A DNA stretch of 64,000 nt from the NCBI RefSeq assembly GCF_038630985.1, contig NZ_CP152049.1:4483501-4547500 (forward strand), written 5' to 3'. The notes under the pieces were generated by a model. The model worked only from the letters and a program-made list of their open reading frames with translations, was not told the DNA's origin and searched no databases. The position numbers were made by a program, and so were the translations under genes. Every line of letters begins with the position of its first letter. Positions within the stretch are counted from its first letter, which is position 1. The DNA is from Paenibacillus sp. FSL H8-0548 (GTDB taxonomy: Bacteria; Bacillota; Bacilli; Paenibacillales; Paenibacillaceae). Positions 1 through 64,000 of the stretch are shown here, piece after piece.

Positions 1-2
1 TT

Positions 3-521
3 CTAATGGACTATCTGCTTGCCAAATCTACGGACGCGAAAGAAAAAATGTACTTGCTGACTTATTATGCTGATCAGTTCCGTACAACTGTTTTCCGTCA
101 AACGATGTTTGCCGAGTTCGAGAAAATTATACATGAGCGCACGGAGCAAGGAGACTCGCTGACTCCTCAGGATCTCAGCAAAATCTACTACGATCTCAAT
201 GTTCAGTATTATGGCCCGAATATGGTCATCGATAAAGATATCGAAATGGAATGGGCACGTATCCCGCATTTCTATAACAGCTTCTACGTCTACAAATACG
301 CAACAGGCTTCTCTGCAGCAACAAGCTTCTCCAAACAAATTTTGGAGGAAGGCGAGCCAGCAGTTGAGCGTTACCTTGGCTTCCTGAAAAGCGGTGGCAG
401 CGACTTCTCCATCAATATTTTGAAGAAGGCCGGCGTCGACATGTCCTCTCCTGAGCCGATTGAGCAAGCGATGAGCGTGTTCGAGGAGCTTATTGGACAA
501 ATGGAGCAATTAACGAAGTAG
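3..521 (+). CDS. pepF: Oligoendopeptidase F (M3 family), C-terminal part
   Basis: The window opens inside this gene; the frame is open from base 3. The visible ~172 residues match the C-terminal helical part of M3-family oligoendopeptidase F, a cytosolic zinc metallopeptidase that cleaves short peptides. The conserved tail motif HFYNSFYVYKYATG is seen at about residues 88-101 of the fragment; the HExxH zinc site of the family would lie upstream and is not visible. The stop is 15 bp before the left arm of a strong terminator, which has itself been split by an insertion sequence, so transcription of pepF now runs into that element. Confidence 0.9.
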   Translation, partial: LMDYLLAKSTDAKEKMYLLTYYADQFRTTVFRQTMFAEFEKIIHERTEQGDSLTPQDLSKIYYDLNVQYYGPNMVIDKDIEMEWARIPHFYNSFYVYKYATGFSAATSFSKQILEEGEPAVERYLGFLKSGGSDFSINILKKAGVDMSSPEPIEQAMSVFEELIGQMEQLTK

Positions 522-535
522 AGTGACGATCCCAT

Positions 536-561
536 AAAACGAAAAAAAGACAGTCTAATGG
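536..561. terminator. Left arm of a split bidirectional terminator plus IS target duplication
   Basis: Bases 536-553 are the exact reverse complement of bases 2222-2239 (18-bp arms rich in A or T). Joined without the intervening IS they form a hairpin with an 8-base loop and T-runs on both sides, i.e. a bidirectional terminator between pepF (+) and the S66 peptidase gene (-). Bases 552-561 (AGTCTAATGG) are the left copy of the 10-bp target duplication of the IS. Confidence 0.85.
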
Positions 562-729
562 CAATGTCATTAAGTTAAGCTCAAAGACAAGATCGGGAAT
601 AAAAATGGATCCGAGACGGCATGGGAAAAAGTCCTGTGCCGTTTCTTTTTTGGTGCAAGCAAGGAAAAATGCGTACAGCAAACAAAGCGGATGGAAGATC
701 CGCTTAAAAAAGTGTTCATGTGAACGGAA

Positions 730-2051
730 TTATGCTACCCTGTAGACGAAGCTAACAGCTGATCTGGAGCGGATTTTGCGCGTATTCTGCTGCCCTGGGC
801 GAATGGGTCGAATCGGCAAAATGTTTTTACGAATCAGCGCTTCAACATCTGACGGGAGTTCATCATCCCTTGAGCGCAGGAAATGTCTACAAACGTGGAC
901 GGCAACCGTGAAGTTGACTTGGTAGGCGTGCCGTTTATCCATTTGCGAAATGACGACGTGCGAGGTCATCATTTCAGCGAAATTGTACAGGATCATTCTT
1001 GCGAAAATCTCTTGGATGATGGACTCCCGTTTCTTTGCGTGAAAATTCGTCAAACCGACGGTGTATTTTAATGCCCGGAAAGAGGTTTCAATGCCCCATC
1101 GCATGTGATAAATGGACCCCAGTTCATCGGGTGGGAAATCAGCAGCAGAAAGATTCGTTATGACGGTTTCATAATCGCCACTCGGCAGGATGAAACGAAC
1201 AACCCGAAAGGAAATCGGGTAAAACAAGTTCTCCTGCAAATCCAAAAATCAAAGGTAGACGTGGAAGGGACGAATCTGTAAATTTCGGGATGAGCCTTAA
1301 CCTCTTTGGTTTGTTTTTTGGTGAGCGTCAGATGAACGTCAATATCAAACGCTCCGCTAGCGGGCAGGCGCAAGCCCGAAAGAATACCATTGGAATCCAA
1401 ATCCTTTACCCGTATGACGTAGTTCCACCCTTTGCGTTCAAGATGCGCGAAATTGTTGTAGCTTTCATAACCTCGATCGGCAATTACAATGGTTTTGCCT
1501 TGGATAGAGGAACGGTCCACCATAGCCGCCAGCGCCCTTCCCTCGTTGCACAACCTTCGTGGCTGAACAATAGCATCCACGTAAAGTCGGTTGCAGAGGT
1601 CATAGGCTGCGTTCAAATGTAGAAGGTTATAGCCTTTCGTGTTCGGCTGACTTTGAAAATAGGTGTCCGTATCCGTAGAATCCGTTGCGATATGCAAATC
1701 CGAACCGTCAACGGCAAGCAAGCGATACCCTCGGTAGTCCTTGATAGCCGTATACGACTCTGTAAATGCGTGAAACAAAAATTCCACAGCAGATGGCAAG
1801 ATTTTATTCCGCTGCTGGACAAAAGCAGAAGTAGTTGCGGTATTTACGTTATAGCCCTGCGATTCCAAGAGCTCCTTATAGATGCTGTTTCCACCCATTG
1901 CGATCAGGAGTTGCATAACCGTTTCAAAGGATAGCTTTTTCATTCGGGTAAAATCTTTTTCAGGGTTTTTGACATAAGGTGCTGGTGCGGCTGACATTTC
2001 TCGTATGAGAGATGTCAGCGTTTTTTTTAGCGAATTCGCGTACTCATTCAT
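730..2051 (-). pseudogene. IS4-family transposase, one-base frameshift
   Basis: Start ATG at 2051 follows GAGGAGG at good spacing. The N-terminal part holds the DDE residues in LLAVDGSDLH and VIADRGYES. The C-terminal part, in the next frame, holds the YREK-like helix YHMRWGIETSFRALK. The switch is at the A-run 1244-1248 (five A on the plus strand): one additional base there would restore a single 440-residue frame reading STFDFLDLQENL. A deletion in a homopolymer is the simplest reading, either real or a sequencing error; programmed frameshifting at this site is not known for the family. If the frameshift is real the element cannot move by itself. Confidence 0.85.
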
Positions 2052-2137
2052 TGGCGTAACCTCCTCGTTTTTCCAAGAGGCTTCGCCACACACTTCCATC
2101 TACTTGTCAAGTTCTATTTTTCTTTTTCGCACAAAAA

Positions 2138-2170
2138 AAGAGCAGGCTATCTTTTCGATAACCTGCTCTT
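2138..2170. terminator. Hairpin terminator at the promoter end of the IS
   Basis: Arms AAGAGCAGGCTATC and GATAACCTGCTCTT pair with one wobble around a short loop, with an A-run before and a T-run after. It lies just inside the IS, upstream of the minus-strand transposase, where it would block read-through from the neighbouring gene into the transposase. Confidence 0.65.
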
Positions 2171-2211
2171 TTTCTTCATTTTTGGTCCTGCGCCTTAACT
2201 TAATGACATTG

Positions 2212-2239
2212 AGTCTAATGGCTGTCTTTTTTTCGTTTT
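2212..2239. terminator. Right arm of the split terminator plus IS target duplication
   Basis: Bases 2212-2221 are the second copy of the IS target duplication; 2222-2239 complete the palindrome begun at 536-553. On the minus strand this half lies 14 bp beyond the S66 peptidase stop, so that gene also has lost its intact terminator. Confidence 0.85.
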
Positions 2240-2252
2240 ACAGAAATATAGC

Positions 2253-3269
2253 TTATGGATTAAAATATTGCTTTACTGATCCTTTGCCATCTTCTACTTC
2301 TATCTCAGCAAATGCCCCATTTATAAAAGTTATTTGTGGTGGAACATGGCCGCAGTCGATATCATAAATGATTGGTATCTGTAATTCCTCAGAAAGCTCT
2401 ATATAAATATCCTCCACTGTATAATTCTCAATTGGTTTATTGGCATCGCTTCTGCCAAACATAAGACCGGAACTATTATTAAACCAGCCCGCTAATTTCA
2501 TCTGCACCAACGATCTGCGTAAATCAGTTGCTGCTAGCTCGCAATTTTCTAAATACCATACGATCGGTTCATTATTTATAAAATGATTTTGAAAATGCCG
2601 CACATCACCGAATGGAGTACCAATCAAATGTCTGATCACATCGATGCAACCACCAAGCAAGCGGCCTTGTATTTTCGCATTCGAATTTGAAATTACTTTC
2701 CAAGAGGTTGGTTCTGTTAAATGAAAGACATATGGCGATGGGTTGGAATGCTGCCACTCCTTCTGATAGTTTAACGAGGAATGCTGGAGGATTGACTCCC
2801 CAGTTTTAGCAGATAAGACAGATTGCCACATGGCAGTTGTCTGATCTGAGAACTCTCCTCTTAAATCAATGAGATTTGTGCCATGAGCAGTTGCTAGCCC
2901 CGTTTTCAATGTAATCGTTAACAATAATACGCTAATATCTGAATAGCCTAAAATCCATTTGCTCTTTAAATTTTCATAGTCGATATGCTCAACGATTTCA
3001 ATTAATAGTTCGCCGCCCCATGGCGGAATAATCATATCGATGGTATCATCACGCATCATATCATTGAACTCAGCAGCACGTAATTTTGCAGGCGCTGATT
3101 TTGCCTTATTTTGCGTCCAAACCGTTTCTCCGCAGACCACATTAAATCCTTTCGTCTTCATACGACTACACGAAAGGTGCAGTAAATCATGAAGCTCCAC
3201 TTGCACACCCGATGAGGGTGCTGTTATTCCTATTGTTGCCCCTTCTACTAACGACGGATATTGAATCAT
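2253..3269 (-). CDS. S66-family LD-carboxypeptidase / MccF-like serine peptidase
   Basis: A 338-residue protein of the S66 family, which cleaves an L,D-peptide bond in murein tetrapeptide (LdcA) or inactivates microcin C-type nucleotide peptides (MccF). The nucleophile Ser is in GYSDIS (~S110), the Glu in WYLENCE (~E241-244) and the His in YDIDCGHVPPQ (~H308), so the Ser-Glu-His triad is present. No signal peptide is visible, so it is probably cytoplasmic. Start ATG 3269 follows GGAGGG. Sequence alone does not separate cell-wall recycling from MccF-type immunity; the solitary location gives no further clue. Confidence 0.85.
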   Translation of the reverse strand: MIQYPSLVEGATIGITAPSSGVQVELHDLLHLSCSRMKTKGFNVVCGETVWTQNKAKSAPAKLRAAEFNDMMRDDTIDMIIPPWGGELLIEIVEHIDYENLKSKWILGYSDISVLLLTITLKTGLATAHGTNLIDLRGEFSDQTTAMWQSVLSAKTGESILQHSSLNYQKEWQHSNPSPYVFHLTEPTSWKVISNSNAKIQGRLLGGCIDVIRHLIGTPFGDVRHFQNHFINNEPIVWYLENCELAATDLRRSLVQMKLAGWFNNSSGLMFGRSDANKPIENYTVEDIYIELSEELQIPIIYDIDCGHVPPQITFINGAFAEIEVEDGKGSVKQYFNP

Positions 3270-3355
3270 TTGGGTCGCCCTCCTTTATTCGCAATATTTT
3301 ACATAATGAATCTATATAAGTTGAACTAAAGTCTCCGCTAGAGTAAAGAGAAGCG

Positions 3356-3547
3356 CCTACACTGCACTTGTTACAATGAAAACCTCACATGAGTGCTGCT
3401 TCAGACGGCTACATTGTAATATTGCACTAGAATTAGCTCCACACCAACGAATATCGCTCTAGAATAAGCAATCTACTGTACAAACTACAGTGTACGTACC
3501 TTGTTAGGTGAGTAACGTCGATTACGTTGTATAAACTGCAACGTAGC
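3356..3547. repeat. 192-bp dispersed intergenic repeat, copy 1
   Basis: This segment aligns end to end with 52526-52717, also 192 bp; the first 38 bases differ at only three positions and the rest is more diverged. It contains several imperfect palindromes built on TACA/TGTA and TGCA words, for example CTACATTGTAATATTGCAC and CTGTACAAACTACAGTGTA. No frame is conserved between the copies. It fills the gap between the divergent S66 peptidase and GH25 genes. Confidence 0.75.
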
Positions 3548-3659
3548 CTCGTGAAGCAATATCTTTGTCATTAGCAACCTTTTTTCAGTGGAAAGCGTCA
3601 TTGGAATAGTTAGCAAATTAATACAAATATACAAAACTAAACAAATTGAAGGTGAAGCT

Positions 3660-4364
3660 GTGAAAGTAAAAAGGATAATCGTTATTTTTATAAGCATTGT
3701 ATTGCTGCTTGGATTTTTGGAATATAAAGGGTTAATATGGCATAACAGTCTGTTCGCAATGAAGTATAAGGTTAGAGGACTTGATGTTTCTCATTATCAA
3801 GGGGATATCGACTGGAGGACCGTAGCCAATACAAGGAAATATCAGTTTGTTTATATGAAAGCAACAGAAGGAAATGATTTTACGGATGACACATATCAGA
3901 AAAACTGGGATCACGCTAAAGCGAATGGCCTACTCGTCGGTGCCTATCATTTTTTCTCAGCAAGAAGCTCGGGTGAGCAGCAGGCTGACCATTTTATAAG
4001 CGTAGTTGACAGTGATGAAGCCAGCTTGCCGCCCGTTATCGATATTGAAATTGCGCTTACTCATGATGTTGCTGTCATTCAGCATGAATTAAAAGCAATG
4101 AGCGACAAGCTTGAAGCCGCTTATAAGAAGAAACCGATATTTTACGTCACCTATGACACGTATAACACTTATACAGCCAGCGGCTTTGAAAGCTATGATA
4201 TTTGGATTCGCGATATTGTGAAGCATCCCTCGCTCCAGGACAAGCGTGGGTGGCTGTTGTGGCAATATTGCAATCGCGGACATGTTGCTGGTATCGATGC
4301 CTACGTTGACATTAATGTGTTTAAAGGAGACCAAGCAGCATTTGATGCAAGGTTTAAAGGGTAA
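3660..4364 (+). CDS. Membrane-anchored GH25 muramidase (lysozyme)
   Basis: A 234-residue protein of glycoside hydrolase family 25, which cuts the MurNAc-GlcNAc bond of peptidoglycan. A hydrophobic stretch near the N terminus acts as signal anchor, so the enzyme faces the cell wall. Family motifs seen: GLDVSHYQGDIDW near the start of the domain, FVYMKATEG, GAYHFF, PPVIDIE with the catalytic acid, and the C-terminal WQYC...GIDAYVDINVF. GTG at 3660 after AAGGTGA is the best start; an upstream in-frame ATG at 3588 has no ribosome site and would add a non-hydrophobic extension. Confidence 0.88.
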   Translation: MKVKRIIVIFISIVLLLGFLEYKGLIWHNSLFAMKYKVRGLDVSHYQGDIDWRTVANTRKYQFVYMKATEGNDFTDDTYQKNWDHAKANGLLVGAYHFFSARSSGEQQADHFISVVDSDEASLPPVIDIEIALTHDVAVIQHELKAMSDKLEAAYKKKPIFYVTYDTYNTYTASGFESYDIWIRDIVKHPSLQDKRGWLLWQYCNRGHVAGIDAYVDINVFKGDQAAFDARFKG

Positions 4365-4365
4365 G

Positions 4366-4406
4366 CTGCCTGTCGTCGTCCCCTATTCGTGTCAACGACG
4401 GGCAGC
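4366..4406. terminator. Hairpin between convergent genes
   Basis: GCTGCCTGTCGT and ACGACGGGCAGC pair (one wobble) immediately after the muramidase stop. No long T-run follows, so termination strength is uncertain. Confidence 0.5.
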
Positions 4407-4414
4407 ATGCTAGT

Positions 4415-4687
4415 TTACGAAGGTAAGTCTGATGAGTCGGCGTCGCTTTTCACTTTGGACATTTCCTTTAGCCTGCGAATACGCAGCTGGCTTAATAGGG
4501 ATAGACTAAAAAATACCGGAAATACGATATCATGTCTATCAAGACGGCCATCCCACAATGGCAAAAATCCTATAATAATGGCCATGGGTATCGAAATGGA
4601 TCTCATCACAATCCAAACAGGAAGAGAATGCCATAGTTTTAAAAAACTCATGAAGACGCCAGCTTCCTTTCTTTGCTTAGTGGTCAT
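4415..4687 (-). CDS. Small membrane protein, unknown
   Basis: A 90-residue frame with hydrophobic segments around residues 20-45 (WIVMRSISIPMAIIIGFLPL) and a charged tail rich in Lys, Asp and Ser. Its ATG at 4687 overlaps the last codons of the upstream surface-protein gene by 11 bp, suggesting translational coupling; the ribosome site is weak (AAGAG). I recognise no family. An antisense frame over the same bases is less likely because it lacks a ribosome site. Confidence 0.45.
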   Translation of the reverse strand: MTTKQRKEAGVFMSFLKLWHSLPVWIVMRSISIPMAIIIGFLPLWDGRLDRHDIVFPVFFSLSLLSQLRIRRLKEMSKVKSDADSSDLPS

Positions 4688-6097
4688 CTCTTATTTTTTC
4701 GGATGATAGCAGAACCTCCTGATTCTTACCATCCCATACGACTTCTGCACCCATGGCTTGCGCGACAAAACGCAGCGGTGCCATGGTCCTGCCACGAACG
4801 GCCTGAACGGAAGCAGGAAGTCTCGCAGTAATTCCATTAATGGTAGCTTCCTGCTTCCAAAGTTCCATCCGGATAACATTCGTACCATATTTGACGGTGA
4901 CGATATCGTTCGAGTAATCCACGGTGCCGCCAAGTGATTCAAACAACCCTCGTACGGGAACGAACACAGAGCCATTAATCATAGCCGGTTGATTTTCCAT
5001 CAGTTGATATTTACCGTTTAAACGAATCCCTATGCCTTTGACAACTTTTTTCGGAACAATGGTATAGCTGTATTTGTACTTGTCATCCCCGTAATAATTG
5101 CTCATTCGCCCCCATGACGATATCGTGCCATCTTTATGAAGAGCTGTACCGCCTCCTTCACTCTTGGCGCTTATCGACTTCACCTGTCCGAGCCCTTTCA
5201 CGGGATAAAGCTTTTTATCCGCTGTTGGCCAGATCCAATAGGATACCGTGCCATCCTTCATTAGCACAAAAGAGAAAGCGTTAGATTCCCCCTTGCTCCC
5301 GATACTGCCGCAACGTTTGGAGCCAGCTTAGCAACATTGAATTCAGGAGAAGCTACGCCATAAATAGCAAAACGGTCAATCGTATAAATATCCCACGACG
5401 AGCTAATCGCTAGTCCACTAGAGATCGATGCAGCTTCTTTAAAATTGGTTGGCTTAGCATCCTTGCGATCCACTAACGGAGCCGGTAGAAAAGAATCTCC
5501 GTATCTATCTTGTCCCCAAATCCACAATGAACCGTCCTTCCCCAATGCTAACGGAAAAGTTCCACCATCCGCAATCGCCACGATATTCTTCAGCTCTCCA
5601 ATTCGTCCTGGTCTCAGCTTCGCTTCTACACTTGCTTCAGCAGCACAGGATTCATTAGGCAATTGATATTCACAGCCTCCACTCACTGACCATACCGTAC
5701 CGTCAGCCTTTAGAACATAATTGCCTGATACATCGACAGCACCGCTTAGCCCTTCTACCTTAGTCGGTTGATCAAACGTATTAAAATATACAATCTTACC
5801 GTCAGGACCAGTGACATTTCCGATTTTCCTTCCCCAAGTCCAGACCGTTCCATCCTTCTTCACCGCTGTGTTCCCCTCTGAGATCGTCTTAACTTCCTCA
5901 AGAATAGGGACTGCTTCGTACGTTTCCTCATTCCAGGTCCACAATACACCCTTATCGTCCAGCGCATGATTTCCATCGATGCTTACAATACCCTTCAGCA
6001 GCGGGGCTGCTGCCGCATTTGCAGGAATGGGTGCTGCAGCGAGGACAATCACTGCAGCAATCGTGCTCAGGGACAGCTTCTTAAACGCCTTCAGCAT
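4677..6097 (-). pseudogene. Secreted protein with RCC1-like repeats and copper-amine-oxidase stalk domain, one-base frameshift
   Basis: Signal peptide (LSTIAAVIVLAAAPIPANA) followed by RCC1/BNR-like blade repeats, recognisable by recurring KDGTVWTWG and KDGSLWIWG units. A C-terminal copper amine oxidase N-terminal (stalk) domain follows, with MINGSVFVPVRGLFESLGG and RTMAPLRFVAQAMGAEVVWD. Such proteins are cell-surface proteins in Paenibacillaceae. The two parts are in different frames: one more base in the C-run 5288-5292 would give a continuous 473-residue protein. Start ATG 6097 follows GAGGTGAAGGA. Either a recent mutation or a homopolymer sequencing error. Confidence 0.8.
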
Positions 6098-6389
6098 TCC
6101 TTCACCTCTTCATCTATTGATAATGATTAGACGAGGTTACTAGTAAAAAGTTACATTTGTGTTATGGAAATAATGAAGATTGCATCTATGTATATGCTCA
6201 TAGTCAGGCTTGACCATCTCGCGCCAGCAGCTGTTTCCCTCACCCTCACCTACCTGCAATATGTACGCAGTAGGATCGCGGGCAATGCAAAGTAGATAAG
6301 TCTAATAAATAGATCTATTCACACACGTTCCCGCCAAATGGGCACTCGATGCCCTCTCTTCGGTGAAATAAGTCTAATTTTGGTCCTCT
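6098..6389. other. Intergenic stretch before the repeat array
   Basis: No coding frame, RNA gene or strong hairpin is visible here; it contains the upstream region of the minus-strand surface-protein gene. Confidence 0.5.
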
Positions 6390-6848
6390 GTCAAGAAAGT
6401 AGCCGGGTTTTAGGTTGGATAAGCACGTATGCGTGCTTATTGAGCTGTATCGGCGTGTGGCTGAGGTGGAAAAGTGTGTTTAAGCGCATATGTGTTCTTA
6501 ACGAGTCAAAGTAGCCGGGTTTTAGGTTGGATAAGCACGTATGCGTGCTTATTGAGCTGTATCGGCGTGTGGCTGAGGTGGAAAAGTGTGCTTAAGCGCA
6601 TATGTGTTCTTAACGCGTCAAAGTAGCTGGGTTTTAGGTTGGATAAGCACGTGTGCGTGCTTATTGAGCTGTATCGGCGTGTGGCTGAGGCGGGAAAGTG
6701 TGTTTAAGCGCATATGTGTTCTTAACGAGTCAAAATAGCTGGGTTTTAGGTTGGATAAGCACGTGTGCGTGCTTATTGAGCTGTATCGGCGTGTGGCAGA
6801 GGCGGAAAAGTGTGCTTAAGCGCATATGTGTTCTTAACGCGTCAAAGT
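6390..6848 (-). repeat. Array 1: four tandem copies of a 112-bp repeat
   Basis: Four near-identical units with a period of exactly 112 bp; the 22-bp palindrome cores start at 6419, 6531, 6643 and 6755. Each unit has a strong palindrome TAAGCACG-N4-CGTGCTTA, then a second related element TTAAGCGCATATGTGTTCTTAA. The loop of the palindrome is TATG in the first two copies and TGTG in the last two. The same family forms array 2 at 26.2-27.4 kb in the opposite orientation. The period is not a multiple of three, and no conserved frame or ribosome site is seen, so it is not coding. Confidence 0.92.
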
Positions 6849-6877
6849 TGGTTGGTTGGTTTTTTCAGCTAAAGAAA

Positions 6878-6912
6878 AGACCGTTCTAGGATTCGAAATC
6901 CTAAAACGGTCT
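6878..6912 (-). terminator. Intrinsic terminator of the DUF92 gene
   Basis: A 15-bp class stem around TTCGAA, with TTTTC following on the minus strand, directly beyond the DUF92 stop. Confidence 0.85.
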
Positions 6913-6926
6913 AACGTATCGGGCAT

Positions 6927-7790
6927 TTATAGCAGCCAATGCCCGATGATCCATGCTAGCACGCCTGCAAATAACGACGACAGGAGGTTCACCCTGTCGT
7001 TGTTCAGCCAGGCGAAGCCGCGCACTTTCTCCGCCGCGCTGCCGCAATGCGCGGCGCGCTCGATATCGCTGCCGCATACCCGGCAGCGATACATGGCCTG
7101 GCCGGTTGCGCCGAGCAGCGAGTCGGCGAAGGCACCGGCCAGGCCGGCGGAGGCCGCTGCGGCGATGTATGCCGCTGCTGCAGCTCCGCCGCCTAGCGTA
7201 CCCGCAGCAGCCTCTGCTGGCTGCGGGGCCGCTAGAGCCGCGGCAACGACGCCGATGAACACGGCGCCTGCGAGCGCGGCTGCGCTGCCGAGCGGCGTGA
7301 CTCCGCCGCTCGTGCCTGGGGCAACCGGCTTGCCGCTCGTCACCGATCGCGGTGCCGTCCTGCTAAGAGCGCCGATCTCGGTGGCCCATGTATCGGCGTT
7401 AACAGAAGCCATCACGCCGATATACGCAAATAGCCAGCCTTGATCTGGCCAAAGCGCATTAGCAGCACATAAGAGCAAGCCTGTGCCGCCATTCGCCCAC
7501 ACCTGGCCCGCATCACGGCGTCCAGTCTTCTCATACTTTGCTTCAGCGGATGCTTTGGCGCGATGCTTCCGTTTCCACTTCGACCATAAGGTAGACGATA
7601 CGAAAAATGCAATCAGCAAGCCAAACCAGACAGGCGCTCCCAGCACAGCGAAGCCGGTACCCATGATAACGGCTGACCACGCTCCGGAAGCAGACAATGC
7701 GCGAAAGCGGAGTGCAGCTGCAGCAATAAGACCGCTGCCGAGCACTCCGGCAAGCAGCCTTAGCCACCACTCATCTATTAATCCAACCAT
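6927..7790 (-). CDS. DUF92 family integral membrane protein
   Basis: A 287-residue multi-pass membrane protein of the DUF92 (TMEM19/VTE6) family. Family hallmarks are GQVWANGGTG, ASVNADTWATEIG, SGGVTPLGSAAALAG and GAFADSLLGATGQ. The plant relative VTE6 is a phytyl-phosphate kinase; the bacterial members are uncharacterised, so a polyprenyl-phosphate-related role is only inference. The middle is Ala-rich and its DNA is clearly more GC-rich than the neighbours. A Cys pair in YRCRVCGSD could bind metal. ATG 7790 follows AGGAGG at rather long spacing. Confidence 0.85.
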   Translation of the reverse strand: MVGLIDEWWLRLLAGVLGSGLIAAAALRFRALSASGAWSAVIMGTGFAVLGAPVWFGLLIAFFVSSTLWSKWKRKHRAKASAEAKYEKTGRRDAGQVWANGGTGLLLCAANALWPDQGWLFAYIGVMASVNADTWATEIGALSRTAPRSVTSGKPVAPGTSGGVTPLGSAAALAGAVFIGVVAAALAAPQPAEAAAGTLGGGAAAAAYIAAAASAGLAGAFADSLLGATGQAMYRCRVCGSDIERAAHCGSAAEKVRGFAWLNNDRVNLLSSLFAGVLAWIIGHWLL

Positions 7791-7853
7791 ACTCGCTTAC
7801 GACCTCCTGTTATTTAGCAGCAGCCGCACAACGTAAGCTGCTCCTAAGCTAAC

Positions 7854-8606
7854 CTAGCTAGTGCTGCCTTGTGCTAATGCTTCCAGCCGCAGCTCATGCC
7901 AGCGCTCAGGATAGTTCGTGCAAATTAGAATATCAGGATCAAGCGAAGCTACTTTGCGCATAGCCCGCTTTTCATTTATCGTCCACGCCATCACCTGTAT
8001 GCCTGCAGCTTTCAGAAGCGCTACGCGCTCCTTATTGAGCTTGGAATAGCTGATGGAAAGGAAATCCGAGCCTAGTTCCTTAAGCTCCTGTGGAAGCGTA
8101 TTGCGCCAACCATCAATAATTAGACCTGTACGAATGGACTTCGATAGATTTCTCATCCGGTACAAGGTGCCTTCGTGAAAACAAGTAATAATAACTTCTT
8201 CCTCCGCTTTAAACGCTTGAATGCATTCCAGCACCTTCTGCTCGATATAAGGATAGCGGATACCATTGGTCTTCAGCTCAATATTAAGCTTGCAATGACC
8301 AACAGCCTCACTAAGCACTTGTTCAAGTGTAGGTACGGGCTCACCTTGATACTTTTGCGAAAACCAATGGCCTGCATCAAGTGAAGTCAGCTCAGCAGCC
8401 GTCAGACTCTTCACATCGCCCTTTCCATTCGTTGTTCTTCGAAGCGTTGGATCATGTATGACAACAGGCACGTGATCCTTCGATAAATGCACATCCAGCT
8501 CAATCCATTCCACTTCAGGATCAGCGATCGCAAGTCGTATCGCAGCCATTGTGTTTTCCGGCGCACGGCTGGACCAGCCCCTATGTGCTACACACGGATT
8601 TTTCAT
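7854..8606 (-). CDS. Glycerophosphodiester phosphodiesterase
   Basis: A 250-residue GDPD-family TIM barrel that hydrolyses glycerophosphodiesters to glycerol-3-phosphate and an alcohol. Visible family residues: the HR pair in CVAHRGWSSRAPENT, the metal-binding ELDVHLSKD, and the second catalytic His in VVIHDPTLRRTT; IELKTN follows later. No signal peptide, so probably cytosolic (UgpQ type). It lies 30 bp from the capA-like gene on the same strand and may share its promoter. Confidence 0.9.
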   Translation of the reverse strand: MKNPCVAHRGWSSRAPENTMAAIRLAIADPEVEWIELDVHLSKDHVPVVIHDPTLRRTTNGKGDVKSLTAAELTSLDAGHWFSQKYQGEPVPTLEQVLSEAVGHCKLNIELKTNGIRYPYIEQKVLECIQAFKAEEEVIITCFHEGTLYRMRNLSKSIRTGLIIDGWRNTLPQELKELGSDFLSISYSKLNKERVALLKAAGIQVMAWTINEKRAMRKVASLDPDILICTNYPERWHELRLEALAQGSTS

Positions 8607-8636
8607 TAAACGATCATCCTTTCCGGACGGTTTCCA

Positions 8637-9923
8637 TTAATCAGAAACGAGACGACCATCCGCTTCCAGCCTTACGCCAAAAGAAATCGAAGACAATCGA
8701 TCAAGCAGCGTCTTTGCCGCATCCCCTTCGAGGGGTGTCGGCTGCGCATTCACTGTAAACATCGGATGGAACGTCAGCTCACAATCCCCGCTTTTTGTAC
8801 ATAAAGCATCAAGCACACCGGTTTCGCCAGCTGTTTCTTTCGGATATGAAGTAAAAATAAAGTTCCCTAAACTGTATGCAATCCATTTGCCTTTATACAT
8901 TTCAAACCCTTGCAGCACATGCGGATGGCTTCCGATGACTAGATCTGCGCCGGCATCAATATATTGTTTGCCAAAATCCGTCTGGTAAGGCTCCAGTTTA
9001 TCTACCCGTTCCTTACCCCAATGAACCATGACAACAACGATATCCGCCTGTTCCTTTGCTTTGGCAATCGCAGCATTAGCACGCGTCGTATCATAGCTCT
9101 CTGCTAATCCTGCATTATACTTGTCAGCTTTCCACGACGGGAACGGGACAACCCTGCTCAGTCCAATATACGCAACCTTTATGCCGCGAACCTCTTTAAT
9201 AACCGGAGCAAAAGCTTCCGTATCATTGCTGCCCGCACCCATATGCGAAATGCCTGCTTCGTCCAAATAGCTCATCGTATCCAGCATGCCCTCAACACCC
9301 TGATCCAGAGCATGATTATTCGCTAGGCTCATCACATCGAAGCCAGCATTGTACATCGAAGGGAGAACATCAGGCGAACCCTTATACACGTATGGAGTTC
9401 CAACAACCGGAGTTCCCCTCTTCGTAATTGGAAATTCCAAATTGCCTGCAGTCAGATCAGGCTCGCTCAAATAAAGCAATGCCTCTTTATACAGATAATC
9501 ATAGCCTTCACGCTCAGTGATCGCACTCACATATTCTGCAACCAGCAAGTCACCAACAAAGGATAAGCTAATTTTATCGTCATCACTAGCTGCAGGCTCA
9601 GAATCAATCACTTCAGCATCGTCCTCTGGCAGCGCGTTTACTCCGTTCTCATTGCTATTATCAGGCTCCTCCGATGGCAAAATAACATTGCCCGGCGTAT
9701 TCTCATCTGTACTCGGCTTGCCTGCTTGCTCCTGACCATTCGAACCATCGCCAAAAATGTCAAACCATTCGGACAGCTTATCCGAATTCGATACGGCAAG
9801 CCATACGCCAAGCAATATTATAATGACACCAAGGAGCGTGAAATTGACGATAATACGTCGTTTGAGCCTTTTTTTCCGTCTAAGCTTTTCCTGTGAATGG
9901 GCTTCGGAACGAGATCTTTGCAT
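8637..9923 (-). CDS. CapA-family protein (poly-gamma-glutamate capsule-type metallophosphatase fold)
   Basis: A 428-residue membrane-anchored protein: a basic N terminus, one transmembrane helix (~residues 24-45), an acidic low-complexity linker (~50-115), then a CapA/PgsA domain. Domain motifs are SFVGDLLVAE, GNLEFPIT, SLANNHALDQG, VHWGKE and IGSHPHVLQG, which in this family form a calcineurin-like metal site. CapA/PgsA takes part in gamma-PGA export in Bacillus, but no capB/capC genes are next to it here, so the role is open. ATG 9923 follows AAGGAG. Confidence 0.87.
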   Translation of the reverse strand: MQRSRSEAHSQEKLRRKKRLKRRIIVNFTLLGVIIILLGVWLAVSNSDKLSEWFDIFGDGSNGQEQAGKPSTDENTPGNVILPSEEPDNSNENGVNALPEDDAEVIDSEPAASDDDKISLSFVGDLLVAEYVSAITEREGYDYLYKEALLYLSEPDLTAGNLEFPITKRGTPVVGTPYVYKGSPDVLPSMYNAGFDVMSLANNHALDQGVEGMLDTMSYLDEAGISHMGAGSNDTEAFAPVIKEVRGIKVAYIGLSRVVPFPSWKADKYNAGLAESYDTTRANAAIAKAKEQADIVVVMVHWGKERVDKLEPYQTDFGKQYIDAGADLVIGSHPHVLQGFEMYKGKWIAYSLGNFIFTSYPKETAGETGVLDALCTKSGDCELTFHPMFTVNAQPTPLEGDAAKTLLDRLSSISFGVRLEADGRLVSD

Positions 9924-9981
9924 CGAAAATGGCTCCTTCTCTACATTAGGTTAAAAAGTCCATATACCCTATGACTCTACC

Positions 9982-9990
9982 ATTATAGCA
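9982..9990 (-). promoter_or_regulatory. Extended -10 promoter candidate for capA-like gene
   Basis: The minus strand reads TTGCTATAATGG, a perfect -10 hexamer with the TGN extension, about 60 bp before the capA-like start. No good -35 box is seen, as is common with an extended -10. Confidence 0.55.
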
Positions 9991-10028
9991 AGGTTCCACC
10001 TTTGATGGGTAATCAATTATAGCACGAC

Positions 10029-11471
10029 CTATTTGAAAATTGCCTGCGCCGCTTCCTTGCCTTGCCTTATGCAATCCGGCAGTCCAACGCCGTCGAATGC
10101 TGCACCTGTAATCCATACGCCAGGCAGCTCCTGCTGAACACGCTCGCGCAGCTTCTTCATATTCTCAAGATGTCCGATGGGGTATTGCGGCATGGAGCGC
10201 GGAAGTCTCGTGATTTCAGTGAACAAAGGCTCCGCCTTAACTCCCATCGTCTCTTCAATATCTCTTCTTACAGCCTTGATGAGACCCGCATCTGGCAATT
10301 TGACGCTCTCCTCTTGACCTGAGCGTCCAACATAGCAGCGCAGCAGCACCCGATCACTTGGACTGGTATGCAGCCATTTGCTTGATGTCCATGTGCATGC
10401 GGTGATATGAAGCCCTTCCGAGCGTGGCACAAGAAAGCCCGATCCGTCAAAATCCAGTCCGAACGTTGCCTTGTCGAATGCCATGACCACGTTAGCTACC
10501 GATACATAGTTAACCGCACGAAGCTCCTGGCAATCGATCAATGGCTCAAGCAGATCAGCTGCGTTATACGCAGGCGCTGTCATGACGATTCGATCCGCCT
10601 GCAGCGTTTCACCGCTATCAAGCACAACCTCATAACCGGCTGTCGGCTTACCGCTGGCATCAAGATTTCGCTTTATTTCCTGTACCTTTGTGCCAAGGCG
10701 CCGCTCTGCCTTGCTCAGTGCTTGATCAAGCGCGTTTACGAGCGTCGTTAAGCCACCTTTGAAAGTAAGGAAAGTGCCGCCCTTCGCCACAGCTGGCAGT
10801 GGCGCTGCGCCGGCTTTTCGGTTATACTGCATCCCGCGAATCAAGCTTCCATGCTTGCGCTCCGATGCTGCAAACTGTGGAAAGGTTGCCTGCAGACTAA
10901 GCTTCTTCAAATCTCCTGCATAAATGCCTGCAAGCAGCGGCTCGGCAATTCTTCGCATAACTTGATTGCCCACTCTCCGCTCTAAAAATCCACCCAGTGA
11001 TTCATCGGATTGTTCCTTGCGCGCAGGCAGCACCAAATCCAGCAAAGCCCGCAGCTTGCCTCCCCATGACAGCAAGCCTGTCTTTACGAAGGGTCCGATC
11101 TCCGTCGGAACACCAAGGACTAGACCTGGCGGCATAGCATGCAGCTTTCGTTCATGCAAAATATATGTTTTCTTCGCACCTGGATTAGTTGTCGTCAGCT
11201 CGTTCTCCAAACCAAGCTCCACCGCCAAATCAATAATGGCCAACTTTCGCGCCAAAAAAGAGTCAGGTCCTTTTTCAATGACGAATCCGTCACGCTGCAG
11301 CGTATTTATTTTCCCGCCCAAGGCAGGAGCGCCATCTACGATGGTCAATTCAATCTCCCTGCCCTGTCGCTCCGCTTCCCGCTGCAAATAAAAAGCGGAG
11401 CTCAGCCCGCTGATCCCTCCGCCAATAATGACAATTCGATCAGGGTTTCCGATTCTCCGCATCTCATTCAT
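10029..11471 (-). CDS. hemY: Coproporphyrinogen/protoporphyrinogen III oxidase (HemY/CgoX)
   Basis: A 480-residue FAD flavoprotein of the HemY family. In Bacillota it oxidises coproporphyrinogen III to coproporphyrin III (CgoX) in the coproporphyrin-dependent heme route. The FAD-binding GxGxxG is in VIIGGGISGLSSAFYL near the N terminus, and the C-terminal FAD motif in GVWITGAAFDGVGLPDCI. Its ATG overlaps the hemH stop (ATGA), so it is the third gene of the hemE-hemH-hemY operon and probably translationally coupled. Confidence 0.93.
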   Translation of the reverse strand: MNEMRRIGNPDRIVIIGGGISGLSSAFYLQREAERQGREIELTIVDGAPALGGKINTLQRDGFVIEKGPDSFLARKLAIIDLAVELGLENELTTTNPGAKKTYILHERKLHAMPPGLVLGVPTEIGPFVKTGLLSWGGKLRALLDLVLPARKEQSDESLGGFLERRVGNQVMRRIAEPLLAGIYAGDLKKLSLQATFPQFAASERKHGSLIRGMQYNRKAGAAPLPAVAKGGTFLTFKGGLTTLVNALDQALSKAERRLGTKVQEIKRNLDASGKPTAGYEVVLDSGETLQADRIVMTAPAYNAADLLEPLIDCQELRAVNYVSVANVVMAFDKATFGLDFDGSGFLVPRSEGLHITACTWTSSKWLHTSPSDRVLLRCYVGRSGQEESVKLPDAGLIKAVRRDIEETMGVKAEPLFTEITRLPRSMPQYPIGHLENMKKLRERVQQELPGVWITGAAFDGVGLPDCIRQGKEAAQAIFK

Positions 11472-12421
11472 TCCTTCCCTTGGCTGGCCAAGGCCTCGAT
11501 GACCGTTTCTGCCAATGTCTCCATATATAATGGGTCGCGATTCAGCATCGCGATTCGATCTAAAGTAATGTCAAGCGGCTTGGAAGCGTCCTTCGCTTCA
11601 ATGTCAAGATCATAAAGCACTTCCAAATGATCCGATACGAAGCCGACCGGTGCAACTAGAACTGCTTTAACGCCCTCTTCTGCAAGCACAGGCAAGGTTT
11701 CCAAAATATCTGGTCCAAGCCATGGATCTCTAGTACGCCCCGCGCTTTGCCAAGTAAACTGCCAATCCTTTACGCCTGCTGCCTTCGCAACTGCTGCTGA
11801 GGTTTCTAGCAGCTGCTGCTCATAGGGATCGCCAACCTCACGAATTTTTTCTGGTAAGCTATGTGCGCTAAACAGCACCTTCACACGATCTTCGCCATCC
11901 GTAGCAGCTGCCAATCGTCCTAATCCATCCACAACTCTTTCGGTAAGTGCCTGAAGCAGCTTCGGATGCATGTGATACTGCTTCACAAAAGTCATCGCAA
12001 TACCTAGCTCCTTCGCCTTCTCCTCAGCACGCTTAATGTAGCTGCCTACGCTCATCGTCGAGAAGTGTGGAGCCAGTACGATGCCAACCGCTTCCGTAAT
12101 GCCAGCCTTCGCCATTTGTTCAACGCCGTCCTCAATATAGGGCTTCGCATGCTTCAAGCCCTGATAACATACGAATTGGCCTGGCGCCAGCTGCTCCAGC
12201 TTATCCTGCAAGCCAGCTACTTGTCCGTTTGTGTTTTCCCGAAGCGGAAATACGCCCCCCACAATAGCTTCATAACGACCCTTTAGCTCAGCGAGCAGCT
12301 CCGGGGTAGGCGCGTTTCCACGACGAATATGAGTATAATAAGCCTCAACGTCATCCAGCGATTCTGGCGTGCCGTACGACATAACAAGTACACCGATTTG
12401 CTTATTTTGATGCTCAGACAT
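11468..12421 (-). CDS. hemH: Ferrochelatase (coproporphyrin type, HemH/CpfC)
   Basis: A 317-residue ferrochelatase that inserts ferrous iron into the porphyrin, coproporphyrin III in Bacillota. The catalytic His lies in LFSAHSLPEKI, and WQSAGRTRDPWLGPDI is the substrate-site loop. ATG 12421 is preceded by AAGGAGG at 7 bp and overlaps the end of hemE by 8 bp; an upstream in-frame ATG at 12451 lies inside hemE without a ribosome site. The middle gene of the heme operon. Confidence 0.94.
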   Translation of the reverse strand: MSEHQNKQIGVLVMSYGTPESLDDVEAYYTHIRRGNAPTPELLAELKGRYEAIVGGVFPLRENTNGQVAGLQDKLEQLAPGQFVCYQGLKHAKPYIEDGVEQMAKAGITEAVGIVLAPHFSTMSVGSYIKRAEEKAKELGIAMTFVKQYHMHPKLLQALTERVVDGLGRLAAATDGEDRVKVLFSAHSLPEKIREVGDPYEQQLLETSAAVAKAAGVKDWQFTWQSAGRTRDPWLGPDILETLPVLAEEGVKAVLVAPVGFVSDHLEVLYDLDIEAKDASKPLDITLDRIAMLNRDPLYMETLAETVIEALASQGKE

Positions 12422-13484
12422 GCTTTGCCTCCTTATTGCTGCGTGCTGCAATAGCTTTCTTGGAATAAGATTGCACGAATGCAGTCAGCTCAGCGAGCTT
12501 CTCAAGCGACGCCTCTGGAAATAGGCCGTGTCCAAGGTTGAAAATAAAGCCTGGCGCTTCTATTCCGCTATCAATAATTTCCTTAGCATAGCTCTCAATG
12601 ACTTGGATTGGCGCAGTCAGAATGGTTGGATCAAGATTGCCCTGAACAGCAAAGCCGTTATCCAGTCTCCGTCTGCCCTCCGCAATAGATACACGCCAGT
12701 CAAGGCCGATAACATCAGTCTTCACCTGATGCAATTCCGGCAATAGCTCACCTGAACTCACGCCTGGAAAATAAATCTTCGGCTGCGGCAAATCCGACAG
12801 CTCTGCGAAGATCCGTTCAATGGTAGGCAATACGAATTTCCGGAAATCAGCGGGACTCAGTGCGCCTACCCAGCTGTCAAACAATTGAACAGCCTTGGCC
12901 CCTGCGGCAACATGCGCACGCAAATAAGTAATAACCATGTCACCCAGCTTGCGCATGAGTTCATGCCAAACCGCTGGCTCACTGTACATCATTTCTTTCG
13001 TGCGCAAATAGTTTTTGGAAGGTCTTCCTTCAATTAAATAGCTCGCAATCGTGAACGGTGCGCCCGCGAAAGAAATGAGCGGAACCTCAAGCTCACGATC
13101 TAGGATTCGAATCGTTTCAATAACATGGCCGAGATCGCCATCAACATCAATTGGCTTTAATCTCTCCACGTCAGCGGCTGATTTAATCGGGTTCGCAATG
13201 ACCGGTCCAATATTAGCAACGATATCAAAATCAATTCCGATAGAGGCTACTGGATTCATAATATCGGAATATAATATAGCCGCATCAACACCGAGCTTCC
13301 GAATCGGCATCAGCGTAACCTCAGCCGCAAGCTCTGGCTGCTTGCATATTTCAAGCAAAGAATATTTCTCTTTTATTTTGCGGTAATCAGGATCGTACCT
13401 TCCCGCCTGTCTCATGTACCATACAGGTATTTGATCTACTTGTTCCTTCCGGCAAGCCCGTATGAAACGGTCGTTATACGTCAT
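12414..13484 (-). CDS. hemE: Uroporphyrinogen decarboxylase
   Basis: A 356-residue HemE, which removes four carboxyl groups from uroporphyrinogen III to give coproporphyrinogen III. The signature VWYMRQAGRYDPDYR is near the N terminus, and ISFAGAPFTIASYLIEG and FNLGHGLFPEAS are also family motifs. First gene of the minus-strand heme operon; ATG 13484 follows AGAGGAA and a consensus-like promoter lies 37 bp upstream. Confidence 0.95.
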   Translation of the reverse strand: MTYNDRFIRACRKEQVDQIPVWYMRQAGRYDPDYRKIKEKYSLLEICKQPELAAEVTLMPIRKLGVDAAILYSDIMNPVASIGIDFDIVANIGPVIANPIKSAADVERLKPIDVDGDLGHVIETIRILDRELEVPLISFAGAPFTIASYLIEGRPSKNYLRTKEMMYSEPAVWHELMRKLGDMVITYLRAHVAAGAKAVQLFDSWVGALSPADFRKFVLPTIERIFAELSDLPQPKIYFPGVSSGELLPELHQVKTDVIGLDWRVSIAEGRRRLDNGFAVQGNLDPTILTAPIQVIESYAKEIIDSGIEAPGFIFNLGHGLFPEASLEKLAELTAFVQSYSKKAIAARSNKEAKHV

Positions 13485-13521
13485 TCCCGTTCCTCTTTTC
13501 TATGTATTTTCCTATGCTTCC

Positions 13522-13550
13522 ATTATGCCCTTTTTCCTCATACCTAACAA
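13522..13550 (-). promoter_or_regulatory. Promoter of the heme operon
   Basis: On the minus strand -35 TTGTTA (13550-13545) and -10 CATAAT (13527-13522) are separated by exactly 17 bp, and the -10 ends 37 bp before the hemE start. This fits a vegetative sigma-A promoter. Confidence 0.6.
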
Positions 13551-13620
13551 CTAGCGCAGGTCGACTTCCTATGACAATAGTATGACAATAAGCTTTGAGC
13601 TGCGTGAAGGACTTATGAAT

Positions 13621-13673
13621 AAAGGATGGCCTTCTGAATGAGAGACGAAACTCCCTCATCAAAAAGCCATCCT
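13621..13673 (-). terminator. Terminator at the end of the pilMNO operon
   Basis: Outer arms AGGATGGC (13623-13630) and GCCATCCT (13666-13673) enclose a smaller GATGAGGGAG/CTCTCATTC stem. It lies between pilO and the hemE promoter. Confidence 0.6.
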
Positions 13674-13715
13674 AATTAAGCTGCAAACAGTTATCTACGC
13701 TGATTTCTCTAAAGA

Positions 13716-14381
13716 CTATTCTGCTATGCTATCCGTAAGAAAGGCATTCGCCAATTGGGGGAAAACATAGGCTTGAACGGTCATCTGCAAAGCATAAATT
13801 GCTTTATCCTTATTAATGAAGGAAAACGAAAATAATTCTGGATAATCCTTATTAATGGCTTCCTTAGTCTGCTCTGTGATGCTCCACTTTTGCAAGCTAA
13901 ACAAGCGTTCATGCTTTTGCATGTTATCAATGTAAGCCAGCAAATCAGGCAAATGGCCCACAACGAGAACCTCATATCCCGTTATCATCGTACCTGAATT
14001 TTGTGAACCAGCGGTTGACTGCGGCTCCGATTCAGTGCCGCCGGATTGCCTTACATAGGCTAAAGGCGTATTTGATTCAACCGATAAATCATTAATAAAC
14101 ACAAAATTTTCCGAATCTATTCTTTTTACAGGCACACGAGTCGTTATTTGCGTCATTTGCTCATCTGAGATATTCTCATTCGTGTACTCGTTCTTTACGC
14201 TTTGCAGCGTAACATTTTTTTGATCAATGCCTTGTTTATCTACTTTTAAACTATCCAACCCTGGTAATAGAAATAAAAATAGAACAGCAGCGTTCAAGAC
14301 GACCAAAAGAGCAACGACAACTATAAAAACAACTTGGTTTTGGCTAAGTGCTGCCTTAGAGGATTTCAACTTGATCTCCAT
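13716..14381 (-). CDS. pilO: PilO-like type IV pilus alignment protein
   Basis: A 221-residue bitopic membrane protein: short cytoplasmic N terminus, one transmembrane helix (~17-40), a coiled region, and an extracytoplasmic ferredoxin-like PilO domain. In type IV pili PilO forms a heterodimer with PilN that links the cytoplasmic PilM ring to the pilus. Identity rests on topology and on position directly after pilM and pilN (2-bp gap); sequence similarity within PilO is low. Confidence 0.75.
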   Translation of the reverse strand: MEIKLKSSKAALSQNQVVFIVVVALLVVLNAAVLFLFLLPGLDSLKVDKQGIDQKNVTLQSVKNEYTNENISDEQMTQITTRVPVKRIDSENFVFINDLSVESNTPLAYVRQSGGTESEPQSTAGSQNSGTMITGYEVLVVGHLPDLLAYIDNMQKHERLFSLQKWSITEQTKEAINKDYPELFSFSFINKDKAIYALQMTVQAYVFPQLANAFLTDSIAE

Positions 14382-14383
14382 CG

Positions 14384-14986
14384 TTACGAAGCTCCTTTAT
14401 CGTCGCTAAGCTCAATGTCCAACATTAGCTTATAAACTTCTTTTCTTACCGTTTTGGTTGTTGATACACCCTCTATATCTGAAGGCACGACTTCCGTTGT
14501 CGTTTGTTCATCTGTTTTTTTGAACACTGAGGTTAAAATCACCTGTTGAAGCTGTTCTTCAGCTTCCAATAGCCTCATATACGCAACTACGTCCGAGTAG
14601 ATCTTAAAATCAAGGTCAATCGTTATTTTTTTCTGGTCCACGGCGTTTAACGATACTAGCTTTGCTGTTGCAGGCATATTTTTAGTAATCGCTGACAAAT
14701 AGGGACCCCATTCGGTGCGATTCTGCATAAGCGCAGCAATCAATTGTTCTGCTTGCCTATATCCATCCACTTTAACCTTTAATTCACCATTATCGCGAAT
14801 CGCATTAATCTCCTGATCCAATTGCAGACCTTGTTCATTAACACGACTGCTCTCTGATTTCCAAGTCATAATATAATAACATTGAGCAGCGAGTACAATA
14901 ATCAGTAAAATCACGAGCAGCGGCTTAAGCTTCGGATTTTGCAGCACTTCTTTCTGTCTCGAAGGCAATAGGTTAATCGATTTCAT
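14384..14986 (-). CDS. pilN: PilN-like type IV pilus assembly protein
   Basis: A 200-residue bitopic protein starting MKSINLLPSRQKEV; the INLLP motif is the conserved PilN segment that docks into PilM. A transmembrane helix at ~23-43 and a periplasm-facing PilN domain follow. Its ATG overlaps the pilM stop (ATGA) and has a GGGGAAGGA ribosome site, so it is coupled to pilM. Confidence 0.82.
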   Translation of the reverse strand: MKSINLLPSRQKEVLQNPKLKPLLVILLIIVLAAQCYYIMTWKSESSRVNEQGLQLDQEINAIRDNGELKVKVDGYRQAEQLIAALMQNRTEWGPYLSAITKNMPATAKLVSLNAVDQKKITIDLDFKIYSDVVAYMRLLEAEEQLQQVILTSVFKKTDEQTTTEVVPSDIEGVSTTKTVRKEVYKLMLDIELSDDKGAS

Positions 14987-16026
14987 GCTTCCTTCCCCCT
15001 CAAAGCCAAACCAAGCGGTACCGCATAAGTAGCAGCATTCCAGTTTGTGGAGTTATCCGCTACAGATAGTGATTGCCAATCAAGCAGCGTTACGGGCGGG
15101 GTTAAGCCTTCTGCCATCAACCCAGCTAGACGCCCTAGTTCTGCTATATCCCCCGAGAGAATAATTTTGCTAAATGACTTCTCACTTTTATTCAAATTAT
15201 AATAATAGAAATTCATTAATCGCTCCAACTCAGCAATCAAGTCCTGTGCAGCGTTCGAGAAGGTCTGCTCTGGACTAGAGAAGCTTTCCAGCCAACTATT
15301 TTGCTCTGAATCAGCATCTTTAGTGATGCTTTTGAAGGATACCTCAACATTGCGGGTTATTTTGAAATGGCCATCCTCAATAATGGTGAATTCACTATTA
15401 AGCTCATTCACATTGACAATAATGTTAATGCCATCTGTATCGATATGTCCCGTATCAAGTACACGCAATAGAGAGAACGACTTAATCTCGATGCTGCATG
15501 GAATTAACTTCAATCTCTCGAAAATATCCACATAATCTTGCAAAATACTTGTAGGTGCAGCAACCACCAACACCTCACTAAGATTTTCTTCTTCCAATGG
15601 AACCTTAACAATATCGTTCGGATTCCTCGGAAGCTTTATGAAATCATAAGAAGGATCGTCAAACGCCATACTTAAGTTGTTTTTCATTTCAAAGCTCACA
15701 AGCTTTTTGAGATCAGCATGAGCAAGATCAGGCAGCTTAAGACTTCTTACCATGGCCATTTGACTTGGGATAGCAAAATGCACGTATCGGCTGCTGAATC
15801 TTCTTGAATCCAGCACCATTTTTATCGTATCATGAAGTTTTTCCTGATCAACTACCTTACCGTCATCCACTACTCCTGCTGGCAGCTGTCTAGATGAATA
15901 ATTAAGAAGTTTTATAGGCTGCTTGCCCTTCTGCTGAATCTCGCAAATCTTCACATCGCTGTCCGTAATTTCTATGCCCAGGGTTTGATGCCCATTTGAT
16001 AGTTTTCTAAGTATGGATTGATTCAT
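14983..16026 (-). CDS. pilM: PilM-like actin-fold pilus assembly ATPase
   Basis: A 347-residue cytoplasmic protein of the PilM/FtsA-like actin fold, which binds the PilN N terminus and forms a ring under the inner membrane. The N-terminal TLGIEITDSDVKICEI is the first phosphate-binding strand, and ILSGDIAELGRLAGLM is the later nucleotide-site loop. First of a tight pilM-pilN-pilO set, 35 bp downstream of the large pilus-type protein; GGGGGAT ribosome site. Confidence 0.85.
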   Translation of the reverse strand: MNQSILRKLSNGHQTLGIEITDSDVKICEIQQKGKQPIKLLNYSSRQLPAGVVDDGKVVDQEKLHDTIKMVLDSRRFSSRYVHFAIPSQMAMVRSLKLPDLAHADLKKLVSFEMKNNLSMAFDDPSYDFIKLPRNPNDIVKVPLEEENLSEVLVVAAPTSILQDYVDIFERLKLIPCSIEIKSFSLLRVLDTGHIDTDGINIIVNVNELNSEFTIIEDGHFKITRNVEVSFKSITKDADSEQNSWLESFSSPEQTFSNAAQDLIAELERLMNFYYYNLNKSEKSFSKIILSGDIAELGRLAGLMAEGLTPPVTLLDWQSLSVADNSTNWNAATYAVPLGLALRGKEA

Positions 16027-16060
16027 CTCTTATCCCCCTTGTAGCAGAGCAACATTTTGA

Positions 16061-17989
16061 TTAAGTAATACAAATATACTTCTTAGTATGATTAGCATTT
16101 CCATATTCGGCTGAAAAGGTTGTTTTCAACCCGACATTAAAACCTTTCATTTTTATTTTGTTCCAATCTACGTTGTTTAATTTATCTCCGAAAATAGCAT
16201 TTTGATAGACAATAAGCATACCGTTTTCCAATACTACTTTGCCATTAACCGAACTAGTAAATGAAAGATTAGATTTAGTTATGAAATGCTCGCCTATAAT
16301 CATTTCTCCATTGCCATTAATCGTACTTATTGAAACATCACCGATTGCCATAATTGTTTTGCCAACCTTTATGCTGGCATTCAGATCTCCAGTGAATGTT
16401 AATGAAGACTTTGTGAGTAAATTCTCTGCAATCGCGATGGTGCCTTTAGCATTAGAGACCTTGAACTGTACTTTTCCTGAAGCAACAAGTGATTTCCCGA
16501 TACTAACTCCATTATTCAAATCACCGGTGAAGAGAATATCACTCTTTGAGATCAAATCTCCTAGTACTTCGAGGGAACCGCCGCTATTAAACGTACCAAA
16601 AGAAATTGTCCCTGCCGCTGCCATTGTTTTCATAACCGTGAACTTTGCGTTCCATGTTCCTAGAAATTGAACTGTACCTATTGAAATGAAATTGCCGCCA
16701 ATCGTTATGCTAGTGCCGTTGATGGTGTTAAAATCCGCATTACCATTTACAACTACAGATCCTATAATATTTACATTAACATTAATGCTAGAACTGACAC
16801 TCAAACTACCTGCTACAATATCACCGTTTACAGTCAGTTTTTTAATAGACTTGTTTAAAGTCAGCTTACCTCCAACGACTAAATCGCCCTCAATTGTAAT
16901 TTCCCCAACATCTGAGTCTGTACCAATCTGCATGTCTCCACGAACATGTATGTCGCCTTTAAATGTCATATTCGAATTACTGGAGTTAGCAATTGTAAGT
17001 TTTTTCCCTACTTGAACATTACCATTTACGACAACGATATTTCTTATTTCCTTGCTAAACTCTAAATTCCCCGATGCAACAATTGATTTCGAATTTTCTT
17101 TGTCTATAATAACCTCAGCATCATTGATACCATTTTGTTTATAAATCCTCACATCGCCTGCATGATTAATAGCGTTCCTCGACTTTTCAATAACGAGCTC
17201 ATTTGCCGTTGTAGAATTGCTAATACTAGAAACATTCGTCATCCGTTCATCCGGAAATACATTTTGAAAAGCATAACTTGTTGTAGAGTCAATTTTATTT
17301 AAATAATAATCTGTCGTCGGATCGAACCACTTCTCAAAATCCGTATACTCAAATCCATTATTAAAATGCTTGGCTGGCAAAGCTTCGCCTGCCGTCGCTC
17401 CTACATAACAAGCTGCGAATACTTTATTAAAATAAGGATCACCAACTACATTTGCTTTGATCAATACCTTTCCCCCTGGATTTGGAACCGGAGCAGTGGG
17501 GACTGGTGTTGGCCCAGGCGGTGAGGTCGGCGCAGGTGTGGGGGTTGATGTTGGAGGCACAACTGGTGCCACATATATAGCATCTAATTTATATTTCACT
17601 TTTCCTGATCGAGTCTGATTACCATTGCCATACTTTGCTGTAAAAATGATTTCTATCGGTTCATTGCTGCTGTTGCGAACAAGCGTTGCTTCAGCATCTA
17701 ATGCTTCAATTGCATTAACCTGGTCTAGCAATGATACAATTTTGGCTTCAGTGTTGTTGGGACTGCTTATCCCCTCACGTTCGGTCATATCTTCATACAA
17801 TCTACCAAACACAGTCATAGCAGAATGGGCCTTTGCAAAAGCAGCTTCTGAATTGCCTCCTGTTTTTGCTTGAAGTAATCCAACATTTGTGTTCATGGCA
17901 AGCGGTACTGCGATGAAGGAGAGCATGATGATAAAACCGAAAACTAGCATAAGTGTTCCGCCTTTGTCTGACCTTGAATATTTAAACAT
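16061..17989 (-). CDS. Large pilus-locus protein with hydrophobic N terminus, proline-rich linker and beta-solenoid-like body
   Basis: A 642-residue protein. Residues ~8-55 resemble a PilX-type N terminus: a hydrophobic helix (LMLVFGFIIMLSFIAVPLAM) followed by an amphipathic helix. A Pro/Thr linker (~150-175) follows. The rest is a long series of short beta repeats such as VNGNVQVGKKLTI, IEGDLVVGGKLTL and VNGDIVAGSLSV, reminiscent of bactofilin-like or other right-handed beta-solenoids. ATG 17989 follows AAGGAGG; an ATG 18 bp upstream would place the ribosome site inside the gene. No classical GxxxxE prepilin site is seen. It is probably a surface component or minor pilin of the type IV pilus; the exact role is unknown. 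Confidence 0.7.
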   Translation of the reverse strand: MFKYSRSDKGGTLMLVFGFIIMLSFIAVPLAMNTNVGLLQAKTGGNSEAAFAKAHSAMTVFGRLYEDMTEREGISSPNNTEAKIVSLLDQVNAIEALDAEATLVRNSSNEPIEIIFTAKYGNGNQTRSGKVKYKLDAIYVAPVVPPTSTPTPAPTSPPGPTPVPTAPVPNPGGKVLIKANVVGDPYFNKVFAACYVGATAGEALPAKHFNNGFEYTDFEKWFDPTTDYYLNKIDSTTSYAFQNVFPDERMTNVSSISNSTTANELVIEKSRNAINHAGDVRIYKQNGINDAEVIIDKENSKSIVASGNLEFSKEIRNIVVVNGNVQVGKKLTIANSSNSNMTFKGDIHVRGDMQIGTDSDVGEITIEGDLVVGGKLTLNKSIKKLTVNGDIVAGSLSVSSSINVNVNIIGSVVVNGNADFNTINGTSITIGGNFISIGTVQFLGTWNAKFTVMKTMAAAGTISFGTFNSGGSLEVLGDLISKSDILFTGDLNNGVSIGKSLVASGKVQFKVSNAKGTIAIAENLLTKSSLTFTGDLNASIKVGKTIMAIGDVSISTINGNGEMIIGEHFITKSNLSFTSSVNGKVVLENGMLIVYQNAIFGDKLNNVDWNKIKMKGFNVGLKTTFSAEYGNANHTKKYICIT

Positions 17990-18063
17990 TGCCTTTTCCT
18001 CCTTCATCGTATTATTCTAATAGTAAAGCTATTCGAAAACTTGCACTTAATGGGAGGATTGTA

Positions 18064-18531
18064 ATGCGAAACCAAAAGGGATTAACGCTTGTTGAAGTAT
18101 TGGGCTCTATCGTACTGCTTGGTATCGCCATACTTTCTCTCACCTACATCTTGCAACAAGCAACCCTGCATACAAAAGATAATGAGAAAGTCGACCAATC
18201 TGTTCAACTAACTAGAACAGTTATTGAAGAACTTAAGAAGAATCTAAAGGACTCATCGAAGACTAGCATTACGGTTTACAACCAGCCGATTTCTTTGGAC
18301 AATCTTAGAAGCTCAAGCCTTGCCTCTACTACTAATATCTATTATCCGAATGCCACGGCTCCTCAGTACGAGATAAGCATTCAAGTAAGCTCATCAGGAC
18401 TAGGTAAAGTAACTGTAGACGGTACTGTACCGACGGACCTTGACAATATCTTTAAGCGAATAGATATCATTTGCACAAATTTAAATTCTTCCAAAACATA
18501 TAAGCTTGAATCCTTTATTGAATATACTTAA
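18064..18531 (+). CDS. Type IV minor prepilin (PilV/PilI-like)
   Basis: A 155-residue prepilin. After a short basic leader the class III cleavage motif KG|LTLVEVL is seen (Gly at -1, Glu at +5), followed by a hydrophobic helix (GSIVLLGIAILSLTYIL). ATG 18064 follows GGGAGG. It is divergent from the large pilus protein with only 74 bp between the two starts, and it is on the opposite strand to the rest of the locus. Probably a minor pilin that primes assembly. Confidence 0.85.
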   Translation: MRNQKGLTLVEVLGSIVLLGIAILSLTYILQQATLHTKDNEKVDQSVQLTRTVIEELKKNLKDSSKTSITVYNQPISLDNLRSSSLASTTNIYYPNATAPQYEISIQVSSSGLGKVTVDGTVPTDLDNIFKRIDIICTNLNSSKTYKLESFIEYT

Positions 18532-18552
18532 ATGATTGCTGAGGTGATTCGA

Positions 18553-19062
18553 ATGTTTAACTCCATCAGAAACCAAAAAGGATTATCACTCGTTGAAGTT
18601 CTTGCAGTCCTTGTACTAACCTCAGTGGTTCTAGGTTTTCTAATTTATTTGCTGAATTATTCAAATAATAGTCTTAATCAGGTATCTGCACGTGAAGCAA
18701 CATTGCAAGAATCACGTGACATTATGAATCACATTGTTAGTTCCGCACGTAAGGGACTTATCCCTAGTCCCGCTAACATTGAGAACGTCAATCATATGAT
18801 GTTAATTGATCCTTTTGATGTTGGTGGACAATTTGTAAGCTACACATTAGATGAAACTACGAACACTTTCCAAGTAGAATATAAATTAAAAGATGACAAC
18901 GGCATTCTACCAATAACATCGACAAAGCATATTTTTTCTGATCGGGTTGCCAGCATCCAATTTACTGCACTCGACGGGAAAATAGACATTATATTAAAAA
19001 CCTATCTTCCGAATAAGTCTATTCACGAAACTTCCACAGTCGTTTATACAACCCTGAGGTAG
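18553..19062 (+). CDS. Type IV minor prepilin (PilW/ComGF-like)
   Basis: A 169-residue prepilin with cleavage motif QKG|LSLVEVL and the helix AVLVLTSVVLGFLIYLL. ATG 18553 has GAGGTG 8 bp upstream; an earlier ATG directly after the preceding stop (18532) lacks a ribosome site. It follows the first minor prepilin by 21 bp and forms a two-gene unit that ends 3 bp from the stop of the convergent prepilin peptidase gene. Confidence 0.85.
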   Translation: MFNSIRNQKGLSLVEVLAVLVLTSVVLGFLIYLLNYSNNSLNQVSAREATLQESRDIMNHIVSSARKGLIPSPANIENVNHMMLIDPFDVGGQFVSYTLDETTNTFQVEYKLKDDNGILPITSTKHIFSDRVASIQFTALDGKIDIILKTYLPNKSIHETSTVVYTTLR

Positions 19063-19065
19063 CTT

Positions 19066-19839
19066 CTAAAAGTTCAGCATGGAGAGATACCACTCAATCA
19101 AACCGTTCCCCCAGTAATAAGCTGCTAACGCACCTGCGGCAATATAGGGTCCGAACGGTATTGTTTTGCCCCTAGAATGCGCCCCGATTGCTAACAACAC
19201 AATTCCTCCAATTAAACCAAATAAACTGGCGAGAAACAGACTTAGCAAGGTCAGCTTTACGCCTAATATTAAACCAATAAATACATATAGCTTAATATCC
19301 CCTCCACCCATAGTCTCCTTCTTCAATATCCAACTTCCAATCACGCCTATAAGCAGCAATGCTCCACTGCCAACAAAGGCAGCTATACCATAATTCAATA
19401 ACGGAAGCGGATGAATGAATAATCGAATGACGATTGCCCCGATTACACCAACAGCCACCACTTTATTTGGAATAATCATATCGGTAAGATCTGTTTGAAC
19501 AATGATGACGAGGATGCAGATGAAAAATAGTACAGCGATAAGCTCTGGCTGCCAACCCAGTGTGAACGAGGCATGAGCAAATAAAACGGTAGTGATGATT
19601 TCCCCTATAGCGTAGCGCCAAAGGATCGAAGTCTTAGTTGATTTTCTGTGCAAACTTTTAATAGAAGCATTAAAAAAGATGGCAACTCTATAGATAAGCG
19701 GGTTGTCTTTTTTAATATGTTCTGTTGTCGGTGGAATTGCAGGCACTAAACTGCTATCCCAACGGGAAGCAATAACGCTGAGGACACCGCTTACGAGCAG
19801 TCCTAAAATCGCAAACGCAAATATAGCAGTTAAAGACAT
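19066..19839 (-). CDS. pilD: Type IV prepilin peptidase (A24 family)
   Basis: A 257-residue polytopic membrane aspartic peptidase that removes the leader from prepilins. The two catalytic Asp are in VQTDLTDMIIPN and MGGGDIKLY. The first cytoplasmic loop lacks the CxxC pairs found in classic PilD N-methylase domains (PPTTEHIKKDNPL stands at the expected place). N-methylation of pilins by this protein is therefore doubtful. It follows the major prepilin gene in the same operon, separated by a terminator-like hairpin. Confidence 0.88.
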   Translation of the reverse strand: MSLTAIFAFAILGLLVSGVLSVIASRWDSSLVPAIPPTTEHIKKDNPLIYRVAIFFNASIKSLHRKSTKTSILWRYAIGEIITTVLFAHASFTLGWQPELIAVLFFICILVIIVQTDLTDMIIPNKVVAVGVIGAIVIRLFIHPLPLLNYGIAAFVGSGALLLIGVIGSWILKKETMGGGDIKLYVFIGLILGVKLTLLSLFLASLFGLIGGIVLLAIGAHSRGKTIPFGPYIAAGALAAYYWGNGLIEWYLSMLNF

Positions 19840-19867
19840 ATTATCTCTTCCTTGCTTGAAAATTTAT

Positions 19868-19897
19868 AGAAAGGCAACCCTATAGGGTTGCCCTTCT
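19868..19897 (-). terminator. Hairpin terminator after the major prepilin gene
   Basis: AGAAGGGCAACCC and GGGTTGCCTTTCT (minus strand) pair almost perfectly around TATA. It lies between the prepilin and the prepilin peptidase, and could set a high pilin to peptidase ratio by partial termination. Confidence 0.7.
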
Positions 19898-19909
19898 ATA
19901 TCTTTAACA

Positions 19910-20266
19910 TTAGGTCGTTCTTGATATAGTTACTTTCCATACTCCATTAGTCTTCGTTGGACTCAATGACACAGTGTTTCCACCCTTATTAAAGGTCGGT
20001 TCTGCACTCAAATAACCACCCGATACCAGATCATCTATACTTACAGTAGTTGCAGACGATGTAGCAGTCTCGCTATCAATCATATAACGAACAGCTGCTT
20101 CTGTTATGAGCAGTTCACTTGCAGTGTCTGCTTTTGTCTTCGACTTTTCAATCGTCCCACCAATAGCAGGAATAGCAATAGCTGCGATAATCCCCACAAT
20201 TACTAGTACCGCAAGCAACTCAATAAGTGTAAGACCCTTTTCATTCCGTTTCAATGCCATCAACAT
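19910..20266 (-). CDS. Major type IV prepilin (PilA/ComGC-like)
   Basis: A ~118-residue prepilin. The motif NEKG|LTLIELLAVL (Gly -1, Glu +5) precedes the long N-terminal helix AVLVIVGIIAAIAIPAI typical of major pilins, followed by a short globular domain. Two ATGs lie 6 bp apart; 20266 has the better 9-bp spacing from GGAGG, 20272 only 3 bp. A 250-bp leader separates it from pilC, and a terminator-like hairpin follows, so it may be transcribed at a different level from the flanking assembly genes. Confidence 0.88.
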   Translation of the reverse strand: MLMALKRNEKGLTLIELLAVLVIVGIIAAIAIPAIGGTIEKSKTKADTASELLITEAAVRYMIDSETATSSATTVSIDDLVSGGYLSAEPTFNKGGNTVSLSPTKTNGVWKVTISRTT

Positions 20267-20516
20267 AAACATTCTCCTCCCAATTTTGAACCAATATTTT
20301 AAAGCTAGTAAAACCATTAATGATCTATTAATAGAGACATCATTAAGCTCATGCTCCTATCAATAGTTACTGCATACAATTACTATTTACCCAATAAAGG
20401 ATAAGAGAAACCAGTAAACACAAGGTTAACTCTAGTAATCATATTTAAAGCGGCTCTGAGCAAGAGGTGCATCTATGCTCAGACAATCAAGTCTGATTTT
20501 CTCAAGACACTGCTAT

Positions 20517-21728
20517 CTACAAATAGCTCTCCATCATTTTAAACGTCGGCATCATAACCGCCATTACGATGACACCTACGACTCCAGTCAACAGAACAAT
20601 CATAAGCGGCTCAAGCAGCGACTTCAGTCGATCAGCCATCTGATCTACATCAGCCTCATAGAAATCGGCTACCTTGTCCAGCATGTCCTCCGTAGAGCCT
20701 GACCGCTCACCGATAGCGATCATTTGTACGACCATCGGAGGGAATAGCTTAGATTGCTTTAACGGCTCCGACATCGTTTCCCCGCTCAGTACCTTCTCCC
20801 GAATATCCGAGATGACTTTGCCGATGGCTTCGTTTCCGACGACATTGGATACAATCGACAAGCCTTGCATGATCGGTATTGCCGCTGCAATTAGCGAGCT
20901 GAATGTACGCGCGAAACGGGCGATTGCCTGCTTATGCCATAATGTGCCGAATACCGGAATTTTGAGCAGCCAATAATCTACCTTTTGCCTGCCTGCTGCT
21001 GTCCGCCTAATAAGCTTCCACACAATACTCGGTATAAACATTGCAGCAATAACGATGTACCAATAGCCCTGCATAAACTCACTAACAGCCATTACGATAC
21101 GTGTAGGCAAGGGCAGCTCGATTCCCATTCCAGCGAAGCTCGTCACATATTGCGGAATAACAAAAAGCATCATAAAGATCACGACAACGACCATCAAGAC
21201 GAGCATGATCACTGGATAAACCATCGCCGATTTTACCTTTTCCTTCGTGTTGCGCTCCTTTTCGAAGAAAATCGCAAGCCGATCAAGCATCGTATCCAGA
21301 TTACCTGCTACCTCACCTGCTTGTACCATACTCACGAATACAGAGGAAAAAACGGTCGGATAAGCGGCCACAGATTCTGAAAACTGCTTCCCGGCACGCA
21401 TCTCTTCGGCAATGCTTACTAGCAGCTTAGACAAGGTTTTGCTATCTGTCTGTTCACTTAATATTTGGACGGACTCCACCAGGCTGACACCCGCTCGGTA
21501 CATCGTGGCCAATTGTCTGCAAAAAACAGTGAACTGATCCATTTTGACACGCGGTCCGCCGAACGAAATATCCTTATACAGCGTAGTTTCGTTCGCATCC
21601 AATATGTCTGTTACCCATAAGCCTTTCTCGCTCAGCGTCTCGCGCGCACGCTGCATCGAATTGGCCTCTAGCATGCCAATCGATTTTTTGCCGCTTGCTG
21701 TGACTGCTTTGTACCGATACTTAGGCAT
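20517..21728 (-). CDS. pilC: Type IV pilus inner-membrane platform protein PilC
   Basis: A 403-residue GspF/PilC family platform protein, with two repeated cytoplasmic helical domains and about three membrane helices (~170-190, ~215-240, ~375-395). Motifs include FCRQLATMYRAGVSLVES, and in the second half FARTFSSLIAAAIPIMQGL. ATG 21728 is preceded by GGAG at 9 bp (the codon before it is TTG). It lies between pilT and the major prepilin gene. Confidence 0.92.
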   Translation of the reverse strand: MPKYRYKAVTASGKKSIGMLEANSMQRARETLSEKGLWVTDILDANETTLYKDISFGGPRVKMDQFTVFCRQLATMYRAGVSLVESVQILSEQTDSKTLSKLLVSIAEEMRAGKQFSESVAAYPTVFSSVFVSMVQAGEVAGNLDTMLDRLAIFFEKERNTKEKVKSAMVYPVIMLVLMVVVVIFMMLFVIPQYVTSFAGMGIELPLPTRIVMAVSEFMQGYWYIVIAAMFIPSIVWKLIRRTAAGRQKVDYWLLKIPVFGTLWHKQAIARFARTFSSLIAAAIPIMQGLSIVSNVVGNEAIGKVISDIREKVLSGETMSEPLKQSKLFPPMVVQMIAIGERSGSTEDMLDKVADFYEADVDQMADRLKSLLEPLMIVLLTGVVGVIVMAVMMPTFKMMESYL

Positions 21729-21761
21729 CAAACCAACTCCATTAGAACTTAATTGTTAACC

Positions 21762-22799
21762 TTACAGCTCTCCAAATCCAAAAACAGCATCACGCGCATC
21801 TTGGATTTTCACAGTCCCCTGCTGGACGAGCTCCCTTAGTGCATATTCCATCGTCTGCATCCCGAGCGCCTTGCCTGTCTGCATAACTGATCTAATCTGA
21901 TAGATTTTCTCGACTCGGATAAGATTGGCTACGGCTGGTGTGTTGACCAGAACTTCAAATGCAGCCGTTCTCCCCTTTCCATCTGCTCTAGGCAACAGTC
22001 GCTGAGAAATAACGCCTAACAGAACTGCGGCTAGCTGTATTCTAATTTGTGCCTGCATCGCAGGTGGAAAAACATCAATAATACGGTCAATCGTTTGCGG
22101 AGCGTCCGCGGTATGCAGTGTCCCAAACACAAGATGACCTGTTTCTGCTGCACTAATCGCAGTACTGATCGTCTCCAAATCCCGCAATTCGCCTACAAGT
22201 ATGATATCAGGGTCCTGCCTAAGTGCTGATCGCAAGCCATGGGAGAAAGAGGGCGTGTCCAGTCCAACCTCTCGTTGGTTGACCATCGATTTTTTATGAT
22301 CATAGATAAACTCGATCGGATCCTCCAGCGTAATAATATGCGAATTTTCCGTTCGATTCATATGATCAATGATAGAGGCCAGGGTCGTTGATTTCCCGCT
22401 TCCCGTAGGTCCAGTAACAAGCAGCAGCCCCTGCGGCTTCTTCGCAAACTCCGCTGCAATTCGCGGCAACCGAAGCTCCTCCATCGTTGGGATTACACTT
22501 GGTACAATACGTATCGCAAGTCCCACGCTTCCTCGCTGCTTATAGGCGTTAATCCGAAATCTGGCAAGACCCGCAACTCCATAGGAGAAATCAACATCGC
22601 CATTTTGCTGAAGCGTCTCATAACGTTCCTCGGTCATGAACTGTTTCGCAAGCTCAAGTGTGTCATTTGGCTTTAATAGCGTATCGTTAATCGGTCTTAA
22701 TTCTCCATGAATTCGAAAAATAACAGGTGAATTAACGGTAATATGAATATCCGACGCTTGTTTTGAATGAGCTAAATAAAGCAATTCCTCTGCCTGCAT
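21762..22799 (-). CDS. pilT: Pilus retraction ATPase PilT
   Basis: A 345-residue secretion ATPase of the PilT type, which powers pilus retraction and twitching. Walker A GPTGSGKST, Asp box ITLEDPIEF, Walker B DPDIILVGELRD and the His box TGHLVFGTLHTADA are all present. The family AIRNLIRE-like motif is seen as PAVANLIRVEK. Its presence implies retractile pili rather than a simple type II pseudopilus. ATG 22799 follows GGAAGGG. Confidence 0.93.
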   Translation of the reverse strand: MQAEELLYLAHSKQASDIHITVNSPVIFRIHGELRPINDTLLKPNDTLELAKQFMTEERYETLQQNGDVDFSYGVAGLARFRINAYKQRGSVGLAIRIVPSVIPTMEELRLPRIAAEFAKKPQGLLLVTGPTGSGKSTTLASIIDHMNRTENSHIITLEDPIEFIYDHKKSMVNQREVGLDTPSFSHGLRSALRQDPDIILVGELRDLETISTAISAAETGHLVFGTLHTADAPQTIDRIIDVFPPAMQAQIRIQLAAVLLGVISQRLLPRADGKGRTAAFEVLVNTPAVANLIRVEKIYQIRSVMQTGKALGMQTMEYALRELVQQGTVKIQDARDAVFGFGEL

Positions 22800-22831
22800 G
22801 GTAAGCACCCTTCCTGCTGAACGCTAACCTC

Positions 22832-24499
22832 TTATTCCCCTTGACCAAGAACACGAAACACCTCAGTAATAGTCGTATGGCCTTCAACTGCTTTCATTAA
22901 GCCATCTTCCAAAATCGGTATCATTCCTTGCCTTAGCGCATGCTCATAATATTCGTTATCCGAACGTTTGGAAATAATCAACGCCCTAAGCTCGTTATCG
23001 ATCATTAGCACCTCATGAATCGCCAATCTTCCTTTATAACCGGTTCGTCCGCATTCACCGCAGCCCGCGCCTTTGTATAAGTGGTCTGTTTCAATGCCAT
23101 GGCTGGTGAAAAACTCCAATTCTTTATCGATTGGCGTATATCGCTGCTTGCAATGACTGCAAATTTTCCTGACAAGCCGCTGTGCAACGATACAATTGAC
23201 GGATGACGAAATGAGGAAGGGCTCAACCCCCATATCAATCAGCCTTGTAATCGAATTAACAGCATTGTTCGTATGTAATGTGCTTAGCACGAGGTGGCCG
23301 GTCATTGCTGCTCTTACGGAGATTTCCGCCGTTTCAGAATCACGAATCTCTCCAACCATGACGATGTTCGGATCCTGTCGCAAAATAGCTCTTAAACCTC
23401 TAGCGAACGTTAGTCCCGTTAACGGATTTACTTGAACCTGGTTCACACCTTCAAGCTGGTATTCGACAGGATCTTCCACCGTAATAATATTCACATCATC
23501 ACTATTGAGATGAGCAAGTGCTGAATATAGCGTTGTCGATTTACCGCTGCCCGTTGGTCCAGTGATAAGTACGACCCCATACGCCATTTCAATGCTTTTG
23601 CGAAAAAGCTGTTCGTTGTGCTCAGATAGCTCTAGCTTCGAAATGTCTGCTAGAGAGTTGCCTAGATCAAGTACTCGAATAACGACCTTCTCGCCGTGAA
23701 TCGTTGGCAGCGTAGACACTCGAACGTCTACTTTCCGAAAATCAATATCAAGCTCAACGCGCCCATCCTGTGGAAGCCTTCGCTCAGCAACATTTAAATT
23801 AGCCATAATTTTTATACGTGCAACGATAATGCTATGCATATTAGGCGGCAGTGTTCGCTCTGTCCTCATCACACCATCTACCCGGTAACGAATCCGGAAA
23901 CTTCCATCCTGAGGATCCAAGTGAATATCACTGGCCCCCAATTGAACGGCCTGTACTATAATTTGGCTGACGGTTTTCACGACTGGAGAATCTTCATCCT
24001 GTATTGCATGATCCTCGTCTAAGTCTTTCAGCTGTAAATTCCGGCTTATTTGCTCAATCGTATCCTGCAGTCCATAGAAACGATTAATAGCACGAACAAG
24101 CTCATCCTTAGAAGCAATTACTGGTTCGACTCTGAGTCCAGTTGCAATTCGTATTTCATCAATCGCAAAATAATCCAAAGGATCGGCCATCGCAAGAACT
24201 AATCTATTGCCGTCCATCCGAATCGGCATGACACAGTGCTGATCTGCTAGCTTTTGAGAGATTAACTGAATTATTTTCGGATCAATCTTCTGCCGATAAA
24301 GCTGCACATGCGGAATGCCTAGTTGAAATTCCAGTGCCTCGATAAACTGCTGCTGTGTTATGTACCCTTTCGAGATGAGAACATCCCCGAGCCTTGTTTT
24401 TAGTTCCCGTTGCTGAATTAAAGCCTGCTGCAGCTGATCTTGGGTAATTACGCCAGATTCGACTAGCAAATCTCCTATTCGCTTGCGGCCTCCTGACAT
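22832..24499 (-). CDS. pilB: Pilus assembly ATPase PilB
   Basis: A 555-residue GspE/PilB ATPase for pilus extension. An N-terminal MshEN-type domain (residues ~1-150, with RIGDLLVESG and LGDVLISKGYI repeats) is the kind that can bind cyclic di-GMP. The motor domain has Walker A GPTGSGKSTT, DPNIVMVGEIRD and TGHLVLSTLHTNNA. The zinc-binding tetracysteine CSHC...CGECG sits near the C terminus. First gene of the minus-strand pil cluster. Confidence 0.93.
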   Translation of the reverse strand: MSGGRKRIGDLLVESGVITQDQLQQALIQQRELKTRLGDVLISKGYITQQQFIEALEFQLGIPHVQLYRQKIDPKIIQLISQKLADQHCVMPIRMDGNRLVLAMADPLDYFAIDEIRIATGLRVEPVIASKDELVRAINRFYGLQDTIEQISRNLQLKDLDEDHAIQDEDSPVVKTVSQIIVQAVQLGASDIHLDPQDGSFRIRYRVDGVMRTERTLPPNMHSIIVARIKIMANLNVAERRLPQDGRVELDIDFRKVDVRVSTLPTIHGEKVVIRVLDLGNSLADISKLELSEHNEQLFRKSIEMAYGVVLITGPTGSGKSTTLYSALAHLNSDDVNIITVEDPVEYQLEGVNQVQVNPLTGLTFARGLRAILRQDPNIVMVGEIRDSETAEISVRAAMTGHLVLSTLHTNNAVNSITRLIDMGVEPFLISSSVNCIVAQRLVRKICSHCKQRYTPIDKELEFFTSHGIETDHLYKGAGCGECGRTGYKGRLAIHEVLMIDNELRALIISKRSDNEYYEHALRQGMIPILEDGLMKAVEGHTTITEVFRVLGQGE

Positions 24500-24885
24500 A
24501 ATCCATCACCAACTATTAATATATTTTTGGGAAATGTAAAAAATGTAAATTATAATGAAACTCGCTTTAATTAAAGCAATTAAAAGAGTTTATGTCAATG
24601 ACTTTTGACCTATTAATTCCGCTCTTTAATAAGCATATTTTCCTATTTAAATTTATAATTCAATTTATTTGTGACCTAAGAACTAATGTTCGTTTTGAAT
24701 TATTTTTTTATCAATGTTCTTTGTCGAATACTACATTTATTATACTACACTTCGACAAAAAGCGAGCTGGAAATTATATTAAAAAATAATATTTTTCAAT
24801 AATAATATTTTTATTTTTGTAAGCGGTTTATTATATCGTTCTCACCATGAGGAACTCAAATGACGAATTATGCTATAATTTCTTT
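24500..24885. other. AT-rich divergent intergenic region between pilB and the MFS gene
   Basis: 386 bp of AT-rich DNA. For pilB a TATAAT (minus strand, 24554-24549) lies 50 bp upstream of its start. For the MFS gene a TGCTATAAT lies at 24871-24879, only 6 bp before ATG 24886. A 16-codon frame with its own GAGGAA site (24860-24910, MTNYAIISLWNNGKKI) overlaps the MFS start in another frame. Confidence 0.5.
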
Positions 24886-26106
24886 ATGGAACAATGGAAA
24901 AAAAATCTGATCGTGTTATGGTTCGGACAATTTCTCGTTATGGCTGGAATGACGATGATTATACCGTTCCTATCTCTCTATCTGCAATTTGATTTAGGCT
25001 TATCCGATAAGCATGAAATTGGAATTTGGGCTGGTCTTATTTTTGCCGGCAACTTCGTTACATCCTTTATATTTCAACCGATATGGGGAAAAGCGGCTGA
25101 CCGCTATGGTCGGAAAATGATGCTGCTTCGCTCAGGTTTTGGCATGTCCATTGTGATGATTCTCATGGGCTTTGCCACAAATCCGTGGCATCTACTGCTG
25201 CTTCGCATGCTGAATGGTACGATTTCGGGATTCAATCCGGCCTCCATCGCATTGATATCGGCTACGACGCCAAAAAACAAAATGGGCTTTGCGATGGGCA
25301 CGATTCAATCCGGGGGTATTGCCGGTACGATACTTGGCCCTTTCATAGGCGGATTGCTCGCTGACAGCATTGGCTTCAGGCCTATCTTCTACCTGACAGG
25401 AGCGTTGCTCTTTGCAGCCTCGCTGCTTGCCATGCTCGTTGTCAAAGAGCCCTTTGACCGCATGAAGGCCGCTGCTCGGGTACAGGCATCTGTCATTGAA
25501 GGCTTTCGTCAGCTAAGCGGAATTCCGCAGCTAACCGCTTTATTTGCGGTCACATTCCTGATGCAATTTGCAATGATGAGCCCAATGACACTTATTCCGC
25601 TCTACGTTCAGGAGCTGCACGGCACAACCGCTAATCTCGCCTTTTTCGCAGGCTTCGTCGGCTCTGTCACAGGCCTCTCGAATCTTGTCGCCTCACCGCT
25701 GCTAGGAAAGCTGAGCGATCGAATCGGCGCAGAACGAGTGCTTGGCGTCGCGCTTGTTGGAGCCTCGCTCTCCTTTATTCCACAGGCTATGGCAGGAACA
25801 GTCTGGCAATTGCTGCTAGCTCGCTTTGTACTTGGTATTTTTCTGGGAGGCCTTATTCCAGCCGTAAACTCCCTGATTCGAAAATACACACCGGACGGCA
25901 TGGAGAGCCGCTCCTACAGCTTCAACACCAGTACAATGAGCCTTGGCAATATGATCGGACCAATCACGGGCGGTGCCCTGTCCGGCTGGATCGGCATTCA
26001 AGGACTGTTCCTGCTATCTGCGGTCATGCTTATGATCAATGCAGGATGGGTATGGCAATCGCTGCTGCGCAAGCGTCCGCTAGCTCAGCACGGCAAGGAC
26101 GGCTGA
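24886..26106 (+). CDS. MFS multidrug efflux transporter
   Basis: A 406-residue 12-helix major facilitator transporter of the DHA1 drug:proton antiporter type. Start MEQWKKNLIVLWFGQFLV is typical for the Bacillota homologues; motif A-like GKAADRYGRKMMLL is in loop 2-3, GTILGPFIGG is antiporter motif C in helix 5, and LGKLSDRIGAERVL repeats motif A in the second half. ATG 24886 lacks a normal ribosome site, so translation may be leaderless or coupled to a short overlapping frame; an upstream in-frame ATG at 24847 is less likely. Confidence 0.87.
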   Translation: MEQWKKNLIVLWFGQFLVMAGMTMIIPFLSLYLQFDLGLSDKHEIGIWAGLIFAGNFVTSFIFQPIWGKAADRYGRKMMLLRSGFGMSIVMILMGFATNPWHLLLLRMLNGTISGFNPASIALISATTPKNKMGFAMGTIQSGGIAGTILGPFIGGLLADSIGFRPIFYLTGALLFAASLLAMLVVKEPFDRMKAAARVQASVIEGFRQLSGIPQLTALFAVTFLMQFAMMSPMTLIPLYVQELHGTTANLAFFAGFVGSVTGLSNLVASPLLGKLSDRIGAERVLGVALVGASLSFIPQAMAGTVWQLLLARFVLGIFLGGLIPAVNSLIRKYTPDGMESRSYSFNTSTMSLGNMIGPITGGALSGWIGIQGLFLLSAVMLMINAGWVWQSLLRKRPLAQHGKDG

Positions 26107-26119
26107 GACATTGATTAGT

Positions 26120-26155
26120 AAAGGGGCGAGTGGATAATATCCCACTCGCCCCTTT
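26120..26155 (+). terminator. Strong terminator after the MFS gene
   Basis: AAAGGGGCGAGTGG and CCACTCGCCCCTTT form a 14-bp perfect stem 14 bp after the stop. Confidence 0.9.
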
Positions 26156-26180
26156 CATCGTTCTGCTGCGGCAGCTTTCC

Positions 26181-27384
26181 TCTTCATCCACACGCCGAAA
26201 CAGCTCAATAAGCACGCATACGTGCTTATCGAACCCAGAAACCGGCTACTTTCCCGCGATAAGAACACATATGCGCTTAAACACACTTTCCCGCAGCATC
26301 CACACGCCGAAACAGCCCGAAACAGCTCAATAAGCACGCATACGTGCTTATTGCACCTAAAACCTGGTTACTTTGCCGCTGTAAGAACACATATGCGCTT
26401 AAACACACTTTTCCGACTCATCCACCCACCGAAACTGCCCGAAACAGCTCAATAAGCACGCATACGTGCTTATTGCACCTAGAACCCGGCTACTTTGCCG
26501 CTGTAAGAACACATATGCGCTTAAACACACTTTCCCGCAGCATCCACACGCCGAAACAGCCCGAAACAGCGCAATAAGCACGCATACGTGCTTATTGCAC
26601 CTAAAACCCGGCTACTTTGCCGCTGTAAGAACACATATGCGCTTAAACACACTTTCCCGTCTCATCCACACGCCGAAACAGCTCAATAAGCACGCATACG
26701 TGCTTATCCAACCTAAAACCCAGCTACTTTACCGCGATAAGAACACATATGCGCTTAAAGTCAATTTCCCACCTCATCCACACGCCAAAACAGCTCAATA
26801 AGCACGCATACGTGCTTATCGAACCCAGAAACCGGCTACTTTGCCGCTGTAAGAACACATATGCGCTTAAACACACTTTCCCGCAGCATCCACACGCCGA
26901 AACAGCCCGAAACAGCGCAATAAGCACGCATACGTGCTTATTGCACCTAAAACCTGGTTACTTTGCCGCTGTAAGAACACATATGCGCTTAAACATACTT
27001 TTCCATCTCATCCACGCGCCGAAACAGCCCGAAACAGCTCAATAAGCACGCATACGTGCTTATTGCACCTAAAACCCGGCTACTTTGCCGCTGTAAGAAC
27101 ACATATGCGCTTAAACACACTTTCCCGTCTCATCCACACGCCGAAACAGCCCGAAACAGTGCAATAAGCACGCATACGTGCTTATTGCACCTAAAACCTG
27201 GTTACTTTGCCGCGATAAGAACACATATGCGCTTAAACACACTTTTCCATCTCATCCACACACCGAAACTGCCCGAAACAGCCCAATAAGCACACATACG
27301 TGCTTATCCAACCTAATACCTAGCTACGTTACCGCGATAAGAACACATATGCGCTTAAACACACTTTTCCGTCTCATCCACCTG
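26181..27384 (+). repeat. Array 2: ten tandem copies of a 112/122-bp repeat
   Basis: Ten units with palindrome cores AATAAGCACG-CATA-CGTGCTTAT starting at 26207, 26329, 26451, 26573, 26685, 26797, 26919, 27041, 27163 and 27285. The period is 122 bp except for two 112-bp steps that lack a 10-bp GCCCGAAACA duplication. Each unit holds a second related element TAAGAACACATATGCGCTTA about 51 bp after the first. It is the reverse complement of array 1 (6.4-6.85 kb). Open frames through it are accidental: unit length is not a multiple of three, and no ribosome sites occur. There are no unique spacers, so it is not CRISPR. Confidence 0.93.
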
Positions 27385-27396
27385 CGCCAAAAAAAC

Positions 27397-27439
27397 ACGC
27401 CCTGTTCCTAGCGAATTTAAGTCGCAGGGATCAGGGCGT
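27397..27439 (-). terminator. Terminator of the O-methyltransferase gene
   Basis: ACGCCCTG and CAGGGCGT form the stem; on the minus strand a run of seven T follows. It separates the methyltransferase gene from array 2. Confidence 0.75.
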
Positions 27440-27455
27440 TGCTTGTTCGCTACCC

Positions 27456-28079
27456 TTATTTGACGATTGCTATTGCCAGACCGTCATATCCGGGCAGTAC
27501 GGTGCTTTGCAGCCGCTGGTCCGACGCGATTGTTTCATTAAAGTAACGAACTGCTCGAACAGCTGGGCCTGCTTTGGCTGGATCGATTGTTCTGCCGCGC
27601 AGCAAAATATTATCGCCCACGATAATAGCGCCTGGCTCTGCCAGCGCGATCGCATATTCCAGATAAATCGGGTAACCTTCCTTATCTGCATCGATAAAAA
27701 AGAAATCAAACTTGCGTCCTGACTCCTTGAGCTCCGCTAAGCTTTGCTTCGCATCACCTACGATATACTCTACCTTATCTCCTAAACCAGCAGCTTTCAT
27801 ATGTACCTTCGCTACATCCGCATAGCTTTGCAGCAGCTCAAGAGATACCAGCTTGCCGCCTTGAGGAAGTCCACGCGCCAAGCAAATACCGCTGTACCCG
27901 CCAAGCGCTCCTATTTCTACGATATTCTGCGCTTTCGATAGCGTCACAAGCATCGTAAGCAGCCTGCCATATCCATCAGCAACCGAAATATCCGGCATTC
28001 CGTTTGCCGCAATTCCTGCTTTTGTTCGTTCCAGATCGGCATCTGCGCCATAAAGCGAATCTACATATTGTTCATCCAA
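27456..28079 (-). CDS. O-methyltransferase (class I, CCoAMT-like)
   Basis: A 207-residue SAM-dependent O-methyltransferase of the family 3 (caffeoyl-CoA OMT-like) group. The SAM-binding motif VEIGALGGYSGICLARGLP, acidic LVSLELL, and the metal-site stretch FFFIDADKEGYPIYLEYA then VGDNILLRG are seen. The natural substrate cannot be told from sequence. The start is TTG 28079, with AAAGGA upstream; a five-codon frame (MIPLG) ends across this start and may couple translation. Confidence 0.87.
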   Translation of the reverse strand: MDEQYVDSLYGADADLERTKAGIAANGMPDISVADGYGRLLTMLVTLSKAQNIVEIGALGGYSGICLARGLPQGGKLVSLELLQSYADVAKVHMKAAGLGDKVEYIVGDAKQSLAELKESGRKFDFFFIDADKEGYPIYLEYAIALAEPGAIIVGDNILLRGRTIDPAKAGPAVRAVRYFNETIASDQRLQSTVLPGYDGLAIAIVK

Positions 28080-28233
28080 GCGGTATCATTCCTTTCTCTC
28101 CAATTTTACAGTTTGTAAATACCAGCTAGTTTGTCCTATACTTAATTGTATGTTTTTGTTCACAGGGATACAAGCTTAGGCTTATCAAGCGATTAATATT
28201 GATCGTTAAGAATAAATGAAATGAGAGTGCATA

Positions 28234-29367
28234 ATGGAAAATTTACAACTAATTGCAACCGCGCCGATGGGTCTTGAGGCCGTTGTCGCGCGTGAGCTAA
28301 AGGATTTAGGCTATACCGATCTGAAGGTAGAGAACGGACGTGTTAATTTCACAGGCGGACCTGCCGATATTTGCCGTACTAATCTTTGGCTGCGTACCGC
28401 AGGTCGTATTCTAATTAAAATGGGCGAGTTTCCAGCAACTACGTTCGATGAGCTGTTCGAGGGCACCAAAGCGCTCGATTGGCCGGCATGGATTCCAAAC
28501 GACGGCGAATTCCCAGTTAACGGGCGCTCGCAAAAATCACAGCTGACCAGCGTGCCTGCTTGTCAAAGCATCGTCAAGAAAGCAGTCGTTGACAAAATGA
28601 CTGATCGCTACGGCACCGAATGGTTTCCAGAGAACGGCGGACGCTACGTTATTGAAGTAACGCTAATGAATGACCGCGCGATGCTCACACTCGACACCAC
28701 GGGGGATGGCTTGCATAAAAGGGGCTACCGCAAAGTAGCGACCGAAGCTCCAATTAGAGAGACGCTTGCTGCCGCTCTCGTTCAGCTTAGCCGCTGGCGT
28801 CCTGAAAGGCCGCTTTACGATCCTTTCTGCGGTTCAGGCACTATCCTGATTGAAGCAGCTATGATTGGCTGGAACATTGCTCCTGGACTCCGCAGAAGCT
28901 TTAATAGCGAGGGCTGGCCGCTAATTCCAAACAAGCTTTGGGATGAGGCGCGCGAAGAAGCGTTTGATTTGGTTAAGGATGACATTCCACTTCAAATCGC
29001 CGGCTCCGACATTGATCCTGTCGCCATTGAAATTGCGGAGGCGGCAATCAAGAAGGCTGGCTTCGGCAAAGACATCAAGCTATCCGTTCAGCCTGTTGCC
29101 AAAGTTAAGCTTGAAGGCGATTACGGTGTAATTATTACGAACCCGCCATATGGCGAACGGCTCGGCGATGATGTGCAGGCAGAAGCGGCTATGCGACAAT
29201 TCGGCCTAACAGCACTCCACTATCCGACCTGGTCCTATTTCTCGATAAGTCCAGCTACAACGATAGAACACTATTTTGGACGCCCCGCCGACAAGAAACG
29301 GAAGCTGTTCAACGGTCGCATTGAATGTAATTACCTTCAATTTTTTGGACCACTCCCCCCTCGCTAA
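28234..29367 (+). CDS. THUMP-domain 23S rRNA (guanine-N2)-methyltransferase, RlmL/YpsC type
   Basis: A 377-residue RNA methylase. The N-terminal THUMP/ferredoxin-like domain begins LIATAPMGLEAVVARELKDL; the C-terminal Rossmann domain has SAM motif DPFCGSGTILIEAA and the N-methylase motif TNPPYGERLG. Relatives methylate N2 of guanine in 23S rRNA (G2445 in E. coli). It is 35 bp upstream of the LtaS-like gene on the same strand. Confidence 0.9.
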   Translation: MENLQLIATAPMGLEAVVARELKDLGYTDLKVENGRVNFTGGPADICRTNLWLRTAGRILIKMGEFPATTFDELFEGTKALDWPAWIPNDGEFPVNGRSQKSQLTSVPACQSIVKKAVVDKMTDRYGTEWFPENGGRYVIEVTLMNDRAMLTLDTTGDGLHKRGYRKVATEAPIRETLAAALVQLSRWRPERPLYDPFCGSGTILIEAAMIGWNIAPGLRRSFNSEGWPLIPNKLWDEAREEAFDLVKDDIPLQIAGSDIDPVAIEIAEAAIKKAGFGKDIKLSVQPVAKVKLEGDYGVIITNPPYGERLGDDVQAEAAMRQFGLTALHYPTWSYFSISPATTIEHYFGRPADKKRKLFNGRIECNYLQFFGPLPPR

Positions 29368-29402
29368 CATCGAGAAAAAAGGAGGAGAAAGGATTTTTAT
29401 AC

Positions 29403-31436
29403 ATGGTTTCTATTAAACAAGCATCAATACGTCATATGTTGAGCTTACTGCTGGTTTGGCTGGAGCGGCTTAAAGCTGTTGATTTAATGCTGTTTGTTGG
29501 CGTAATGCTGCTAAAGCTGTATCTGTTCTCCGAGTTCCTTCATATTGCCAATATGAAAATGACGCATATTGATGCTGTTATTGAGCTGGGAGCGATTCTG
29601 CTATACAGCTTTTGGACCATTTGGCTGCCGACTCGAGGGCGGATACTTTCGCTTATAGCCTTAAATATGATCGCAACTTTTGTTCTATATGCCGATCTTA
29701 TTTATTATCGTTATTTTCAAGACTTAATCTCCATCCCTGTGCTGCTTCAGCTCAGCCAAGTCGATTCCTTGGGCGAGAGCATCGGAACGCTGCTTCGAGC
29801 TAAGGATTTTATTTTATTTCTGGACTGGCTGCTGATCATCCCCTTTGGCATTTACATCATGCGGCGGGGACGCGGCGATTTGCGCCATGCCAATAAGCAA
29901 CGAGCAGCAGCTCCTGTTTGGCGGAGGGCTCTTGTCCGCATTGCTTTGAGCGCTGTTGTTTTCTTTATAGGTACTTCGCTTGTTTTCACGAATGTCAATG
30001 AAGCCAAGCGCACCTGGGCGTTAGGGGTTTTTGATGGCAATTGGTGGAATCTATCCATTTATAATGTCACAGGAGAGCTGGGCTTTCACGGCTATGATGT
30101 GTACCGTTATGTGAAGCAGCACTGGCTGGATGCGGAGACGGTTACGGCTGAGCAATTGTATGAAGCGCAAAAATGGGTCGAAGCGCGCGGTGCTTTGCGA
30201 CAAGCAGCGGAGCATGATTCACTGTTTGGCGCATATGAAGGCAGCAATGTTTTGATGGTGCAGCTCGAAGCCTTTCAAAATTTCATGCTCCATAAGTCCA
30301 TAGGCGGTGAAGAGATTACGCCGCATTTCAACAAGCTTATTGAACAGAGCGCCTACTTTAGCCAATTCTACCATCAGACCGCCCAAGGAAGAACCTCGGA
30401 TGCCGATTTTACGGCCAACTGCTCGATGCAGCCGGTGGCGAACGGATCTGTATTTATTCAATATGCGCCTAATGAATTCGATTGCATGCCCAGTACCTTA
30501 AAGGACAACGATTATGCGACAACCGTTTTCCACTCCTATGAAGGCGGCTTTTGGAATCGCAACATCATGTATGGCAATATGAAATACGATCAATTTTATA
30601 GCCTGAAGCATTTTACAGTAGATGAGAAAATCGGCTGGGCACTCGGGGACAAGTCATTTTTCAGGCAATCACTCGATGTCATTTCTGATCAGCAGCAGCC
30701 CTTCTACTCATTCCTGATCACGCTTTCTAGTCATTATCCCTATACGATGCCAGCAGCGGAGCAAAAGCTCAATCTAGGCGAGCTGGATGGCACTCTTATG
30801 GGTGATTATTTGCAGTCGATTCATTATGTGGATGCTGCGCTTGGCGAGCTTATCGATCGAATGAAAGCAGAAGGGCTATGGAATAACACCATCCTGGTGA
30901 TGTACGGAGACCACGATAATTCTATCAAGGATTGGACGCTGTTCGAGACGTTCATGGGCAAGAAGCTTAACGATGTGGAGCGCCAAAGAATCTTGAAGCA
31001 GGTTCCATTACTCATCCACCTACCAAATAATGAGCATGCTGGAACCTATACCGAGGTTGGCGGGCAGTTGGATGTAACCCCGACGATTATGCATCTGCTT
31101 GGTATATCAACAGCAGATCAATACTTGCTGGGCACGCCATTGCTTACTGATCAACCCCTAAGCGGTAAAATGATCGTTTTGCGAAACGGGGCTTTCACCG
31201 ACGGGTCCATCTATTATATGCCTTCAAACGATGGCATCGCGGCTAATGGACGCTGCTGGAATATGGAATCGAACAGCATAACCGATATGAGCGCATGCGC
31301 TGATGCCGTCTTAGACGCAAACAACGAGCTAAGCTTCTCTGATCAAATCATCATGAACAATTTAATCAAGGACTTTAAAAACAATGTTTCGATCGAAGCT
31401 AGCAGGCCGAGCAAGGTCGAAACTGTTGAGCGATGA
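29403..31436 (+). CDS. Lipoteichoic acid synthase-like sulfatase-fold membrane enzyme
   Basis: A 677-residue LtaS-family protein: about five transmembrane helices in the first ~200 residues, then an extracellular sulfatase-like domain. The nucleophile Thr is in QGRTSDADF (~T331), the metal-binding Glu in VQLEAFQNF (~E289) and the metal Asp/His in YGDHDN. LtaS enzymes polymerise glycerol phosphate from phosphatidylglycerol onto a glycolipid anchor. GGAGGAGAAAGGA lies upstream of ATG 29403; a terminator follows. Confidence 0.9.
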   Translation: MVSIKQASIRHMLSLLLVWLERLKAVDLMLFVGVMLLKLYLFSEFLHIANMKMTHIDAVIELGAILLYSFWTIWLPTRGRILSLIALNMIATFVLYADLIYYRYFQDLISIPVLLQLSQVDSLGESIGTLLRAKDFILFLDWLLIIPFGIYIMRRGRGDLRHANKQRAAAPVWRRALVRIALSAVVFFIGTSLVFTNVNEAKRTWALGVFDGNWWNLSIYNVTGELGFHGYDVYRYVKQHWLDAETVTAEQLYEAQKWVEARGALRQAAEHDSLFGAYEGSNVLMVQLEAFQNFMLHKSIGGEEITPHFNKLIEQSAYFSQFYHQTAQGRTSDADFTANCSMQPVANGSVFIQYAPNEFDCMPSTLKDNDYATTVFHSYEGGFWNRNIMYGNMKYDQFYSLKHFTVDEKIGWALGDKSFFRQSLDVISDQQQPFYSFLITLSSHYPYTMPAAEQKLNLGELDGTLMGDYLQSIHYVDAALGELIDRMKAEGLWNNTILVMYGDHDNSIKDWTLFETFMGKKLNDVERQRILKQVPLLIHLPNNEHAGTYTEVGGQLDVTPTIMHLLGISTADQYLLGTPLLTDQPLSGKMIVLRNGAFTDGSIYYMPSNDGIAANGRCWNMESNSITDMSACADAVLDANNELSFSDQIIMNNLIKDFKNNVSIEASRPSKVETVER

Positions 31437-31447
31437 TGATATATTTT

Positions 31448-31500
31448 AAAAAAAGAAGGGCTTCTCCCGTCAAGCTGTGACGAGGAAAGCCCTTCTTTTT
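31448..31500. terminator. Bidirectional terminator
   Basis: AAAGAAGGGCTT and AAGCCCTTCTTTTT form the stem between the convergent LtaS-like and PDZ-Lon genes, with A and T runs on both sides. Confidence 0.88.
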
Positions 31501-31506
31501 GCAACG

Positions 31507-32943
31507 CTAATGCTGCTTAAGCCAGCTCAGCACATCATCAATTGTCCTCACCGGTACAATATTAAGCTCAGGTGCGCCGCTGCGGGCAGCACTTTCAAGC
31601 TCCGCCGGTACAAAAAACACATCCGCATCCGTACGGCTGATGGCGTACGCCTTTTGCTTTATTCCGCCTATTAAGCCAATGGATCCATCCTCTTCAATTG
31701 TTCCTGTACCAGCCACCTGAATGCCGTGCGTAACGCCGCCCGGCGTCAACTGATCGATAAGCGCCAGTGTCAGCATTGCGCCATGCGACGGTCCGCCGAT
31801 ATGCGCCATAAAGCGCTTATAGTCAACGCTAAGCGGGATGTCGAGATTCAGCTCTGTTTGTACAGAAATTCCGAATACTGGACGCTTAGGCTCATCCTCC
31901 GACGCTTTTGTAGGAACCTCTATCTCTTTAATAACTCCATCCCTTCTCAGCGTCACAGCAACGGAATCACCTGGTTTTACAGCTTGCGTCATATAGGCTG
32001 TCATTTCAGCAATGGAATGGACAGCCTGTCCGTTCAATTGCTCAATAATATCGCCCGCCTGAAGCTGTTGATCAGCCGGACTGTCCTTTATTATCGCTAT
32101 GACTCTTACGCCTTCTGCAGTAATTCCATCGCCAACGCCTGCCTTCATCATGGCAACGGCAGCTGCGACACTATTCGCATCCGTTTTCATTAAAATGACC
32201 TGTGCATACGATTCTGTAAGCGGGGGCTCATCCTCGGGTATTTCCTCAAAGCTGTACAAGGGCAGCAGCTTCGCATACAGCCAATCAACCGGCACAGCTG
32301 GTCTGTCGAACACGAGAACACCGTTGATCGTGCCCCCCTGCGCTCCGCTCTCCACATGAGCATAACGATTCATGTTCAGCGTCATGCCCGGATAGGTTAC
32401 CTGATAACCCGTTGGGCATACAAGCGCTAGGATCAGCACTACAGTTACAAGTAAAGCAGCAATACTTCGCTTAGGCAGCCACTTGAGCGCCTTCCTGCTT
32501 CGCTTCCCTCTTCTCCCTTGCTGCATTCCGCTATTATAGGCCTTTCCGGCTCGTACACGATGCAGAATTTCACTAATAAACATATCCGCAAATACGAGCG
32601 GCACAGCAGCCCCTATAAGAACCAGCAGCAGAAACAGCTTCTCAGGTGCAAAAAGCACATAACCTGCGCCAATCAAACCTAAGCCTGCAATAACTAACCG
32701 CAATAGCTGCAGCAAAATGGACAAGCCTCTCCAGCCTCCATGTCTAAATAGACCAAGCAGAGCACCTATGGCGAAGCTTAGCGGCGCAAGCGCCAGCAGA
32801 TTGAACAACCAATCAATCATCTCGATCCACTGCATGCCGCTTGCGGTCTTAAGCGGCGCTGGCAGCCAAATGAGCTCTGCTGCAACTAAAGCAGCAAGCG
32901 CTACAGCTAGTCCAGCTAAATAATAGCGTGCCGGCTTCAGCAT
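31507..32943 (-). CDS. Membrane protein with PDZ and Lon-type (S16) protease domains
   Basis: A 478-residue protein. Roughly four transmembrane helices lie in residues 1-125, another at ~160-180, then a PDZ domain (IIKDSPADQQLQAGDIIEQLNG) and a Lon-like S16 protease domain. The catalytic Ser is in GGPSHGAML and the Lys in IGGIKQKAYA. YlbL-like proteins of Bacillus share the PDZ-S16 order but have a single N-terminal helix; the multi-helix N terminus here is an elaboration. GGGAGG precedes ATG 32943. Confidence 0.85.
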   Translation of the reverse strand: MLKPARYYLAGLAVALAALVAAELIWLPAPLKTASGMQWIEMIDWLFNLLALAPLSFAIGALLGLFRHGGWRGLSILLQLLRLVIAGLGLIGAGYVLFAPEKLFLLLVLIGAAVPLVFADMFISEILHRVRAGKAYNSGMQQGRRGKRSRKALKWLPKRSIAALLVTVVLILALVCPTGYQVTYPGMTLNMNRYAHVESGAQGGTINGVLVFDRPAVPVDWLYAKLLPLYSFEEIPEDEPPLTESYAQVILMKTDANSVAAAVAMMKAGVGDGITAEGVRVIAIIKDSPADQQLQAGDIIEQLNGQAVHSIAEMTAYMTQAVKPGDSVAVTLRRDGVIKEIEVPTKASEDEPKRPVFGISVQTELNLDIPLSVDYKRFMAHIGGPSHGAMLTLALIDQLTPGGVTHGIQVAGTGTIEEDGSIGLIGGIKQKAYAISRTDADVFFVPAELESAARSGAPELNIVPVRTIDDVLSWLKQH

Positions 32944-33003
32944 ATATTCTTCCTCCCAAGCTTCCTCTATATTACTTATCTCTCAGCCGAAAAATAAAAA
33001 TAA

Positions 33004-33033
33004 AAGACCCGACGATCCATATCGCAGGGTCTT
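33004..33033 (-). terminator. Terminator of the DUF3990 operon
   Basis: AAGACCC and GGGTCTT form the stem core; T-rich sequence follows on the minus strand. Confidence 0.75.
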
Positions 33034-33331
33034 ACTTCGTTTGCAAATATTGGCGCTCCTCTGACGCAATTCCTCTGTCTCTCAGCTCGCCCTTCTCGAG
33101 GCTTTGGATATGTTCCAGCCACTGCGACGGAGCATGCTTCATCCGGCGGGCTTGATCGAGAAGCATGGCATATTGCTCGCAATTGTCATAACTTCCAAGC
33201 TTGCGCACAACCTCGATATACTCTACGACAAGTGCTCTCGCATCAGCCTGCATATAACCGTAATCCACCGTTAGCGCCTCTACAATACCACGTTCATATA
33301 AGCTTAATCTGACCTGCGTTTTCGCTTTCAT
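33032..33331 (-). CDS. Small protein partner of the DUF3990 gene
   Basis: A 99-residue helical protein (SLYERGIVEALTVDYGY, then VVEYIEVVRKLGSYDNCEQYAMLL). No family is recognised with confidence. Its ATG overlaps the end of the DUF3990 gene by 38 bp, so the two are co-translated. DUF3990 genes often have a small downstream partner (for example DUF3791), which makes a functional pair plausible. AGGTGG lies upstream of ATG 33331. Confidence 0.65.
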   Translation of the reverse strand: MKAKTQVRLSLYERGIVEALTVDYGYMQADARALVVEYIEVVRKLGSYDNCEQYAMLLDQARRMKHAPSQWLEHIQSLEKGELRDRGIASEERQYLQTK

Positions 33332-33908
33332 GATACATCCACCTGCTTCCGGTATAAATATGGTAGCCTACAAGTTTCAAATGTGCTTCCCACTTCTCGG
33401 AGCAAAAAACGACCTGATTGCCGAGACGCAACGAATCTAGTCTCCTGCCTTTGCGCGAAACGGTAATTTGCTCATAAAACCAATGCTCATCTTTATTTAA
33501 TTGTACCGCTTTATGTACGATTTTTCCAGTATCATTGTCCGCCATTGGACCAATAATGATGTCTGGATGCGAGTCGCATGGATCGCTGCCTTTGATCGTT
33601 GCCTTGCGATGGTTATAAATAAAGGATGCCCACGCTGGCGAATCAGAAAGAAACAGCAGCGGCTCTACCCGCTCCGGCACCGATGCCAGCTCAACCACGA
33701 GCACGCATGGCCGCCCTCCGTCCCAAGACTCCTTAGCCGCTTTATGTGACCATTTACGGGCCTGCGCAAGCGATATCGTCGTATAGAAGCCTTCTCCAAA
33801 ATCTTTCCCTGGACGCCAATAGGGAGAGTTTAACAGCTTTTCACCAAATGATTGCACTGTATCGCTTGTTGTACCATGATATAGCAGCTGCGGCGTTGTT
33901 ATATCCAC
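33294..33908 (-). CDS. DUF3990 protein, ADP-ribosyltransferase fold
   Basis: A 204-residue cytosolic protein resembling DUF3990 of the ADP-ribosyltransferase clan. LLYHGTTSDTVQSF gives the first-strand His, and DFGEGFYTTISLAQARKWSHKAA gives the aromatic-containing second motif; QVVFCSE near the C terminus is at the place of the third, acidic or Gln, motif. Whether it modifies protein, RNA or DNA is unknown. GTG start at 33908 after AAAGGAG. It is co-translated with a 99-residue partner. Confidence 0.75.
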   Translation of the reverse strand: MDITTPQLLYHGTTSDTVQSFGEKLLNSPYWRPGKDFGEGFYTTISLAQARKWSHKAAKESWDGGRPCVLVVELASVPERVEPLLFLSDSPAWASFIYNHRKATIKGSDPCDSHPDIIIGPMADNDTGKIVHKAVQLNKDEHWFYEQITVSRKGRRLDSLRLGNQVVFCSEKWEAHLKLVGYHIYTGSRWMYHESENAGQIKLI

Positions 33909-33957
33909 CCTTGTGCTCCTTTCATTATGCCCTCTGTAATCGGCTTTATAAATAGAA

Positions 33958-33988
33958 AGACTCTGCGAATAAAGCTGTCGCAGAGTCT
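33958..33988 (-). terminator. Terminator after the DUF1450 gene
   Basis: AGACTCTGCGA and TCGCAGAGTCT form an 11-bp perfect stem followed by TTTCTATTT on the minus strand. Confidence 0.85.
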
Positions 33989-34006
33989 CGTTGTGTGTGG
34001 ATAATT

Positions 34007-34231
34007 TTATTTTTTGATAAAAGGAAGGATCTTCTCGATCGCTTCATCCTCGGATGCGGCCTTCACATAGCGGCCATTAATAAATATGAATGCGTAGCGG
34101 GCACAGGGCCCGCAGTAGGATTTGCAACCGACACGAACCTCCGAATCGGTAGTCAGCTTTTGCAGCTTTGGTACAATCGACTTCATATTCATGTGCTTGC
34201 ATTTATCGCAAACTCGTATATCGTTAGCCAT
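34007..34231 (-). CDS. DUF1450 protein (YuzB-like)
   Basis: A 74-residue protein with two Cys pairs, VCDKCKH and CKSYCGPC, in the arrangement typical of DUF1450/YuzB. The fold is thioredoxin-like [2Fe-2S] ferredoxin-related, so metal or cluster binding is plausible. AGGAAG lies upstream of ATG 34231. It is 37 bp after the HesB-like gene, whose family is also tied to iron-sulfur proteins. Confidence 0.8.
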   Translation of the reverse strand: MANDIRVCDKCKHMNMKSIVPKLQKLTTDSEVRVGCKSYCGPCARYAFIFINGRYVKAASEDEAIEKILPFIKK

Positions 34232-34268
34232 TTTTCATCTTCCTATTTCAACCAAATGCTGATGAATC

Positions 34269-34571
34269 CTAGTGATCACCGTGGTTGCCCTTGGTTGGAT
34301 TGGTTACTGCAAAGCCTTCTTCCGGTACATAAAAATAATCGAGGCGAACGCCATCAAGAAACTCATTATCCTTCTCCAAAATAACATCGATGCCTTTGTC
34401 TGTCGTAACGACAACGTCCTTCTCTGTCGGCTCGTCAATGCCCATGCCGTAGTGCGCATGATCGCCATGTGAATGCGTCACAAAAATGCGCAGCTTTTTC
34501 CCCTCATTTTCAGGCTTGTCCAGCTCTAGTTGAATAACCTTTGCAGCGTTTTTTGAAATTTTGCAATTCAT
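34269..34571 (-). CDS. HesB/IscA-like (YneR-type) protein
   Basis: A 100-residue HesB-like beta protein: ISKNAAKVIQLELDKPENEGKKLRIFV and the buried DVVVTTDKGIDVIL core match the family. The three conserved Cys of true IscA scaffolds are missing (only Cys3 exists), and a His-rich stretch THSHGDHAHYG replaces that region, so metal binding by His is possible but cluster transfer is not expected. Confidence 0.7.
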   Translation of the reverse strand: MNCKISKNAAKVIQLELDKPENEGKKLRIFVTHSHGDHAHYGMGIDEPTEKDVVVTTDKGIDVILEKDNEFLDGVRLDYFYVPEEGFAVTNPTKGNHGDH

Positions 34572-34616
34572 CGCTCATCCAGCTCCTCTTATCGTTATGC
34601 CTTACGGCAATAATCA

Positions 34617-34856
34617 TTATTTTATATTATACTTGCTCTCCATTCTACGAGCAAACCATTCCGCAAGCACCATCGTTACCGCGATATCGTCAATAGGCAA
34701 AAATGGCAGCGGAAGCACATCAGGCATAACCCAATAGAGTAGAACCGGTATAGAAAAAACCAGCTTGTCCAGCAATGATACGTCCTTAGAACGAAGCAGC
34801 TGAACAATACGGACAAACGTCCGCTTCCAATGGCGGAGCGAAAACATTTTACGCAT
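34617..34856 (-). CDS. DUF1232 small membrane protein (YkvA-like)
   Basis: A 79-residue protein with the DUF1232 signature: VSLLDKLVFSIPVLLYWVMPDVLPLPFLPIDD is a membrane-inserted hairpin in which the P-D-hydrophobic-P motif is retained. The function of the family is unknown. AAGGTGG precedes ATG 34856. Confidence 0.75.
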   Translation of the reverse strand: MRKMFSLRHWKRTFVRIVQLLRSKDVSLLDKLVFSIPVLLYWVMPDVLPLPFLPIDDIAVTMVLAEWFARRMESKYNIK

Positions 34857-34948
34857 CAGAATTCCACCTTCGCTGACCTTTTCCGGTTATTATAGCATAA
34901 GTTCAGCAGCTTCACCTACTACACATATGCGGCCTTTCGCCGCTGCTG

Positions 34949-35863
34949 CTAAAGACGAAGCGCCTCAAGCAGCAGCGGCTGCAGCTCAACATAAATAGAG
35001 TCAAACTGGCTCATTGGCAGAGGATTCTCGCCATAGCCTGCTTCCACAGTAAATCCTGGTCTGCGAAAATGCTGAATAAACCAATCCTTATACCCCGCAT
35101 CGCTGCCAGAGAGCTTTACTGGCTCATAACCGCTCGCCTGGCCTAGTTTTTTGGCAAGCTGCTCCGCTTCTGCTGGCTCATAATCGCGATAGTTCCAATA
35201 TATTTCTCTTCCCTGCGTATGCAGCGCAACCACTGCATCGAAGCCAATCGTCTCTGTAAAGTGTGCCATTGCATGCGCTTCAGGCTCACTTAGCGGATAA
35301 GGGCCCGGGAAGTCCCGCGGACCAGGCCCCTCTATCCCTCTGCGCTTGCATTCTTCTTCCCAATAAGCAGGGAATTGATCGTTCAAATCCACACCTCTAA
35401 TATTTGCCTTCCAGCTGCTAAAATCGTTTGATCCGCCATTCCATTCAATCAGCTGTTTATGAAACGGATGGTTCACTGGCGATGCGCCTCGTTGAACTAG
35501 CTCCACACCATCAGGATTAACCATCGGAACCGTCCATAATGTCACCTGCTTGCATAAATCGCCCACCTGCTGGCCGGCTATCCTCTCTTCGTTGCAATAC
35601 GCTGCAGATAGATCCGCTACGAAGCGCATAAGCAGAGCGGATGTAATCCATTCGTTAGCATGAAAGGAGCCGTTGATATGAATACGCCGCGGCCCACTGC
35701 CGCAGCGCACTGCTAATATCGGCTTTCCCATTATACTTTCCCCGATGACATGTGCTGACACAAATGAATATCTGCCCGTCAGCTGCCTGACACCCTCCAG
35801 TAAATCAAGATGGGTAAAGCTTTGTTCAGAATAGATGATCAACACCTCCCACAGCATCAACAT
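34949..35863 (-). CDS. M14 zinc carboxypeptidase-like (gamma-D-glutamyl-L-diamino acid endopeptidase type)
   Basis: A ~304-residue M14 peptidase. Zinc ligands are in GSFHANEW (His and Glu) and VVALHTQG (His); the catalytic Glu is in FTVEAGYGENP, and NPDGVELV is also a family motif. Members of this subgroup cleave the gamma-D-Glu-diaminopimelate bond of cell-wall peptides during sporulation or murein recycling. No signal peptide is seen. The start is uncertain: ATG 35863 lacks a good ribosome site, while GGGAGGTG lies just inside the frame before alternative TTG/ATC codons. Confidence 0.82.
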   Translation of the reverse strand: MLMLWEVLIIYSEQSFTHLDLLEGVRQLTGRYSFVSAHVIGESIMGKPILAVRCGSGPRRIHINGSFHANEWITSALLMRFVADLSAAYCNEERIAGQQVGDLCKQVTLWTVPMVNPDGVELVQRGASPVNHPFHKQLIEWNGGSNDFSSWKANIRGVDLNDQFPAYWEEECKRRGIEGPGPRDFPGPYPLSEPEAHAMAHFTETIGFDAVVALHTQGREIYWNYRDYEPAEAEQLAKKLGQASGYEPVKLSGSDAGYKDWFIQHFRRPGFTVEAGYGENPLPMSQFDSIYVELQPLLLEALRL

Positions 35864-35917
35864 GCTCTTATCAGACTATGCCGTGCCAGCTTTGTCCTAT
35901 GTAGCAATCAAAAAAAG

Positions 35918-35943
35918 AAGCCAAGTCCTTTTGGACTCAGCCT
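35918..35943 (-). terminator. Terminator of the glutamate racemase gene
   Basis: Minus strand: AGGCTGAGTCC and GGACTTGGCTT pair (with wobbles) around AAAA, followed by seven T. Confidence 0.75.
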
Positions 35944-35963
35944 CCTCTCTCCCGTTGCCGATT

Positions 35964-36779
35964 TCAAACAATCGTCGGTATTTGCCATATAATGGGTGTC
36001 AACTCGATTTGTTCACCCAGCCACTGCCTTGTAATCGATTGGAACAATTGTTGATCGCCGCTGCAAAAAAACTGATGCACCGGCAGCCTATCACCGGCAG
36101 CCAGCTTGCCTCTGCCTTGAAGAATCACACTGATCTCACGCGCCGTCTCATCAGCCGAGCTAATGAGCTTGACGTCTTGACCCATGATCTCGGATATCGT
36201 TTCCGCTAGAAATGGATAATGTGTACATCCAAGAATTAAAGTGTCGATGGGATGCTCCCGCAAATGTCCGATGGAGCTGCGAATCGTCTCGTACGTCTCA
36301 TACGAACGAAAATTCCCCTTCTCTACTAAAGGCACAAATCGCGGGCAAGCTTCGCTTATCACTTTTACCTGCGGGTCCAGCTTCCGCAATGCTTGTTCAT
36401 AAGCGCCGCTATTAATTGTGCCTTCCGTACCGATGATTCCGACACAGCCCGTAACAGTAAAACCAATCGCTGCACGCGCTCCTGGATTAATGACCCCTAC
36501 AACAGGAATATCCACTCTTGCCCTTATATCCTCAAGTCCAGCGGCTGTCGCCGTATTGCAGGCGATAACAATCATTTTCGGTTGAAACTGTATTAAGTAT
36601 TCAACGATTTCTCGTGTAAAACGAACGACCTCTTCCGATGAACGGGGACCATAGGGTGTCCTTGCTGTATCTCCGTAGTAAACAAGTTTTTCGAGCGGCA
36701 GTTGACGCATCACTTCCTTGGCAACGGTAAGCCCGCCTACGCCTGAATCTAGTATCGCAATCGGTTGCTGCACAAACAC
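35964..36779 (-). CDS. murI: Glutamate racemase
   Basis: A 271-residue racemase making D-glutamate for peptidoglycan. The two catalytic Cys are in MIVIACNTATAAG and LILGCTHYPFL, and AILDSGVGGLTVAKE and YYGDTARTPYG form the substrate site. GTG 36779 lies 7 bp after AAGGA and gives the usual length; the frame continues upstream to an ATG at 36857, but that extension is an unusual hydrophobic peptide without a ribosome site. Confidence 0.93.
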   Translation of the reverse strand: MFVQQPIAILDSGVGGLTVAKEVMRQLPLEKLVYYGDTARTPYGPRSSEEVVRFTREIVEYLIQFQPKMIVIACNTATAAGLEDIRARVDIPVVGVINPGARAAIGFTVTGCVGIIGTEGTINSGAYEQALRKLDPQVKVISEACPRFVPLVEKGNFRSYETYETIRSSIGHLREHPIDTLILGCTHYPFLAETISEIMGQDVKLISSADETAREISVILQGRGKLAAGDRLPVHQFFCSGDQQLFQSITRQWLGEQIELTPIIWQIPTIV

Positions 36780-36893
36780 ACCGCTTTCCTTATACAAAAT
36801 GTAATAAATCCAGACAAAATAGCATATGAATACAGGCACCAAAACGTACCTGATCAAACCTCCGCACCTATGTAATTTAAGCTGAATTGGATG

Positions 36894-36932
36894 GATCGTG
36901 ATGAACTACTCCGTAGTTTCACGGTCTTTTTT
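36894..36932 (+). terminator. Orphan plus-strand terminator or attenuator upstream of the GH13 gene
   Basis: GATCGTGATGAACTAC and GTAGTTTCACGGTC pair with a 2-base bulge, followed by six T on the plus strand. No plus-strand gene ends here, since the upstream gene is on the minus strand. It could be an attenuator in the amylase leader or stop antisense transcription into that gene. Confidence 0.6.
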
Positions 36933-37070
36933 GCTATTTTCTATGCTACATCACCCAATGCCAACCCTTGATCAGCTGTTTCGTGTCCGTATTATCGGGT
37001 AAATACAAAATATACCTTAGCTAGTACATTGTATTCACAAATAAAACTCATAACGATAGGAGCTGGAGCC

Positions 37071-38816
37071 ATGTTCAAAGAATGCTTGCATCACTCACCA
37101 GATCTGAAATGGGCTTATGCATACGACTGCGATAGTTTTCATCTCAGGCTCCGCACCAAAAGAGACGATGTTGAAGAGGCCGTAGCGGTTACAGGCGACA
37201 AATACGACTGGGATCAACATTCATTAGATGTTCAGATGGTAAAAATAGCGGCTGATTCCCTATTTGATTATTGGGAGGCCGTTATTAAACCAGAGTTTCA
37301 GCGTTTTTCATACTGCTTTCGTGTCCACAGCGGCGACGAAATATTGTGGCTGACCGAGAACGGCATTTTTGAAGAACAACCTACACCTGTCGACGGTTAT
37401 TTTGAAGTTCCATACATTCATGCCATCGATTTGTTTGATGCCCCTAAATGGGCAAAGGACGCTATCTTCTACCAAATCATTCCTGATCGCTTCGCTAATG
37501 GCGACTTAAATAATGATCCTGAAAGCATAAAGACTTGGGGTGAGGCGCCAAGCGGAGAGGACCATTTTGGCGGTGATTTGCAAGGCATCATGGACAATCT
37601 CAACCATTTGACTGATCTGGGGATCAACGCGATTTATTTAACACCGGTATTTACTGCCCCCTCCAATCATAAATATGACACGATTGATTATAAACATATT
37701 GATCCGCATTTTGGAGATGCTGAGCTGCTTAAAAAGCTAGTGTCGGCATGCCACGAGCTTAAAATCAGAGTTATCCTCGATGCTGTATTTAATCATACGA
37801 GCGAGCAATTCCCTCCCTTTCAAGACGTACTGAAGAAGGGCGAGGGCTCCAAGTATAAAGATTGGTTTCATTTAAAGGGCCTCCCAGTTGAAGTAAAGGA
37901 CGGCATGGCCAACTATGCTACCTTTGGCTTTTATGGCAATATGCCTAAGCTGAATACAGCAAACCCGGAGGTTAAGCAATATTTGCTCGATATCGCCGTT
38001 TATTGGATAAAAGAAGCTGATATTGACGGATGGCGGCTGGATGTTGCTAACGAAATCGATCATGCCTTCTGGCACGAATTCCGAGCTGCGGTTAAAGCTG
38101 CCAAGCCTGACGCTTTTATTATTGGGGAGGTGTGGGGAAATTCGCTTAACTGGCTGCATGGGGATGAGTTTGATTCCGCTATGAATTATCCGGTTACAGA
38201 TCGCATTTTGAATTTCTTCTCGAGCTCCGAGGGTGCAGCATCTGATTTCGCTGATGAAATTAATCGCTTGCTCATGAGATATCCTCAGCAAACCAATGAG
38301 GCGCTATTCAACCTGCTGTCCAGCCACGATACCCCGCGTGCAGCGACCCGATTAGACGGAAATACTCTGCGTTTGAAGCTGGCTGTTGTATTTATGCTCA
38401 CCTATATGGGCATTCCTTGCATTTATTACGGGGATGAAATTGGCATGGACGGAGGAGATGATCCCGATTGCCGCAAATGTATGGAATGGGATAGGGATAG
38501 GCAAGATCGTCAGCTATTTGATTTTTATCAGCTTTTAATTAAGCTGCGCAAGAGCCACCCAGCACTGCGTGATGGCCGCTTCCGCTTCCTGCATGCAGAT
38601 AATGAGAAGAAAACGTTGATTTATGAGCGTTTGAATGCTTCAGAGCATTTTACCATTTGGATTAACAATTCCGAAGAAGCCGTCACGCTCACACATCCGA
38701 TGCAAGCTAACGATTGGCGCGATGCCCTTACGAACGATGAGGCAGCCACTTTCGAGGAGCAGCTTCAAATTGAGCTTAAACCGCTCGACTTTCGCATATT
38801 GTATCGGAACATATAA
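37071..38816 (+). CDS. GH13 alpha-glycosidase (neopullulanase/cyclomaltodextrinase type)
   Basis: A 581-residue cytosolic enzyme: an N-terminal CBM34-like domain (~1-120), then the GH13 barrel. The four conserved regions are visible: DAVFNHTS, GWRLDVANE with the nucleophile Asp, IIGEVWGN with the acid Glu, and LLSSHDTPR with the stabilising Asp. Together with the N domain they indicate the neopullulanase/maltogenic amylase subfamily, which degrades maltodextrins and cyclodextrins. ATG 37071 follows AGGAG. The next gene, glgC, acts on glycogen. Confidence 0.9.
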   Translation: MFKECLHHSPDLKWAYAYDCDSFHLRLRTKRDDVEEAVAVTGDKYDWDQHSLDVQMVKIAADSLFDYWEAVIKPEFQRFSYCFRVHSGDEILWLTENGIFEEQPTPVDGYFEVPYIHAIDLFDAPKWAKDAIFYQIIPDRFANGDLNNDPESIKTWGEAPSGEDHFGGDLQGIMDNLNHLTDLGINAIYLTPVFTAPSNHKYDTIDYKHIDPHFGDAELLKKLVSACHELKIRVILDAVFNHTSEQFPPFQDVLKKGEGSKYKDWFHLKGLPVEVKDGMANYATFGFYGNMPKLNTANPEVKQYLLDIAVYWIKEADIDGWRLDVANEIDHAFWHEFRAAVKAAKPDAFIIGEVWGNSLNWLHGDEFDSAMNYPVTDRILNFFSSSEGAASDFADEINRLLMRYPQQTNEALFNLLSSHDTPRAATRLDGNTLRLKLAVVFMLTYMGIPCIYYGDEIGMDGGDDPDCRKCMEWDRDRQDRQLFDFYQLLIKLRKSHPALRDGRFRFLHADNEKKTLIYERLNASEHFTIWINNSEEAVTLTHPMQANDWRDALTNDEAATFEEQLQIELKPLDFRILYRNI

Positions 38817-38915
38817 ATGTAAAATAATCGTTTCAAAGCTGTAATAAGAGGTTAAACAAAAAGTACAATGTTTTGGATTAACAATTTAACTTAAATTGGA
38901 CAGGGGGAAAACAAA

Positions 38916-40145
38916 TTGTTTAATGAGCAAGAATGTGTAGCCATGTTGCTAGCTGGCGGAGAAGGTCGGCGCCTCGCTCCGCTTACAGGTCAACTCGCCA
39001 AGCCCGCAGTTCCATTCGGCGATCGTTTTCGAATGATTGATTTCCCGCTAAACAACTGTGCAATTTCGAATATTAAGACGATTGGCGTGCTTACGCAGTA
39101 TTGCGCTGATACTGTACATAACTATGTAATGAGCATTCAACAAAAGCTGCATTCGGATCAAGCTAACTCAGACATTTCATTTCTCCCTTCCTCTCGCAGA
39201 TGTCCAGATGGCTACAGCGGAACCGCAGACGCAATTTATCAAAACATCGACTATATTGACAAACATAATCCTGAACATGTGCTTATTCTCTCTGGTGACC
39301 ATATCTACGAAATGGACTATAGGCCTATGCTTGAATTTCATAAGCAGCGCCGTGCAGCGGTAACCATAGGAGTCAAGCAGGTGCCTTGGCGGGATGCCAG
39401 TCGATTCGGCATCCTTACTACTGACGAACAATACCATATACGTTCCTTTCACGAGAAACCTGCTGAGCCGCAAAGCAATTTGGCCTCTATGGGCATTTAT
39501 TTGTTTTGTTGGTCTGACTTAAGAGCCGCTCTGATCAAGGATGCCGCTAATCCAGCTTCAAGCCATGATTTTGGCAAAGATATTATTCCAACCCTTCTTT
39601 CCTCAGAGGCTAGCATGGTCGCTTACCCTTATGATGGCTACTGGCGAGATGTAGGTACAATTGACAGCTTATGGGAAGCCAATATGGACTTGCTTGATGG
39701 CGAGTTTAAATTTAATGCAACGAACTGGGCAGCCTATTCCAGCAATTCTTCAAATACTTCAACATCCACTTCAGGTTTAAACGCCATCATCTCAGATTCC
39801 CTGATGCATCCGTACTGCTCAATCGAAGCTGAAGTCACTCGTTCGATTATCTGCTCTGGCGTTACCATTGGAGAAGATAGCGAGGTGTGCGAGAGCATTA
39901 TTATGCCTGGAGCCACAATTGGAAAAAATGTTACCATTCATCGCGCCATTATTGGCGAAGGAGCTATTATCCACGATGGAGCATACATAGGCAGCATGAA
40001 TGATCAAATTTCCGTTATTGCTCCCTTTGAAGCAGTTGCTTCACCATCCATTGGCATTAACCATCATAATCCAAAGCCGCTGGCTGACTTGTTTGCCCCA
40101 ACTGCTGCCCATTCGTACAGCAATGCTCTCAGCCAAAACAGTTGA
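38916..40145 (+). CDS. glgC: Glucose-1-phosphate adenylyltransferase
   Basis: A 409-residue ADP-glucose pyrophosphorylase, making ADP-glucose for glycogen. The nucleotide-binding MLLAGGEGRRLAPLTGQLAK motif, the FGDRFRMIDFPLNNC loop, and HEKPAEPQS and YWRDVGTIDSLWEAN are family motifs. The C-terminal left-handed beta-helix (ATIGKNVTIHRAIIGEGA) is also present. TTG 38916 after AGGGGGAAAA is the start. No glgA or glgB is adjacent in this window. Confidence 0.9.
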   Translation: MFNEQECVAMLLAGGEGRRLAPLTGQLAKPAVPFGDRFRMIDFPLNNCAISNIKTIGVLTQYCADTVHNYVMSIQQKLHSDQANSDISFLPSSRRCPDGYSGTADAIYQNIDYIDKHNPEHVLILSGDHIYEMDYRPMLEFHKQRRAAVTIGVKQVPWRDASRFGILTTDEQYHIRSFHEKPAEPQSNLASMGIYLFCWSDLRAALIKDAANPASSHDFGKDIIPTLLSSEASMVAYPYDGYWRDVGTIDSLWEANMDLLDGEFKFNATNWAAYSSNSSNTSTSTSGLNAIISDSLMHPYCSIEAEVTRSIICSGVTIGEDSEVCESIIMPGATIGKNVTIHRAIIGEGAIIHDGAYIGSMNDQISVIAPFEAVASPSIGINHHNPKPLADLFAPTAAHSYSNALSQNS

Positions 40146-40152
40146 TTTTTTT

Positions 40153-40203
40153 AAAAAAAGGCAAACTGGATGAGCTCTCGCTCAGATCAGTTTGCCTTTT
40201 TTT
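40153..40203. terminator. Bidirectional terminator after glgC
   Basis: AAAAAAAGGCAAACTG and CAGTTTGCCTTTTTTT are perfect complements, with an inner TGAGC/GCTCA stem. Confidence 0.92.
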
Positions 40204-40205
40204 GA

Positions 40206-40640
40206 TTAGCTAATCACTTGAGGCTCCTTCGTTGCAGCCGCTTCAGTCTCTCCTGCTTCTATGTCATCAATGGCGCTCACTTCTTCAGCCTCGTTCAGCT
40301 CCGGCTCGGCAATTGCTGTCGTACCAGAAATGGTTTCGGTTTCCTCGGTGCCTTTGCTGCGCAATCTTACACTGCTTGCCACTTGGGTTGCCGCCTGTTT
40401 GGTTTTACCTGCGATATGCACCGCTTGATCACCAATTTGTCTTGCAATACGCCCTGTTTTATCACTTACTTGGCCTGCTACCTTAACGGTCGTATCGCCT
40501 ACTTTTTGTGCGCCTACAGAAATGTCCTGGCGAAGCTCCTTACCAGGCTTAGGAGCTAACAGCAATGCCGTAACCGATCCAATAACACCACCAGCTAATG
40601 CGCCGAGCATAAATCCTTTTGTTTGTTTGCGTGTTGACAT
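40206..40640 (-). CDS. YtxH domain protein
   Basis: A 144-residue protein. GFMLGALAGGVIGSVTALLLAPKPGKELR is the YtxH glycine-zipper membrane segment, followed by a Lys/Gln-rich amphipathic helix and an acidic Glu/Ala tail. YtxH proteins belong to the general-stress/cell-envelope set in Bacillus; the mechanism is unknown. ATG 40640 (or 40643) follows AGGAG. Shares a strand and likely an operon with the DUF948 gene 52 bp upstream. Confidence 0.8.
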   Translation of the reverse strand: MSTRKQTKGFMLGALAGGVIGSVTALLLAPKPGKELRQDISVGAQKVGDTTVKVAGQVSDKTGRIARQIGDQAVHIAGKTKQAATQVASSVRLRSKGTEETETISGTTAIAEPELNEAEEVSAIDDIEAGETEAAATKEPQVIS

Positions 40641-40691
40641 CATAATCACTCCTATCGTGAATAGTGTGCTCTTCGTCTCTGCTGCTTTAAC

Positions 40692-41168
40692 TTAGGTATC
40701 CGATTCGGATACGGGCCTCTGCTCATGGTCTGCAGCGACTGATCCCTTTCGGCTAGTTTGCCACAGCTGCCACGCAGTCATTCCAAGCTCAGCCCATTCC
40801 AATGCTTCACCGACCTGCCGCTTCGTCTCAGGACGCTTCGCGTGCTGCTCAGCAGATTCTGATAAAAGAGAACTGATGCGCTCAGCTGCCGATGTCGTAT
40901 GCGCTATCGCTCCTCCAACCTGCCCTGCTGCTTCGAACAGCTTGCTCGCTGCTTGAAGCTGGCGGTGTGCCGCAATTATCGTCTCCTCTGCCGGCTTGAT
41001 AAGACCTCCAAGCTCCAATGACAACTTATGCAGATCCTCCTGCATCGTTTCAGCCATCACCTGCACACGCGCCAGCTTGAAGAGTGCTGAACGCAATACT
41101 AAGAGTATGCCCGCCACCAAAATAACAAATGCGCCTGCGGCAATCGCCGCACTCCAGATCATGACCAT
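40692..41168 (-). CDS. DUF948 membrane protein
   Basis: A 158-residue protein with one N-terminal transmembrane helix (MIWSAAIAAGAFVILVAGIL) and a long helical segment with LARVQVMAETMQEDLHKL, typical of DUF948 proteins that accompany YtxH. ATG 41168 follows GGAGGAGGG; an upstream in-frame start has no ribosome site. Confidence 0.78.
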   Translation of the reverse strand: MVMIWSAAIAAGAFVILVAGILLVLRSALFKLARVQVMAETMQEDLHKLSLELGGLIKPAEETIIAAHRQLQAASKLFEAAGQVGGAIAHTTSAAERISSLLSESAEQHAKRPETKRQVGEALEWAELGMTAWQLWQTSRKGSVAADHEQRPVSESDT

Positions 41169-41287
41169 TCCCGTATCCCTCCTCCTCCATCGATTGCAGT
41201 GCCTTCCATCATGTACTTCTAGACGAATGCCCACTTGCGTAATGACAGTATAAGCAGCATGGGCTTGTCATGACACAGCTGAAACAA

Positions 41288-41335
41288 AAAAAAGGCCATC
41301 CGCAAATCTTTTTGAGATTTGCTAAGACAACCTTT
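41288..41335 (-). terminator. Terminator of the SufR-like regulator gene
   Basis: GCAAATCT and AGATTTGC form the inner stem, with an outer AGGTTGTC/GGATGGCC part, followed by eight T on the minus strand. Confidence 0.8.
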
Positions 41336-41355
41336 GCATTGCTGCATCTATTCCT

Positions 41356-42012
41356 TTATCCAATATGGTAGCTGCACTTTCCGCCACCCTTTGCCAGACA
41401 TTCCGTCCGTTCAACTGGTACATCAAGCAGTGATTTAAACAAGGACAGCTCACATCTGCATGCTTCTTGGTAGACTCCTGCAACCTGTGCAATCGGACAA
41501 TTATACTCATACAGCATATAGCTGCCGTCACTCTGCATTTTAACTTCCGCCATATAGCCGCCAGCATTTTGAATGACAGCCAGCTCGCTTACCTTCTGCT
41601 CCAAGCTTTTTCCAGCCATCCGAGGCTCGTAGCGCTCAAGCAGCTTCTTCTTGCGGCCTTCAAAAATTTTGTTAATTAACGCTGCAGTATCCGGGTCATC
41701 CGCCAGCTCATCCAGCAAGTCCAATGCAAGCAAATGATAGTTTTTCGGAAATAGCTCATCCGCATCAACAGTCAGCTCATAAGCATGCAGCGGCCTTCCC
41801 ATCGCCTGTCGAACCGACACGATGTTGACGCTGCCTTCATTCTCGAGCACGTAGATATGTCGGCGAATAGCCATTTCTGTTAATCCCAGCTCATTTGCAA
41901 GCTCACTCGCATTCATTCTGCCGCCCGTCTTCAGCAGCAGCAGTATACGCTCCCGCGTAGAGCTGTCTCCTTGCGAAGCCGCCGTCATGCCAGCAGCACC
42001 TACCGCTTTCAT
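41356..42012 (-). CDS. SufR/COG2345-like winged-helix regulator with C-terminal Cys cluster
   Basis: A 218-residue transcription factor. An N-terminal winged helix (RERILLLLKTGGRMNASELA, MAIRRHIYVLE) is followed by a ligand domain with Cys residues in YNCPIAQ, EACRCELS, TECLAK and GKCSYHI. This arrangement is like that of SufR-type regulators, which bind an iron-sulfur cluster, so redox or iron sensing is plausible. ATG 42012 lies 9 bp after AAGGG; TTG 42021 is an alternative. The HesB-like and DUF1450 genes are 7 kb away, so no target is evident. Confidence 0.72.
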   Translation of the reverse strand: MKAVGAAGMTAASQGDSSTRERILLLLKTGGRMNASELANELGLTEMAIRRHIYVLENEGSVNIVSVRQAMGRPLHAYELTVDADELFPKNYHLLALDLLDELADDPDTAALINKIFEGRKKKLLERYEPRMAGKSLEQKVSELAVIQNAGGYMAEVKMQSDGSYMLYEYNCPIAQVAGVYQEACRCELSLFKSLLDVPVERTECLAKGGGKCSYHIG

Positions 42013-42120
42013 CCGCTTCAACCCTTCACCACCTTTACAGGCTTGATAGCGTCATTGTAACGTATTATGACTATTTCGTAAATCAGCAGAAAAATCCTCC
42101 AAAGCATAGATCGAGGCCCT

Positions 42121-42540
42121 CTACAGCTCACGCTCCAAATAGTCTTCAATTGATTTTTTAAACGCAGGCAGCAGTGTGGAGAGCGTCTTCGTGAGCGGTT
42201 GAAGCTCTGACCTCTGCCAAACATAATAATCCTGAACCAGCGGCTTCCGCAGCATAACGAGTTCAGTTAGCACTGCTTGCATCTCCAGAGGAAATGCTCC
42301 AGCTTCGCCTGTAATCTCGATGATGTCCTCATAGCTGCTCGCATCACGCAAAATAAACCCATCGATCAGGAAGCTTCCAATATCGGTTACCGTTTCAATG
42401 GCCAAATGCAGCGCTCTTTCCTGCGCTAAGCCCTCCAGCACCGTGCCCTGCCAATTAACGGCAAGCATTTCCATGGCCGTTGCTAGTTCAGCAATAGAAT
42501 CCAACCTTACGGCAATTTGTTCGCGATTTACAAAATACAT
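42121..42540 (-). CDS. DUF86/HepT-like protein (YutE type)
   Basis: A 139-residue helical HEPN-fold protein resembling Bacillus YutE (MYFVNREQIAVRLD, ETVTDIGSFLIDGFILRDASSYEDII). HepT toxins use an RX4HXY motif; here it reads RKPLVQDY, with Gln in place of His, so RNase activity is not expected. No MNT-type nucleotidyltransferase gene is next to it. It follows a 38-residue membrane protein gene. Confidence 0.75.
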   Translation of the reverse strand: MYFVNREQIAVRLDSIAELATAMEMLAVNWQGTVLEGLAQERALHLAIETVTDIGSFLIDGFILRDASSYEDIIEITGEAGAFPLEMQAVLTELVMLRKPLVQDYYVWQRSELQPLTKTLSTLLPAFKKSIEDYLEREL

Positions 42541-42557
42541 CAGTCAGTCGCCCGCTT

Positions 42558-42674
42558 TCAGCCTTGCTTCTTTTTTTTCGCCTTGCGTTTAAGCCATGCT
42601 ACCATAATAATGCTGCTCAATATAATAACTAGCAAATACGTCAATATTTCATAAACGTCTCTCATATCGCTCAT
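42558..42674 (-). CDS. 38-residue membrane protein
   Basis: A short frame, MSDMRDVYEILTYLL then VIILSSIIMVAWLKRK and a basic KKKKQG tail. It has a single transmembrane helix with positive-inside end. It fits exactly between the Dabb gene (18 bp before) and the DUF86 gene (17 bp after), on the same strand. The ribosome site is weak (AAGGCGG at long spacing). No family is recognised. Confidence 0.5.
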   Translation of the reverse strand: MSDMRDVYEILTYLLVIILSSIIMVAWLKRKAKKKKQG

Positions 42675-42692
42675 AATCCGTTAACCCGCCTT

Positions 42693-42980
42693 TCAGCTTT
42701 CAAAATCAACGCTGACAGAAGCTTCACGAACCTGCGTCATATGCTCGATGACCTTCTTATGGACAGGGTGCACCTGATAAACATCCAACGCTTCTAACGA
42801 ATCAAACTTTGTAATTAGTGCGATATGATACGAACGCTCCGAATGTACAACATCAACACCAACTTCAATCGATTTCAAAACCTCGATTTTCCCTTCCATA
42901 TCTCTAAGCACCTGTGCGGTACGAGCTACACTTTCTTCACTGCCATCCTTCAATTTAAAAAATACGATATGAGTAATCAT
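42693..42980 (-). CDS. Dabb (stress-responsive A/B barrel) protein
   Basis: A 95-residue alpha-beta barrel protein starting MITHIVFFKLKDGS, with SYHIALITKFDSLEALDVYQVHPVHKK, the classic Dabb pattern. Family members form dimers; most have no assigned function. GAGGAGG precedes the ATG. Confidence 0.85.
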   Translation of the reverse strand: MITHIVFFKLKDGSEESVARTAQVLRDMEGKIEVLKSIEVGVDVVHSERSYHIALITKFDSLEALDVYQVHPVHKKVIEHMTQVREASVSVDFES

Positions 42981-43087
42981 CTATTGTTCCTCCTCTAATT
43001 TCGTCGCATGAATTTCGTCCGTTTGTCACATAATAACCTATGCAGTCGCATTACGGCAATCTTTAACGCGAAGGAGATCGGTACGTT

Positions 43088-43354
43088 ATGCGCTATCCGG
43101 TTACAATTGTTGCTGCTTTGATTGGAATAGCTATTTGCTTGTTTAATTACACTGGCTATGACCCGCACAATTTTATTTTTTTTATGTTCAGCATACCTGC
43201 ATGGTTCGTTGACTTATTTGTCGACGTGCACGAGGTAAGCGTAGTGCTCATGTACGTGCTTACGATTGTGACCTGGGCGCTGCTCGGCTTTATTGCCGAC
43301 GTCCTCATCTCACGTGGCCGCAAAAATGAGCATAGACGCCGTTCAGCCCGTTAG
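43088..43354 (+). CDS. Small two- to three-helix membrane protein
   Basis: An 88-residue hydrophobic protein with helices at ~5-22, ~28-45 and ~50-70 and a basic tail (RKNEHRRRSAR). GAAGGAGAT lies upstream and a terminator directly follows, so it is a single-gene unit. No family recognised. Confidence 0.65.
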   Translation: MRYPVTIVAALIGIAICLFNYTGYDPHNFIFFMFSIPAWFVDLFVDVHEVSVVLMYVLTIVTWALLGFIADVLISRGRKNEHRRRSAR

Positions 43355-43368
43355 CTTAAACTCGACAA

Positions 43369-43390
43369 AAAGGAGCCTTTCGGCTCCTTT
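43369..43390. terminator. Terminator hairpin
   Basis: AAAGGAGCC and GGCTCCTTT pair around a TTTC loop between two convergent genes. Confidence 0.8.
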
Positions 43391-43422
43391 CGCTTTGTCT
43401 ACCGTTGATTAATCGTTTACGG

Positions 43423-43812
43423 TTAGGCAGCTTCCACAACTAATGTAGACTCCATCGTTGTATGTCCCTGTCCACATGGAATGGAACAATAGATTTTGTA
43501 CGTGCCCGGCTCTGTAAATTCCAAATCCGTTTCCGGATTGTCATTATCTAAAGCAACCTGAAGCTCATCAATATGTATCCCATGAATCCCACTTTTGTTA
43601 GAAAGCTTCAATCTAACCTTGTCTCCAACCTTAACTTTGTACTCTTCTTGATCGAATACAAAATCGTTTGATGCAACAATCTTGACCAAACTCATGCCCT
43701 CTGGCAACGAGGCAGACTCGTCAACCGGCTTAGAAGGCAAAGCGAATGTGAGCAAATATAAGCCCAGCAACGACGCCGCTGTAAATAAAATAAACATAAT
43801 CCACTTGTGCAT
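43423..43812 (-). CDS. Membrane-anchored cupredoxin with CuA-like motif
   Basis: A 129-residue protein: an N-terminal signal anchor (WIMFILFTAASLLGLYLLTF), then a cupredoxin domain. IHGIHI supplies a His and CSIPCGQGHTTM two Cys, a His and a Met, like the dinuclear CuA site of cytochrome oxidase subunit II (CSELCGxxHxxM). The residue between the first Cys pair that is usually Glu is here Pro. No oxidase subunit I gene is near. Possible electron carrier or copper-handling protein. Confidence 0.78.
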   Translation of the reverse strand: MHKWIMFILFTAASLLGLYLLTFALPSKPVDESASLPEGMSLVKIVASNDFVFDQEEYKVKVGDKVRLKLSNKSGIHGIHIDELQVALDNDNPETDLEFTEPGTYKIYCSIPCGQGHTTMESTLVVEAA

Positions 43813-43946
43813 TGCTACGTGCTCCCCTTTACGATCATAATGTCTACCTCTTATATTACATAAGATTGTCCGAAGTTCTCAACCTTAAACTACATAAAGC
43901 AGAAAAGTTTTTTTGTTATTTTGACAAATCCATGAACAATTTAAAA

Positions 43947-44348
43947 TTAACTGGACAAATACTGCTTTAACACTTGCTCGGACTCCGCTTTGACAATGCC
44001 CCAAAGCATAAAAATTTGATGCTCGTATCCTCTGCAAACATACTTTGCATACAGTCCGTCTTTCTCCCGCTTCTCCTCATACACTTTTATGCCCATGGAA
44101 CGAAACTGTCTTCTAATCGCAGCAAGCTCCAGCAGCACCCGGTCCTGTATGCCTCGCAGCATAGATTCATAAAATCTCGGGAGCTTTATCGATGTCGTTC
44201 CAATTACACGAATATCATGATCTAATATGCGCATAACAATTCCGAGCAATTCATAACGCTTTACCAGCTCAAGCTCTTCGTCCGTCTGAATCGGCGGATG
44301 TGCAGCTATTCTAACACTGCCTCGAGCAGCTTCCTCATTAGCGGCCAT
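43947..44348 (-). CDS. Hypothetical protein, 133 residues
   Basis: A soluble, helical, charged protein (MAANEEAARGSVR at the start; YESMLRGIQDRVLLELAAIRR in the middle). ATG 44348 has GGAGGGG upstream; an earlier in-frame ATG at 44372 is upstream of this site. No family recognised; common in Bacillota-type genomes as a short conserved hypothetical, by general appearance only. Confidence 0.65.
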   Translation of the reverse strand: MAANEEAARGSVRIAAHPPIQTDEELELVKRYELLGIVMRILDHDIRVIGTTSIKLPRFYESMLRGIQDRVLLELAAIRRQFRSMGIKVYEEKREKDGLYAKYVCRGYEHQIFMLWGIVKAESEQVLKQYLSS

Positions 44349-44481
44349 TACCACCCCTCCAAATAAGAACATATGTTCTTATTATAGCGAGAGACGGCTA
44401 TTTCATGCAAGTTAATTTGCCGTTATCCACAAATTACCGTTTAAGCTTGAGTCACCTGAAAAGCTTTAAGCATTGGTAATT

Positions 44482-44727
44482 TTACGAAGCTCCATCGATT
44501 CGTTGGAAAACTGGCTGCTGTCCCCTATAAATGCAAAAGGAACCATCGCTATAATTCGCGTGATTCCTTCGGTGTTTCCTATTCAGCTTTGCCTGCTTCT
44601 CCTGTAAAGTGGGAGTACGTTTAATGACAGGATTGATGCCTTGCCAGCTGCCTCGCAGTACATCTGGCGTTATGCGCCCTTGCTGCTCCAGCTTCATTCT
44701 AGCTTTTTTCGCCTTGCTGATGGACAT
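44482..44727 (-). CDS. Small basic protein preceded by tandem hairpin repeats
   Basis: An 81-residue basic protein (MSISKAKKARMKLEQQGR, LNRKHRRNHANYSDGSF), possibly nucleic-acid binding by its charge. It has an excellent ribosome site (GGAGGAGG). Directly upstream, 19 bp from the ATG, are two 32-bp direct repeats each made of two hairpins, which would be in its 5' leader. No family recognised. Confidence 0.65.
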   Translation of the reverse strand: MSISKAKKARMKLEQQGRITPDVLRGSWQGINPVIKRTPTLQEKQAKLNRKHRRNHANYSDGSFCIYRGQQPVFQRIDGAS

Positions 44728-44745
44728 GTTTGGTCCTCCTCCAAA

Positions 44746-44816
44746 GTTTTGTGAAGCAAAACTTACTTCGTAAGCATAAGCTCTGTTTTGTGAAGCAAAA
44801 CTTACTTCGTAAGCAT
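44746..44816. repeat. Two 32-bp direct repeats, each with two small hairpins
   Basis: Bases 44746-44777 and 44785-44816 are identical (period 39 bp). Each contains GTTTTG-TGAAG-CAAAAC and CTTAC-TTC-GTAAG, two tight hairpins in series. They lie between the small basic gene and the GNAT gene. Confidence 0.85.
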
Positions 44817-44881
44817 TCGCCTCTCCTATTATACGCTGTAAATGGCTTTTGTGAAAGGCACATATACTAGCACTTACTTTC

Positions 44882-45448
44882 CTATATTTCGAAAAAATTC
44901 TTGCGCAGCAGTGAAAATAAATAAAGCTCTATAAACTGCCCCTGCTCAAACTCGCATTCCTTCGGTTCCCCCTGTGGCACGAAGCCCAGCTTCGTCAGGA
45001 GCTTAATTGATGCTTCATTTTCCGGATCAACCTTGGCATCAATGCGGCGCAGCTGCAAGCTTTTAAAACCAAAATCTAATATCGGCACCACCACTTCACT
45101 CATAATTCCGCAGCGCCAGTAGCTTGGGGACAAATCATAACCAAGCTCGCTTAGGCTATACTCCTTCAAATAATGCAAAAATCCGCAGGTTCCAATTACT
45201 TTTCCGGTCCCCTTCTCTTCAATCATCCATCGAATGCCCAGCTGCTGAGCGAAAGTTTCCAAATGCCAATTCAATTCATGCCTGGCCTCCTCCACCTTTG
45301 AAAATGGCAGAAGCGGAGTATACCTCACAACCTCCTCATTCGAATAAAGCTCGAACAGGTCCGGGATGTCCCGCTCCTCCGTCTTTCTCAAAATAAACCG
45401 CTGTGTTTCCATACGCGGAAAGGCTTGAAATGAAAATGATGTTGCCAT
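44882..45448 (-). CDS. GNAT acetyltransferase (RimJ/RimL type)
   Basis: A 188-residue GNAT enzyme. METQRFILRKTEERDIPDLFELYSN is the typical N-terminal strand-helix, YDLSPSYWRCGIMSEVVVPIL the acetyl-CoA loop region (the classic RGxGxG is degenerate here), and RIDAKVDPENEASIKLLTKLGF the C-terminal motif. Substrate could be a ribosomal N terminus or a small amine. AGGAG lies upstream of ATG 45448. Confidence 0.85.
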   Translation of the reverse strand: MATSFSFQAFPRMETQRFILRKTEERDIPDLFELYSNEEVVRYTPLLPFSKVEEARHELNWHLETFAQQLGIRWMIEEKGTGKVIGTCGFLHYLKEYSLSELGYDLSPSYWRCGIMSEVVVPILDFGFKSLQLRRIDAKVDPENEASIKLLTKLGFVPQGEPKECEFEQGQFIELYLFSLLRKNFFEI

Positions 45449-45495
45449 TCAACCAGCTCCTTTATTTTTCTGACACAGCCAAATCGCTTAACGAC

Positions 45496-45536
45496 AAAAC
45501 ACAGGACAGCTGCAGTTATCGCTGTCCTGTGTTTTT
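45496..45536. terminator. Terminator overlapping the end of the diguanylate cyclase gene
   Basis: AAAACACAGGACAGC and GCTGTCCTGTGTTTTT pair; the cyclase stop codon lies inside this hairpin. Confidence 0.82.
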
Positions 45537-47078
45537 GCTATCGTAAACCGTAGTCCGGTTTCTGCCATTTGTTTTGGATTGATACAGCGCATTGTCCGCC
45601 ATTTCGATAATTTCCTTTGCATCTGATATTTTCCCGTCTGCAAATGATATACCGATAGAAACGAAAATTGATCCGTTAGTCGGGCTTGGTTCAGCCGCAA
45701 CTGCCTCTCTTAAGCGTTCCGCCAATAGTGTCGCCGTTTGAATCGTTCCAAATTTCATCAATATCCCAAACTCCTCGCCGCCGTAACGAAAGCCTACATC
45801 ATTGCTTCTGGATAAGCCTTTTATATGAGAGGCCAATACAATTAGAACCTCATCTCCAACAAGATGGCCATATTGATCGTTAATACTTTTGAAATGATCG
45901 ATATCGAGTAAAATTAGCGCAAAAGGAATATCTTCCGCAAGCCACTCCTGAATAGTGAAATCGAAGGTTTTTCGATTGGCAAGTCCAGTTAAACCGTCCA
46001 ACCGAATTTCCTTATTGAGCAAGCTAATATGGTTGACGATGCTCTGATTAAGCTGCTTCACCTCATAAATCCATGAGCTTATTTTGGGCATTTTCGAGCG
46101 AGTCGCACTCGTTGACAGAACAGCCTCCTCCGAGAAAGCTGCAAGGTCAAACAATGGCTTGGAAATGACATATGAAACATACCATGCAATTAACAATATA
46201 AGAATAAATATCGGCAGTGATCTCAGAGCAAGGGTCAAAATGAGATCCTTCAATGGCTTATCAAGTACCGAGATTGGGGTTTGTGCTACGATTGCCCAGC
46301 CTAAGATTGGTTCATGAGCGTAACCCGCAAAATACGAGCTGCCCTTGGAATTGACAATCTTCTGCGATCCGCTCAGCCCGGATACTGCTTTATTTATGAC
46401 CTCATTATCCGTAATCAATTCATTCAATCTTGCTTTGTCCGGATGAACGATAAGATGGCCATCCTTGTCTGCCACATACACATAGGAGCCATTTCCGTAA
46501 AAGTGCTCACTTAGCATTTTATTCAGAGCATTGCTCTCGTTCAAGCTCACATTACCAGCCGCAAAGCCCACATACTCACCAAGCTCGTTGAATATAGGCG
46601 ATGAGACCATGACAAGCAGCCGATTTGTTTTGGAGCCTACAAAGGGATCTGAAATGAGCGGAATCTTCTGCTTAACCGCTTCGAAAGAGGCAATAGATTC
46701 TAGAACCATCCCGATCTCAATTCCATTTCTCTTGAAGCTAACGGCCTCCACTACACGATTCGAGTCTACAATTAAAATATCACTAAAATATTGCTCGCTC
46801 GCCGAATGCCAATTGTCCAGTTCCTTCTGTGATAAGCTTTCCTTGCCTGCCATTGAAGCAATCGCATCCATGTTTTTAATCATAATTTGTATTAATTCAC
46901 TCGTATTCGAGGACAGCTTCTTCGCGTATTGAGAGTTGCTCTTCAAATAACCAGCGGTTAAGGAAGACTTATTAGCCGACATTGCAAAATAACCGCCAAT
47001 TATGGCGGTTAAAAGCACAGAGCCTATGACTAAAAATCCTAGTACAAAACGAAGCTTCAAGCCTTTGCGTGCACCCAA
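45516..47078 (-). CDS. Membrane diguanylate cyclase with extracellular Cache sensor
   Basis: A 520-residue sensor: a transmembrane helix (~12-32), an extracytoplasmic dCache domain (~35-275), a second helix (~285-305), and a GGDEF domain. The active-site loop is RYGGEEFGIL, so the enzyme should make cyclic di-GMP. An RxxD inhibitory site is not obvious. TTG 47078 follows AAGGAAC. The pilB protein in this window has an MshEN-like domain that could read cyclic di-GMP, but a link is only inference. Confidence 0.9.
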   Translation of the reverse strand: MGARKGLKLRFVLGFLVIGSVLLTAIIGGYFAMSANKSSLTAGYLKSNSQYAKKLSSNTSELIQIMIKNMDAIASMAGKESLSQKELDNWHSASEQYFSDILIVDSNRVVEAVSFKRNGIEIGMVLESIASFEAVKQKIPLISDPFVGSKTNRLLVMVSSPIFNELGEYVGFAAGNVSLNESNALNKMLSEHFYGNGSYVYVADKDGHLIVHPDKARLNELITDNEVINKAVSGLSGSQKIVNSKGSSYFAGYAHEPILGWAIVAQTPISVLDKPLKDLILTLALRSLPIFILILLIAWYVSYVISKPLFDLAAFSEEAVLSTSATRSKMPKISSWIYEVKQLNQSIVNHISLLNKEIRLDGLTGLANRKTFDFTIQEWLAEDIPFALILLDIDHFKSINDQYGHLVGDEVLIVLASHIKGLSRSNDVGFRYGGEEFGILMKFGTIQTATLLAERLREAVAAEPSPTNGSIFVSIGISFADGKISDAKEIIEMADNALYQSKTNGRNRTTVYDSKNTGQR

Positions 47079-47170
47079 TGCTGTTCCTTCTCTCGTTGCG
47101 AAAGTTCTGCTCTATTTTAGCGCAAATGCTCAAGAAAATATATAGCTTTCCTAAGCCATACTCATGGGCT

Positions 47171-47839
47171 TCACAAGATATGCTTCAGCGCTTCCTTCTT
47201 GCTTAAGGGAGCGAGAGGCGTCTCAGCAACAAAGCGGCGTATGCTAGCTGCATCGGTTTTGGCATATTCTCGGAGCGACCAGCCAATCGCCTTGCGAATA
47301 AAAAATTCATTTTCGCCCATCGTAAGACGTATGTATGCAAATAACCGCTCCGTGTCGGTAGCCTGCTTATATTTAAGCTGGAACAATAGCGCGGTGCGCC
47401 GCAGCCACAGATTGTCCGATACGATCCAGCGCTCGGTATGCTCCTCTATTAGCTCGGGATATTTAGACAAATGAAATCCCACTAAATGTGATGCGATAAA
47501 ATCGACCGTGTCCCACCACGAATGAGTTGTCACCCACTGCTCCAGCTTATCGATATGCGATGGCGCAGCCTCTTTGCTATATTTGTCCATTAAGCTCATC
47601 GCTGCATAATGGAACTCACGCTCTCTAAGCTCCCATAAATACTCCGCTGTACGCAGCAGCTCTTCACCCTTCGGCTTTTCGTTTATCTTCCAAAACTCAC
47701 GCAGCAGCTGTATCCGCTCTGGCGTTTTAATGCCTAAAAACACGAATTGACCGCGCATATACGCCTCCATCGGCAAAGCCCGCTCAGGATTTGCATTCTC
47801 CCTAAATAGAGTCTCGAGCTCCCTTGCAATGCTAGTCAT
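47171..47839 (-). CDS. AlkD-like DNA alkylation repair protein
   Basis: A 222-residue HEAT-like repeat protein of the AlkD family of DNA glycosylases for alkylated purines. YMRGQFVFLGIKTPERIQLL, WWDTVDFIASHLVG and NEFFIRKAIGWSLREYAK are typical motifs; the Asp in the WWDTVD element corresponds to the catalytic Asp. ATG 47839 follows AAGGAGG; an in-frame start upstream would overlap the ribosome site. Confidence 0.87.
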   Translation of the reverse strand: MTSIARELETLFRENANPERALPMEAYMRGQFVFLGIKTPERIQLLREFWKINEKPKGEELLRTAEYLWELREREFHYAAMSLMDKYSKEAAPSHIDKLEQWVTTHSWWDTVDFIASHLVGFHLSKYPELIEEHTERWIVSDNLWLRRTALLFQLKYKQATDTERLFAYIRLTMGENEFFIRKAIGWSLREYAKTDAASIRRFVAETPLAPLSKKEALKHIL

Positions 47840-47875
47840 ATAAGCGACCTCCTTTTCCTTGAACGATAACATAAG

Positions 47876-47911
47876 CAGCCCTGATCATCAACGATGATCA
47901 GGGCTGTTTTT
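47876..47911. terminator. Hairpin with T-run on the plus strand
   Basis: CAGCCCTGATCATC and GATGATCAGGGCTG pair perfectly, followed by TTTTT on the plus strand. It lies between the S-layer-like gene and the AlkD-like gene, both on the minus strand. Confidence 0.65.
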
Positions 47912-47935
47912 CGGTCATATGCTGTTGTGAACGAA

Positions 47936-49303
47936 TTAGAGCGACTCGCCATGTAAATATCTGTAGAACGGCTTATCAACCCAGAACTGAGTCGGCGTAA
48001 CGATAGCATCTGGATCAATAGCTTTCAAGCCAGCAACCACCTTAGCGGAATCTTCATTTAATGAGAAAGGATTAACCGTGTAAGAACTGTCTGGATCTGT
48101 TATAAAATTGTTTGTAATGATTTCATAATCACTCAGTTCCGTTTGTGAATAGTAAAGCGGCTGCCACCATGATGCAGAAATCAGTCCCGCTTGGCCCTCT
48201 TCATTTTTCTTCGCATACGTTAAAATAACATCCTGGAAAGCAGCTTTATCCGCCGCATTTGCAAATTCAAATGCAAGATCATATTCTTTATCGTAATTTA
48301 TATAATTTCCATTTTCAATTTGAACAACATTAGGTCCTGGAGTGCCCCATTCAGCTAGGAAGATAAAGGCGGACGTTTTGGGTTCAAATTGCACCTTTGC
48401 ATCGAGGCCTTCACTGCGCAGCAGGCCAATAAGCTGAATAGCATGCTTGAAATTGGAATGACCATAAATTAGCGATAAGGAATCAATAAAGTTAGCGTCG
48501 AAACGGGAATCCTTAATATTGTAGCCCGTGATCAGGTCTTGCTTCAAAGCAGTGTTCACAAGTGTTTGCAGCTTAGGCGCGTCGATGATATCAGATGTTT
48601 CATACGCACTGCTGAGTTTTGCATAAATATCACCATCGTTCACATAACCAAGATATTGTTTGTATAGGCCCTTCGTAATGAGCACTTTGCCAAGCAGCGT
48701 GTAGATGAGTTGATCGCTTGCTGCTGCTTTTGGATTAAAGCTGGAATAAAAATCTGCTGTCAGCAAGCCTGTATCGACTGCTGCCGCTACCTCTTGAGCA
48801 CCTTTAGCGTCCAGTGATTTGCTTGCTGCGCTTAGCTTCGTCAACACCTTGTTGGCTTTAGCTGCAGGATAGGTATAAGCAAGCTCCTTCAAGTCTGCTG
48901 CTCTTAGTGCGATCGCTACTGCAACGTAATTCGTAAGCACCTGGTCACCTTGGATGGCAGGACCAGACAAGATACCCTTTTCATATAAAGCAGCTGCCGA
49001 CGCATAAAGCTCGCTGCTCTTCTCAACATCGGAGAAAACCACTTTTTCATCCGTTGGCTCATAGCCCAAAATAGTTGCTACAGCTTTAATATACTCACCT
49101 TTCGTTACCGTACCGGAGAGAGTGACATCAAATTTTTGCTGTAAAAACTGTTTATACTGGGCAGCGCCATCCTCCTGTGATGTCGTTGCTGCTATCGTTG
49201 TTGCAGATGTTGCAGCAAATGCAGTTGCTTGCGTGAAAATAAGGGAGACCGATAAGAGGAGTGCTACAAGTAGTTTAGTGTATGAAGCTTTTGTTTTGAT
49301 CAC
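47936..49303 (-). CDS. Secreted SLH-like surface protein
   Basis: A ~455-residue exported protein: signal peptide (LLVALLLSVSLIFTQATAFA), then a segment with S-layer-homology character (TVTKGEYIKAVATILGY, VFSDVEKSSELYASAAALYEKGILSG, and two further weaker units), then a C-terminal domain of unknown type. GTG 49303 has 8-bp spacing from GGAGG, while ATG 49309 is too close; GTG is preferred. Confidence 0.78.
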   Translation of the reverse strand: MIKTKASYTKLLVALLLSVSLIFTQATAFAATSATTIAATTSQEDGAAQYKQFLQQKFDVTLSGTVTKGEYIKAVATILGYEPTDEKVVFSDVEKSSELYASAAALYEKGILSGPAIQGDQVLTNYVAVAIALRAADLKELAYTYPAAKANKVLTKLSAASKSLDAKGAQEVAAAVDTGLLTADFYSSFNPKAAASDQLIYTLLGKVLITKGLYKQYLGYVNDGDIYAKLSSAYETSDIIDAPKLQTLVNTALKQDLITGYNIKDSRFDANFIDSLSLIYGHSNFKHAIQLIGLLRSEGLDAKVQFEPKTSAFIFLAEWGTPGPNVVQIENGNYINYDKEYDLAFEFANAADKAAFQDVILTYAKKNEEGQAGLISASWWQPLYYSQTELSDYEIITNNFITDPDSSYTVNPFSLNEDSAKVVAGLKAIDPDAIVTPTQFWVDKPFYRYLHGESL

Positions 49304-49402
49304 GAACATTACCTCCGTTTTATTATTCCGATTGAATTAATCGGATATATGTAATGTTCCATAGTATACCAATAGAAAAACAAATGTGTCAATGATTATA
49401 TT

Positions 49403-49867
49403 TTATTGAGCACTCGCTTTCTCAGGTTCGCGTTCCTCACTTAATTTAAATACCAAAATACCGCCAACGATGACTAGTACACCGATGAGCTTGTTCCAAC
49501 TGAATGGAAGCTTATCCACCCCCAGCCACCCTAATGAATCAAATAACAAAGCAAATCCGAGCTGTGAGGTCAAAGCGATAGATACCGCATACGTAGGTCC
49601 AAGAATTTTAAATCCCCGTACCATACAAGTGACCACTCCCACTCCAATAATGCCGCTAAACCAATACCACGGCTGCATATTTTGCAAAACAAACATTTGC
49701 TTCCCCTCAAAAATCAAACCAATAATGAATGAAGCTGTAAATCCCAAACCGAGCACCAGCGTCGTTGTCGACCAAGATCCTGCCCGCTCGTTCACCTTGC
49801 TGTTAAAAATATTTTGCACGCTAACCAGCGCTCCAGCGAATAGACCCATCAACAATCCTACAAACAT
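49403..49867 (-). CDS. DMT small transporter subunit (YdcZ/DUF606)
   Basis: A 154-residue protein with about five transmembrane helices of the DUF606/YdcZ family (FAGALVSVQNIFNSKVNERAG at the N terminus). It follows a second DUF606 gene by 73 bp on the same strand; such pairs may form heterodimers like other small drug/metabolite transporters. Confidence 0.8.
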   Translation of the reverse strand: MFVGLLMGLFAGALVSVQNIFNSKVNERAGSWSTTTLVLGLGFTASFIIGLIFEGKQMFVLQNMQPWYWFSGIIGVGVVTCMVRGFKILGPTYAVSIALTSQLGFALLFDSLGWLGVDKLPFSWNKLIGVLVIVGGILVFKLSEEREPEKASAQ

Positions 49868-49940
49868 AATCGCAGCACCCTCCTATACTCATACGAATCC
49901 TCTGTTTATACATGCTCCGCTCAATGAGACCTCTCATTAA

Positions 49941-50366
49941 TCAAAATCCAAGTATGACAACACCTGCAATCATAATTCCGATTCCGATGAACTGCGGAAG
50001 CCGCATCCTTTTTTTCGCTACGCCAAACCAGCCGCTGCTATCAATCAAAAAAGTCAGACAGAGCTGTGCAATCAGCACCGCGGATATCGTAAAGGTAACC
50101 CCGATTGCTTCAATCGCTTTAACATTGCTGAAGATGATAACCGCCCCATAGGCTCCGCCTGTAAGATACAATGGCTTAACTTGCTTAAACCCTTTCCAGC
50201 TTCCGTCTCTGACGAACATCAGAATCAAGAAAGCCACTATGAATCCAGTAAACTGGGTTATTGTCGCTGCCTGCCAAGTACCGATATCTTGACTAATACG
50301 AGCATTAGCCACACCTTGCAGTGTAATAAAGGCTCCCGCCAAAAAAGCAAATAGGCTCCCTCTCAT
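49941..50366 (-). CDS. DMT small transporter subunit (YdcZ/DUF606)
   Basis: A 141-residue five-helix DUF606 protein (GAFITLQGVANARISQDIG) paired with the downstream homologue. GGAGGAGA precedes ATG 50366. Upstream the IS1634-like element begins after ~100 bp, so any promoter must lie in that short gap or inside the IS. Confidence 0.8.
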   Translation of the reverse strand: MRGSLFAFLAGAFITLQGVANARISQDIGTWQAATITQFTGFIVAFLILMFVRDGSWKGFKQVKPLYLTGGAYGAVIIFSNVKAIEAIGVTFTISAVLIAQLCLTFLIDSSGWFGVAKKRMRLPQFIGIGIMIAGVVILGF

Positions 50367-50555
50367 GCTCTCTCCTCCATTTCATGCTATCCATCTCATG
50401 TGAATTATTCCCAATAAATCAGGATGTCTTACTACTTGATAAACTCATAAGCTTCAAACCTAATCATACATCCTGGATTCCCGCCGAAACATAACGATCC
50501 CATAATAAAAAACGACAGAAACCCTTACAAACACTGATTTTTTGGTGTTTTTTTC

Positions 50556-50598
50556 TTGCCACAAACCTCGTTATGTGTTATACTAATACATAACGAGG
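50556..50598 (+). promoter_or_regulatory. Transposase promoter with an 11-bp operator-like dyad
   Basis: -35 TTGCCA (50556-50561) and -10 TATACT (50579-50584) have a 17-bp spacer. CCTCGTTATGT (50566-50576) and ACATAACGAGG (50588-50598) form a perfect dyad that brackets the -10 box. The same CATAACGA word occurs in both IS ends. Confidence 0.75.
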
Positions 50599-50607
50599 TG
50601 AGGGAAA

Positions 50608-52218
50608 TTGGCGACTATCGTCTACCAAAAGGACAACCGTTCCGGTATTACTTATGCCTACGAATCTGTTTCGTATTGGGACAAAGAAAAGAAGCAATCT
50701 CGTGCAAAGCGCACGCTCATTGGACGTGTCGATCCCCATTCGGGGGAAATCGTCCCGACTGACGGTAGAGGGCGGAAGGAACAATCCATTTCTACCGCTA
50801 CAAAACGCGGTCCCGTTCCGTCCACACAAATGGCCAGAAAGTTTTATGGGGCGACTTATCTTTTCGATGCCATTGGGGAAAATCTCGGTATCGTTCAAGA
50901 TCTGAAGCAGTGCTTTCCGGAACTGGCTCAGCAGATTCTATCTATCGTCTATTACCTGATTCTGGAGGACAACAATCCGCTTTACCGCTTCGAGAAATTT
51001 GATCTCCTACATAAGCATCCTTACGGCAAAAACATTTCTTCACAGCGCAGCAGTGACATCTTCGCCTCCATTACAGAGGAGGCGAAAAGCCGATTCTTCC
51101 GACTGCAAGGAAAACGCCGCACGGACAAGGAATATTGGGCTTACGACATTACGTCCATTTCCAGCTATTCCGAAGGGCTGCGCCAGGTGCAATACGGTCG
51201 GAATAAAGAAGGCGATCCGCTGGCACAACTGAATCTGGCGCTTGTGTTTGGCGAAACCTCTAATCTGCCGTTTTATTACCGCAAGCTGGCCGGAAACATC
51301 CCGGATGCCAAGACGCTCACCAACCTGCTGGCCGATTTCGCTACGCTCGGTTTTTCTAAAGTGAAGCTGGTTATGGATCGTGGATTTTATAGCGAAGCTA
51401 ACATCAATGCGCTGTTCAAATCACACTTGAAGTTTCTGATCTCCGCCAAGATGTCACTGTCTTTCATCCGCCATGAATTGGACGGCATTTATGATCGATT
51501 TCGCAGCTTTGAGCACTACAATGAGAAATACGAACTCTACTGCCACACCGTTCAGACAGAGTGGAACTATACCGAGCATCGTCCTTACAAAGGCGATACG
51601 ATCACCGAACCCAGGCGCCTGTACATTCATTATTACTACAACATCGATAAAGCCGCCGAAGATGAAAAAGCCTTTGATCGCAAGTTAATCGGGTTGCTGA
51701 AGGAACTCGAATCAGGCCGCCCTATTCCGGAGCATGAGTCGCAATACAAGAAATACTTTGAGGTAAAAACCACACCCAAACGTGGAGCTCGTGTGACGGT
51801 CAAGGAGGAAGTGGTTGCCAAAGCCAAGCGTTACTACGGTTATTTCGCTCTGGTGACCAATGAAACGATGGATGCCGTCACTGCGCTTGAATTATATCGG
51901 AACAAGGACGTGGTCGAGAAAGCCTTCGGCAATTTAAAGGAACGCCTCAATATGCGTCGAACGTTGGTTTCTTCCGAACAAAGTCTGGACGGCAAGCTAT
52001 TTGTTGAATTTGTGGCACTCATCTATCTTTCGTACATCAAAAAGAAAATGCAGGATGTCGGTCTGTTTAAAACCTATACGATGCAGGGTGTTCTGGATAA
52101 GCTCGATGTCATTGAATGCTTTGAAACGCCAGGAGAAGAACTGCGTGTGGGAGAAATTCTTGAGAAACAGAAGGAAATCTACTTCAGTTTGGGGATCGAA
52201 CCGCCATCCTCGTTATGA
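50608..52218 (+). CDS. IS1634-family transposase
   Basis: A 536-residue IS4-superfamily DDE transposase. The first catalytic Asp is in YWAYDITSIS, the second in LVMDRGFYSEANI, and the Glu in ELYRNKDVVEKAFGNLKERL (YREK-like). Full length, no stops. TTG 50608 after GAGGTGAGGG. Confidence 0.9.
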   Translation: MATIVYQKDNRSGITYAYESVSYWDKEKKQSRAKRTLIGRVDPHSGEIVPTDGRGRKEQSISTATKRGPVPSTQMARKFYGATYLFDAIGENLGIVQDLKQCFPELAQQILSIVYYLILEDNNPLYRFEKFDLLHKHPYGKNISSQRSSDIFASITEEAKSRFFRLQGKRRTDKEYWAYDITSISSYSEGLRQVQYGRNKEGDPLAQLNLALVFGETSNLPFYYRKLAGNIPDAKTLTNLLADFATLGFSKVKLVMDRGFYSEANINALFKSHLKFLISAKMSLSFIRHELDGIYDRFRSFEHYNEKYELYCHTVQTEWNYTEHRPYKGDTITEPRRLYIHYYYNIDKAAEDEKAFDRKLIGLLKELESGRPIPEHESQYKKYFEVKTTPKRGARVTVKEEVVAKAKRYYGYFALVTNETMDAVTALELYRNKDVVEKAFGNLKERLNMRRTLVSSEQSLDGKLFVEFVALIYLSYIKKKMQDVGLFKTYTMQGVLDKLDVIECFETPGEELRVGEILEKQKEIYFSLGIEPPSSL

Positions 52219-52338
52219 GTTGGCGGGAATCCAGGATACATGGTGAAACGGCTGTCGCCGTCCTTTGGCGGTGGCGCGTTTCATTCCGGAGAAATATAGA
52301 GCTAGTATGGCGAAATGATATACTTTCCTATATTCCCC

Positions 52339-52369
52339 AAAAAAACACGCCTCATTTGGCGTGTTTTTT
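52339..52369. terminator. Bidirectional terminator
   Basis: AAAAAAACACGCC and GGCGTGTTTTTT pair around TCATTT, just outside the right IS end. It may be the original terminator of a gene lost or displaced by the IS. Confidence 0.85.
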
Positions 52370-52525
52370 CATGTGTTTAGTATGAAGGCTCACCACTACT
52401 CGACACTGACCTCATTGCTGCCAGTTGAACTTAAACAATAGGAGCTGTGCGCTTAGAAGTGGCGTGCGATAATGCCATTTGTCGATTAACAGCACACTTC
52501 CCGAAGGCATTAGCTCGCCTCCATT

Positions 52526-52717
52526 CCTACACTACACTTATTACAATAAAAACCTCACATGAGCGTTAATTCGCACAGCTACAATGTACTTTTGCAGCAG
52601 AATTAGCTTCTTATGGACGATATCTACCTTGTAACTAAGAATCCATTGTAGAAAGTGCAGTGTACGCGAGTGGATAGGTCAGTAATAGCAAATCTGCTGT
52701 ACAAAGTGCAATGTAGC
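52526..52717. repeat. 192-bp dispersed intergenic repeat, copy 2
   Basis: Same length and order of palindromic words as 3356-3547, in the same orientation; identity is highest in the first 38 bases. Words such as GCTACAATGTACTTTTGCAG and CTGTACAAAGTGCAATGTAG recur. The flanking 52370-52525 holds nothing recognised. Confidence 0.75.
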
Positions 52718-52769
52718 TGCAAATAAACTGAAGAAGCTTATTTCCCCGTTAAAATTTATTTCTTCTTTT

Positions 52770-53147
52770 TTATTTTGCTGCTGCTTTTTGTATATTTTCA
52801 GCAACTCTATACTTCACCATCCTGCTAATTAGCTCATACGGCATTGGCTTGTCAATCGGGAATTGAACAGAGCCTTTCGCTCCTTTGTATTGTGATAATT
52901 CTTCTTTAAACTCATCAATAGCTCTCGGCGCTGGATAAAATCCGATATGATTTTTGTATGCAGCAAAATGCACTAAATTTCCATGCAATACAAAGGTAGG
53001 CATTTGATAGCTGATCTTTTCTGTTGCATCTGGCGCTGCCTGTTGTATGACTTCTCTTATCTTGCGAAGTATTTCCTGCGTTTCAGGCGGGAATGTCTTT
53101 ATATATTCATCAATCGACTCAAACACAGCTTTATTTTCCTCCCTCAT
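52770..53147 (-). CDS. DUF1801 protein (YdhG/frataxin-like)
   Basis: A 125-residue protein of the DUF1801/YdhG type: EYIKTFPPETQEILRKIR, ATEKISYQMPTF, HIGFYPAP and KGSVQFPIDKPMP are the family blocks. The fold is frataxin-like and some members are called iron chaperones, but the role is not established. Confidence 0.87.
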   Translation of the reverse strand: MREENKAVFESIDEYIKTFPPETQEILRKIREVIQQAAPDATEKISYQMPTFVLHGNLVHFAAYKNHIGFYPAPRAIDEFKEELSQYKGAKGSVQFPIDKPMPYELISRMVKYRVAENIQKAAAK

Positions 53148-53243
53148 TTATCCCTTCCTACACGTTTTTTAGATTAGATTAACATAACGGAAAGGCCAGG
53201 TCATTAATCATCCATCTCATTTGCAGATTGGACGCTGCTAGGT

Positions 53244-53357
53244 GTCCACTCCAAATGTGGGAGTCAGGGAATGGATGAACTCGGTTTCATTCCATTCTAT
53301 ACAGGGACCGTCGTTCATGACTGCTTGGCTACTTCAAAGATATTTATTCCTTAATTT
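53244..53357 (+). pseudogene. Relic of an IS66-type TnpC transposase
   Basis: A short open stretch reads VHSKCGSQGMDELGFIPFYT then GTVVHDCLATS, resembling the catalytic-core segment of IS66 TnpC (VHxKRGxxGxDxxGILPxxxGxxVHD). No start, no remaining gene and no visible ends. The rest of 53148-53540 shows nothing else. Confidence 0.55.
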
Positions 53358-53539
53358 TCCTCCCTCAAAACAGTACAGGATTTCAACTTTTAGCAAGCTT
53401 CGGCACAAATCTAATAATCACAGAGCCCAAAACATATGTTGAAGGCTTTCCAAATTATTCAAATAAAATGATGGAGAACTATTTTTGAAAAGGTCCCGTT
53501 TTCGATTAATCTGTCGAAGAGAGCAGTCCCCTAATCATC

Positions 53540-53577
53540 AACAATAAGCACTCCATAGATGTGGGGTGCTTATTGTT
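53540..53577. terminator. Hairpin, member of a small repeated set
   Basis: AACAATAAGCA and TGCTTATTGTT enclose ACTCC...GGGGT. The inner GCACTCCA-N4-TGTGGGGTGC core and its upstream flank resemble 56654-56675. Confidence 0.65.
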
Positions 53578-53612
53578 CCTATACATACAGACACATGTTA
53601 CCGTTTTTTAGA

Positions 53613-53643
53613 CAAAAGAAAGCCGCCTATGATAAGAGCGGCT
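53613..53643 (-). terminator. Terminator after the GNAT fragment
   Basis: AGCCGC and GCGGCT form a short stem, followed on the minus strand by TTTCTTTTG. Confidence 0.6.
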
Positions 53644-53660
53644 AATTAATCTATAGTTTC

Positions 53661-53990
53661 TCAATAGTTGATGACTGTCGGTCCCACTCTTATCGTAAAA
53701 TAGCGTAAAATATTCATCCACCATTCATTTTCAAGGGAATACAATTCTCGAAACAACCTTCTTGCCGCTTCTGAAGCGTAACCATGATTGTGAAAGCTGG
53801 GATTGAACACCCACCCAATTTCATAGGTATGCTCACCAAAATAGTTATGACAAACAATGTGACCAATAAGATTTCCGCTGCCTTTTAATACTACAGGGAA
53901 ATTTCGGGATTGATCGCCGATGTTTTCCTTTATAAATTCTTTGACTGTCTTTTCGTTAAAAGTGCCTTCTGGTATATAGCCAACCTTCAT
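53661..53990 (-). pseudogene. Truncated GNAT acetyltransferase
   Basis: 109 residues covering only the middle of a GNAT domain: YIPEGTFNEKTVKEFIKENI, GHIVCHNYFGEHTYEIGWVF and the acetyl-CoA loop HNHGYASEAARRLF. The first ~33 and the last ~70 residues of a normal homologue are missing, and the tail after ARRLF is unrelated. Its ATG overlaps the stop of the toxin gene (TGATG), so it may still be translated, but it should be inactive. Confidence 0.7.
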
Positions 53991-54322
53991 CAACGTAATT
54001 CTTCCTCTTCAGGCTCAATTCCCCAGAAGATCTGGTGTGATGATTCGGTATTTGCAAAATAACAAGCCCGTATACGAACAGCCTCTTTTGTCTCCGATAT
54101 CGTATAAATTAGGACAACGTTATGTAGTAATACCCAGTAATATCCATTGTATTTAAAATCAGAATAATCCGTTACACCGTCTGCTTGCTGATGAGGATCT
54201 TGAGATAATATCAGCTTAGATCGATTAAATACATCGTTGTGAGAGACATTAAAAAGCTTGGCCAACGCCTTGAGCGCTGGCTGAGTCCAAAGAACACGAT
54301 AGAGGTTTGGCTTATTGCTCAT
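53990..54322 (-). CDS. RelE/ParE-superfamily toxin-like protein
   Basis: A 110-residue protein with RelE/ParE layout: YRVLWTQPALKALAKLFN (strand-helix), LILSQDPHQQADGVTDYS, FKYNGYYWVLLHNVVLIYTI and AVRIRACYF. RelE toxins cut mRNA on the ribosome and ParE toxins poison gyrase; which applies is unclear. It overlaps the upstream putative antitoxin gene by 11 bp, the usual arrangement for type II modules. Confidence 0.7.
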   Translation of the reverse strand: MSNKPNLYRVLWTQPALKALAKLFNVSHNDVFNRSKLILSQDPHQQADGVTDYSDFKYNGYYWVLLHNVVLIYTISETKEAVRIRACYFANTESSHQIFWGIEPEEEELR

Positions 54323-54593
54323 TACCTACCCCTTTTATAAAACGGGAATAATCTTCGAAACTTTCAATATCATTTTCTTCAGGCTCAAGTTCCGACTCAT
54401 CGAGTTGTCTCAAAACATCTTCATTTGAAAAAATAGCCTTTGTCATTTTTTTCTTTTGTTCTTCTGTAAACTTTCTAGAAATAGAGACCTTATATCCGAA
54501 CTGTTCTTCGATGACTTTAATCAAATCAACTAATTCTATCTTGGATTTATTGCCCAAATTATTATTAAGCTGCTCCTTGGTAATGAAGTTCAT
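54312..54593 (-). CDS. Putative antitoxin of the RelE/ParE-like pair
   Basis: A 93-residue protein with a helical N-terminal half (ELVDLIKVIEEQFGYKVSIS) and a strongly acidic, probably disordered tail (ESELEPEENDIESFEDYS), the shape of an antitoxin that folds on its toxin. No clear DNA-binding motif. GGTGAT lies upstream of the ATG. The call rests on its position and acidic tail. Confidence 0.6.
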   Translation of the reverse strand: MNFITKEQLNNNLGNKSKIELVDLIKVIEEQFGYKVSISRKFTEEQKKKMTKAIFSNEDVLRQLDESELEPEENDIESFEDYSRFIKGVGNEQ

Positions 54594-54750
54594 GATTAAT
54601 CACCGTCCTTATTTTAATTTATAACAAACCATTTAACATTAGGATGTGCAAGAGACCTGCATCTTCCTCCAACTGTCCTGTCCGTTCATTTAATAGCTGA
54701 GGACCGGTGTATACAAGCCTTAAAATCAATGCATTTGTGAGGCACTGTCA

Positions 54751-54903
54751 CGTCTCTTTTCGAACCATCAATATTAGACATTCGACATGTGTTAAGTGAT
54801 CGGCATGAACCAGATATACAGTTCCTCGTCACCTTAGTTTACAACAGCATGAAGCTCTTCGTAGATCGTGTCAGCAAGCAACAAGACATGCAAACAGCAT
54901 AAA
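54751..54903 (+). pseudogene. Unidentified 50-codon coding relic
   Basis: Open stretch containing SLFEPSILDIRHVLSDRHEP then DIQFLVTLVYNSMKLFVDRV, ending at a stop, with a stop four codons before. Composition and helicity look coding, but there is no start or ribosome site. Family not recognised; probably a decayed gene end. The rest of 54594-54989 shows nothing. Confidence 0.35.
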
Positions 54904-54989
54904 AATACAAAGGCAATACGATGGCATTGGAGTCGTCTGTAATTTTTCAAGCCAATGCATTATGAAATTGATTCACCTAACGAAAACTA

Positions 54990-55619
54990 TCATAACATAT
55001 CTTCGGCAGGGTCAACTCTATAGCAATGCTCTGAATTTCGCTTACACTCTAATGCAGGTACCCTTTTTGTAGTTTCACGCTTTCTTCTACCATCACCGTA
55101 CTGTCTCTCTCTCCATTCCACTGGTTTATTATAATATTTCATCTTTCCCCCACATTGAGGACATTTATCAATATGTATTTTCTCTAATGTCAATCTTTTA
55201 CCATAACCACTGATTGCAAAATTAAAAAGCAGAGGGTACCTAGTTTGACTTTTGGCAATTCTCCTAAGACTAAGAAAAACCATAAATAAGATAGTCAGTA
55301 TTACAAATATTATTAAATATATCTGGATTTCAAAACCTAATGTTGCCTTCAGAGTTCCATTAAAAACATTGAGACCACTTTTTACTATTTTACTACCAAT
55401 AGGAAGCAACCCTCCAATTGCAATGGCACAGCTAATCCACGATAAAACAGCCATAGTAAATGGGCTTCGCCATGTTGGTTCAGACGTATATTTTGCCTTT
55501 TGAAGATAAGTGTTTGGTATGTTGTTAATTATATCTCCTGCAGCAATTTGTGTTGGTCCATTAAAATTTATCTTTTCATTAAAGTTATTTTGATTAATAT
55601 TTTTTTTAATTTTCCCCAT
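54990..55619 (-). CDS. Membrane protein with N-terminal GDIIN-type tag and C-terminal zinc ribbon
   Basis: A 209-residue protein in three parts. Residues ~1-35 hold INFNGPTQIAAGDIINNIP, a short beta tag of the 'G-x-x-Q-x-A-x-GDI-x-N' kind. Two transmembrane helices follow (~52-72 and ~97-118). The cytoplasmic tail has CPQCGGKMKYY, a basic stretch and a second pair in ECKRNSEHC, which together would form a zinc ribbon. Similar N-terminal tags occur in proteins of bacterial conflict systems, from general knowledge, but I cannot assign a family. Alone on its strand in the decayed region. Confidence 0.6.
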   Translation of the reverse strand: MGKIKKNINQNNFNEKINFNGPTQIAAGDIINNIPNTYLQKAKYTSEPTWRSPFTMAVLSWISCAIAIGGLLPIGSKIVKSGLNVFNGTLKATLGFEIQIYLIIFVILTILFMVFLSLRRIAKSQTRYPLLFNFAISGYGKRLTLEKIHIDKCPQCGGKMKYYNKPVEWRERQYGDGRRKRETTKRVPALECKRNSEHCYRVDPAEDML

Positions 55620-55685
55620 ATTTCCCTCACTTAGTTTTATTATTTCTTTAAACTGTACTGCTTTGCTTTATATTTTTTGACCTGC

Positions 55686-55850
55686 TAAGTTTGCAAAAAC
55701 CATTAGCCCCCCAAGAGGCTTATGCAGGTTTTTGGTTAATCTTTTCAATGAACCTAGGATAGATGTAGGAGCAACCTGAAGCACCGTCTTCACTCTATTC
55801 AATGAGATAGCTGGTCACCAAGCGAATGTAGGCGTCTCGGCCGTCCTTCC
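55686..55850 (-). pseudogene. Decayed coding relic
   Basis: On the minus strand DGRDAYIRLVTSYLIE, a stop, then SEDGASGCSYIYPRFIEKIN. One in-frame stop and no start; family not recognised. Confidence 0.3.
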
Positions 55851-55951
55851 GTTTAGTCAATTATTTATTTTGAAAGATAAAACACCCATAATGCTAGAAT
55901 TACTTCTATAGACCCGGTACAAAATCCTGCAAAATTCTACAAATTAATCTT

Positions 55952-56159
55952 TCAATTGCAACCGACGACAGTTTCGAATACGACCAGCCGATCGTGTGAG
56001 ACTTTGATCGCCTGATCGCAGTACTCGGTGTGCACGGTTTTTCTTACCATAGTCGTTTCAACTGTTCTTGGTTTTCTTTATTTTGATCATAGAGGCATAC
56101 TCCAATTGGGTGTCAATCTCCACTTTGGCCTCCAGTCCGTCCTTGAATACGTTCTTCAT
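55952..56159 (-). pseudogene. Relic of an IS256/Mutator-type transposase
   Basis: Two stretches in shifted frames read FKDGLEAKVEIDTQLEY and KTVHTEYCDQAIKVSHDRL then VVFET. They match the N-terminal region of IS256-type transposases (LEAEIDxxLGY...KTVxxEYGDxxIxVPRDRxGxFEP). Frameshifts and stops are present and no ends remain. Confidence 0.55.
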
Positions 56160-56255
56160 CGTGATCTAGATTTGCTCCATGGTCTAAAAAATTGCGGGTT
56201 CCACATCCTATGTAGCCCCAATTTTCACTTAATCTTATATAATACTTCATTTTGA

Positions 56256-57260
56256 ATTTCATTGATTTGTTTTATCCAAGTACAGACTTCCGTTACTAAA
56301 CCTATTTTGATCAAAATTGGTAGTCATTTTATTTATATTAGAATCTGCAATGTGATTTAAAGCTTTTCTACATTCAGGAGTATACGGCTAGTTCACTTTG
56401 TTGCTCAGTAATCTCTATAGCAATTGCAAAGCTCCATACTTTTCATTTCAAAAATCATAACATTGATGTTTCACTATACGAACCTAATATCCTCCACAAA
56501 AATAGCAAAATCAGAACTAAAAACAGGTACTCGATTGAAGTAGCAGTGTTGTTAAAATATCATATTACAAAACAAAAGCCCTCTCACAAAGGATTGGGCT
56601 TTTGATATAGGTAAATGTGGCTCCAATCACTACTCCCTAACCAACAACACACAGCACTCCACATGTGTGGGGTGCGTAAAATATACAGGCTTGATGTGGC
56701 AGTATTCGCTGAATCTAATTTTCCCTTTCTCTGTTCTAAGCAAGAAACAACTCCCAAGTGTATTATCAGCTAATTAGCTTCACCTATAAACAGGAATCCT
56801 TGACCGAATCAGAATAAGATTTCACGGAGATAACTCTACTTCTACGAACCCTTACTAAAGAAGATTTGCGGACGATTAGGAACCCAATACAGACACTTTA
56901 TGGGGAATAGCCGCCACTTTTTTTAAAGTTTCGACCTTTCAGGAAATTTCTCGCAGGTAATTTAAAGGTAACCTTCGCCGCGACAACAAAAAGTAATTCA
57001 TTCGGCACTAGATAGTGTATATTCAGAAGACTTTGCAAGACGTATAAGACACAATAAAGAGCCGCCCTAACTTCGGTGGCTCTACTTGTATTCAGCCCTT
57101 ATACAGCCCTTCAATGGCTCGTATCTTGTCTTCCTTTATGGGAGTGAAGTTCAAACTCTTGAATATTGATTATATTAAATTTTTTCGGGAAATCTTTTTT
57201 TCATCTTAGGAAATGGTTATTTTGTGTTAAAAATAGTTATTTTTCAAAATTTGAGAAAGG
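56256..57260. other. 1-kb stretch without a credible gene
   Basis: AT-rich, stop-dense in all frames. It contains a terminator-like hairpin at 56573-56604 (CAAAAGCCC/GGGCTTTTG), the GCACTCCACA-TG-TGTGGGGTGC hairpin at 56654-56675 related to that at 53540, and an AGAGCCGCC/GGTGGCTCT hairpin near 57059-57085. Otherwise nothing is seen. Confidence 0.5.
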
Positions 57261-57740
57261 TCATTTCATATGAGAATTAAGCAAAAAGTACTTATATGAA
57301 TTATTTGGATGCCATCCTTTAACATAAATAAATAGTAATTCAAAATCTTTAATTAATTGTTTCCCTAACTCTTCGTAATCTTTATATTCTAACAAATTAG
57401 CTGCACTTGCTTTATTTAAGTGTCCTAGATATGATTCAACAAACTTAAGATAATTTTTATTGTTTATAGAAGGAAAATCAGGATTGACAAATTTATGTGC
57501 AATAAAAGCAGAAGCTAAATCATAATAATTATTTGCAAATACAGCTTCTGGTGGTTTAGCTCCACTAAATCTCAGCTCATTGCAATAATGTTCAAATACT
57601 TTCAAGATTCCATTTTCGTCTGTTTTTAAAAATTTTTTATCTTGTTTATACTTCTTATTTGCTTCGTCATAAGCTTTAACTTCATCCAGTACTTTAAATG
57701 CCCAATATGCATAAGTTAATTCATTTCCTTCAAATGATTT
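57261..57740 (-). pseudogene. C-terminal part of an HExxH metallopeptidase-like gene split by an IS
   Basis: Continues the frame of 59339-59653 after removal of the IS: KSF|EGNELTYAYWAFKVLDEV. It supplies residues 106-261 of the reconstructed 261-residue protein. Glu in EGNELTYAYW, 16-19 residues after HEFVH, is a candidate third zinc ligand. Bases 57732-57740 are the target duplication. Any start in this half would use codons inside or just before the duplication without a ribosome site, so it is probably not made. Confidence 0.75.
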
Positions 57741-59338
57741 CACTAGCATTGCATAAACAAAAATCAGATTTGTCAAGTGCGATCACCGAAAAGCCTATAT
57801 GAGAAAATTGTTCTAAATATGTAATAATTAAGGTGGCTTTACCCAAAGAAAAAACCTTATGATTAGGGAAGAAGACAGTCCTGTCCAAATCCCTACTCAT
57901 AAGGAGATCGCATGGACAAGGATACTACAAAATCCACTTTTAAGGAATACCTTATTCCTCTTGATCGAGAATTTTTATTGAACCAGATTGCAAAACTTGG
58001 ACTGGATAAGTACACGAAGAAGCTGGATTCCGTTACATTCTGTAAGTTGTTTATCTTTGCACAGTTGTGCCAAGTCAAGAGTTTGGCTGACATCAGTTTG
58101 GACGTTCGCATGAGTGAAGAGCTGCAACGAGAACTGGCATTGGAATCGATCAGTGCTTCGCAGCTTTCCCGAAAATTGCGAGACTTGGATCCAGGTCTAT
58201 TCGATGCGACACTTGGCCATCTCATTCAGCAGATTCACAGGGAATACGGCTTTCAGAAAGGAACGGCAGCACTTGGACGGTTGAATCTGATTGATTCTTC
58301 CACGATCTCTCTCTGTCTAACGAAGCATCGGTGGGCAGAATTTCGCAACACGAAAGCTGGCATCAAGATGCATACCCGCGTAGTCTATCACGAACAGATG
58401 GTAAGTCCAGATAAAGTCGTCCTTAAACCGGCAAAAGCCTCGGACAAGACAGAGATGAACGAGCTTGTCGTGCAGGAACCGGATGCGATGAATCTGTTTG
58501 ACCGCGCTTATCTCGATTATGACTTATTCGACCAGTATTGCGAAAATGGTACGCGATTCATCACTCGTTTGAAGGCTAATGCGGTCGTCACGGTCCTTGA
58601 AGAGAAGGTTGTGAATGCCGAGGGACCCATTCTAAGAGAAGCCATCGTGCGATTAGGCAAGCCTGGTGTAAACCAAATGGAGCATACGCTGCGGTTAATC
58701 GAAACACATGATAGCAAGGGCAATCTCATTACCATCATCACGAATGAAAGGACCATGGAGCCAATCGAGATTGGCGAGCTCTACCGTCGCCGCTGGCACA
58801 TCGAGTTGTTCTTCAAGTGGGTCAAGCAGCATCTGCACATTAAGCGGTTCTATGGTATCAGCGCCAATGCAGTCTATACGCAAATCCGCATTGCACTCAT
58901 CACGTATTGTCTGCTTCTGCTTCTTAAGCGAAAGATTGCGTTCCAGGGTAACTTATTAATCATCTATAAACTGATGCAACGTTGCTGGGACGAGCCCTTG
59001 ATAGCGATGATCCGAAAATGGTACGGGGACCGCACCCGAACATCCAAGGGGCGACGGACCTACGATCATGAGCGCATATTTGCGGAGACGCTACAGCAAT
59101 TCGAGAATGGTGAAGAAGATCACTTGGACGAACTGGCATATGATCCGGTAATTTAAATATCTAACATTATGTGGATAATGGATTGTCTGAATCACAGCAC
59201 CCCTTGTCTTTTTGGCACTAACTGTCATGATTTTATATTCTGAAAATTCTCACTAACCATAGGTCTCCTTTCTTTTACTAATACTGTAACCTGGATAAGC
59301 GCTTGACAAGACTATACGATTTTTATGCAATGCTAGTG
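57741..59338 (+). mobile_element. IS4-family insertion sequence, 1598 bp, inside a peptidase gene
   Basis: Perfect 17-bp terminal inverted repeats CACTAGCATTGCATAAA (57741-57757; complement 59322-59338), with further imperfect similarity inward to TTGTCAAG[T/C]GC. Flanked by the 9-bp direct repeat AAATGATTT (57732-57740, 59339-59347). One intact transposase gene. Confidence 0.92.
57912..59156 (+). CDS. IS4-family transposase
   Basis: A 414-residue DDE transposase. Catalytic residues lie in LNLIDSSTISL (Asp), NLFDRAYLDYD (Asp) and ELYRRRWHIELFFKWVKQHL (Glu in the YREK helix). Full length. ATG 57912 follows AAGGAGATCGC. Confidence 0.92.
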   Translation: MDKDTTKSTFKEYLIPLDREFLLNQIAKLGLDKYTKKLDSVTFCKLFIFAQLCQVKSLADISLDVRMSEELQRELALESISASQLSRKLRDLDPGLFDATLGHLIQQIHREYGFQKGTAALGRLNLIDSSTISLCLTKHRWAEFRNTKAGIKMHTRVVYHEQMVSPDKVVLKPAKASDKTEMNELVVQEPDAMNLFDRAYLDYDLFDQYCENGTRFITRLKANAVVTVLEEKVVNAEGPILREAIVRLGKPGVNQMEHTLRLIETHDSKGNLITIITNERTMEPIEIGELYRRRWHIELFFKWVKQHLHIKRFYGISANAVYTQIRIALITYCLLLLLKRKIAFQGNLLIIYKLMQRCWDEPLIAMIRKWYGDRTRTSKGRRTYDHERIFAETLQQFENGEEDHLDELAYDPVI

Positions 59339-59653
59339 AAATGATTTATATAACTTTTCAGGTGTATTTAAAAATGTATTTGCATGAACAAATTCATGAA
59401 AAAGTGTATTTTTAAAATATACTCTATGTATGTCATCTATTGCATTTGCGTCTATGTAATTTTTAATTCCGATTACTATTTTAAATTGTTTGTAGCCCTC
59501 GCGCCATCCATAAGCTTCTCCTATATTTTTTTGACTTGATAGTTCGTATGACACATTTTCCCTATTGAAACCAAAGTCTTTATAGATATTTTCAGCAATT
59601 TCATTTAATTCTGCATAGATATTAACTTTTTTAGATTTAAAAAATCCAAACAT
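59339..59653 (-). pseudogene. N-terminal part of an HExxH metallopeptidase-like gene split by an IS
   Basis: Residues 1-105 of the reconstructed protein: a short basic N terminus (MFGFFKSKKVNIYAEL), then KNTLFHEFVHANTF with the zinc-binding HEFVH at residues 86-90. The frame now ends after one codon inside the IS. ATG 59653 has an AAGGGGG ribosome site. No signal peptide; a cytosolic or peripheral zinc peptidase is likely. The exact M-family is not recognised. Confidence 0.75.
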
Positions 59654-59927
59654 TTTATATCCCCCTTGTCATATTGACTTTTAATAATAGATGCATTTAT
59701 GAAAAACTGAATCATTTTTTAAAATATTAATTTGCCCTACTTAAAATGTTGCCAAGAGCTAAAGATGTACCTATTATCTAAGCAATTTTCTCAACCTATA
59801 TTTCTTTTAAATCGATTTTATCTCTCTCCAATTCCCCTCCAAAAAACTCTCATCATTTCAAACCCAGTCACACTTACGTTTATTCCAATTAATAGATATT
59901 CAATCTAAATAGATTCCAGTAAGTTAA

Positions 59928-61552
59928 CTGGACAGTCAAAAGTTCTTATCAAAAAATCATAACATAGAAAAATAACCCAATCCGGCGAATCTACGGTATC
60001 CTTAAGATCTCACTCTAAAAGGATAGAATCGCTGAATGGGTTACGAAAAAAGTGTACCCTATTTCGAAGCGATTGACCATACCTATGCTAAAATACCTGA
60101 ATGAACTTTTGCTTCCCTTCCGTTCCTGCTTTTCCAGACAAGCCACTTTTGAGTGGTTCATTGTTCTGGTCATCGGTTTTATGCTGCGCTCCGACTCTCT
60201 AGGTGTGACTTCTGTGATTCGGGATCTTTCGCTGAATAGCCGCTGCTATGAGACACTCATTCACTTCTTCCGTTCGTCCAGCTGGTCCACTCAGACGCTA
60301 CAGCAGAAGTGGCTTCAGGTCGTGCGCCAGCATGCGCCACTCACTCTTGGTGATTCAGAACCGCGTGGTTCTCGTCGGCGACGGCATGAAGCAGGCCAAG
60401 GAAGGCCGACGGATGCCGGGCGTTAAAAAGCTTCATCAGGAATCCGAAAATGTCTTCAAGGGTGACTATATCTTTGGTCATTTGTTCGGCGCCATCGGCA
60501 TCCTGGTCGGCGATTCCCGGAAGTGGTTCTGCTTGCCCTTGTTCATGAATCTACAAGACGGCGTCCAAACCATTCTGGGCTGGAAGAAGTCCAAAGGCGA
60601 AGTAGAAACGCCTTCACATGTCGTTCAGATGATTGACAGGGCTTCAAGGCCGCGAAAGGTTTCGGTCAAGCGCTGCTGCTTTTGGATCGATACTTCTTGT
60701 CGGTTCCAGCCTTGGAGCGGCTGAATGCGTGCCATCTCGCTTCCCAAACCCGCATGCACCTGGTGACCAAAGCCAAATCGAACGTGGTCGCCTACGAACG
60801 CCCCCCTGCGAAAAAGCCGGGACGTGGCCGACCGCCGAAAAAAGGCCAAGCGGTCAAACTGAAGGAGCTGTTTACGACTCGCGCTACCGATTTTCAAACC
60901 ACAACCCTTCCGCTGTACGGCAAAGAAGAGACCGTTCAATTTTTGTGCCTGGATCTGCTTTGGGACCAGGGCTTGTATCAGGAATTGCGCTTTGTGCTGG
61001 TGGTGCATGAGGGCCGCTGCTCCATTTTGGTCAGTACGGATTTGAGCCTGGCAGCCACGGATATTATCCGCTTGTACGGTTATCGCTTCAAGATCGAATG
61101 CACGGTTCGGGAAATGAAGCAAGTCACCCACGCCTTCGGTTACCGCTTCTGGAGCAAGTCCATGCCGAAGCTGAACCGGTTTTTGAGAAAAGAGGAAGCG
61201 CACCCGCTCGAAGCCCTAACGAACGAGCAAGACCGGCAGCGCATCCAGAAAACGATCCAAGCGATCGAGGGATTCGTCATGTGCCAGTGCATTGCGATGG
61301 GACTCCTACAACTCGTCGCCTTGCAGTTTTCAGGCCGGACAGCGGGGCTGTTTTTCCGCTATCTGCGAACGCCCTCCCATGCCGTGGTCTCAGAGGCCAG
61401 CGTCGCTGCTTATTTACGCAAGTCTATTTTTCGCCTGTTTGCTCAAAATCCTCATTTATCTATAACGAAAATAATTAAATCCAAGCAGGATAACGCTAAT
61501 GTGGAGCGCGATTCGCTGGTTTCTTAGAGGTGTAGAACTTTTGACTGTCCAG
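59928..61552 (+). mobile_element. IS4/IS701-like insertion sequence, 1625 bp, transposase frameshifted
   Basis: 19-bp inverted repeats CTGGACAGTCAAAAGTTCT (59928-59946) and complement (61534-61552), flanked by the perfect 8-bp direct repeat TAAGTTAA (59920-59927, 61553-61560). The intact duplication contrasts with the broken transposase. Confidence 0.9.
60052..61527 (+). pseudogene. Transposase with two compensating frameshifts
   Basis: The frame is 1 from 60052 to ~60355, then 2 to ~60635, then 1 to the end. Restoring GATCAG for GATTCAG near 60355 and adding one A in ATTGACAGG near 60635 gives a continuous ~491-residue protein. Motifs: RVVLVGDGMKQAKEGRRMPG (first Asp), LLLLDRYFLSVPALERL (second Asp) and YRFKIECTVREMKQ (Glu). 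Probably inactive unless the shifts are sequencing errors. Confidence 0.82.
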
Positions 61553-61611
61553 TAAGTTAAAAAATGAAATAAAATAGAAAATTATAAAATAATGAAGAAA
61601 GTATTTATTAA

Positions 61612-61636
61612 AAAAGTCGCCCTAATTGGCGGTTTG
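61612..61636. terminator. Small hairpin terminator
   Basis: AAGTCGCC and GGCGGTTT pair around CTAATT, with A-run before and T-rich sequence after; it lies beyond the HNH-like gene. Confidence 0.5.
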
Positions 61637-61768
61637 TTACTTACTGCATAAATAATTTTCTTATTTATTACCTAGAAGGCAGAGTTGCATTAATCGCTCT
61701 AAAAGTCATAACTATAATCAGGGACTAACTTGGATTTCCAAAAAATTCAACAGACTTTCAAACAAATT

Positions 61769-62602
61769 TTAGGTATCTTTTAGCTCTTTTTGTACTCTTT
61801 GAAAAGTTGCTTGCTTTTGATTTTCCGATAGTTTTTCTTTCGATTCTTTAAAAACTCTATCCGAACGATTTAATACCGCATGGATATGTTTTGGCAATTT
61901 ACTATTTCTAGATTTAATAACTTTTCCAACCAAATACCCTTTTAAAGAATCCGTATTCCCCCAAAGAGTACATAGTATCACCAAGTGTGGTACTTTAAAA
62001 AAGAGAAAGGAGTAGATAAAATCATTTTCATTATCTAAAGTTCGAAAATCAGGAATAACACTATTTTGATTAATCGCTTCATAACACTCTATCTCTTCAA
62101 TATTAACATAGGGGATAAGATGCATTTGAATTTTTTGAATTTCCAATATGTTTTCATCTAACAAAAATTTACGCCAGTTTTCTAAAATAATTTTTATTTT
62201 TTCAATTTCCTCCATAGTAAATGTTTTACCGTCACTCGGATCAACTACTGATTTGGATAATTCAGTTTCATATACAAATTGAGCATACCGCCATGAAACA
62301 GAGAGAATGAAATATCTAAGGTGGTTATCTTTACTGTTTATTTGAAAAGTTTCCGGGTTTTTATCAATTTTTCGAAAAATTTCATTTGAAAAATAAGTCT
62401 CATATTTACTAAATTGTTGCTCACATTTACCACAAAGAAATGGAGTTTTTAAACCATCTTGAACAATTCTATTTACATTGTTTGAAACACGCATTTTCCC
62501 TGTAATAGAATTTCGAATAATATTTTTATAAAACATTTTCGGTATAATATGACTTTCTTTCAACTCAACATTATTTAAACATAATCTACATATTCCAGTC
62601 AC
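61769..62602 (-). CDS. HNH-like Cys/His-rich protein
   Basis: A 277-residue cytosolic protein. The N-terminal CRLCLNNVELKESHIIPKMFYK and FLCGKCEQQFSKYETYF give two CxxC pairs and the SHIIPK motif of HNH-nuclease-like domains. The remaining ~200 residues are helical/mixed and not recognised. Such proteins occur scattered in accessory regions; nuclease activity is inference, as the second catalytic His is unclear. The ATG is preceded by AAAAGGAG. Confidence 0.65.
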   Translation of the reverse strand: MTGICRLCLNNVELKESHIIPKMFYKNIIRNSITGKMRVSNNVNRIVQDGLKTPFLCGKCEQQFSKYETYFSNEIFRKIDKNPETFQINSKDNHLRYFILSVSWRYAQFVYETELSKSVVDPSDGKTFTMEEIEKIKIILENWRKFLLDENILEIQKIQMHLIPYVNIEEIECYEAINQNSVIPDFRTLDNENDFIYSFLFFKVPHLVILCTLWGNTDSLKGYLVGKVIKSRNSKLPKHIHAVLNRSDRVFKESKEKLSENQKQATFQRVQKELKDT

Positions 62603-62787
62603 AATATATAACTCCTTTTAATGTTATTTTAAACTCAACAAATACCATTGTGATGCTATTTGTTTCACCAGACATAGTTGCTTACAATTTTTAGAAATGA
62701 ACACTTACATGAAATGACTGTTTTTTGCAAGTGAAAAATGCTTAAATATGCAGCGGAAAATGCCAAGACCGCTTGCCAGTGAAATTG

Positions 62788-63516
62788 TCACTGCGGTATA
62801 CGTTCCATCGCTTGCTTGAGCCGGAAGCTATCGCCCGTGTATGAAAGAATATGCGCGTGATGCACAAGGCGATCTACCAAAGCGGACGTCAGTTTCGTGT
62901 CTCCAAAAATCGATGTCCATTGACCGAACTCTAGATTGGATGTGACAATCACACTCTGCTGTTCGTAGCAATCGGCAATCACATTAAATAACAACTCTGA
63001 GCCCGTTTGGCTAAACGGAACATAGCCCACTTCATCCAAAATGATGAGATCCATCTTTTTCAGCTTCTCCCGAAAGCGGCTGAGCGTGCCCGCCGCAAAC
63101 TTCTCTTGCAGCAATGACACTAAATCGGAAGCTCGAAAAAATTGAACGCCATATCCTCTCCTACATGCCTCTACGTCGAGCGCAGTTGCCATATGCGTCT
63201 TACCTGTCCCAACCGCCCCCATTAGTAGCAAATTTTCACGCTGCGTCAGCCACCTCATATCGAGCAACGTCTCAAGCGTACAACCGACGGGAAATGAAAT
63301 GTGCTCTCGAACGTACCCCTCAAAGGTTTTTAAATGCGGGAATCCAGCCTGTTGCACGAGTTTCCCTAGCCGGGCTCGTCGTCGTCCTTCGCGCTCCGCC
63401 AGTAGCAATTGTTCGACAAACGCTTGCGTTTGCTCATCCTGTTGCTGCGTTACATAATCGACTACGTGGGCCAAACGAAGCTGCTTGCATAGGTCTGCCA
63501 GTTCCGGTTTCATCAT
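62788..63516 (-). CDS. istB: IS21-family helper ATPase IstB
   Basis: A 242-residue AAA+ ATPase that assembles on target DNA and stimulates IstA. Walker A GAVGTGKTHMATAL, Walker B MDLIILDEVGYVPFSQTG and sensor VTSNLEFGQW are seen. The start overlaps the istA stop by one base (TGATG), giving coupled translation. Confidence 0.93.
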   Translation of the reverse strand: MMKPELADLCKQLRLAHVVDYVTQQQDEQTQAFVEQLLLAEREGRRRARLGKLVQQAGFPHLKTFEGYVREHISFPVGCTLETLLDMRWLTQRENLLLMGAVGTGKTHMATALDVEACRRGYGVQFFRASDLVSLLQEKFAAGTLSRFREKLKKMDLIILDEVGYVPFSQTGSELLFNVIADCYEQQSVIVTSNLEFGQWTSIFGDTKLTSALVDRLVHHAHILSYTGDSFRLKQAMERIPQ

Positions 63517-64000
63517 CAGCTCACTCCCATTAGTCGATCATATTGCTGTAGCGTTACCGTTGCTTGGGCGCCTGGCGGAGAGATCGTTTCGCTCCACGCT
63601 GCCGGTATGTCGCGGTTTGCTTGCACGAGTCCAAGTGCTGCCGTTAATTGCGTGACTGTAGCTTCGCTCGATGCTGTCGTCAGCACCTCGGCGATCTGCG
63701 CGATCGAGTAGACGCCGCACCAATGCGCTAGCGCTTGCAACCGCTCCTTACGTGAGGTAAGGTCAGCAACACTGGCATAAACCTGTACCACCTCCGGCAG
63801 CATCCGAATGAACTGCGAATGGCTCACGCTGCGCGGCTTTCGGAGCAGGTTAGCGAAGACTTGTGCCCACGGCACCTCGGCTGTACTGCCGGTATATGGA
63901 CGCGGCACCTCCCTCACCCGTTCATGCTCTGTCGTTAAGATCGTGAGTCGGTCCCAGAAAGTCTGGGTCAGAACTTCGCTACCTGGCGAAACGAGACCAA
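63516..64000 (-). CDS. istA: IS21-family transposase IstA, C-terminal part
   Basis: The C-terminal ~161 residues; the frame is open to the window end (GLVSPGSEVLTQTFWDRL...). The catalytic DDE core is outside the window. The fragment matches the variable, helical C-terminal tail. The low-coordinate end is complete and overlaps istB. Confidence 0.8.
   Translation of the reverse strand, partial: GLVSPGSEVLTQTFWDRLTILTTEHERVREVPRPYTGSTAEVPWAQVFANLLRKPRSVSHSQFIRMLPEVVQVYASVADLTSRKERLQALAHWCGVYSIAQIAEVLTTASSEATVTQLTAALGLVQANRDIPAAWSETISPPGAQATVTLQQYDRLMGVS

Follow-up and report, generated by a model that had tools for sequence, protein, structure and literature searches.

The region between the genes for an MFS transporter and an O-methyltransferase in Paenibacillus sp. 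FSL H8-0548 is occupied by a tandem array of palindromic units. This raises the question of what such an array is for, and whether it acts as DNA or as RNA. An earlier note, made from the sequence alone, had taken the palindrome to be a protein-binding site or an RNA hairpin belonging to no described family. The last point agrees with our searches: the window gave no match to Rfam at gathering scores, and we found no description of these arrays in the open-licence literature. The window is the whole stretch of DNA analyzed here, i.e. 64,000 nucleotides corresponding to positions 4483501-4547500 of the single-contig 7.35-Mb genome.

Each repeat unit contains two dyads

The core is present in ten copies (26207-27308) with start-to-start distances of 122 bp in seven cases and 112 bp in two, as had been reported. 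Allowing up to three mismatches, the core pattern matches the window 25 times (counting both strands and both arrays), compared with none in 100 shuffles, and TRF places the array at 26195-27381. A perfect palindrome had been claimed for every unit; six of the ten cores are exact copies of the 24-mer AATAAGCACGCATACGTGCTTATT, and the others carry one mismatch (three cores) or two (one core). A relaxed dyad pattern revealed a second dyad (dyad B) in every unit, so the ten units carry 20 sites rather than one palindrome each (Table 1). All 20 share the relaxed 20-bp form TAAGnnCnnATnnGnnCTTA. Where the long spacer takes its 51-bp form, giving a spacing of 71, the extra 10 bp appear by eye to be an additional CCGAAACAGC-like block. 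The array described earlier is therefore real, but only half of it had been seen.

Table 1. Positions of the dyads, spacers and neighbouring features in the window.
Feature	Position	Strand	Remarks
Dyad array, 20 dyads (10 A + 10 B)	26209-27357	.	A-to-B 51, B-to-A 61 or 71
Dyad A, copy 1, TAAGCACGCATACGTGCTTA	26209-26228	.	the palindrome of the earlier note
Dyad A, other starts	26331, 26453, 26575, 26687, 26799, 26921, 27043, 27165, 27287		
Dyad B, copy 1, TAAGAACACATATGCGCTTA	26260-26279	.	51 bp after dyad A; poor hairpin
Dyad B, other starts	26382, 26504, 26626, 26738, 26850, 26972, 27094, 27216, 27338		
Short spacer, 31 bp, copy 1	26229-26259	.	
Long spacer, copy 1	26280-26330	.	51-bp form; 41 bp elsewhere
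MFS transporter gene	24847-26106	+	left neighbour of the array; PF07690, 8.4e-69
O-methyltransferase gene	27456-28079	-	right neighbour, convergent; PF01596, 5e-41
Terminator-like hairpin 3′ of the MFS gene	26107-26175	+	-33.3 kcal/mol, z -5.4; followed by only three T
Terminator-like hairpin 3′ of the methyltransferase gene	27365-27455	-	-34.4 kcal/mol, z -3.5; followed by GTTTTTTT
Second array, 8 dyads	6420-6836	.	spacing 61/51, opposite orientation; TRF 6396-6848

The array had been called non-coding. Open reading frames of 111 and 98 amino acids do cross it, but the reading frame shifts from one unit to the next, since neither 112 nor 122 is divisible by three. It had also been described as lying between two terminators. 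RNA from either flank folds strongly, but neither a terminator scan nor a stricter home-made test called a terminator at either flank; the placement was likely a call made by eye rather than demonstrated. Among the arrays of this genome 10 of 37 gene-to-array gaps pass the strict home-made test, compared with 1 of 72 coding stretches; the two gaps of the array in the window fail it.

A higher-order repeat is found at 26184-27371 (period 468, 2.5 copies by TRF) that resembles satellite DNA; blocks of several units were copied together in this array. The second array in the window sits between two minus-strand genes, and an array of FJAT-28004 (L143) has flanking genes homologous to those of this second array. 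TRF also reports a 19-bp tandem repeat at 44746-44803 (3 copies, 66% matches), apparently unrelated to the dyads.

Arrays throughout the chromosome

Across the genome, 310 sites match the relaxed dyad pattern exactly, and the reversed control pattern matches none. The stretches that were fetched cover 254 of the 257 adjacent dyad pairs and make up 25 arrays holding 300 of the 310 exact dyads; ten exact dyads lie outside them, and further small arrays are possible. Clusters were defined with up to two mismatches at the 12 fixed positions, and on this basis the 25 arrays contain between 2 and 45 dyads each, 316 altogether. The spacings are 51 (143 times), 61 (131), 71 (7), 62 (3) and 50 (3), with 48, 60, 64 and 103 once each; seven of the 25 came from a search with a 51-bp-pair model, which favours the spacing of 51. 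The chromosome lacks arrays at about 3.2-4.5 Mb and 6.3-7.35/0-0.3 Mb, a distribution that was judged informally not to be unusual.

The arrays lie at the ends of genes. With ORFs called mechanically, 13 of the 25 are between convergent genes, 11 between co-directional genes and one between divergent genes. Taking all sets together, 92 arrays or single dyads are flanked by ORFs on both sides, of which 36 are convergent, 51 co-directional and 5 divergent. The upstream stop codon is the nearer end in 38 of the 51 co-directional cases (median 95 bp, vs 179 bp).

The spacers of different loci in this genome are still alike, with a median identity of 0.48 for those of 51-bp pairs (0.30 when shuffled) and 0.54 for those of 61-bp pairs. 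This resemblance is a sign of shared descent, so that array counts within the genome overstate the number of independent cases.

The dyads are spaced by whole turns of the helix

Spacings were collected from 96 arrays. In this set the genomes G064 and G390 stand in for the six named loci of P. harenae and P. sacheonensis, and loci L063-L115 of other genus genomes stand outside it. The spacing is 51 in 339 cases and 61 in 276, followed by 62 (24), 50 (14), 71 (9), 60 (7) and 52 (6), with a few others that include 41, 80 and 81. Spacings from 53 to 59 number only 7 in total, although the pair patterns admitted any value from 51 to 61. For the distinct spacings below 100 bp in each array (n = 208) R is 0.911 at a period of 10.1-10.2. 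On removal of 51 and 61 (n = 56) R is 0.68 at 10.2, with the best period at 10.4. The significance of this phasing is overstated, since the arrays are kin by descent and some were found via their spacing. The spacing thus moves in steps of about 10 bp, i.e. whole helical turns, which places the sites on one face of the DNA. We note that one cluster in G390 (L205) has successive spacings of 80, 81, 50, 61 and 50, so that steps of eight, five and six turns occur together.

The spacers also carry a phased pattern. The A/T phase is positive in 25 of 25 arrays (51-bp pairs) and 24 of 24 (61-bp pairs) in the genome of FSL H8-0548; overall the figures are 79 of 86 and 64 of 66 respectively. In the spacers alone the A/T signal is broad, peaking at periods of 10.5 to 11.5 rather than sharply at 10.2. 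It is clearest about 20 bp from the dyad center, where A/T is found in both kinds of spacer, and at 25.5, where G/C is found in the long spacers.

The dyads are conserved at the same loci in related species

An array is present at the MFS/methyltransferase locus in three relatives, with 8 dyads in P. paridis, 6 in Paenibacillus sp. FSL A5-0031 and 17 in ‘Bacillus’ sp. FJAT-28004, compared with 20 in FSL H8-0548. Comparing 51-bp pairs with those of the window array, the core identity is 0.83-0.92 (0.63-0.82 at the core positions left open by the search), while that of the spacers is 0.44-0.49 (0.25-0.26 when shuffled). For 61-bp pairs the spacer identity is 0.26-0.44, where the window array has only two such pairs to compare. 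FSL A5-0031 and FJAT-28004 are nearer to each other, with spacer identities of 0.76 and 0.67. Within the window array the corresponding values for the 51-bp pairs are 0.99 for the core and 0.81 for the linker. Core and linker therefore do not vary at the same rate, here between species rather than strains; the equal rates that the earlier note had named as a refutation are not seen, and the selection on the core that it had proposed is supported. In these relatives the same loci are occupied with varied copy numbers, the dyads and their spacing persisting as the spacers diverge.

The ftsZ locus has dyads in eight genomes, with anything from a single dyad to an array of 24; the fetched pieces that include ftsZ itself have a gene 90-97% identical to that of FSL H8-0548. 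The position at ftsZ is the most widely shared among the loci compared. In the eight genomes the dyads are directly 3′ of ftsZ or beside its right-hand neighbour (L058, 3173-5569; genome 3182378-3183569).

The genome G064 provides a set in which the dyads were found singly (30 exact dyads, all of them fetched). A 51-bp pair is contained in 15 of its 19 clusters, and the remaining four read 50, 50, 61 and 113. The spacers of these 15 have a median identity of 0.32, vs 0.30 when shuffled, and 4 of 105 pairs exceed 0.6.

Distribution in other genomes

At least one exact dyad is present in 26 of 51 genomes of the genus and none in the other 25; from this patchy distribution, the array system is not essential to the genus. 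Twelve of the 51 contain six or more (310, 201, 169, 112, 75, 30, 25, 24, 16, 7, 6 and 6), where the control pattern gave at most 4 matches in any of the 51. A stricter pair pattern was matched in 8 of 394 genomes of the family, including FSL H8-0548. In the named collection it found 47 stretches, i.e. 15 in FJAT-28004, 13 in FSL A5-0031, 9 in P. paridis, 4 in P. harenae, 3 in P. sinopodophylli, 2 in P. sacheonensis and 1 in a Paenibacillaceae MAG.

Beyond the family, the sequence model identified 7 of 392 genomes of the order, among them FSL H8-0548 and representatives of two other families. Of 398 genomes of the class, just that of FSL H8-0548 contained a match to a looser exact 51-bp pattern, but this pattern is blind to other outer letters. 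In one of the other families (f7, genome G057) three arrays have dyads such as TAAGCGCGAATTCGCGCTTA and a 51-bp step, except for a single 45 in L233; one of the three contains a second dyad, judged by eye, at distances of 31 and 20 bp from the adjacent ones. In the other family (f6, G514 and a named MAG record) dyads of the form TAACGGC...GCCGTTA and TAAGGCC...GGCCTTA are mostly 50-52 bp apart, with some gaps close to 100 at degenerate or missing dyads. Tandem dyads of other letters with a 51-bp step are seen at L233, L235 (both G057), L237 (G514) and L147. The 51-bp step thus outlasts a change of dyad letters in these two families, where the model that found these arrays was built from 51-bp pairs and favours that spacing.

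Could the arrays be passive? Satellites or non-autonomous mobile repeats would be multiplied by unequal exchange after some putative element had seeded them, and would require no host function. The units are homogeneous within an array and differ between arrays, the copy number at one locus ranges from 6 to 20, multi-unit blocks are found with the period of 468, the spacers of different loci in FSL H8-0548 are alike as if spread by copying, and the genus distribution is patchy, all of which such an origin would explain. But the dyads and their spacing survive the loss of spacer similarity, loci are conserved between species, and PF01797 (one transposase family) is absent from FSL H8-0548 and from the other 11 genomes that have six dyads or more. 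Nor was there a match to the pair pattern in viral contigs, or a blastn match to the MFS/methyltransferase array in plasmids and phages, and an origin from a mobile element was rejected on these grounds. Taken as a whole the passive explanation seems unlikely.

The arrays might alternatively serve as sinks for gyrase or another topoisomerase in the manner of E. coli BIME-2, with gyrase wrapping phased, bendable DNA where convergent transcription piles up positive supercoils. The location at gene ends, convergent for 13 of the 25 arrays, and the phased A/T and G/C pattern would fit. By contrast, on general grounds the dyad is far more specific than one would expect of so general an enzyme, and the genus genomes that lack an exact dyad all presumably have gyrase. 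We consider this quite unlikely.

The dyads are probably DNA sites rather than RNA hairpins

If the arms of the dyads were selected to pair, changes in one should be matched in the other. Pairing between the left and right arms of a dyad was compared with a control in which the partner arms came from different arrays within one species, pooling FSL H8-0548 (the 18 arrays known at that point), FJAT-28004 (17), FSL A5-0031 (13) and P. paridis (9); P. sinopodophylli (3 arrays) and P. harenae (5) were also run but left unpooled, being few. At the inner variable positions pairing was 0.478, vs 0.520 expected (z -3.1). The outer positions -1 and -4 had an excess of pairing (z 4.1 and 3.2). An earlier test with all species together had given an excess at several positions. 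Restricting the partners to one species removed it at -2, 5 and 6 and left it at -1 and -4.

Symmetric changes that preserve pairing are rare among the one- and two-step changes inside arrays, with none of 65 in FSL H8-0548 and 1 of 145 in four relatives. There are 0 of 13 in the low-copy genomes plus MAG and 2 of 16 in the other families, the MAG record L147 being counted in both of these groups. The array L237 has two symmetric pair-preserving changes. Some pressure or process for dyad symmetry exists, since there is both the excess at the outer positions and the double changes in the other families.

Hairpins formed in 3′ regions of transcripts might stabilize them or terminate transcription from both directions. 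Dyad A would suit this, folding well as RNA (-11.7 kcal/mol, z -4.8), the arrays come after stop codons, and the outer positions have their excess of pairing. But dyad B, present in every unit, does not fold (-2.8 kcal/mol, z -1.1), the inner positions pair below chance, and the array in the window lies outside both terminator-like hairpins. Moreover the orientation of the arrays ignores transcription; the short spacer runs in the direction of transcription in 17 of 42 co-directional arrays and opposite to it in 25 (13 and 22 respectively in the 35 of clear direction). The lack of covariation in the inner arms and the independence of orientation from transcription together make RNA hairpins very improbable, and we have rejected them. 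At least in the lineage of FSL H8-0548, the dyad is on this evidence better explained as a DNA target of two half-sites than as an RNA or cruciform hairpin. Of the two possibilities in the earlier note it is therefore that of a protein site that is favoured. The second dyad and the helical phasing had been overlooked.

Comparison with known systems

The closest resemblance is to the REP and BIME elements (E. coli BIME-2 and the REPINs of Pseudomonas), which are high-copy extragenic palindromes in regularly spaced clusters at the 3′ ends of genes and between convergent genes. The Paenibacillus arrays are likewise extragenic, 3′ of genes, and mostly in convergent or co-directional settings. Unlike REP and BIME elements they fix their spacing in helical turns, with two spacer lengths in alternation, and their inner arm positions are not kept complementary. 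PMC3733652 describes REPs as carrying a terminal GTAG or CGTC tag and as often occurring with RAYT genes. Using the tags as defined there, we found GTAG within 8 bp outside the dyad foot in 5 of the 316 dyads of the 25 arrays in FSL H8-0548, and CGTC in one. The REP-associated Y1 tyrosine transposase (PF01797, the RAYT family) is found in 8 of the 51 genus genomes, each with 0 or 1 dyad, whereas the dyad-rich genomes lack this one family, as noted above; an element of REP/BIME type driven by such a transposase was accordingly rejected. The main texts of PMC3733652 and PMC2817692 mention neither ‘Paenibacillus’ nor ‘Firmicutes’.

CRISPR arrays also have a short palindromic repeat and regular spacers. 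In the Paenibacillus arrays, by contrast, the spacers have two fixed lengths and recur within an array (0.81-0.85 identical in that of the window), where those of CRISPR are unique. No Cas protein is present among nine annotated proteins flanking five of the arrays.

In parS-type sites, iterons, and the sites of Noc and MatP, many copies of one site are bound by a single protein, and iterons are moreover tandem and helically phased. The Paenibacillus arrays share the many copies of one site and, with iterons, the tandem, phased arrangement, but differ in sequence, in comprising some 25 tandem arrays over the chromosome, and in alternating between five and six turns. The known phased operators of DNA-wrapping regulators, including the Lrp family and others, lie in promoters. 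These likewise present dyads on one face of the DNA with phased, bendable DNA between, but the Paenibacillus arrays are mostly past the ends of genes, with up to 45 dyads in a row.

A possible function of the arrays

The sites, and their number, spacing, phase, conservation and position, are direct observations. From them we infer a protein, bending and a function, and we consider that, with a probability of about one-half, these are lineage-specific, helically phased binding arrays for a putative sequence-specific dimeric protein that bends DNA. Each 20-bp dyad would comprise two half-sites TAAGnRCnYA around a central AT, with the putative dimer reading TAAGnRC in two major grooves. The sites are five or six helical turns apart, occasionally four, seven or eight, so that all the dimers would lie on the same face, and because the A/T tracts of the spacers share a phase the DNA between sites could bend round the complex. 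This would give a compact, phased segment of DNA and protein past the ends of genes. Candidate roles are in nucleoid architecture, in titrating the protein as a sink, or as a topological or transcriptional barrier between neighbouring genes, which are often convergent, where it could block the consequences of convergent transcription or absorb them.

The genes annotated beside five of the arrays do not point to the binding protein. The nine annotated flanking proteins have no common theme, and no gene linked to the arrays was found; the nine comprise FtsZ, ATP-grasp, a PucR regulator, MFS, O-methyltransferase, AhpC/TSA, a HAD hydrolase and a glycoside hydrolase, and a ninth with a weak REase-like match below its cut-off.

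More tentatively, the arrays may be a bacterial chromatin element, in which a putative dedicated protein wraps the phased dyads into a nucleosome-like fibre at gene ends. Since two other families keep the 51-bp step with different dyads, the constraint would fall on the geometry (the phase of about 10.2 bp, the five- and six-turn steps and the symmetry) more than on the letters.

Even if the arrays were selfish they would represent a family of extragenic palindromes persisting without the usual REP transposase family, in which array geometry is better conserved than spacer sequence. The arrays supply natural spacing variants (41, 51, 61, 71 and 81 bp) together with replicates from species to species. 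If a protein does build such phased arrays, bacteria would have a sequence-directed chromosome organizer of a new kind.
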